From positions 1-29,929 of the IMG/VR virus record IMGVR_UViG_3300032087_002899: a stretch of DNA of 29,929 bases, one strand, 5' to 3'. This document shows positions 1-29,929 of this stretch, piece after piece. The first letter of the stretch is position 1. Each line of letters opens with the position of its first letter. Made by a program: the position numbers and the translations under genes. The notes beneath the pieces are model-generated. The model was not told the DNA's origin, searched no databases, and worked only from the letters and a program-made list of their open reading frames with translations. The DNA is from a virus.

Positions 1-1325
1 ACACTGTTGTTCAAGTTGATTTATTTGAAGAAATATACAAAACAGGAGTATTTGGTACAATCACAGTTGCAGATACAAATGGTATTGTACAAAACGCACA
101 AGTCATAGGTCAAGATTATCTTAGACTAAAATTAAGCACACCAGGTTTAGATGAAAGAGATGCAGATAAATTTACCATAGATTTTTCTGAAAATCCACTT
201 GTCGTAACCAAAATAAATGCAAGATTTGATGTGTCAAAAGGTGGTGAAGTTTTTCAATTATCATTTATGTCACAAGAGGTTCTTCACAACTATAGACTAA
301 AATTATCGAGAAGTTTTACAGAGATCAATTCTAATATAGTAGAAAACATTTTAAGAAGTCCAAATATTTTAGACTCAAGAAAAAAATTACATATTGAGGA
401 TACGATAGGCATTAGAAGACATGTAGTTCCTAATTTAACACCATTTGATTTTATATCTACATTGTTAGATGACTCAATATCTAAAGTAAATGGATCGCCA
501 CATTATTATTTTTTTGAAAACACAAAAGGTTTTCATTTTAGAACACTACAAAGTTTATATAATCAACCAGTCACAGCATTTTTTAATGATGGTGATGCTG
601 GAACTGTTTTGAATGAGGGTAAAACAAGAGACATAGAAAAAGAATTTAATACTGCATTGTCATATGAACCTTCATCACAAAATGATATGCTTGCAAATAT
701 AATGGGTGGCATGTTAGGTAGCACATTTATCGAATACAATTTATTTCATAAAAAATATGCAATAAAAGAATACGGATATTTTGATAATTTTAGAGACTTT
801 GAAAGAGTAAATGCAAAAACTATAAGTCGTGATAATCCTATATATAGTGAGGGAAGCGTTGATGACTCAGACAACAACGTAGGAGATTTTAAGAGTGCAA
901 GAATTTTTCTTCAACCTAATAGCATTAATGAATCAAATCAAGGTGATGCAAGTCACTACAACACAAACACGACATCATATTCTTTCAGTCCAAACAATAA
1001 ATCTAAATCAATCTCACACAACATGGCAAAAATGTTTGAATTAAATTCTACAATATCAGCAACTATGCAAGTCAACGGACATTGTAATTTATCAGTTGGT
1101 AATATAGTTCATGTATCAAGACCTGCTGGAGGCCCAGGTGATATTGATGAAGAATTTTCTGGTAAGTTTTTAATCACAAAACTAAGACACATATTTGATC
1201 AAGGAACAAGAAAACACGAGGTTCTAATGCATGTTGCAAAAGACTCATCAGTTGGTGTTGATAATGGGCCTGTAAAACAAATCAAAGGTAGAAATCAACC
1301 CACAATTAGGATATCAGAATATTAA
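1..1325 (+). CDS. gp27-like baseplate central hub protein, 5' end cut by window
   Basis: The reading frame is open from base 3, so the gene starts left of the window; about 440 C-terminal residues are visible. In T4, gp27 is the trimeric hub that joins the tail tube to the gp5 spike. The visible order of segments fits gp27: a beta-rich part, a middle part with NLTPFDFISTLLDD followed by SPHYYFFENTKGFHF, and a C-terminal beta domain. That last domain has a small-molecule-like pattern (MQVNGHCNLSVGNIVHV, then GKFLITKLRHIF and HEVLMHV), matching the T4 C-terminal layout in which a low-complexity start is followed by a 'flexible residue storage, then readback' strand order. The assignment rests on pattern recall, not alignment, and the protein is longer than T4 gp27 (391 aa). 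It would act with the gp5 homologue at 12809, which unusually lies about 11.5 kb downstream. Confidence 0.72.
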   Translation, partial: TVVQVDLFEEIYKTGVFGTITVADTNGIVQNAQVIGQDYLRLKLSTPGLDERDADKFTIDFSENPLVVTKINARFDVSKGGEVFQLSFMSQEVLHNYRLKLSRSFTEINSNIVENILRSPNILDSRKKLHIEDTIGIRRHVVPNLTPFDFISTLLDDSISKVNGSPHYYFFENTKGFHFRTLQSLYNQPVTAFFNDGDAGTVLNEGKTRDIEKEFNTALSYEPSSQNDMLANIMGGMLGSTFIEYNLFHKKYAIKEYGYFDNFRDFERVNAKTISRDNPIYSEGSVDDSDNNVGDFKSARIFLQPNSINESNQGDASHYNTNTTSYSFSPNNKSKSISHNMAKMFELNSTISATMQVNGHCNLSVGNIVHVSRPAGGPGDIDEEFSGKFLITKLRHIFDQGTRKHEVLMHVAKDSSVGVDNGPVKQIKGRNQPTIRISEY

Positions 1326-1382
1326 GGAGGTGCATCTATAAACATTTATATTATTCTATACACATAGTCAAGGAGTTCGATA

Positions 1383-1556
1383 ATGACAAACAAAAGAAAA
1401 ACACGATTACGTAAAATGACTTTTTTAAACACACACCGACTATCAGAAACAAATGAGGATAATAAATATCAAGTAGGAAAAGAGTTTATAGACAAGAGAC
1501 ATGATTACTTTATCACAATTAGTCCAAGAGTTGCAAGAGGGAGTTTACGACCCTAA
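1383..1556 (+). CDS. small basic hypothetical protein (57 aa)
   Basis: An ATG at 1383 is preceded by a strong ribosome binding site, AAGGAG at 1370-1375, seven bases upstream. The product begins MTNKRKTRLRKM and is rich in Lys and Arg in its first 15 residues. Its last 18 codons overlap the start of the kinase-like gene at 1501 in another frame, so the C-terminal residues may be shaped by that gene. The kinase start itself has only a weak GAGA upstream, so translation of this ORF could feed ribosomes into it. No family recognised. It could also be only a translated leader for the downstream gene. Confidence 0.45.
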   Translation: MTNKRKTRLRKMTFLNTHRLSETNEDNKYQVGKEFIDKRHDYFITISPRVARGSLRP

Positions 1557-2175
1557 TATATTCAAAGCAATATTTCTAGCAGGTGGCCCTGGTTCTGGCA
1601 AATCATATGTTGCAAAAAGAACACTAGGAGGTCAAGGATTAAAAGTTGTCAACTCAGATGATGCATTTGAAAAATTACTTAAAAAGGCAGGTTTATCTTT
1701 ACGAATGCCTGAGAGAGAAAAACTTCCAAGAGATATTGTAAGAACACGAGCAAAAGAGTTGACAAAGACACGTCAAACCAATTATATTGAAGGAAGACTT
1801 GGTTTAATCATTGACGGTACAGGTCGTGATTATGATAGAATATCAAAACAAGCTGCACAGTTGCAAAACTTAGGATATGATACTTATATGATATATGTAA
1901 ATACATCATTAGAAGTGGCATTGCAAAGAAATGAAAAAAGGGCAAGACGAGTTGAAGATAGTATTGTAAAGTCATCATGGAATGCTGTTCAACAAAACAT
2001 TGGTAAGTTTTCTTTGTTTTTTAAGAATGGTTTTATTGTGGTCGATAATAATAGGGCAGACGAGGATGTCATGCGAGTGGTTTCTAAAAGAGTAAGATCA
2101 TTACTAAAGAAACCAGTACAGAATGGTAGAGCGAAAGCATGGATACAGAACGAGTTACAAAAAAGAAAAAGATAA
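1501..2175 (+). CDS. P-loop kinase / zeta-toxin-like ATP-binding protein
   Basis: The 224-aa product has a clear Walker A motif, GGPGSGKS, at residues 28-35, after a hydrophobic strand (AIFLA). Further on are VVNSDDAFE, GLIIDGTGRDYDRI and YDTYMIYVNTSLEVALQRN, the order seen in zeta-toxin/AAA-type small kinases: P-loop, a base-binding or substrate strand, then a lid with Arg residues (RNEKRARRVED). Proteins of this type are common in marine T4-like phages next to structural genes; their substrate is unknown to me. The frame has a TAG at 1489-1491, so ATG 1501 is the first possible start. The 3' end overlaps the next gene by 37 bases, suggesting translational coupling. Confidence 0.75.
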   Translation: MITLSQLVQELQEGVYDPNIFKAIFLAGGPGSGKSYVAKRTLGGQGLKVVNSDDAFEKLLKKAGLSLRMPEREKLPRDIVRTRAKELTKTRQTNYIEGRLGLIIDGTGRDYDRISKQAAQLQNLGYDTYMIYVNTSLEVALQRNEKRARRVEDSIVKSSWNAVQQNIGKFSLFFKNGFIVVDNNRADEDVMRVVSKRVRSLLKKPVQNGRAKAWIQNELQKRKR

Positions 2176-2780
2176 GAATTATTTGCACAAGAACTGGCAC
2201 TAAATTTAGTCAGTGGTGGGAAGACAATCTTAAATATATGATTGATCAATACTCTAATATTGAGTATGATGAATTTGTTTGTATTCGTGACAATCGTTTT
2301 GAAGATGATTATGGCACATTTAATAATCTAATTATGTTTGATCAGTTTCGTGATAACGATTGGATAAATTTACAATTCGACTTAGATGTTATCATAAAGG
2401 GTGATTGTAATAAATTTTTAAAAGATGAGTTGCATGTTTGTGACGGTAGACAATGGCAAAGTGATATTAGTTATGAACTAACAGGCATAAGTTCTGATAT
2501 ATTATCATGGTCTGGTGATTACTCACATATCTATCAAAAAGTTGTTGATGATGTCGATTACTATTATCTTAAATATAGATCAGGTATCGATACATATCTT
2601 GCAAAAGAACATAATCCAAAACGATTTACAGAGGGTTATACATCTATAAGAACACTTACAGATTTCAACAAACATGATGTAGTAATATTCAATGGTCATT
2701 ATGAAACGATGTTAAAAAGAGGTTGGTGGCATGAATATACTATGAATCCTAAACCATGGTGGAATGATATTGACAAATAA
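2139..2780 (+). CDS. glycosyltransferase-like protein (GT-A type, putative)
   Basis: The 213-aa product starts with a beta strand (KKIRIICTRTG), then WWEDNLKYMIDQYS and a stretch in which NLIMFDQFR is followed by WINLQFDLDVIIKGD. The FDLDV segment looks like a GT-A DxD motif, which in such enzymes binds a divalent metal and the sugar nucleotide. The later SWSGDYSHI and LKYRSGIDTYL segments also fit a phage glycosyltransferase-like family. The start at 2139 overlaps the kinase-like gene; no later ATG precedes the first beta strand. It sits two genes upstream of a nucleotide-sugar dehydrogenase, which fits a role in sugar transfer. Acceptor and donor cannot be read from the sequence. Confidence 0.5.
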   Translation: MDTERVTKKKKIRIICTRTGTKFSQWWEDNLKYMIDQYSNIEYDEFVCIRDNRFEDDYGTFNNLIMFDQFRDNDWINLQFDLDVIIKGDCNKFLKDELHVCDGRQWQSDISYELTGISSDILSWSGDYSHIYQKVVDDVDYYYLKYRSGIDTYLAKEHNPKRFTEGYTSIRTLTDFNKHDVVIFNGHYETMLKRGWWHEYTMNPKPWWNDIDK

Positions 2781-2798
2781 TAATAATTATGATATAAA
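2770..2798 (+). promoter_or_regulatory. sigma70-type promoter before the DUF3553-like gene
   Basis: TTGACA (2770-2775), a 17-base spacer and TATAAA (2793-2798). The -35 box lies inside the last codons of the glycosyltransferase-like gene. The predicted start, about 2805, is only two bases before ATG 2807, so the transcript would be almost leaderless. Confidence 0.65.
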
Positions 2799-2806
2799 AG
2801 TAAATA

Positions 2807-2983
2807 ATGTATGAAAATTCAGAATCAATACTTGTGCCGGGCACAATAGTAGAACACGTTGAATATCCCGAATGGGGTCAAGGACAAGTTCAGTCTTGTA
2901 TTAATAACACTGTGACTATTAACTTTCAGAACGCAGGTAAAAAAACACTAAAAGTAGAATACGAAAAATTTAAATTGTTATGA
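2807..2983 (+). CDS. DUF3553-like small protein
   Basis: The 58-aa product contains GTIVEHVEYPEWGQGQVQS followed by VTINFQNAGKKTL, the pattern of the DUF3553 family: a small SH3-like beta barrel with a conserved PEWG.GQV core and an AGKK turn. The family is found in bacteria and phages and has no established role known to me. No Shine-Dalgarno precedes the ATG; a near-consensus sigma70 promoter ends nine bases upstream. The stop codon overlaps the next start as ATGA at 2980-2983, so the dehydrogenase-like gene is probably translated by coupling. Confidence 0.72.
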   Translation: MYENSESILVPGTIVEHVEYPEWGQGQVQSCINNTVTINFQNAGKKTLKVEYEKFKLL

Positions 2984-3672
2984 AAATAGTAATCATAGGA
3001 TTTGGTGTTGTTGGTCAAGCGACAAAAGAAACACTAAAAGGTAATAATACTATAGAGATACACGATCCAAAAAAGGGTCATATTTCTAATTATAAGGACG
3101 CTGACGTGGTTTTTATATGTACGCCTTATGAACATGTGGGAAGTTATTTAAATGAACTCAAAGATCATGAATTAGTGTTTGTAAGAAGTACAATACAGTT
3201 TGAGTGGGTGTTGAATACAAACATTGCAGTATGGCCAGAGTTCTTGACAGAGAGAACATGGAAAGAAGATGCTGTAAATCCGTTGTGTTGTATTTGTGGT
3301 GGCACAATACGTCAACTAGAAACATTAAAAAATTTAACAAAATTTAAATATATTAAATCTTGGTATCATACTGAAAACCATACGGCAGCATTGATGAAAA
3401 ATGCAACAAATGTTTTTTATACGATGAAAGTTTCATATGCAAATATATTATACGACATATGTCAAAAATATAATATCTCATACGACAAATTAAAAGATTG
3501 TATTACTGAAGATCCACGAATGGGAACTCAACATTGGGATGTGCCAGGACCTGACGGTAAACTTGGTTATGGTGGAAAGTGTTTTCCACAAAACTTAGAG
3601 ATGATGAAAGATCTGATCAAAGATAATGATCTGCTTATAGAGATAGAGAGATATAATAATACAAGAAGATAA
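2980..3672 (+). CDS. short UDP-glucose/GDP-mannose dehydrogenase-family protein
   Basis: The 230-aa product has an N-terminal Rossmann motif, GFGVVG, at residues 7-12, acting on NAD in this family. WPEFLTE (85-91) matches the conserved PEFL.E segment, K140-N141 the conserved Lys-Asn in the helical linker, and GYGGKCFPQ (197-205) the catalytic cysteine motif, with C201 as nucleophile. Full-length enzymes are usually about 390-450 aa and end in a nucleotide-sugar binding domain, which is absent here, so the protein is either a minimal form or acts on an unusual substrate. All key residues of the two domains present seem intact. The gene ends one base before the tRNA-Thr gene. The nearby glycosyltransferase-like gene suggests sugar modification as the shared role. 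Confidence 0.78.
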   Translation: MKIVIIGFGVVGQATKETLKGNNTIEIHDPKKGHISNYKDADVVFICTPYEHVGSYLNELKDHELVFVRSTIQFEWVLNTNIAVWPEFLTERTWKEDAVNPLCCICGGTIRQLETLKNLTKFKYIKSWYHTENHTAALMKNATNVFYTMKVSYANILYDICQKYNISYDKLKDCITEDPRMGTQHWDVPGPDGKLGYGGKCFPQNLEMMKDLIKDNDLLIEIERYNNTRR

Positions 3673-3673
3673 T

Positions 3674-3748
<75 letters not shown>

Positions 3749-3857
3749 AAAAATTCATAAAAATCATTGATAAGAAAATAATGCACACCTTGTATGCTTT
3801 AATAACAATTGTAAATCAAACATTTTTCATATAAATTATAATTGAATAGGAGACAAC

Positions 3858-3953
3858 ATGTTAAAAAAAATTATCAAACTAACAAAATTTGTCAAATTAA
3901 TGAAATTAGGAATGAAAAAAAATGTTAAAGAAGCTTTTAACTTCGTTAAGTGA
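3858..3953 (+). CDS. lysine-rich 31-aa peptide
   Basis: ATG 3858 follows an AGGAG ribosome binding site at 3848-3852. The peptide begins MLKKIIKLTKFVKLMKLGMK; 10 of 31 residues are Lys against one Glu, and hydrophobic residues are spaced as in an amphipathic helix. Its last 32 bases overlap the next ORF in a different frame. No family recognised. It could be a membrane- or nucleic-acid-binding peptide, or only a coupling leader for the following gene, which also starts MLKK. Confidence 0.5.
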   Translation: MLKKIIKLTKFVKLMKLGMKKNVKEAFNFVK

Positions 3954-4074
3954 TTTACTTACACCAAAAACACAACAACAAATCGAGGAAGAATATCTAA
4001 GTCAAGCAGTTGATCGATATGACCTCGAATGGAGACAAAGAGAACTAATGAACAAGAAAGGATATTGGATATGA
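3922..4074 (+). CDS. DUF3563-like small protein
   Basis: The 50-aa product begins MLKKLLTSLSDLLTP and carries EEEYLSQAVDRYDLEWRQRE, resembling DUF3563, a family of short proteins of proteobacteria and phages whose conserved core is a YL.QA.D..DLE.R.RE helix. No function is established for that family as far as I know. The gene starts inside the 31-aa ORF and ends in an ATGA overlap with the next ORF. A weak AGGA (3908-3911) precedes the start. Confidence 0.65.
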   Translation: MLKKLLTSLSDLLTPKTQQQIEEEYLSQAVDRYDLEWRQRELMNKKGYWI

Positions 4075-4142
4075 GAAAACCAATTTTCGCAACAGACATC
4101 AGATTTTATGGCACATCGCTATTTAAGGTATTGAAAGGTTAA
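4071..4142 (+). CDS. 23-aa mini-ORF
   Basis: ATG 4071 overlaps the preceding stop (ATGA) and the frame runs to TAA 4140-4142, encoding MRKPIFATDIRFYGTSLFKV plus three residues. The close coupling on both sides, with the next start six bases downstream, argues for real translation, but the product is too short to classify. It may serve only to carry ribosomes to the 53-aa gene. Confidence 0.35.
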   Translation: MRKPIFATDIRFYGTSLFKVLKG

Positions 4143-4147
4143 ATGAA

Positions 4148-4309
4148 ATGGCACAATTATACAAGAATTTTAAATCTTTATTTACTACTAACGATACTGA
4201 TAATGGTATTATTACTTTTTGTAAGACCGAATATGGATCTGACTGGTTCTGGGCGTATCGCACATATCAAACAGAAGGAAAATTTCCCTCAATTTTCACT
4301 AGAATTTAA
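4148..4309 (+). CDS. hypothetical 53-aa protein, aromatic-rich
   Basis: The product begins MAQLYKNFKSLFTTNDTDNG and continues with IITFCKTEYGSDWFWAYRTY and a TEGKFPSIF tail. Its mix of charged, aromatic and turn residues is that of a small folded protein. A longer ORF in another frame (4143-4325) covers the same bases and predicts a hydrophobic helix; I prefer the 4148 frame because its composition matches the neighbours and it ends just before the terminator hairpin. No family recognised. No clear Shine-Dalgarno, so it is probably coupled to the 23-aa ORF. Confidence 0.55.
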   Translation: MAQLYKNFKSLFTTNDTDNGIITFCKTEYGSDWFWAYRTYQTEGKFPSIFTRI

Positions 4310-4314
4310 TAAAT

Positions 4315-4358
4315 CCCCTACCTGACAGAATGTCGCAGGGGGTTTACCCCTTATTTTT
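4315..4358 (+). terminator. rho-independent terminator with an alternative upstream pairing
   Basis: A hairpin AGGGG (4337-4341) / CCCCT (4347-4351) with a five-base loop is followed by the T-rich tract TTATTTTT (4351-4358). It closes the small-ORF cluster after the tRNA-Thr. The AGGGG arm can instead pair with CCCCT at 4315-4319, enclosing a GACA/TGTC mini-stem; the two pairings exclude one another. Confidence 0.7.
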
Positions 4359-4384
4359 CAACGTTTTTTCCACCAAATTAGACC

Positions 4385-4414
4385 TTGACAATATAGTCAA
4401 AAACCCTGTATATT
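4385..4414 (+). promoter_or_regulatory. sigma70-type promoter of the 4.4-9.4 kb early operon
   Basis: TTGACA (4385-4390), an 18-base spacer and TATATT (4409-4414), just behind the terminator. The predicted start is about 4421, one base before ATG 4422. An alternative TATAAT at 4414-4419 would need a 23-base spacer and is unlikely. Confidence 0.68.
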
Positions 4415-4421
4415 ATAATTG

Positions 4422-4637
4422 ATGATGAAATTTAAAGTTACATGGAAACGTGGATACGGTGATTCAGACGGAAAGTCTGAGATCGTTAATTTTGACGAAT
4501 TATTAGATTGGAATTTAGACGCATATTTGGGTGACGAATGGATCGATGAGTTCAAAGAAATGACTGTCGGTGGTGACATCAAATATGTTTACGGCCCATG
4601 CGGTGAAGAAGAAGTACATTATGAAAGGATCGCTTAA
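4422..4637 (+). CDS. hypothetical 71-aa protein, first gene of early operon
   Basis: The product begins MMKFKVTWKRGYGDSDGKSE and contains FDELLDWNLDAYLGDEW; it is acidic and soluble. No family recognised. Starting at ATG 4422 (or 4425) is preferred over the upstream TTG because the promoter would start transcription at about 4421. There is no Shine-Dalgarno. The stop TAA shares a base with the next ATG (TAATG at 4635-4639), so translation is coupled. As the promoter-proximal gene of a long run, it is likely made early in infection. Confidence 0.7.
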   Translation: MMKFKVTWKRGYGDSDGKSEIVNFDELLDWNLDAYLGDEWIDEFKEMTVGGDIKYVYGPCGEEEVHYERIA

Positions 4638-4930
4638 TGAAAAAACCTAACTTATCAAAACTAGAATACTGGTTAAAATTAAAAGATCAAATGAGAGGTA
4701 TGAGTGTCAAAGATTTGGATATCATTATTCAAATGGCGACAGAACAAAAACGAAATCTAGGAAAGATGTCGTCTTTCAAATATTCTCTCGGTGATCAAGT
4801 AATGTTTGGCAGACCAAATGGTCGTCAACGACTTGGTAAGATCGTGAAACTTAACCCTGCGAAAGCACTGATTGAAGAAGTCGGTGGTTCGAAATGGAGA
4901 GTTCCTTACTCTCTAATTAAGGCGGCGTAA
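4637..4930 (+). CDS. hypothetical 97-aa protein with SH3-like C-terminal half
   Basis: The N-terminal half (to about residue 48) is helical and charged. The C-terminal half, SLGDQVMFGRPNGRQRLGKI followed by KALIEEVGGSKWRVPYSLI, has the strand spacing and Gly positions of a small SH3/KOW-like barrel, often a nucleic-acid or protein contact module. This is a fold-level impression only. It is coupled at both ends: start and stop codons share a base with the neighbours. A relative of the DUF3553-like protein in fold style, but not in sequence. Confidence 0.65.
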   Translation: MKKPNLSKLEYWLKLKDQMRGMSVKDLDIIIQMATEQKRNLGKMSSFKYSLGDQVMFGRPNGRQRLGKIVKLNPAKALIEEVGGSKWRVPYSLIKAA

Positions 4931-5094
4931 TGATCGTTAAAAAACAAAAATCAAGAGATGCAAAAAGGTACGTGTTAACATCACGTGCCAGAAATAAACA
5001 ATTAGGTCTTATTAAAAAGTCATCTAAAAAATCAATGCGACAGTATAATAAACAGATGACAGATATAAGATACATGGATTCACACTATGCCTAA
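4930..5094 (+). CDS. small basic protein (54 aa)
   Basis: ATG 4930 shares its A with the preceding TAA. The product begins MIVKKQKSRDAKRYVLTSRA and holds many Lys and Arg residues throughout (KKSSKKSMRQYNKQ). The charge suggests nucleic-acid contact, but no motif is recognised. Its last bases overlap the next start at 5087. It falls below common ORF-length cut-offs and would be missed by them. Confidence 0.55.
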   Translation: MIVKKQKSRDAKRYVLTSRARNKQLGLIKKSSKKSMRQYNKQMTDIRYMDSHYA

Positions 5095-5338
5095 AGATGA
5101 ATTAGAACAGTTTAAAGTAGAACCTATTACATTTACTAGGGTCACTTTAGAAGTTGAAAAAATACGTATTGATGATATACTAGATCAATATCGTAGAAAA
5201 ATGCAAGATAGACCTCTTAAAGAAAATGAAAATCTAAACATGAATAGGTTTGAGGGATATATGCAAGGGTTATATTTTATGGAAAAAGTTATCATGGAGG
5301 CGCTGAATGAGCAATCAAAGACCCGGCAAATTCACTAA
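5087..5338 (+). CDS. hypothetical 83-aa protein
   Basis: The product begins MPKDELEQFKVEPITFTRVT and is mostly helical by eye, with a charged DDILDQYRRKMQDRP segment and a FEGYMQGLYFMEKVIMEALN helix near the C terminus. No family recognised. It overlaps its neighbours by 8 bases upstream and 32 downstream, as is usual in this operon. Confidence 0.65.
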   Translation: MPKDELEQFKVEPITFTRVTLEVEKIRIDDILDQYRRKMQDRPLKENENLNMNRFEGYMQGLYFMEKVIMEALNEQSKTRQIH

Positions 5339-5522
5339 AGGATTAGATTCAGGTATGAACGAAATGAACCTGAAGAAATCGTTGTATCTTGCCGCTACAC
5401 TATTAGAAAATGCTGACAAAGAAGACGAGGCATTTTATTTTCATCAACTTGTCGAATGGATTCAAGACGGAAACAAACTACCGTTAGAACCCAAAGAAAT
5501 GGAAAGAGCACTTGGCATCTAA
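5307..5522 (+). CDS. hypothetical 71-aa protein
   Basis: ATG 5307 is preceded by GGAGG (5296-5300), a strong ribosome binding site. The product has an N-terminal polar part and then a helical segment, NLKKSLYLAATLLENADKED, followed by FYFHQLVEWIQDGNKLP. The helix pairs suggest a small helical bundle. No family recognised. Its end overlaps the ParB-like gene, whose likely start is a TTG inside it. Confidence 0.68.
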   Translation: MSNQRPGKFTKGLDSGMNEMNLKKSLYLAATLLENADKEDEAFYFHQLVEWIQDGNKLPLEPKEMERALGI

Positions 5523-6483
5523 AATCGATAATAGATTACCTATTCTTAGTGATGCAGTAAGACCACCTGAAGTAGAGGGTGTTGATTTTATTGAGTTTGC
5601 TTGGATTAAAGTAAGTGAATTAAAAGAAAAATATTTTGATAAAAAATTTAATCCTAGAGTAACTGATGTTGATCATAATAAAATAACTGAGTTTTCAAAA
5701 CTTATCAAAAATAATACTTACAGACATTTTAGTTTTTTTCCACCAGTCATTTGTCTGACAGTAAATAAATTAGTTAGTGGTTATCATAAATTTATGGCTC
5801 ATCGAGCACAGTCATTAGAATATATTTTTGTTGCGTTTGTAAAAACAAACGGATCAGAAGTAAACGCAAAAAACTATGGCGTTATTTGTAATGCACCACA
5901 AAATGAATATGTCAATAATCCTAGAGATCAAAGAGACATCATTCAATTAGTTATTGAAAATTTAGAAGAACAAGGATATAATGATGATCACGCCCCACAA
6001 GATACAACTATTCAAAAAGTATATAATACTTTAAGAGTTCAAAAATCTGAAATATCTTTTGCAAAATTATTGAGAGAAATCAAAAAGAATTTCAATAAAT
6101 TACAAACGCTTAAAACATATTCACCAGATGAATTAAAAGAATATGTTCATGAGAAGTATGGTGATCAAGAATCTAATAAAGGTCCTTTGGCCGATGTTTC
6201 ATTCAAAAATTATGATAAGGATTCTGATAGACCATGGAAAGATGATAGAGTATGGTATATAGAATCAATGTGTCATCGTGATGATCAAAAAAATCCAGCA
6301 CTACGAACCGCAAGATATATGGCATTTACTGAAACTATAGATTTAGAAAAAGCCCGAATGAATAAAAAAAAGTCTATTGAACAAATAAAGAGAGATATTT
6401 TGAGAGCAGCTGAGATAATAAAACACAAGGATTTTGTAGACCCAGAACTTATTTTTGTTAATCAAAGTTATGATGCTGACTAA
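5512..6483 (+). CDS. ParB/Srx-fold-like protein
   Basis: The 323-aa product has the layout of an N-terminal ParB/sulfiredoxin-type domain: NPR at residues 47-49, an ITEFSKLI helix, a PPVI strand (77-80), and SGYHKFMAHRA (89-99), which sits where ParB-like proteins have their D/GxHR..A motif. The first Gly is kept but the usual Asp and Arg are not, so NTPase or nuclease activity cannot be assumed. The remainder is helical and unknown to me. No ATG lies before residue 95, so TTG 5512 is the likely start, preceded by a GGAAAG-like site. It overlaps the next gene. Possible roles are DNA binding, DNA modification or partitioning-like regulation. Confidence 0.55.
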   Translation: MASKIDNRLPILSDAVRPPEVEGVDFIEFAWIKVSELKEKYFDKKFNPRVTDVDHNKITEFSKLIKNNTYRHFSFFPPVICLTVNKLVSGYHKFMAHRAQSLEYIFVAFVKTNGSEVNAKNYGVICNAPQNEYVNNPRDQRDIIQLVIENLEEQGYNDDHAPQDTTIQKVYNTLRVQKSEISFAKLLREIKKNFNKLQTLKTYSPDELKEYVHEKYGDQESNKGPLADVSFKNYDKDSDRPWKDDRVWYIESMCHRDDQKNPALRTARYMAFTETIDLEKARMNKKKSIEQIKRDILRAAEIIKHKDFVDPELIFVNQSYDAD

Positions 6484-6976
6484 AGATCAAAGCGATAATT
6501 GTTATACTTGTTTTCATAAGATGAGATCATCATTATGGATGTGGAATAAACCAGAATTTAAACAAAGAAACCTCTGGCGAATATTTTATACTGACATATC
6601 AACAATTACAAGTGGTATTATATCTTTAAAGGCATCAGAAAAAAATTATGCATATGAAAATGATCGATTGGTTGATGAACACTGGTCAACACCAGAAAAA
6701 ATTGGTAAATTTATTTTTGATAATGCATCAGAATATCTTGAGGATTATGATAAATTTAAACAATTATATATGACATGTTCAATGACAATCAAGACTTTAA
6801 AATCAGAAAACATCACTTTATCAAAACAAAAAGGAGTGCGAGTATTAGAAAAATATAAAAATGCTAGTATTAATCTTATTCATCCAAAACTTGGCGTATT
6901 AATGCTTGATGACGGTGATGAATTTCCGTTTACATTACCAGAAAAATTCTTACAACAGGAAGGAAAATATGACTAA
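6470..6976 (+). CDS. hypothetical protein coupled to the ParB-like gene
   Basis: I place the start at ATG 6470 (or 6473) rather than the TTG at 6455, which lies deeper in the previous gene. The 168-aa product includes a CYTC pair near the N terminus, a central LVDEHWSTPEKIGKFIFDN segment and a C-terminal HPKLGVLMLDDGDEFPF strand pair. The DEHW...P segment is faintly like phage HNH-type endonuclease relatives, but I cannot support that call. The pairing with the ParB-like gene (14-base overlap) suggests they act together. Confidence 0.6.
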   Translation: MMLTKDQSDNCYTCFHKMRSSLWMWNKPEFKQRNLWRIFYTDISTITSGIISLKASEKNYAYENDRLVDEHWSTPEKIGKFIFDNASEYLEDYDKFKQLYMTCSMTIKTLKSENITLSKQKGVRVLEKYKNASINLIHPKLGVLMLDDGDEFPFTLPEKFLQQEGKYD

Positions 6977-7160
6977 AAAAACATACACATATCACAATAA
7001 TTCTAGGGTTGCCAGATACTTTGCAGAAAAACGTGGTGGAAAGTATATCGGTTTTATGGGTGATCTAGAATTACAATTAGAGATTATAAAAGATAATAAC
7101 AGAGATAAAGATATACGAACATCTAAAAAGGGTGCATATGTAGTTGAGTATGACAAGTGA
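6969..7160 (+). CDS. hypothetical 63-aa protein
   Basis: The start at ATG 6969 follows AGGAAGGAAAA, a good ribosome binding site; an ATG further upstream (6906) lies deep inside the preceding gene and is rejected. The product begins MTKKTYTYHNNSRVARYFAE, then GGKYIGFMGDLELQLEII and a basic end. No family recognised. It overlaps the next gene by 11 bases. Confidence 0.62.
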   Translation: MTKKTYTYHNNSRVARYFAEKRGGKYIGFMGDLELQLEIIKDNNRDKDIRTSKKGAYVVEYDK

Positions 7161-7350
7161 TATTATTGAAAGTATTATTGATGTAGGAAGTGGTTTTCTA
7201 CTTGCGATTGTCATACAATTACTCATATTTCCGTTGTTCGATCTATATCCAAGTATATTAGACAGTATGGGCATTGCTTTGATATTTACTGTGGTATCCA
7301 TGACAAGATCAGCGTTATGGCGTAGATATTTTAGAAAACGAAGAGTATGA
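7150..7350 (+). CDS. small two-helix membrane protein (DUF7220-like)
   Basis: The 66-aa product has two hydrophobic helices, about residues 12-31 (GSGFLLAIVIQLLIFPLFDL) and 40-51 (IALIFTVVSM), then a basic tail with RSALWRRYFRKRR. This pattern, including Q..IFP in the first helix and the FTVVS..RS..RR.F ending, matches a family of small phage membrane proteins that I believe is catalogued as DUF7220; the role is unknown. The start ATG 7150 is preferred over TTG 7144. The stop overlaps the next ATG (ATGA). Confidence 0.7.
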   Translation: MTSDIIESIIDVGSGFLLAIVIQLLIFPLFDLYPSILDSMGIALIFTVVSMTRSALWRRYFRKRRV

Positions 7351-7469
7351 CAGATGAACAAATAAAAGAGTTATTAGAGATGTTTCCAAACATACCAAAC
7401 CCAGACGAACAACCTCTGGTGTTTGACTATTATATACGTGTTTATAAATTTTTGAAAGGGGTAAAATGA
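7347..7469 (+). CDS. 40-aa hypothetical protein
   Basis: ATG 7347 overlaps the preceding stop. The product begins MTDEQIKELLEMFPNIPNPD and ends LVFDYYIRVYKFLKGVK: a helix, a Pro-rich turn and a second helix. No family recognised. The tight overlap and composition support it as a true gene. Confidence 0.6.
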   Translation: MTDEQIKELLEMFPNIPNPDEQPLVFDYYIRVYKFLKGVK

Positions 7470-7634
7470 ATGCGAGTTTTTCTAATTTCAGTGGTTATTT
7501 TTATAGTCCTAGTTCTAGGAATACTATATACTCAACCACAAAGATGGTTCTATCACAGTCACGAATGCGATGGTGGAATAGGTGGTGGATGCAACTTATC
7601 AACAGGCAAAGGAAATTTTTTAACGAGGTGGTAA
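7470..7634 (+). CDS. 54-aa single-pass membrane or secreted peptide
   Basis: The product begins MRVFLISVVIFIVLVLGILY, an uncleaved signal-anchor-like helix, and then a short extracytoplasmic-type tail with two cysteines: HECDGGIGGGCN. The two Cys could form a disulfide outside the cytoplasm. An overlapping ORF four bases upstream in another frame (7466-7639) is open over the same stretch; the 7470 frame is preferred for its helix and the AAAGGGG site (7455-7461). No family recognised; a role in the envelope, such as lysis timing or exclusion, is possible. Confidence 0.6.
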   Translation: MRVFLISVVIFIVLVLGILYTQPQRWFYHSHECDGGIGGGCNLSTGKGNFLTRW

Positions 7635-7635
7635 T

Positions 7636-7947
7636 ATGAGACAATTTACTTACGATACATGGAACAGTATTATGGATGCCAATTGGAATCCATTACGACA
7701 CATAAAAGACATGCAAGTACGACATTTGGTACTACAATTATTGGCATGGATGTGGTGTATCACATTTTCACTATATTTCGGATCATTTGTAATATTCGGA
7801 TATAGTGCTGCGGCACACTTTATTATTATTCTAGCAGTAGTAGTGACAGTCGCTACATTTAAAACAGCAGAAAATTTTAAAACGCATGACGGAACACTGA
7901 AATACGAGGAGGCACAGGCTCCAAGTAAATACGAGGATATTTGGTAG
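7636..7947 (+). CDS. membrane protein, 103 aa
   Basis: GAGGTGG (7625-7631) precedes ATG 7636. The product has a soluble start with NWNPLRHIKDMQVRHLVLQL, then two hydrophobic segments, about residues 37-56 (AWMWCITFSLYFGSFVIFGY) and 60-75 (AHFIIILAVVVTVATF), and a charged C-terminal tail. The NWNPLRH...RH..LQLLAWMW pattern recurs, as I recall, in marine T4-like phages, without known function. It sits among other small membrane proteins, perhaps made early to alter the host envelope. Confidence 0.7.
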   Translation: MRQFTYDTWNSIMDANWNPLRHIKDMQVRHLVLQLLAWMWCITFSLYFGSFVIFGYSAAAHFIIILAVVVTVATFKTAENFKTHDGTLKYEEAQAPSKYEDIW

Positions 7948-7948
7948 A

Positions 7949-8143
7949 ATGACGCAACCACATAAAGACATGTATCACAATCCGAATCTGAATGTAAAAG
8001 ATTGGTGGAAAAGAATACCTGATAGTATTGAGTACGGAACAACAAGTTACGAAACAAAATACAGTTATCAGATATGTCCAAGTTGTGAGACAGATTTAGT
8101 CGATAACAAATGCGTTGTATGTGAACAAACAGAGGATGAGTAA
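7949..8143 (+). CDS. zinc-ribbon protein, 64 aa
   Basis: The C-terminal part holds CPSC (C43, C46) and CVVC (C55, C58), two CxxC pairs nine residues apart, which is a typical small zinc ribbon. The N-terminal part is polar and contains WWKRIPDSIEYG. Such ribbons often mediate protein or nucleic-acid contacts. The specific role is unknown. It begins one base after the stop of the preceding gene. Confidence 0.68.
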   Translation: MTQPHKDMYHNPNLNVKDWWKRIPDSIEYGTTSYETKYSYQICPSCETDLVDNKCVVCEQTEDE

Positions 8144-8302
8144 ATGAAACGATATGGTAATAAAATCAAACTATCGGAAGAATTATATCCTTTCCGACAC
8201 ATTATAGAAAAATGTATGGAAAAAGGTATAACAAAGTTTCCGTTGGTGCGATACAATAAAAAGATAATAAAAAAACAACCTGCAACCATCATATTAAACT
8301 AA
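8144..8302 (+). CDS. small basic protein, 52 aa
   Basis: ATG 8144 follows directly on the preceding TAA. The product begins MKRYGNKIKLSEELYPFRHI and is Lys-rich, with a NKKIIKKQP end. No family recognised. The directly adjoining neighbours on both sides support translation. Confidence 0.55.
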   Translation: MKRYGNKIKLSEELYPFRHIIEKCMEKGITKFPLVRYNKKIIKKQPATIILN

Positions 8303-8383
8303 ATGGACGAGGAAGAGTGGTATGATGAATGCCCTCTTTGTGGTGAGGATATAGAGGAATGTGAATGTTTTGACTATGACTAA
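8303..8383 (+). CDS. 26-aa acidic cysteine peptide
   Basis: ATG 8303 begins right after the preceding stop and the frame ends at TAA 8381-8383. The peptide, MDEEEWYDECPLCGEDIEEC plus six residues, carries CPLC and CEC (C10, C13, C20, C22), which could bind one zinc ion. Nine Asp or Glu residues precede or flank the cysteines. It overlaps the start of the SGNH-like gene by 8 bases. Confidence 0.5.
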   Translation: MDEEEWYDECPLCGEDIEECECFDYD

Positions 8384-8975
8384 AATATTATGTATCGGAG
8401 ATTCTTGGACTGATCCGAATTACCCCGAATATGACGGTATCAAAACATGGGCAGAATATTTCGACTGCGATATCATCGCTCGATATGCATGTTCAAATGA
8501 TTGGATATTTGATTCTTTTTGTCGATATCACGAGGCATATGATAAAATCATTATACTATGGAGTGAATGGCATCGACATGGATTGACAGGAAAAGCGCAT
8601 ACTTTCTCAAAAACAGACGATGTATTGATAGATATACTCAAGACACCAAACTATATGTACGCTGTTGATAAAATACGAGGAAATAATGTATTTCAAATGC
8701 AAGGACCTGACATCGTAGGATATGGTTATAATACGCAAAAAGAGATAGATATATCTGCGTATAAGGCGTGTAAACACATTATTGACAGAGATATTACATC
8801 AAATGTACATGGATGGCCCTGTATGGAAGAGATTGGTGGATTTAATTGTCGATCATTATTAAACAAATCATTTCCGAATAAATCATGGAAACTATCAAAG
8901 AATAACGGACACCCCAACACACAAGGACATCAATTTATATACGAATATATAAGAACACATGCGAACTTACAATAA
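8376..8975 (+). CDS. SGNH-hydrolase-like protein
   Basis: The 199-aa product has the block I motif IGDSWTD at residues 7-13 with S10 as likely nucleophile, a CSND segment (39-42) where block III Gly/Asn residues may lie, and GHPNTQGH (178-185) near the C terminus, matching the block V xxHPN..GH ending. The Asp usually three residues before the catalytic His is replaced by Asn (176), so activity is uncertain. Members of the family are esterases or lipases acting on acyl or acetyl groups, here perhaps on surface polysaccharide or lipid. ATG 8376 is preferred over GTG 8361. It ends the coupled part of the operon. Confidence 0.68.
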   Translation: MTKILCIGDSWTDPNYPEYDGIKTWAEYFDCDIIARYACSNDWIFDSFCRYHEAYDKIIILWSEWHRHGLTGKAHTFSKTDDVLIDILKTPNYMYAVDKIRGNNVFQMQGPDIVGYGYNTQKEIDISAYKACKHIIDRDITSNVHGWPCMEEIGGFNCRSLLNKSFPNKSWKLSKNNGHPNTQGHQFIYEYIRTHANLQ

Positions 8976-9038
8976 AACCCCCAACCCTCATACAATAGAA
9001 CAACAACTCACAGTAAGCTCGCTCGCTAGGGGCTTGGC

Positions 9039-9284
9039 ATGAGTATTCCACAGTATAAGAACGATATTGGTGTACAATCCATACAAATCGGAGTACGAAA
9101 CTTTCAATGTGTAGGAGAAACACCACCAATGGATCATCCACACATATACTTAACAATGGGAAGTGGTATACGTAAGGTCTGTCTATATTGTAACACAGAA
9201 TACACACTAAACAGTAGTCTTTCACGTGAGGAGACAATACCCGAGGGTTGTTATCATGGAGAGGTAGATGAGACATTACGGTAA
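9039..9284 (+). CDS. zf-CHCC (NDUFS6-like) zinc-finger protein
   Basis: The 81-aa product has C24, the segment DHPHIYLTMG (32-41) and CLYC (48-51), the pattern of the zf-CHCC family, a zinc finger best known in the NADH dehydrogenase subunit NDUFS6 and in small bacterial proteins. Here the zinc ligands would be C24, H33 or H35, C48 and C51. AGGGG (9028-9032) lies six bases upstream of ATG 9039. The viral role is unknown. The next ORF begins inside its last codons. Confidence 0.72.
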   Translation: MSIPQYKNDIGVQSIQIGVRNFQCVGETPPMDHPHIYLTMGSGIRKVCLYCNTEYTLNSSLSREETIPEGCYHGEVDETLR

Positions 9285-9438
9285 TAGACTGCACATAGTA
9301 GGATATACGCACATATCAGGCGACTTCTTCGGTCATATTCTCAGAGTCAACGGAAAGAAAGTACAATATATACCTGTACCACATGTTTGCGTAAAACTTT
9401 ACAAAACCCTAAGAAATATAGTAAGTAGTGTTGGTTAG
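9268..9438 (+). CDS. hypothetical 56-aa protein
   Basis: ATG 9268 follows GGAGAGG (9258-9264), a good ribosome binding site, and overlaps the zf-CHCC gene by 17 bases. The product begins MRHYGNRLHIVGYTHISGDF and ends in a helix-like VCVKLYKTLRNIVSSVG stretch. No family recognised. It is the last gene before the non-coding island. Confidence 0.5.
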   Translation: MRHYGNRLHIVGYTHISGDFFGHILRVNGKKVQYIPVPHVCVKLYKTLRNIVSSVG

Positions 9439-9516
9439 AGTCTGCGGCCTATCGGCAAAAAATTTCTGAGTTTCCACAAAAATTATCGAAAAATCCCATC
9501 GGGGCCCGAAAAGGCC

Positions 9517-9545
9517 TTGACAAAAGCCCAAACCTGTGGTATAAT
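9517..9545 (+). promoter_or_regulatory. consensus sigma70 promoter P1 of the island
   Basis: Perfect TTGACA (9517-9522) and TATAAT (9540-9545) with a 17-base spacer; the strongest promoter by sequence in the window. Transcription would start at about 9552, just before the palindrome at 9561-9598. Confidence 0.8.
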
Positions 9546-9560
9546 AGGTTATGTGCCTGG

Positions 9561-9598
9561 GGGTATAGTATAGCATATCAGCGTAGTATAGTATACCC
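9561..9598 (+). repeat. imperfect inverted repeat between two promoters
   Basis: GGGTATAGTATA (9561-9572) faces TATAGTATACCC (9587-9598): 11 of 12 positions pair around a 14-base loop, with one G-G mismatch. It also forms a direct repeat of TATAGTATA. It ends at the -35 box of the next promoter. It could be a hairpin in the P1 transcript or an operator. Confidence 0.6.
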
Positions 9599-9627
9599 TT
9601 GACAAATGGTACAAACTATGATATATT
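9599..9627 (+). promoter_or_regulatory. sigma70 promoter P2, driving the candidate RNA
   Basis: TTGACA (9599-9604), 17-base spacer, TATATT (9622-9627). The predicted start is 9634, exactly the first base of an 11-bp hairpin. Confidence 0.72.
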
Positions 9628-9633
9628 AATAGA

Positions 9634-9802
9634 ATATCACAGATACATCACAGTATGTTCGAGTGATCTGTGATATACAGTCAGAGTGGCCTCATTAAGG
9701 TAGTTTGGTGGCCCACATAGTACACATAGAGCGGCTCTCAATCGCCGATAGTGTATGAAAGTTCCGAGTTCTCGGTGTGGGGTGGAAGTTGAGGCCCTCT
9801 GA
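9634..9802 (+). ncRNA. candidate structured non-coding RNA
   Basis: The 5' end is set by promoter P2. A perfect 11-bp hairpin pairs 9634-9644 with 9666-9676 around a 21-base loop. A second domain is closed by a 13-bp stem with one bulged T (9687): 9681-9686 and 9688-9694 pair with 9790-9802. Inside it lie TACAC/GTGTA (9721-9725 with 9751-9755) holding CGGC/GCCG (9732-9735 with 9744-9747), and the hairpin CCGAG/CTCGG (9764-9768 with 9771-9775). AGAG/CTCT (9728-9731 with 9735-9738) is an alternative to the CGGC stem. No coding frame fits. I see no terminator, so the 3' end is a guess, and the RNA could read into the 9980 gene as a leader. Confidence 0.45.
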
Positions 9803-9927
9803 ACTATACATGCGACAGGTTGACACCCCGCCCTTTAGAGTAGGTGGTGGCTTGTAATCTATAAATGCAATGTAGAATCCTACCTTTATACTGCGACATT
9901 CTGGTACCCCCACCCCCCTAAATTCTC

Positions 9928-9956
9928 TTGACAAACCCGTAGGGATGTTATATACT
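9928..9956 (+). promoter_or_regulatory. sigma70 promoter P3, before the 9980 gene
   Basis: TTGACA (9928-9933), 17-base spacer, TATACT (9951-9956). Predicted start about 9963, giving a short leader that includes the AAAGGA ribosome binding site (9968-9973). Confidence 0.78.
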
Positions 9957-9979
9957 AAAATATATCGAAAGGATAAATT

Positions 9980-10183
9980 ATGGGAAAAGTAAAAGCAATG
10001 TACATGGAACAAGAAGAACAGATTATGGAGTGGTATTATGACGGTATTACTCTTGAAAAGGCAAAACATCTAGCGGAATTGTCTTTCGGTCCTTCTGTAA
10101 TACAATTAGTAGAAGAAATCTACAAATATGGTGAATCTTACTTTCTAGAGAAAGAACACTATGGTGTCGAAGAGCCTATATGA
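9980..10183 (+). CDS. hypothetical 67-aa acidic protein
   Basis: AAAGGA (9968-9973) precedes ATG 9980, itself behind promoter P3. The product begins MGKVKAMYMEQEEQIMEWYY and continues with a KAKHLAELSFGPSVIQLVEE helix and an acidic end. It is helical, with an Ala/Leu-rich middle. No family recognised. Its stop overlaps the next mini-ORF (ATGA). A near-consensus promoter suggests strong early expression. Confidence 0.72.
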   Translation: MGKVKAMYMEQEEQIMEWYYDGITLEKAKHLAELSFGPSVIQLVEEIYKYGESYFLEKEHYGVEEPI

Positions 10184-10260
10184 TACTTCCACCAGACGTG
10201 AAAGCGTTATTTGTCACTTCAATGGCAATTGTATTTGTATTAATTATATTCGGAGCGTAA
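10180..10260 (+). CDS. 26-aa membrane peptide
   Basis: ATG 10180 overlaps the preceding stop. After a short MILPPDVKALF start the peptide is a single hydrophobic helix, VTSMAIVFVLIIFGA. Such single-helix peptides occur in phage early regions, but this one is not recognised. Coupling to the upstream gene supports translation. Confidence 0.45.
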   Translation: MILPPDVKALFVTSMAIVFVLIIFGA

Positions 10261-10261
10261 A

Positions 10262-10345
10262 ATGGTACGTCAATTGACATTTAATACATGTCTATTGTTT
10301 AGTATATCGTTTTTCATACTACTTGGTGTAGTAGCAACTGCATAG
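10262..10345 (+). CDS. 27-aa membrane peptide
   Basis: ATG 10262 lies one base after the preceding stop; GGAG (10252-10255) is a plausible ribosome binding site. The peptide begins MVRQLTFNTC and then has one hydrophobic helix, LLFSISFFILLGVVATA. It is similar in plan, not in sequence, to its upstream neighbour. Confidence 0.45.
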   Translation: MVRQLTFNTCLLFSISFFILLGVVATA

Positions 10346-10356
10346 TGGAGTTCTAT

Positions 10357-10422
10357 ATGATTGAATATGCGATGATACTCTTTGCAATTCTACTGAATGA
10401 AACTTTGATCAGTATATTTTAG
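10357..10422 (+). CDS. 21-aa hydrophobic mini-ORF ending in the tRNA
   Basis: ATG 10357 follows TGGAG (10346-10350). The peptide MIEYAMILFAILLNETLISI plus one residue is hydrophobic. Its TAG stop uses the first base of the tRNA-Ala gene. The length is marginal and it may be chance, but it continues the row of membrane mini-ORFs. Confidence 0.28.
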   Translation: MIEYAMILFAILLNETLISIF

Positions 10423-10497
10423 GGGGTATAGCTCAGTTGGGAGAGCACTTGATTTGCATTCAAGGGGTCGTGGGTTCGAATCCCTCTACCTCCACCA
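10422..10497 (+). tRNA. tRNA-Ala (anticodon TGC)
   Basis: A 76-base cloverleaf: acceptor GGGGGTA/TACCTCC including the G3-T70 wobble that identifies tRNA-Ala, D arm GCTC/GAGC, anticodon stem CTTGA/TCAAG with loop TTTGCAT (anticodon TGC), T loop TTCGAAT, encoded CCA. The T stem has one T-T mismatch. GCA, read by this anticodon, is frequent in the late structural genes that follow. Confidence 0.95.
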
Positions 10498-10581
10498 GCC
10501 AGCGAAGCAACTTTTAGGAACTGCGAGCGTCTTTGATATACTCTGATGTATGGTTGTGGCGGCGTCACACGAAACTTTTCT

Positions 10582-10589
10582 TATAAATA
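10582..10589 (+). promoter_or_regulatory. T4-type late promoter
   Basis: Exact TATAAATA at 10582-10589. Transcription would start near 10595, leaving a short leader with GGAG (10601-10604) before ATG 10613. T4-type late transcription depends on the phage sigma-like gp55 and the sliding clamp. Confidence 0.8.
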
Positions 10590-10612
10590 AACATGTATTA
10601 GGAGTAATTGAC

Positions 10613-11320
10613 ATGTCAAAATATTTTTTATTATCATCTAACCATAACGATTTTTCATCTCTGGCAACATATGTCATCGGAAAGACATTAGGTTATCACG
10701 ATAACTATCTCAATAAGTCAGAGGTTTCAAGTCCGTACAAAGATTGGAACGTTTTTATCGAACAAACGACTGGTTCCGATACAATTAGTAACATTTCAAA
10801 CATGAGTACATGGTTGTCAACTCTTTATGATAATGTCAACGCAGATAATATTGAAGATTATTCTACAGCCTTGACAGGTTTACTTTGGGAATCAAAGAAA
10901 ACTGCTTCTAATGCACATTATGGTGATGTTCACGTACAGATTGGTATCGATCCGTCTGTAACGATTGACACAACTGATTACGATAAGGTCGTAGCAGTGA
11001 CAGATTCAAAAGTCATTCACCTGACATGGAGTGATTTTACGCATTCATCCTTTACAACCACCTACAAAGCACGTTGTGATGCCATGGATACTGGTAATAA
11101 TGTATCTGATTGGGATGAAAGAATTAAAACTTACAAAGCAAACATGAATGCGATTACATATCCAAGTGATGGTAAGAGTTTTGTATTGTATCAAGATAAA
11201 CTTTTAGATAAAGATGCGACACACTATGGTGAACTTTGCACATTTTTAGGACGATCACAGTTAGGCACATCCACCTGGCAAGGATACGTGGACGCTTATA
11301 ATACTTTTATTTCATCATAA
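10613..11320 (+). CDS. hypothetical late protein, 235 aa
   Basis: ATG 10613 is chosen because it follows AGGAG and a late promoter; the ATG at 10550 lies upstream of that promoter. The product begins MSKYFLLSSNHNDFSSLATY and later has WSDFTHSSFTTTYKARCDAM and a C-terminal FVLYQDKLLDKDATHYGELC segment ending in FLG. That ending is faintly like the last helix of sulfotransferases (LL.D....L..FLG), but no PAPS-binding loop is visible at the N terminus, so I do not call it one. Late expression suggests a virion or assembly role. Confidence 0.7.
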   Translation: MSKYFLLSSNHNDFSSLATYVIGKTLGYHDNYLNKSEVSSPYKDWNVFIEQTTGSDTISNISNMSTWLSTLYDNVNADNIEDYSTALTGLLWESKKTASNAHYGDVHVQIGIDPSVTIDTTDYDKVVAVTDSKVIHLTWSDFTHSSFTTTYKARCDAMDTGNNVSDWDERIKTYKANMNAITYPSDGKSFVLYQDKLLDKDATHYGELCTFLGRSQLGTSTWQGYVDAYNTFISS

Positions 11321-11323
11321 TAG

Positions 11324-11352
11324 TTGACATTCGTCACATTTTCTGATACATT
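11324..11352 (+). promoter_or_regulatory. sigma70-type promoter, extended -10
   Basis: TTGACA (11324-11329), 17-base spacer, TACATT (11347-11352) with TG one base before it. The predicted transcription start, 11359, is the A of the downstream ATG. Confidence 0.65.
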
Positions 11353-11358
11353 TACAGT

Positions 11359-12015
11359 ATGAACAACGCAAATCTGCAACAAACAATTTCATTAAAGGAT
11401 TTAAATCGACCAAAAGATCATATTCAAGTATTAGAAACTTATCCTTTTGCCATACGTAACATCTACGATGATGCGATGTCAATCAATATCAATCGTAAAA
11501 CAGGGCAACAAGTTCCTTTACACATTGATTTAGAATTAACAACACTTGAAAAAGTTGGAGTTGTTCGTACATCAAATGTCAACGCAAGAATGACTGATTG
11601 GTATGTACATCAAGAAAGTGATTCCTATAATTGGATTGCTCAACAAGCGTGTGCCCTTGCAGAACAGATTACAGCGAAACTTGCAAAGACAAAATTCGAG
11701 TGTCATGAGATGTGGGGTGTGCATTACACTGAAAAAACATCGACACGAGCTCATTCACACTGGCCTTATCAGTTTGCTTTTGGATATTATATCAAAATGC
11801 CATCATACGCTCCCTTGATTTTTCCTACTGCGAACTATGAATACAATCCTAAACCTGGCGATCTTGTTGTTTTTCCTGGCCATATACAACATGAAGTGAA
11901 ATCTGTTGAAGGTGAACGCATCATGGTTGCAGGTAATCTCAAAAATACTCTCTGGTCAGTTTCAAGAAATTTTCAAAACTCATCAATCAAGGATGTCATC
12001 AAACATAATATATAA
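11359..12015 (+). CDS. 2OG-Fe(II) oxygenase-like protein
   Basis: The 218-aa product has the core of the phage 2OG-Fe(II) oxygenase families: HSH at residues 132-134, a GYYIKMP strand (142-148), PKPGDLVVFPGHIQHEV (165-181 region) with H178 as distal iron ligand, and R187 for 2-oxoglutarate. These enzymes hydroxylate proteins, small molecules or nucleic acids using iron, oxygen and 2-oxoglutarate; marine T4-like phages often carry several, with unknown targets. The second metal ligand is not certain (H134 or a variant), so activity is inferred. No Shine-Dalgarno precedes ATG 11359; the promoter would start the mRNA at the ATG. The next gene's late promoter overlaps its stop codon. Confidence 0.75.
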   Translation: MNNANLQQTISLKDLNRPKDHIQVLETYPFAIRNIYDDAMSININRKTGQQVPLHIDLELTTLEKVGVVRTSNVNARMTDWYVHQESDSYNWIAQQACALAEQITAKLAKTKFECHEMWGVHYTEKTSTRAHSHWPYQFAFGYYIKMPSYAPLIFPTANYEYNPKPGDLVVFPGHIQHEVKSVEGERIMVAGNLKNTLWSVSRNFQNSSIKDVIKHNI

Positions 12016-12018
12016 ATA
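12011..12018 (+). promoter_or_regulatory. T4-type late promoter overlapping a stop codon
   Basis: Exact TATAAATA at 12011-12018, spanning the stop codon of the oxygenase-like gene (12013-12015). With the usual T4 spacing the mRNA starts at 12024, the A of the next ATG. Confidence 0.72.
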
Positions 12019-12023
12019 TAGAT

Positions 12024-12806
12024 ATGTTAAATGGATTAAAAAGAAGAAGTCAACATTTTTTCTATGATGATACAAAGATTCCGTCAAAAGAAACAATAGA
12101 TCTAATACTTCGAGATACTTACTCATTAGTTCCTTTGAAAAATGATCTATCATGGATCAAAGCAGAAGTTTTTGGACCAGAGTATTCTGAGGATAAACAT
12201 AAATTTTGTTTACAAACTGTCTGTGATTATTATGATGGTGATGAAAATGATGTTTACTCAGAGGCAGGTATTGATCCGTTAAAGATAGTTGACCCGATAA
12301 ACGTTTGGGGTATTGGCAGAGAAAGAGAAAAACATATTCAAGAAGATCTCATGCCAAAACTTTTAGAATACAAAAAGATTAAAAAAAGAATACAACCACC
12401 TCTTCTATACAATTTAGTTCAGTTTAACAATCAAGTATTGGCACCTTGGGTGATTATGTTTACTTGTAATCTCAATCGTAACGGAAGAGCGATCATACAA
12501 AATAAAAATCCAAATGATATAGATCATTCACTTCTAAAATATACAAATGTTAAAAATGCGTATGTACAAACATCCATGATGGCGTTGACAATCGCAGGTT
12601 TGGCAAATGAAAATGATTTAGACTGTAGTTTTACTATGGGATTTTTTCCAAGTAATCACAATGACAACGCATTGATTAGTACAGATGAAAAATTTTTGAT
12701 GGCTGTAAGTGTTGGTGTTGCAGACAATGATGTCGATTACTCAAAAGCAGACTCAACAAAACGTAAAGAGTTTAACAAATATTCAAACATTTTTAAATTT
12801 AAATAG
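12024..12806 (+). CDS. nitroreductase-fold-like protein in the baseplate cluster
   Basis: The 260-aa product starts RRSQHFF...KIPSKETIDLIL (7-29), then PLKNDLSWIKAEVFGPE (37-53), resembling the N-terminal flavin-binding region of nitroreductases (RRS.R.F....I..E.I..IL....PS..N.QPW). MMALTIAGLANENDLDCSFT (185-204) and MGFF match the later MAL.NL.LAA...GL.....GF segment. FMN-linked reduction would be the family activity. The position directly before gp5, where T4 has gene 53, is notable, but I see no likeness to gp53. There is no Shine-Dalgarno; a late promoter ends six bases before the ATG, so it may be a virion protein or a late host-metabolism enzyme. Confidence 0.5.
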   Translation: MLNGLKRRSQHFFYDDTKIPSKETIDLILRDTYSLVPLKNDLSWIKAEVFGPEYSEDKHKFCLQTVCDYYDGDENDVYSEAGIDPLKIVDPINVWGIGREREKHIQEDLMPKLLEYKKIKKRIQPPLLYNLVQFNNQVLAPWVIMFTCNLNRNGRAIIQNKNPNDIDHSLLKYTNVKNAYVQTSMMALTIAGLANENDLDCSFTMGFFPSNHNDNALISTDEKFLMAVSVGVADNDVDYSKADSTKRKEFNKYSNIFKFK

Positions 12807-12808
12807 AT

Positions 12809-13663
12809 ATGAACAAAACAAATTTTATGGGTAAGGACGGATTTCATTGGTTCGTAGGAGTTGTAGAATCAAGAGAAGATCCAAGTCAACTAGGAAGAGT
12901 CCAAGTTCGTGTCTTAGGTATTCACACAGATAACAAAACATCTATACCCACAGAAGATTTACCTTGGGCGACTGTGATGCAACCAACTACAAGTTCAGCA
13001 AACTCTGGTATAGGAACATCACCAAGTTTTATTATTGAAGGATCATGGGTTGTAGGATTTTTTATGGATACAGAAAAACAACAACCAATTATCATGGGAA
13101 CTTTACCTGGTGTTCAAAATCAAGAGGTTGATACATCAAAAGGTTTTTATGATCCAAACGGAACGTATCCATTAAGTCATTATCTAAATGAATCTGATGT
13201 AAATAAACTTGCCAGAGGCGATAGTACACGATTAGTAAAAGTGCCTGATACAGTAACAGGCGAACCTTCCAATCCTTACAACGCTGTCTATCCAAAAAAT
13301 CATGTGTTTGAATCTGAATCAGGTCACGTTATAGAGATTGACGATACTACAGACGCAGAAAGAATACATGTTTATCACAAGTCAGGTTCATTTGTAGAGT
13401 TTCATCCTAATGGTGATATTGTCACACAACACAAAAATGGATTCAAAACTGTGACGGGCAATGATAATATTCATGTCACAGGTGATCTAACAATCAAAGC
13501 AGATGGTGATATAAAGATAGACGGAAAGACGATCAATCTAAATTCTGGCACACAAGGTGCCGCACGATTCGGTGATACAACATTAGATAATGATACTGAA
13601 CTCAATGGCGCCGATGCAGGTAAAATAGATTCCAGCTCTTCTACTGTAATCATTGGTGATTAG
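12809..13663 (+). CDS. 5: gp5 baseplate hub/spike protein, without lysozyme domain
   Basis: The 284-aa product begins with the gp5 OB-fold: WFVGVVESREDPSQLGRVQV (14-33), then PTEDLPWATVMQPTTS and SGIGTSP, close to T4 gp5 residues in the same order. After GFYDPNGTYP the T4 protein has a T4-lysozyme-like domain of about 170 aa; here this is absent and the chain goes directly to NHVFESESGHVIEIDDT and the C-terminal beta-helix (DNIHVTGDLTIKADGDIKID), which forms the trimeric needle. T4 gp5 has 575 aa. It assembles with the gp27-like hub at the tip of the tail tube and would need another factor to breach peptidoglycan. It starts two bases after the preceding stop with no Shine-Dalgarno. Confidence 0.93.
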   Translation: MNKTNFMGKDGFHWFVGVVESREDPSQLGRVQVRVLGIHTDNKTSIPTEDLPWATVMQPTTSSANSGIGTSPSFIIEGSWVVGFFMDTEKQQPIIMGTLPGVQNQEVDTSKGFYDPNGTYPLSHYLNESDVNKLARGDSTRLVKVPDTVTGEPSNPYNAVYPKNHVFESESGHVIEIDDTTDAERIHVYHKSGSFVEFHPNGDIVTQHKNGFKTVTGNDNIHVTGDLTIKADGDIKIDGKTINLNSGTQGAARFGDTTLDNDTELNGADAGKIDSSSSTVIIGD

Positions 13664-13665
13664 TG

Positions 13666-13673
13666 TATAAATA
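13666..13673 (+). promoter_or_regulatory. T4-type late promoter of the gp25-gp6 operon
   Basis: Exact TATAAATA at 13666-13673, three bases behind the gp5 stop. Predicted start about 13679; AGGAG (13681-13685) then lies nine bases before ATG 13695. Confidence 0.82.
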
Positions 13674-13694
13674 CTCTTATAGGAGAGTATCTTT

Positions 13695-14138
13695 ATGGCA
13701 CACGTTTCAGGTAATTTTGGCACAGACGCACAATTAACAAACAAAAGTAGTAAGTCTGCAAGAATAAACGCTGATTTAGATTTATTTTTCACAAGAAGAA
13801 CAAATAAAGATGTTAGCGTTGTAGAAGATATTCAGGCTGTCAAAAGATCAATTCGTAATTTAGTACAATTTAATCCTCATGAGAAACCATTTCACCCAGA
13901 GATCTCATCAGGTATTCGTGATTTATTATTTGAAAATATGTCACCTGTCACCAGTGTTGTACTTGCAAGGAAAGTAGAAGACGTAATTACAAACTTTGAA
14001 CCTCGTGCTAGACTACAATCTGTAAGAGCGATACCAAGATTTGATGACAACGCATATGAGGTCACTGTTGATTTTTACGTTAGAAACTATCCTACAGAAT
14101 TAGTAAACTTAGACCTCTTTCTAGAGAGATTACGATAA
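13695..14138 (+). CDS. 25: gp25 baseplate wedge protein
   Basis: The 147-aa product has the gp25 fold signature: a DLDLFFTRRTNKDVSVVEDI start, VKRSIRNLVQFNPHEKPFHP, SGIRDLLFENMSP, and the conserved EPR motif in ITNFEPRARL, followed by C-terminal strands. T4 gp25 is 132 aa and is found in all contractile tail machines, where it links the wedge to the sheath-initiating region and contacts gp6. It is driven by the late promoter at 13666 with a strong AGGAG. Its stop shares a base with the gp6 start (TAATG), so the two are translated together. Confidence 0.93.
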   Translation: MAHVSGNFGTDAQLTNKSSKSARINADLDLFFTRRTNKDVSVVEDIQAVKRSIRNLVQFNPHEKPFHPEISSGIRDLLFENMSPVTSVVLARKVEDVITNFEPRARLQSVRAIPRFDDNAYEVTVDFYVRNYPTELVNLDLFLERLR

Positions 14139-16066
14139 TGGCAACGACTGTAAATAAAAAAAATTTAAGAGTAACTGAACTTGACTTTGATGAAATAAAA
14201 GATAATCTAAAAACTTTTTTAAAAGATCAAGATGTATTAAAAGATTACGACTTCGATGGTTCTGCGATGAACATATTGTTAGACACACTTGCATACAACA
14301 CTCACTACCTTGGTTACAATGCAAACATGGCTGCAAATGAAATGTTCTTAGACACAGCAGGTTTACGTTCATCTGTGGTATCACACGCAAAAACTTTAGG
14401 TTATGAAGTTCAATCTGCTCGAGCACCAAAAGCACAAATCAGCGTGACAGTGGTTTCTGATCAAACATCTATCACAATGCCAGCAGGTACAAAATTTTCA
14501 ACAACATATGATGGCACAGATTACAATTTTGTAACATCAAATGATATACAAAGATTTAAGTTTGGTAATTCTGTTAACTTTGATTCAATAGATGTTTTTG
14601 AAGGTACATACATTACAACAAGATATACAGTTGATACATCAGACTTAGAACAAAGATTTTTATTAAGAGACAATCGTGCCGATACATCCACACTAAGAGT
14701 CACAGTTCAGAACTCATCTACAGATACAACTTCAACAACTTATACAAAGGCAACTGATATCACACAATTAGAATCTACATCTACAGTTTATTATTTACAA
14801 GAAACTGAGGGAGGTCAATTTGAAGTTTACTTTGGAGATGACGTGGTTTCAAAAGCAGTGGCAGATGGTAACATTGTATTTTTAACATATGTTGTTACAA
14901 ACAAAACTGAAGCAAACGGTGCATCATTATTTAATCCACCAAGTTCGATTGGTGACGAAACAAATATTTCTGTAACCACAGTATCAAATGCAATCGGTGG
15001 TGCAGAACCTGAGACATTACGATCAATAAAATTAAATGCACCTTTGAATTATGCATCACAAGGTAGAGCTGTAACAACATCTGATTATGAGTCAGTAGTC
15101 AAAAGAGTTTTTGCAAACACACAAGCAGTTTCAGTTTTTGGTGGAGAGGACGGAAGTTTTAATTCATCAACTGGTGTGACATCAACACCTGAATATGGAA
15201 AAGTTTTTATATCAATTAAATCTACAACTGGTGCAAACTTAACATCATCACAAAAAACACAATTGGTAAGTGATTTAAAAACTTATACGATTGCATCTAT
15301 AACACCTGTGATTGTTGACCCAGAAACAACATTTTTAAGACTTGCAATTACATATAGTTATGACACGTCTGCAACAACTTTAGGATCAAGTGATATTGAT
15401 GGTTTGATCACCACTGCATTACAATCATACAACTCAAATACATTACAAACATTTAATTCACAATACAGAGCATCTGCTGTTTCAAAACTTATCGATGAAG
15501 CAGATAACTCTATTTTAAATAGTACAACATCTGTTAAACTTTCAAAGTTCTTCACACCAACACAAGGAACAACAACTTCATATAGAATACCTTTTAACAA
15601 TGCGTTATTACACCCAGAGGATGGTTATCTAGCATCGACTGGTGGTGTTGTTTCATCAACTGGTTTTAGAGTAGGAACAGATACGACATCAGAGTTTTTC
15701 TTTGATGATGATGGCCAAGGTAATTTAAGAAGATACTCAATCGTTGGAACTACAAGAAACTATGCAGACTCAAGCGCAGGCACAATAGATTATGATTCTG
15801 GTTTGGTAACAATTAATAATATTAATATCACTGGTGTTCTTAATGTAGATGATTTAACATCATCACAAATAAGAATTATAGTGACACCTAATTCAAATGA
15901 TATCGTGCCAGTGAGAAATCAAATATTAGAAATTGATTTTGTTAATACAAGTTTAAATGGTAACATCGATACAGCCACAACATCAGGCACAACTACAACA
16001 ACCACTGGCTCTGGAACAACTGCCACAACTACTGTGACATCATCAGGTGGCACGTCAAGTTATTAA
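14138..16066 (+). CDS. 6: gp6 baseplate wedge protein
   Basis: The 642-aa product (T4 gp6: 660 aa) belongs to the baseplate-J/gp6 type. N-terminal LRVTELDFDEIKDNLKTFL and DFDGSAMNILLDTLAYNTHY (about 45-64) match the gp6 start; LNAPLNYASQGRAVTTSDYE (about 299-318) is the family core and the middle part resembles the gp6 dimerisation and ring region. gp6 forms the inner ring that holds the wedges and controls the shift from hexagon to star shape. The last 40 residues are a run of Thr, Ser and Gly, which T4 gp6 lacks to my knowledge. It lies directly behind gp25. Confidence 0.93.
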   Translation: MATTVNKKNLRVTELDFDEIKDNLKTFLKDQDVLKDYDFDGSAMNILLDTLAYNTHYLGYNANMAANEMFLDTAGLRSSVVSHAKTLGYEVQSARAPKAQISVTVVSDQTSITMPAGTKFSTTYDGTDYNFVTSNDIQRFKFGNSVNFDSIDVFEGTYITTRYTVDTSDLEQRFLLRDNRADTSTLRVTVQNSSTDTTSTTYTKATDITQLESTSTVYYLQETEGGQFEVYFGDDVVSKAVADGNIVFLTYVVTNKTEANGASLFNPPSSIGDETNISVTTVSNAIGGAEPETLRSIKLNAPLNYASQGRAVTTSDYESVVKRVFANTQAVSVFGGEDGSFNSSTGVTSTPEYGKVFISIKSTTGANLTSSQKTQLVSDLKTYTIASITPVIVDPETTFLRLAITYSYDTSATTLGSSDIDGLITTALQSYNSNTLQTFNSQYRASAVSKLIDEADNSILNSTTSVKLSKFFTPTQGTTTSYRIPFNNALLHPEDGYLASTGGVVSSTGFRVGTDTTSEFFFDDDGQGNLRRYSIVGTTRNYADSSAGTIDYDSGLVTINNINITGVLNVDDLTSSQIRIIVTPNSNDIVPVRNQILEIDFVNTSLNGNIDTATTSGTTTTTTGSGTTATTTVTSSGGTSSY

Positions 16067-16075
16067 TGAAAAAAA

Positions 16076-19000
16076 ATGAGTCATGATCCTAAATTCAATA
16101 AAAAGATATCACCTCTTATAAAAGGTCAATTACCAGACTTTTTACAAGACGCAGATTTCGAAACTTATAGAAATTTCGTAAGAGACTTCTATAAATTTTT
16201 AGAATCTGCAAGGATGAAGTTTACTTACACTACAAACTACCTTGTTTTAGAACCTGTCACTAAATCTTATGTTTTAGAAGAAACAGATGATAACAGAGTT
16301 GTATTAGAAGACTCAGTTGAATTTACAATAGGTGAAACAATAGTAGGACAAACATCAGGTGCCGAAGCAACTGTGCTTGTTAATGATGCAAGAAACTCTC
16401 AAATCTATATCACATCAAATCAAAGGTTTGAACTTGGTGAAATTGTTAAAGGAAACACATCAGGTTCTGAAGCAACATTAGATGCATACAAAACAAACCC
16501 TGTTCAGAATATTCAACAAATGTTGGATTATGCAAATATTGATAATACAATCTTTGAATACTTTGATCAGTTTAGAGAAGCATTTTTAAGTGTTATACCT
16601 AAGACACTTGCCACAGGTGTTGCAAAAAGAAAACTTGTAAAAAATATTAAAGATCTATATTCTGCAAAAGGAACTAGAGATGGTCACAAACTTTTCTTTA
16701 GAATATTATTAGGTGAGAATGCAGAAATATTTTATCCAAACGAAAATATTCTAAATGTATCTGGTGGTGATTGGAGAGGCAAATTAAAAATAAGATGTAC
16801 ATCATCAGGTGCATCTTCTAATGAAGCAGTTGGTCAAGTAATCACAGGTAGATCATCAGGCGCAACTGCAAGTGTTGATGCCGCCTCTGTGTTTCAGCAA
16901 GACACAGCTTCTGTCGTTGAGTTTGATATAGAAAATGTAGTAGGAACTTTTACAAGTGGAGAGACTTTAGATTTAACATCAGCAGTAACAGATACACCTA
17001 TCACATTTGTTATTAAATCAATTGTTACAAAAGCAAACATAGTTAATGATGGTATATTACACACTGCAAAAGAAGCACTGACAGTTGATAATACAAAAGG
17101 AAATGGTTTTGCAGATGTGCTTGTTAATAATATCAAAAGAGGTTCTGTATCAGATGTATTTGTTCAAACAGTAGGTAGTGGATATGAGGTAGGTGATAAA
17201 CTTACATTCACAGGTGGTGACGGTATCACAAGAGCAACAGGTATAGTATCAGCAGTTGGTGGTGGTATTGCATTAGAAGATAGTTCAGGTAATCTTATTA
17301 TTGATAGTGGAACAGAATCAACTGAAGAACCATTTAACATTGCGTTAGAATCACAAGATGTAGTTGATGGCCCATTTTATCTTTATGGTACAGCAGAGTA
17401 TGATCAAAAAGGTGCTGGCAAAACAGGTTATTTTTATCCTTTATTTTTAACACAATCAGGTGCAGGTGGAGAAGATAACTCACACGCACATACTTTTATA
17501 GATTTTCCTGGCGTTACTTTTTACATGCCAAATGCAACAGTCAATCATGGTATGGCAGATTTTCCAACAGGTTCATATGATAGTAATCCTTACGTTGAAT
17601 ATCCATTACCAGAAAATGATCTTTTAATTTTAGACGGAACAGATTTATCAAGTTCAGATGCAGGTGACAATATTCTTACAAATGAAACTCAAGTATCTTT
17701 AGATACATTTTCAACACCAAATGATATACTTGTTCTTGAACATGACACGTTTGCAACTGATGCTGAAGCATCATCAATAAGAGACGTATTTTTATCTAAC
17801 GGTGGTGAGGGATATGATGCACTTCCAACAATAACAGTTCAATCATCTAATGGTAGTGGTGCAAAAATTCTTGCACTTACAACTGACATTGGTGCAGTAG
17901 AATCTTTAGTGATTAATGATAGTGGAATTAATTATAATCAAGATGATAAACCTGATGTAGAGTTAATCGCACACTTTATTTTAAAAGATGTTTCTGGTAC
18001 GTTTGAAACAGACAACACATTGACCACACATGTTGGAACTGTAAAAAGTTTTGACTCAGATAGACAACAATTAAATACTACTTTTGAAAATAAAATAAAA
18101 TTTGATTTAGAACAATCAACAGCATTTAACATACCTTTTGTTCAAGAAGGTAATAGTTCAGCAGTAAATGAAAATAATTTATTGGCAGAAGATACTCAAA
18201 TAGAAGTTACAGATGATGACGATAATATTATTTTAAATGGCACAAGTGTTACAACTGAAGCGACACAATTTATTAATGTTGATGTAAAACATTTTGATGT
18301 TGCTTCTCCTAACGCACAAGATTATTTTATAGTAGATAATGTAAGACAAAAACAATTAAGATTGAAAAAAGGTAACACTTATTATTTTGATTTATCTGAT
18401 TCATCTTTGTTCAATGCAGACACCTCTTTAAATCGTCCTTTTAGATTTTCCACAACTGAAGATGGCACACACAACAGTGGCACTGAATATACGACTGGTG
18501 TTACAAAATCAGCATCAACAACTGCAATCGGAACAACTGGTGCATTCATACAAATAGTCGTTGCAAATGATGCTCCACAATTATTTTATTATAATCCTAA
18601 TAATAGTGGTGAAGGTGGAAAGGTTGAAGTTGTATCTAGGAATACTATTATTGCTGATGCAGGTTCTAATGTTTTATTAGACGGAACAAGTGTAAATAAA
18701 GATAGATTATTAATTGAAACACCAGCAGGTGAAAATCCTTTACTTGGTATTGATATGGAAGATAACTCTGGTGACATACTTTTAGAATCTACTTTCTTAG
18801 GTGTTATTGGTGATGAGAATGGTAAAGTAGTTTTAGATAGTTTACATAATATAGGCACAAGATTTTTAGCGGCCGAATCAAGTCTTGATGATCGAAGACT
18901 AAAAAATGAACAAGTTGGTAATTTAATTATAGCAGAAACAGGTGATAGATTAGTTGGTGAAACACAAAACTCTACATCTATTGGTGATCATATTGTTCTT

Positions 19001-19834
19001 GATGGCACAGACGCATCACAAAATAACGCAGGTCAAAATTTAATCAATCAAGAAGACATTGATTTCTCAGGTCAAGATGTTGTTATCACTGATTCTAGTG
19101 GTGCAACAGGTACAATATTATTAGCAGATATTGCGACTGCCACTGTTGATGTTGATGTGACACAAGATACAGAAGGTAATTATATTAATGTTAAATCATT
19201 AGTGGGTGAGGATTTAATTAGAGTTCAAGATTCTTATTACTATCAACAGTTTTCTTATGAAGTGCAAGTTGGTCAGTCAACTGCAACATTCATAAACGAA
19301 CTAAAGAAAGCAGTACACCCTGCTGGATTTGCACCATTTGGAAAAGTTTCTATTGCATCATTTATATCAGCCGCAATAGGAACGACAGGTTCACAACAAG
19401 CAGACCCTGTAGATTCTACTGAAACATTCTCACCAATTCTTGCATCTACATTTGATTTCATATTTGATGAAGTATTGCAGAGAAGACATCATGTACCTAG
19501 AGTTGGTGCAAGGATAGGTAATAGAACTGATAAAATTACAATAGATGGTTCTTCAACATCAACACTTGCACTTGATGGTAGTGATAGTTCATCATCAAAT
19601 GCAGGTAGCACAATTATTGCAGAGGACGATTTAGGTAATGTTAATATGATAGCAGAAAGTGCTTTATCACAAGATGCAAATGGAAGTATAAAATGTGAAG
19701 AGGGAACACTTACAATCTACGGACAAGGTAATAGAATATTTGCAGAAACAGCATCAGTTCAAGGTGGTGATCACGAACTTGTATTTGTTCCGAATATAAA
19801 TGTAGTAGTACAATCACAAGCGAGGGCAAGATAA
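16076..19834 (+). CDS. large wedge protein in gp7 position, 1252 aa
   Basis: It starts with KGQLPDFLQDADFETYRNFV and a long helical part with FVRDFYKFLESARMKF, then QMLDYANIDNTIFEYFDQFR and VKNIKDLYSAKGTRDGHKLF (about 191-210), a pattern common in marine T4-like virion proteins. The rest is beta-rich with repeats: GE.I.G.TSGA motifs near residues 87, 121 and 253, glycine-tyrosine modules (VGSGY..GD, GGEGYDALPTI), and LDGTD.SS..AG motifs. Between gp6 and gp8 in T4 stands gp7 (1032 aa), the wedge backbone; position supports the same role, but I see no clear gp7 likeness. ATG 16076 is the first workable start; an ATG at 16066 leads to a stop at once. Confidence 0.68.
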   Translation: MSHDPKFNKKISPLIKGQLPDFLQDADFETYRNFVRDFYKFLESARMKFTYTTNYLVLEPVTKSYVLEETDDNRVVLEDSVEFTIGETIVGQTSGAEATVLVNDARNSQIYITSNQRFELGEIVKGNTSGSEATLDAYKTNPVQNIQQMLDYANIDNTIFEYFDQFREAFLSVIPKTLATGVAKRKLVKNIKDLYSAKGTRDGHKLFFRILLGENAEIFYPNENILNVSGGDWRGKLKIRCTSSGASSNEAVGQVITGRSSGATASVDAASVFQQDTASVVEFDIENVVGTFTSGETLDLTSAVTDTPITFVIKSIVTKANIVNDGILHTAKEALTVDNTKGNGFADVLVNNIKRGSVSDVFVQTVGSGYEVGDKLTFTGGDGITRATGIVSAVGGGIALEDSSGNLIIDSGTESTEEPFNIALESQDVVDGPFYLYGTAEYDQKGAGKTGYFYPLFLTQSGAGGEDNSHAHTFIDFPGVTFYMPNATVNHGMADFPTGSYDSNPYVEYPLPENDLLILDGTDLSSSDAGDNILTNETQVSLDTFSTPNDILVLEHDTFATDAEASSIRDVFLSNGGEGYDALPTITVQSSNGSGAKILALTTDIGAVESLVINDSGINYNQDDKPDVELIAHFILKDVSGTFETDNTLTTHVGTVKSFDSDRQQLNTTFENKIKFDLEQSTAFNIPFVQEGNSSAVNENNLLAEDTQIEVTDDDDNIILNGTSVTTEATQFINVDVKHFDVASPNAQDYFIVDNVRQKQLRLKKGNTYYFDLSDSSLFNADTSLNRPFRFSTTEDGTHNSGTEYTTGVTKSASTTAIGTTGAFIQIVVANDAPQLFYYNPNNSGEGGKVEVVSRNTIIADAGSNVLLDGTSVNKDRLLIETPAGENPLLGIDMEDNSGDILLESTFLGVIGDENGKVVLDSLHNIGTRFLAAESSLDDRRLKNEQVGNLIIAETGDRLVGETQNSTSIGDHIVLDGTDASQNNAGQNLINQEDIDFSGQDVVITDSSGATGTILLADIATATVDVDVTQDTEGNYINVKSLVGEDLIRVQDSYYYQQFSYEVQVGQSTATFINELKKAVHPAGFAPFGKVSIASFISAAIGTTGSQQADPVDSTETFSPILASTFDFIFDEVLQRRHHVPRVGARIGNRTDKITIDGSSTSTLALDGSDSSSSNAGSTIIAEDDLGNVNMIAESALSQDANGSIKCEEGTLTIYGQGNRIFAETASVQGGDHELVFVPNINVVVQSQARAR

Positions 19835-20931
19835 TGGCACAGAAAAATTTATTATTACATTTAGGAAAAGATTCATTTGGTGCTCAAGACGGTGATGGTA
19901 TACAACTTGAAAATAGATCAGACGGATCTTTTGAATATGGAAAAATTATTTTAGACGGAACAGAGCCATTAGGGATTGTTAACTTTCTTGTTCAAGAAAC
20001 AAATGGTGATAATCTTATCGCAGAAGATTCTTTACAAAGAACTAATCAAGTAAATCTTATCGCAGAAGATTCTATATTTTCTTTTGGAAGAACACAAGTA
20101 CAAAACATAGGTGAGACTTTATTACAAGATAATCCTACAGATGTTGAACTAATAACAATCGCAGATATGGACGGAATCAGAATCGTAGATATTATTAGAA
20201 ATAGTAAAATACTTTTAGAAAATCCAGCATCAGTTGAAGGATTTAAGTTTATGAACAAAATTATTTCAGAGTTAGATAATGTGACACCACTAAAAAGTGA
20301 AGCAAGTCTAGGTGGAAAATTTTTAGTATATGAAGATGGCACGTTTCCTGTATTAAATCCATTTGTTAATTTACAAAGTGGTCAAGGTGATATCAATTCT
20401 GGTTCCACAGATGAGGATGGTATTCAAATAGAAGGTGGTGGATTAGTTCTTGCAGAAACAGGACAAAGACTGATCAGTGAATCATTATTAGGAAACAAAA
20501 ACTTTGCACAAGAGGTCAATGGAGTTTTAGAGATAGAGGACTACTCACCTAACTCTAACATTGTTCACTTGATGGCAGAAACTGGCACACGAGGAACTGA
20601 TGGTTTTAGAATGTCATTAGAAAGATCACTACAACCAGAAAACAAAGATGGTATATTATTAGAAGACTCTGAAATAGATAATCTTGTGTTGAATGGAACA
20701 GATTTAAGTTCTACAGACGCAGGTGATAAAATTTTATATGAAATAGATTTAAATGATATAGATTTACAAACAAATCTAATATTAGCAGAACAAACACACA
20801 TATTTTTTGATGAAGGACAAATCCCACATCAAAACTTTGATTTAAGTTTGAACGAAGGTAGACCAAATGACTTGATCGCAAAAGGAAGTGTACCAGTGAC
20901 CTTAAGTTCAGTGATAGGATTATCTACTTAG
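19834..20931 (+). CDS. repeat-containing virion protein, 365 aa
   Basis: Start and upstream stop share a base. The product has motifs in common with the C-terminal part of the preceding protein: repeated LIAEDS, ILDGTE, LAETGQRLISE, LNGTDLSSTDAGDKILYE. It lacks a recognised family. The shared repeats suggest it arose by duplication of part of the neighbour, or that both bind the same partner. It has no counterpart in T4 between gp7 and gp8 and is probably a structural accessory of the wedge. Its stop is directly followed by tandem late promoters. Confidence 0.65.
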   Translation: MAQKNLLLHLGKDSFGAQDGDGIQLENRSDGSFEYGKIILDGTEPLGIVNFLVQETNGDNLIAEDSLQRTNQVNLIAEDSIFSFGRTQVQNIGETLLQDNPTDVELITIADMDGIRIVDIIRNSKILLENPASVEGFKFMNKIISELDNVTPLKSEASLGGKFLVYEDGTFPVLNPFVNLQSGQGDINSGSTDEDGIQIEGGGLVLAETGQRLISESLLGNKNFAQEVNGVLEIEDYSPNSNIVHLMAETGTRGTDGFRMSLERSLQPENKDGILLEDSEIDNLVLNGTDLSSTDAGDKILYEIDLNDIDLQTNLILAEQTHIFFDEGQIPHQNFDLSLNEGRPNDLIAKGSVPVTLSSVIGLST

Positions 20932-20934
20932 GAG

Positions 20935-20954
20935 TATAAATAACAGTATAAATA
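20935..20954 (+). promoter_or_regulatory. two tandem T4-type late promoters before gp8
   Basis: Exact TATAAATA occurs twice, at 20935-20942 and 20947-20954, 12 bases apart. Predicted starts are about 20948 and 20960; only the first transcript has bases to spare before the AAGGAAG ribosome binding site (20960-20966) and ATG 20975. Confidence 0.78.
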
Positions 20955-20974
20955 TAACAAAGGAAGAGTAAGTC

Positions 20975-22468
20975 ATGACAGCAATAATTACAGAAAAGTT
21001 TAGGTTGCATAACGCATCACAGTTTGTTGAGTCGTTTTCAGAGGCGGCAAAATCAACATATTATCTATTCATAGGTAAAGCAACACCATTTACAAGTGGA
21101 ACAAGTGGAGGATCAGATACATCCCCACCCACACCTGCAGACGCAGTTTCAAACGAATTTTACAGATATGATTCAATGTTGGCTGCAAAACTTATTACAA
21201 GTTCAGATGTCTCTAACGCTCTTCCTAGAGTAAACTGGGCTAACAGTACAGTATTTGACAGATATGATGATCAAGTAACATCATCAAACACAACAACATC
21301 AGGTGCATCATCAATTTATCAAGGTAATTTTTATTTTCTTACATCTACAAACAAAGTATATAAAGTATTAAACAATAATGGTGGCACTGCATTTTCTGGT
21401 TCTGAACCTACCTCTACATCTACGTCACCATTTGAATCAGGTGGTTACGTGTTAAAGTACATGTATGAGATAACATCCTCAGAAGCAACTAAATTTTTAA
21501 CAACTGATTACATGCCAGTATCCACAGACTCAACTGTATCAGCAGCCGCAACTGATGGTAAGATAGAATCACTTGCGATAACTGTAGGATCTGGTTACAA
21601 TGACGGAACATATTATTTTCCCGTATTTGGTGATGGCACAAGTCAAGGAACATCTTCTGGTGCGATAGTCCGTGCAACTGTTTCAGGTGGAGCATTTGCA
21701 GATTTTGGTTTGACTGCTGGAACAGATACAACAATACATGCAGGTGGATCAGGTTATACTTTTGCAAACGTTTCATTAACAAACGTATTTTCTGATGCAG
21801 CTTTATCATCATCAACAACTGTTGGTTCTGGTACTGGTGCAGTTATTCGTCCAATCATATCACCTAAAGATGGTCACGGTGCAAACGCTGTAAATGAACT
21901 AGGTGGTCACTTTGTAATAACAAATACAACACTAACTCAAGCAGAGGGTGATGACTTTACAACTGCAAACGATTTTAGAAATGTAGGTATCGTTGTAGAT
22001 CCAACAGATTTTGGAACATCAACTATTGCAACTGCATCAACAAGAAGAATGACATATGTTGTTAAGTTTTCTTCAAACACAGGAAACTTTGATGTTGATG
22101 AACAGATTACACAAGCAACTACAGGCGCCGTTGGTAGAGTGGTTGAATGGGATAATTCTAGAAAATTATTATTTTATCAACAAGAGAGATTTTCAAGTTA
22201 TGGAACAGCAACTACTACACAATCTTTCACAGCATTTAGTGGTGCAAATAATATCACTGGTGCAACGAGTGGAGCTGTAGGAACACCAAGTACAACAGGT
22301 TCTGAAACTGTAACACTTGCAGGTGGTAATACAATCACTTTAACAAGTGGATATGCAAACCCAGAATTAAAGTTTGACTCTGGTAACATAATTTATACAG
22401 AAAATAGAAAACCAATACAAAGAGTTTCAGATCAAACCGAAGACATAAAGATAATTATAGAGTTCTAA
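20975..22468 (+). CDS. 8: gp8 baseplate wedge protein, enlarged
   Basis: The 497-aa product matches T4 gp8 (334 aa) at both ends. The N terminus has ITEKFRLHNASQFVESFSEA, YYLFIGKATPF and PTPADAVSNEF, equal in order to the T4 start; VLKYMYEITSSEATKFLTTD matches the middle; the last residues IIYTENRKPIQRVSDQTEDI are near the T4 end (MIYMENRPP.......DQTE). The extra 160 residues are a Gly-rich GSGY module (about 205-268) and TSGA-type repeats near 372 and 425. gp8 dimers sit in each wedge and bind gp7 and gp10 in T4. Two late promoters precede it. Confidence 0.9.
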   Translation: MTAIITEKFRLHNASQFVESFSEAAKSTYYLFIGKATPFTSGTSGGSDTSPPTPADAVSNEFYRYDSMLAAKLITSSDVSNALPRVNWANSTVFDRYDDQVTSSNTTTSGASSIYQGNFYFLTSTNKVYKVLNNNGGTAFSGSEPTSTSTSPFESGGYVLKYMYEITSSEATKFLTTDYMPVSTDSTVSAAATDGKIESLAITVGSGYNDGTYYFPVFGDGTSQGTSSGAIVRATVSGGAFADFGLTAGTDTTIHAGGSGYTFANVSLTNVFSDAALSSSTTVGSGTGAVIRPIISPKDGHGANAVNELGGHFVITNTTLTQAEGDDFTTANDFRNVGIVVDPTDFGTSTIATASTRRMTYVVKFSSNTGNFDVDEQITQATTGAVGRVVEWDNSRKLLFYQQERFSSYGTATTTQSFTAFSGANNITGATSGAVGTPSTTGSETVTLAGGNTITLTSGYANPELKFDSGNIIYTENRKPIQRVSDQTEDIKIIIEF

Positions 22469-22469
22469 T

Positions 22470-25400
22470 ATGGTACAAAAAACAGATTTAAATGTTGCGC
22501 CATATTATGACGACTTCAGCGAAGATAAAAATTTTCATCGTATTTTATTCAGACCTGGTTTTGCAGTACAAGCACGAGAACTAACACAATTACAATCTAT
22601 ACTACAAAATCAGATTGAACGATTTGGTAATCACATGTTCCAAGAAGGAACTGCTGTTATACCTGGTAATCAAAATATTAATCCTAATTATTATTCTATT
22701 AGACTTGCATCAACTTTTGCAGGTGAAACAATTGATGTGTCAAAATATTATAATGCATCATCGCCTATAGAGATACAAGGTGCGACAAGTGGAGTAAGAG
22801 CAAAAGTCATAGGATTTAAAGCTGCAACTGCAACAACTCAACCTTTACTTTATGTGCATTATGTATCATCAGGTTCTGATTTAGAAACAACAGTTTTTCA
22901 AGATGGCGAAAATATATTTGCTGATGCAGCCATAACTCATACGACTGCATATTCTATCAATGCTAATTCAGCAACTACATTTACACCAACAGACGATACA
23001 ACTGCATCTCAAATAGGAACTGCTGTCACTGCAGGCGGTGGAGTATATTATATTCGTGGAACTTTTGTTCAAATGACTGAACAAACAGTCGTTTTATCTG
23101 ATAATAGTCAAACTGCAACAGGAAGAGTAGGATTTACAGTATCAGAGGAGTTGATATCACCTGAAACAGATGAATCTTTGACAGATAATGCAACAGGTGC
23201 TTCAAACTTTGCAGCCAAAGGTGCTCATCGATTAAAGATAAGTTTAAATTTAACATCTATTGATTTGAACTCTACTGCTGATGAAAATTTTGTAGAAATA
23301 CTTAGAGTCAATGAGGGTTCAAATGAATTAGAAGCAAGACCTACAGAATATTCTGTAATAGGTGATACACTTGCTAGAAGAACATTTGACGAATCAGGTG
23401 ATTATACTGTTAGACCTTTTCAGATTGATGCTAGAGAAGGTGTCACATCTACAGTCAAAGGTGAAGAGTTTAGAGGTGTCTATGCTAATTTAGAAGATCA
23501 AACACAAGACGGAAACGCCGCATCTGAAGATAAGTTTGTTGTTGCAGTGTCACCAGGTAAAGCATATGTTCGTGGATATGAAATAGAAAAAACTGCAATA
23601 ACATTTAAGGATGTTAACAAAGCAAGAGACTTTGATACAGTAAATACAGGTACACTTAATACAGAGTTAGGTAACTTTGTAAAAATTACGAACTTATATA
23701 ATCAACCACAAGTTTCAGATATAAGTGGTGAGACAACACCATACAAACAAATTCAACTACATGATGATGTAATTAATACAAGAGGAACAGCGAGAGGAAG
23801 ACACATAGGAGTTGCAAGAGCAAGAACTATTGAGTTTGACTCTGGTACTGCTGGAAACACAGATGCAGTTTACAAATTATTTTTATTTGATATTCGTCTA
23901 TTTACATATTTAACATTATCAGGTGAACCATCAGCAACATTAACATCTAATCATTCAAATGGTGGAATACAAGTAAAAGGTGTTACCTCTGGTGCGACAG
24001 GTTTTGTTTTCGGAAGTTTGACATCAGGTCAAACAGTTGTTCTCACAAATGTTTCTGGTACATTTACATCAGGTGAAAAAATTACTGCGTCTGATAGTAG
24101 CGAATCAGATCAAATCGTTGAAGACTCAGCAAATGCAGATTTGACAATATCTGAAGTAGTGACTCATGAGATTTCTCAAGCAAGATCATTATTTCAAGAT
24201 GATGATGATGCAGGTCAAGACTTTACTGCTGATCTAGTTCTAACAGGTAATGTAGTCGGATCATTAATCGCAGACGGAACAGATGCAGGTGGAACAAATG
24301 AAAATGCAAACTTTGTATCTGAACAAGATGGCACATCTACTATTGCTTTAGAAACTAGACAAGTTGCCGCACTTACAAACCCAGAAAAAAATGTTGCATT
24401 ATATAAACTTTCAAAATCAGCTGTAAAAACTTTATTAACAACTGCGAATGAGGCAGCATCCGATACATCATTTACAATAAGAAAACAATTTATTGGCACA
24501 ACAAATTCATCTGGTGCCGTATCATTTACTGCAGGTGCAAATGAAACATTCTTATCTCACACTGAAAAAGACTTTACTCTAAACGTATTAACAGCAGGCA
24601 GTGGTAGTTCTGTTCAAGGTGATATAGTTTCAGTTAGTGGTAATATCGCTGGAACAGGAACATCAACTATAACAATTACAGATAATTCAAGTTTTGGTAA
24701 CGCTGCAAAAGTTATGTTAACTGCAACATTATTAAAAACAAATATTACACAAAGAATAAAAACTACAAATTTATCTAAACAAGTAAAAGTTGCAGGTGCA
24801 ACCGCAGGTGCGTTTGGAACAAAAGCAACTGACACTACAATATCTTTAGGAAGAGCAGATGTATTTAATCTTGGTGCTGTCTTTGATTCTGAAGATACAA
24901 GTAGTGATGCATCTTTACCAACACTTACATTATCAAGTGTAGTTGGTACATTTATCAGAGGTGAAAAGATTACAGGTGGTACATCAGGTGCAACTGCACA
25001 TGTTGTAAATCCAACAACACCTATATCATATTATTTAATTAATGGTGCAGGTGCAACTGACTTTTCTGCAAGTGAAACAATTACTGGTGCATCATCAGGT
25101 GCGACTGCAACTGTGTCATCACTAACTGCTGGATCAAAAGTCATTACATCTAATTATACATTAGATACAGGTCAAAGAGATAACTTTTATGACATCGCAA
25201 GAATACAATTAAAACCTGAGACTGCAAAACCAAGAGGAAGATTATTAGTTGTATTTGATTTCTTTGAACATTCTAGTGGTTTATTTTTTAGTGTTGATTC
25301 TTATACAGATGTTGCAGGTCGTATGGGATACGATGACATTCCAACTTACACAGCAACGAGAGTTGACCCAGATGAACCAGAACCAACAGGCGAATTTGAT

Positions 25401-28400
25401 CTATCAGATTGTTTAGATTTTAGACCAACTGCTGAAGATATCACTGGTACATCAACAACTTTAGCATCTATTGATACAATTACAGGTCACTCATTTGATT
25501 TCTTCCATAGACAGTTTGATGGTGTTGGTGGTGCGACTGTTGATACACCAAAACCAGGCACATTAGGAACATTAGATTTTGAATTTTATTTAAACAAAAT
25601 AGCATCTTTATTTTTAACACAAAGTGGTTCATTTAAAATAGTTGAGGGATCACCTGCTGAAGTGCCAACTGAACCTAAAGATATAGATGGTGCAATGAAA
25701 CTTGCAACTATGTTTATACCTGCATTTACTTTTAAACCAACAGATGTTAGATTTGAAAGAATAAAAAATCAAAGATTTACCATGAGAGATATTGGTAAGT
25801 TACAAAAAAGAATACAAAATTTAGAATATTATACAAACTTATCATTATTAGAAAGAGACGCAGAATCATTTGAAGTTCTTGATGCAAACGGATTGAATAG
25901 ATTTAAATCTGGTTTCATCGTAGATAATTTTGCAGGTCACAGAGTTGGTGATGTAAAAAACAAAGATTATAAAAATGCAATAGATCAAGAGAACAAAGAA
26001 CTAAGACCTAAGTGTGTATTGAGAGCTGCATCACTTGAGGAAAATGTATCAACTGATACAGAAAGAACAACATTAGGTTATCAAAAAACTGGTGATCTTA
26101 TTACTCTTCCTTATACTGAAGTTGTTCAGTCAGAAAATCCATATGCAACAACACTTGAAAAAGTAAATCCATATCTAAATGCAAACTGGGTTGGTAATAT
26201 TGATTTATCACCTGCAAGTGATGAGTGGTTTGAAACAGAAACAAAACCAGATTTAATTATTAACGTTGACGGAAACTATGATGCAGTTTTAGCCGCAAAT
26301 GAAAATAGACTTGGTACTATTTGGAACTCTTGGGAAACTCAATGGTCAGGTGTTGTATCCACAAAAACTGAAAAAGTTAAACAAGGTCGTTCAACTATAA
26401 CAAGAAGTATAGAGACAACAAGATCAGATTTAAGTAGAACAGGTATCAGAACTGAATTAGTTGAACAAGTTGAAGAAGAAACACAAGGAACAAGAACATT
26501 ATCAAAAGCATTGATACCTTGGATAAGACCTAGAACAATAACTTTCACTGGTACTGGTTTCTATCCAAACACTAAAGTTTATCCTTTCTTTGACGGAACA
26601 GATGTTGCAAAATTTGTAACACCATCCTCAACAGAATTTACAAATGCTTCTACAGTAGTTGAAGGATCTCAGTTGGTTACAAACTCAACTGGTAATGTAA
26701 ACGGAACATTTAGAATACCAGAGTATAGATTTAAAGGTCAAGAGAATATTCCTAAATTTAAAACTGGTGAAGTAGAATTTAGATTAACATCAAGTTCAAC
26801 AAATGATCAAATAACTCTTCCAAAAACTGCAGCCAGTGTTACATATCAAGCAAAAGGTATTTTAGAAACTGAGCAAGAAACAATTCTTGCAACAAGAAAT
26901 GCAAGTGTATCACAAAGGTTCGTAACTGAAACAACATCAATATTAGATACCTCAACAAGAACAATCAGTGTAGAGGATTCAGGTAATGATCGTGACATTG
27001 AAAGAAATAGATCAAATCTTAATATTGGTTCAACAGATCCAAATAGATATAGACTATCAGGTAATTTTGGTTACTCAGCCAACACATTAGGGGGATTTTC
27101 AACTGTAGGTGGTAATAGACAACTAGCTCGAATATCATGTAGATATAATGATCCTATCGCACAAACATTTATTGTTGAAGAGTCTGGTGGATGTTTCTTA
27201 ACATCTGTAGATTTATACTTTGGTGCAAAAGACAATGATCAACCTGTTTGGATAGAATTAAGAAACGTAATAAATGGATACCCTGGTCCAAAAATTTTAC
27301 CATTTGGTAGAAAACTTTTACAGGCCGCAGACATAAACACATCAACTGATGCATCAACTGCCACAACATATACATTTGACTCACCTGTATTTGTAAAGGA
27401 AGGACAAGAGTATTGCATAGTCGTTAGAACACATTCTAACTCACCTGCTCTTTGGATTTCACAAATGGGTCAAACAGATGTTGGTGGATCAAGAATAGTT
27501 TCAAAACAACCACACTTAGGTGTATTATTTAAATCACAAAATAATTCAACTTGGACTGCAATACAATCTGAAGATATGAAGTTCACAGTTAGAAAAGCAT
27601 CTTTTGATACATCCAAAGTTGGAACACTAACTTTACAAAATAAAGTAATTGGTGAGGCAGTATCAAATGAATTAGGAACAACTGTTTATGGTAAGAGACT
27701 AAAATCAAATCCTATCATATTAACAAACAGTTCAACAGTATTAAAAGTAAAACATATAGATCATGGCATGTATTCAACTTCTAACAATGTAAGAATTACA
27801 GGTGTCTCATCAGGTATCAGTACGACATTAAACGGAGCGATAAGTGCCTCTGCAACATCTCTTACTTTGACATCAAATACAAACTTCCCAGCTGGAAGTA
27901 TCACTTTGAAAATAGGAAATGAAATAATTACAGGTTCAAACAGTAGTGGAACAGTTTCATCATTGACAAGAGCAACTGACGGATCAACTGCTGTAAATCA
28001 TGCAAGTGGTGATACAGTTGAATTGTATCAAATACTTGGAACACCATTGACAGAGATAAACAAAGTTCATACTGCTCTTGCAAACATTGGTATGGATTCA
28101 TACACAGTAAGTTTAACAACTGCACCAACAATTAGTGGTGGATCAACAACAAGTGAAGTTGGTGGTAACAATGTCTATGCATCAGAAAACTATAGATACG
28201 AATCTGGTAAAACTTTGATAGGTGCATTAGAACTTCCAAATACAAAGATAGTTACATCACTAAGAAACACAACAGGAACATCACCAAGTGGTAGTGAAAC
28301 ATCATTTACTACAACAACACTTGCAAACGCTATAAGTATTCCTTTGAATGAGAACTTTGATAACTCAGTGACAAATATAGTCGCATCAGACATAAATGAA

Positions 28401-28979
28401 ACAAATGAACTTGCAGGTGCAAAGTCATTATTCTTGCCTATCACATTGACAAGTAATGCATCTGATAGATCACCAGTTATTGATTTAGGTCGTGCATCAT
28501 TTATTGCGATTGCAAATAGACTAAACAATATTGATAGTTCATCAGATGTATTCCCAACAACTGATTACAATGATTCAACACAACCAGATGGTGATCAAAA
28601 TGCATTTATTTACATGACTAAAAAAGTTGCGTTAGAAAATCCAGCGACAGCAATCAAAGTAATATTCTCAGCACAAAGAAGAAATAGTGCTGAACTCAAA
28701 GCATTGTTTAGAACTTTGAGATCAGACGATGCATCTGACTTTGATGAACTAAGTTATCAATTCTTCAATACTACAGGCACAACTGATGTTGCCGTTAATG
28801 CATCTGTCGATGATGATGACTTCCAAGAATATGTTTTCACAGCAGGTATCACAGATGATGGCACAGGTGAACCATTACCTGAGTTTATTCAGTTTGCGAT
28901 TAAGATAGTCGGACAAGGAACAAACGCAGCTCAACCACCAAGAATAAAAGATTTAAGAGTGATCGCATTGGCAACATAA
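22470..28979 (+). CDS. giant DUF4815-type virion protein, 2169 aa
   Basis: The N terminus, NVAPYYDDFSEDKNFHRILF followed by RPGFAVQARELTQLQSILQN, is the DUF4815 pattern found in large virion proteins of marine T4-like phages. TSGA-type repeats occur near residues 99, 501, 832 and 870. The helical stretch LQKRIQNLEYYTNLSLLERD (about 1112) recurs in such proteins; a later region, GGCFLTSVDLYFGAKDNDQP (about 1572), looks like a beta-sandwich that may bind a ligand. Its place after gp8 is where T4 has gp9, gp10 and gp11, so it could be the peripheral wedge and fibre-attachment component. That role is inference. It begins one base behind gp8 and shares a base with the next start. Confidence 0.8.
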   Translation: MVQKTDLNVAPYYDDFSEDKNFHRILFRPGFAVQARELTQLQSILQNQIERFGNHMFQEGTAVIPGNQNINPNYYSIRLASTFAGETIDVSKYYNASSPIEIQGATSGVRAKVIGFKAATATTQPLLYVHYVSSGSDLETTVFQDGENIFADAAITHTTAYSINANSATTFTPTDDTTASQIGTAVTAGGGVYYIRGTFVQMTEQTVVLSDNSQTATGRVGFTVSEELISPETDESLTDNATGASNFAAKGAHRLKISLNLTSIDLNSTADENFVEILRVNEGSNELEARPTEYSVIGDTLARRTFDESGDYTVRPFQIDAREGVTSTVKGEEFRGVYANLEDQTQDGNAASEDKFVVAVSPGKAYVRGYEIEKTAITFKDVNKARDFDTVNTGTLNTELGNFVKITNLYNQPQVSDISGETTPYKQIQLHDDVINTRGTARGRHIGVARARTIEFDSGTAGNTDAVYKLFLFDIRLFTYLTLSGEPSATLTSNHSNGGIQVKGVTSGATGFVFGSLTSGQTVVLTNVSGTFTSGEKITASDSSESDQIVEDSANADLTISEVVTHEISQARSLFQDDDDAGQDFTADLVLTGNVVGSLIADGTDAGGTNENANFVSEQDGTSTIALETRQVAALTNPEKNVALYKLSKSAVKTLLTTANEAASDTSFTIRKQFIGTTNSSGAVSFTAGANETFLSHTEKDFTLNVLTAGSGSSVQGDIVSVSGNIAGTGTSTITITDNSSFGNAAKVMLTATLLKTNITQRIKTTNLSKQVKVAGATAGAFGTKATDTTISLGRADVFNLGAVFDSEDTSSDASLPTLTLSSVVGTFIRGEKITGGTSGATAHVVNPTTPISYYLINGAGATDFSASETITGASSGATATVSSLTAGSKVITSNYTLDTGQRDNFYDIARIQLKPETAKPRGRLLVVFDFFEHSSGLFFSVDSYTDVAGRMGYDDIPTYTATRVDPDEPEPTGEFDLSDCLDFRPTAEDITGTSTTLASIDTITGHSFDFFHRQFDGVGGATVDTPKPGTLGTLDFEFYLNKIASLFLTQSGSFKIVEGSPAEVPTEPKDIDGAMKLATMFIPAFTFKPTDVRFERIKNQRFTMRDIGKLQKRIQNLEYYTNLSLLERDAESFEVLDANGLNRFKSGFIVDNFAGHRVGDVKNKDYKNAIDQENKELRPKCVLRAASLEENVSTDTERTTLGYQKTGDLITLPYTEVVQSENPYATTLEKVNPYLNANWVGNIDLSPASDEWFETETKPDLIINVDGNYDAVLAANENRLGTIWNSWETQWSGVVSTKTEKVKQGRSTITRSIETTRSDLSRTGIRTELVEQVEEETQGTRTLSKALIPWIRPRTITFTGTGFYPNTKVYPFFDGTDVAKFVTPSSTEFTNASTVVEGSQLVTNSTGNVNGTFRIPEYRFKGQENIPKFKTGEVEFRLTSSSTNDQITLPKTAASVTYQAKGILETEQETILATRNASVSQRFVTETTSILDTSTRTISVEDSGNDRDIERNRSNLNIGSTDPNRYRLSGNFGYSANTLGGFSTVGGNRQLARISCRYNDPIAQTFIVEESGGCFLTSVDLYFGAKDNDQPVWIELRNVINGYPGPKILPFGRKLLQAADINTSTDASTATTYTFDSPVFVKEGQEYCIVVRTHSNSPALWISQMGQTDVGGSRIVSKQPHLGVLFKSQNNSTWTAIQSEDMKFTVRKASFDTSKVGTLTLQNKVIGEAVSNELGTTVYGKRLKSNPIILTNSSTVLKVKHIDHGMYSTSNNVRITGVSSGISTTLNGAISASATSLTLTSNTNFPAGSITLKIGNEIITGSNSSGTVSSLTRATDGSTAVNHASGDTVELYQILGTPLTEINKVHTALANIGMDSYTVSLTTAPTISGGSTTSEVGGNNVYASENYRYESGKTLIGALELPNTKIVTSLRNTTGTSPSGSETSFTTTTLANAISIPLNENFDNSVTNIVASDINETNELAGAKSLFLPITLTSNASDRSPVIDLGRASFIAIANRLNNIDSSSDVFPTTDYNDSTQPDGDQNAFIYMTKKVALENPATAIKVIFSAQRRNSAELKALFRTLRSDDASDFDELSYQFFNTTGTTDVAVNASVDDDDFQEYVFTAGITDDGTGEPLPEFIQFAIKIVGQGTNAAQPPRIKDLRVIALAT

Positions 28980-29215
28980 TGACAGAGAGATATTTAAAAG
29001 TTGAGGGATATACAGAGTTATTAAGAGATACAGACTCAGGTGCGATTATTAATAAAAATACTACTGCATATTTAAAAGCAAGAAGTAGATCATTTGAAGT
29101 GCAAAAAAGAAATGATGAACTTAGAAATGCAACAAGAGAGATTAATAATTTAAAGTGTGAGATGCATGAAATAAAAAATTTATTAAAAGAATTGGTAAAT
29201 AAAAATGGCGATTAG
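28979..29215 (+). CDS. small coiled-coil protein, 78 aa
   Basis: The product begins MTERYLKVEGYTELLRDTDS with GAIINKN following, a pattern (LVRD..SGAIIN) familiar from small proteins between marine T4-like structural genes. The second half, KRNDELRNATREINNLKCEM and following, has the heptad spacing of a coiled coil. Role unknown; it may bridge the large protein to the fibre-like proteins. Overlaps on both sides show coupled translation. Confidence 0.72.
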   Translation: MTERYLKVEGYTELLRDTDSGAIINKNTTAYLKARSRSFEVQKRNDELRNATREINNLKCEMHEIKNLLKELVNKNGD

Positions 29216-29585
29216 TGCAGGGCAAATCTCTAACTTAGGAACTATAGAGCAGTTAAGAGGACAATTTAACAATCTTGTAACTGATGTATCTGCGTTAGAG
29301 AGTGGAACAATAAATTTTAGTAATTTATCTGCAACAACAATCAATGTTGGAGATTTGAATGTTAGTGGTGCTTTTGATATACCTAATATTACAGCAACCT
29401 CACTTACGATTAGTGGTTCAAGTATTACTTTTGAAGGAGCCACTACCGATGCGTTTGAAACAACTTTTACTGTTACAGATCCAACAGCTGATCGAACAAT
29501 AACATTTCCAAACACATCAGGCACAGTATTATTAGACGGAGGCACAATTGATTTAGGTTCTAGTGAAACACATGTAGGTGCGTAA
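29205..29585 (+). CDS. fibre-type virion protein, paralog A (126 aa)
   Basis: The product starts MAISAGQISNLGTIEQLRGQ, then a helical FNNLVTDVSALESG segment, short beta repeats (INVGDLNVSGAFDIPNITAT) and TVTDPTADRTITFPNTSGTV, a repeat type frequent in tail-fibre and other appendage proteins of marine myoviruses. It ends soon after in ETHVGA. It is closely related to the next gene. Either it is a complete short fibre adaptor or the remaining part of a once longer protein. It overlaps the upstream gene by 11 bases. Confidence 0.7.
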   Translation: MAISAGQISNLGTIEQLRGQFNNLVTDVSALESGTINFSNLSATTINVGDLNVSGAFDIPNITATSLTISGSSITFEGATTDAFETTFTVTDPTADRTITFPNTSGTVLLDGGTIDLGSSETHVGA

Positions 29586-29588
29586 TAA

Positions 29589-29929
29589 ATGGCGATTAAC
29601 GCAAGTCAAATAAGTAATCTTGGAACGATAGAACAATTACGAGGTCAATTCAATAATCTTGTAACAGATGTCTCTGCTTTAGAATCAGGTAATATAAACT
29701 TCTCAGCAATTGCAGCCACAAGTGCATCAATAGGAACTTTAGATATTACAGGTACGTTTACAATTGCATCATTATCACCAACATCTATTGATATAAGAGG
29801 TAGTTCTATTACATTTGAAGGATCAGTAGATGATGAAAATGAAACGACTTTAACAGTTACAAATCCAACTGCTGATAGAACTATAACTATACCTGATAAT
29901 ACAGGCACAATCGCACTAACCACAGATTT
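29589..29929 (+). CDS. fibre-type virion protein, paralog B, cut by window end
   Basis: ATG 29589 opens a frame that continues through the window end; 113 codons are visible. It begins MAINASQISNLGTIEQLRGQ and shares with the previous gene the FNNLVTDVSALESG segment, SSITFEG and NPTADRTITIP. Past the visible part a longer fibre-like chain is likely. It starts three bases behind the stop of paralog A. Confidence 0.75.
   Translation, partial: MAINASQISNLGTIEQLRGQFNNLVTDVSALESGNINFSAIAATSASIGTLDITGTFTIASLSPTSIDIRGSSITFEGSVDDENETTLTVTNPTADRTITIPDNTGTIALTTD

Follow-up and report, generated by a model that had tools for sequence, protein, structure and literature searches.

A covarying structured RNA family associated with sigma70-type promoters in T4-like marine phages

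The stretch of DNA analyzed here (the window) comprises 29,929 nt, positions 1-29,929 of the IMG/VR virus record IMGVR_UViG_3300032087_002899. It contains T4-type baseplate genes, and its gp6 homologue shares ~50% identity with that of the methylophage Melnitz and 48-49% with those of the pelagiphages Mosig and HTVC008M; no near DNA match to the window was found among phage records. ARAGORN reported only a tRNA-Thr at 3674 and a tRNA-Ala at 10422 in the window, and the RNA element considered below was not matched as a tRNA or tmRNA. This element, at 9634-9802 on the plus strand, lies in an island that is richer in G+C than its surroundings, as the original prediction had claimed (0.473 at 9634-9802 and 0.427 at 9440-9980, vs 0.34 for the whole window).

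The element is preceded by a dedicated sigma70-type promoter, TTGACA-17-TATATT, at 9599-9627 (+), which was found where it had been predicted. It consists of a TTGACA box (9599-9604), a 17-nt spacer and a TATATT box (9622-9627), with 11/12 matches. The predicted start, 9634, is indeed the first base of a perfect 11-bp hairpin. In addition to this promoter, the only one previously described, two further strong promoters lie on the same strand: a perfect one upstream (TTGACA-17-TATAAT, 9517-9545, 12/12), from which a transcript would also cross the RNA, and a third (TTGACA-17-TATACT, 9928-9956) for a downstream 67-aa ORF (9980-10183). The upstream promoter is kept in relatives L003 and L006 (~79%), where its -10 box reads TAGAAT. 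Across the window, there are 4 instances of the pattern TTGACA-N16-18-TATAWT, whereas 0.21 would be expected.

The predicted fold, all on the plus strand, starts with hairpin H1 (9634-9676), in which ATATCACAGAT (9634-9644) pairs perfectly with ATCTGTGATAT (9666-9676) to form 11 bp around a 21-nt loop. It is followed by a domain at 9681-9802 closed by helix P1, whose 5' strand TCAGAGTGGCCTCA (9681-9694) pairs with the 3' strand TGAGGCCCTCTGA (9790-9802) through 13 bp, a single U (9687) being bulged out. Inside P1, the internal loop J1 (UUAAGGUAGUUUGGUGG, 9695-9711) leads to helix P2, formed by CCCACA (9712-9717) and UGUGGG (9776-9781). P2 in turn encloses the P3 arm (9721-9755; UACAC...GUGUA with an inner stem CGGC/GCCG and the loop UCUCAAUC), the bulge J2 (UGAAAGUU, 9756-9763) and a hairpin, P4 (9764-9775; CCGA-GUUC-UCGG), while the internal loop J3 (GUGGAAGU, 9782-9789) joins P2 to the 3' strand of P1. 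Both the hairpin and the bulged 13-bp domain are thus present at the places originally given.

The folding energy of the RNA is low, with an MFE of -57.2 and a z of -2.96 (200 shuffles, 1 as low). When the whole window was scanned (60 shuffles), the RNA had a z of -2.39; the z of 13 out of 351 other windows was lower still, but not one of the 351 had a lower MFE. The anticipated excess over shuffled sequences is therefore there at a modest size (z about -2.4 to -3.0), but folding energy alone is only suggestive, a weak form of evidence for a structured RNA. Elsewhere in the window, a run of 170-nt windows at 4676-5270 (+) shows unusually low folding z, down to -4.2; this run lies inside and extends beyond the ORF at 4637-4930. 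As for coding potential, the sole long ORF overlapping the RNA is a 124-aa frame on the minus strand (9695-10069), which is broken by stops in L003, and no reading frame over the RNA stays open among the homologues compared. Some long forms contain an MLWPT-like frame, but it is not a general feature. We therefore rejected the coding alternative, in agreement with the earlier judgment that the island has no plausible coding frame.

Homologues were collected from IMG/VR contigs of T4-like marine phages. Searches with the flanking proteins returned five contigs with the region, of which two are near-identical (98-100%) and three stand at ~79%; in these relatives, the changes respect the stems and spare the loops. 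More distant copies came from a profile search of contigs that had been retrieved with gp6, and a pattern scan with iteration and a second scan led to 50 matches, 44 of them distinct sequences. Because the scans of viral contigs needed exact short motifs, very divergent members were missed; many short-form members were reached via a neighboring conserved site. Three bacterial MAG matches from a pattern scan of genome contigs were taken as chance, the model being silent on them even at E 1. No second copy of the RNA was found in any record searched. Model R2 locates the RNA of the window at 9682-9803 (67.1 bits, E 1.6e-14), a score to be read with the window itself among the model sequences. 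The window copy carries the R2 family features, namely P1, J1 with UUAAGG, P2, J2 with AAAGUUC, P4 and J3, together with the dedicated sigma70 promoter.

The homologues share a common architecture, which consists of P1, the UUAAGG internal loop, P2, the AAAGUUC bulge and P4, and they come in two forms. The short form (~80-90 nt) has only P1, J1, P2, J2, P4 and J3, whereas the long form (~170 nt), to which the window belongs, has an extra 5' hairpin and the third arm, P3. Consequently, the unit originally proposed holds in part: the 9681-9802 domain is conserved, whereas the 5' hairpin is limited to the long form. Within that form, an H1-type hairpin lies near the predicted start in 10/10 representatives, with a stem sequence that differs in most lineages, and between the window and L003 the stem letters of P3 differ and its loop is the same. 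In J1, UUAAGG and the final UGG are invariant in 44/44 sequences, an invariance that exact-motif scanning has partly built in for the searched motifs, and AAAGUUC (J2 with the first base of P4) is nearly invariant. The first long-form scan required neither UUAAGG nor AAAGUUC; nevertheless, among its matches in which the region can be seen, UUAAGG is present in every one and AAAGUUC in nearly every one.

Around these constant loops, the helices change in a coordinated manner. In the 44-sequence alignment, 10/10 modeled pairs of P1 change on both sides and 87.4% of cells are paired; P2 is paired in 95.8% of cells with CG/UA/AU/GC exchanges, its variants including CCCACA/UGUGGG, GCCACA/UGUGGC, CUCACA/UGUGAG, UUAACA/UGUUAU and CAUGCA/UGCAUG; and in P4, 3/4 pairs show both-side changes with 93.8% of cells paired. 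Altogether, 17/20 pairs contain double-sided changes, which number 239 vs 68.0±8.6 in shuffles, with a score of 0.692 vs 0.209 and 91.3% of cells paired vs 65.7%. This alignment was fitted to the structure and leans towards it, whereas a MAFFT alignment of 22 sequences used sequence only. In the latter, P2 and P4 are paired in 95.9% of cells with 41 double-sided cells vs 11.3±2.8 in shuffles, and the signal collapses when the partner is slid by 1-3 columns. Covariation in homologues, which had been proposed as a check, is thus found in all three core helices, and we regard it as decisive. The opposing explanation is that there is no RNA at all, only chance pairing in AT-rich phage DNA combined with unrelated conserved DNA signals. 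The modest single-sequence folding z, with 13/351 windows lower, is what this explanation would have in its favor, but covariation far above both shuffles and slid controls in two independent alignment methods leaves it exceedingly improbable. That the RNA forms a real structured family is, accordingly, close to certain, and since the fold is kept through many compensating mutations, the phages need the shape of the RNA.

The promoter is also a general feature of the family. Of the 42 distinct homologues whose upstream sequence is long enough, 34 have a sigma70-type promoter with 10-12/12 matches within 150 nt of the RNA, vs 50 of 977 control windows (5%); insofar as sequence can tell, this supports the promoter-driven reading of the original prediction. 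The 5' hairpin of the long form sits at the predicted start. In short-form members with such a promoter, the distance from the end of the -10 box to the model start is usually 5-14 nt, and transcription is thus predicted to begin at the base of P1. At the other end, a T-run of >=4 directly follows P1 in 13/44 homologues vs 6.5% of controls. No terminator is apparent in the window's own copy, and the window RNA could be the first part of a longer transcript. In L078 (tRNA and RNA at 1856-2020), a short-form RNA has no promoter of its own and lies ~5 nt behind a tRNA-Thr(UGU) gene, implying that tRNA and RNA would share a precursor transcript; such a placement is expected if the RNA is stable. 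In one clade (L102, L104, L109), the upstream promoter is followed by a small ORF, ~50 aa long and basic, that overlaps with the RNA's own promoter; the matching place in the window holds only MCLGV.

The RNA is usually found just upstream of a conserved site, which in the window lies at 9833-9871 (+), adjoining the RNA outside its fold, and comprises a CTTTAGAGTAG box and GTAATCTATAAATGCAAT. The consensus of the site is a C/G run followed by TAAAACTG-N12-TAATCTATAAATGYAAT, also written AAAACTG-N12-TAATCTATAAATGYAAT. It occurs once each in the window, in Melnitz (L113, 3559) and in HTVC008M (L114, ~2340-2380), as a variant in Mosig (L225, ~2553), once in each of eight further contigs and in many of the records L115-L220; nothing like it was found in T4. 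RNA and site are often adjacent and are separable, as each is found without the other in some records; only members found by RNA pattern or gp6 are informative on how frequent this adjacency is. We rejected GTAATCTATAAATGCAAT as a general late promoter, since it is single per record. By comparison, TATAAATA, the ordinary late promoter of T4 type, occurs 5 times in the window, in some cases close before gene starts (12011, 13666, 20935/20947), and ~20 times per relative. A published attempt to find middle and late promoters in pelagimyophages did not succeed (PMC7029224). GC skew in HTVC008M and Melnitz gave no support to the site as a replication origin. Possible roles for the site are those of a special promoter, an origin or a packaging signal.

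Other conserved elements surround the RNA. Behind the site, a second box, CCCCCACCCCCCTAAA, is present at 9906-9925 of the window and at equivalent places in L037, L041 and L103, which belong to the window's lineage; the CCACCCC in this box and the GGGGUGG of the RNA (9779-9785) are complementary. In short-form relatives (L133/L096, L142, L192, L123, L128), an element GGTGGAGGCCAGGGCGCG...GCGCTCCCACC recurs beside the RNA. It folds well, at -25 to -29 kcal/mol, and has no Rfam match in L123; it is possibly another RNA family. Hairpin-like conserved blocks also lie upstream of the RNA (CCCCCCTAGTGT...GCTGGGGGATG and GGAGAAAGAATTTAAGAACACTGAAGG...GATTCTCC; L123, L128 and L144/L152). These blocks suggest that the RNA islands hold several structured RNAs.

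What the RNA does must be judged from its conservation and its surroundings. Across lineages, the genes nearest to it on the downstream side come from many unrelated families, which disfavors a leader of one particular gene. The varying helices, the invariant loop and bulge, the early promoter and the lack of a constant neighbor together point to a trans-acting RNA whose loop would be a binding site. We therefore propose that 9634-9802 is a stand-alone, early, trans-acting RNA gene, likely protein-binding, and we give this statement, mechanism included, about an even chance of being right. The fold, the association with promoters and the changing gene neighborhood are established computationally, whereas expression during infection, action in trans and protein binding are inferred. 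According to this proposal, host sigma70 RNA polymerase would transcribe the RNA early from its own promoter, and the RNA would fold into a P1-P2-P4 rod with an asymmetric internal loop (UUAAGG...UGG / G...GU) and the AAAGUUC bulge, to which the long form would add the 5' hairpin and the third arm. The variable helices would position the invariant loop and bulge as a binding platform, through which the RNA would act in trans. Its putative partner is most likely a protein, of host or phage, of the gene-expression machinery; no recognizable protein-binding motif is present in the invariant loop. A bolder version, in which the family is a new class of phage RNA for host takeover and the UUAAGG loop and AAAGUUC bulge of the early transcript bind and reprogram the ribosome or RNA polymerase of cells infected by uncultured T4-like marine phages, is conceivable but rather doubtful.

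Two other readings tie the RNA to the DNA around it. The RNA might act in cis: it would then be part of a longer early transcript and, as a structured leader, an aptamer or an attenuator, control the genes downstream. Aptamers usually show a conserved internal loop with variable helices, and the RNA has this look; moreover, no terminator follows the window copy, the downstream genes are on the same strand in most lineages, and there is a precedent in the manA and wcaG RNAs of T4-like cyanophages, which lie in possible 5' UTRs of metabolic genes (PMC2864571). However, the constant 5' UTR position within one pathway that marks riboswitches and cis-leaders was not found, as the nearest genes downstream are of unrelated kinds in different lineages; in the window, a separate promoter (9928) serves the downstream gene, several copies finish with a T-run immediately behind P1, and the L078 RNA sits behind a tRNA. 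On balance, we consider a cis element unlikely. The adjacent site raises the alternative that the RNA is a replication-origin primer or R-loop RNA, transcribed into this single-copy site. In T4, origins combine a promoter and an unwinding element; here, the site is single per record where found and, in most homologues, follows the RNA at a distance of 33-153 nt, and the GGGGUGG of the RNA is complementary to CCACCCC beyond the site (9913-9919). Yet several members found by RNA pattern alone (L240, L242, L230, L239, L231) lack a downstream site, HTVC008M, Melnitz and G001 carry the site without the RNA, and neither HTVC008M nor Melnitz shows a GC-skew turn at the site, all of which makes an origin RNA improbable.

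The remaining two readings, a 6S-like decoy and a ribosome decoy, are specific versions of the trans-binding idea. A rod with a central asymmetric bubble, made early from a sigma70 promoter, could mimic an open promoter through P1, bubble and P2 and bind host sigma70 RNA polymerase, favoring late transcription. This is very unlikely, given that the RNA has no 6S match at E up to 10 and is half the length of 6S RNA, and that its bubble is conserved in sequence, unlike that of 6S RNA, whose bubble is not known to be conserved in sequence. A pairing of the invariant UUAAGG (UUAAGGAGGUUGG in L167) with the 3' end of 16S rRNA, by which the RNA would act as a ribosome decoy, agrees with UUAAGG being unpaired and invariant in 44/44 and with the full Shine-Dalgarno-like string in L167. 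Nevertheless, most copies lack the GAGG core, and 5-6 complementary bases are weak, so that we rate it, too, as very unlikely.

To our knowledge, few families of non-coding RNA in phages are backed by strong covariation, and most of these have no established function. For the present family, there are now a consensus and a covariance model, along with 44 distinct members, short and long forms and a predicted start. A further result is that a structured RNA missing from the cultured pelagiphages and methylophages examined is carried by their uncultured relatives, and that this RNA lies beside a single-copy conserved site in T4-like marine phages.

Comparison with known families returned no counterpart. 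At the gathering threshold, Rfam 15 found only the two tRNAs in the window and only tRNAs in five relatives; at E up to 10, it gave three chance-level matches in 9430-9990, none over the domain, and a single chance-level match (E 2.3), outside the RNA, in the L123 region. Likewise, when the region and the core sequences of the two forms were compared by blastn with 50,697 phage records, only chance-level matches appeared, and the covariance model had no match in the complete genomes of T4 (NC_000866), HTVC008M, Mosig and Melnitz, which include the nearest cultured relatives. The original statement that no RNA with this layout has been described is upheld by these Rfam 15, blastn and four-genome covariance-model searches. 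We also considered a resemblance of UAAGG..AAGUUCC in the RNA to H68-H71 of 23S rRNA, and judged it compatible with chance. The RNA is thus classified as a new family, phage-encoded structured RNA genes being known as a kind.

Among known systems, RNA C and RNA D of T4 (species 1 and 2, rnaC/rnaD; 139 and 119 nt) resemble the RNA as small structured RNAs without known function that lie beside phage tRNA genes in a T4-type phage. Their sequence and fold are unrelated, rnaC has a tRNA-like T-arm at its end, and the T4 genome holds no match to the model; they are its nearest analogues by kind and not homologues. 6S RNA is similar by analogy only, as a rod with a central asymmetric bubble, and differs in that the window RNA is shorter, conserved in loop sequence and without Rfam match. 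The manA (RF01745) and wcaG (RF01761) motifs are likewise structured RNAs of marine T4-like phages, whereas the window RNA has its own promoter, no constant downstream gene and no Rfam match. In the cultured relative Melnitz, a two-piece tmRNA and a glutamine riboswitch have been reported (PMC9004378); the window RNA matches neither, and Melnitz does not carry it. Finally, ROOL and GOLLD share with the family their association with phages, their structure and their unknown function, but they gave no Rfam match here and are homo-oligomer-forming RNAs far larger than the window RNA (PMC12286853).
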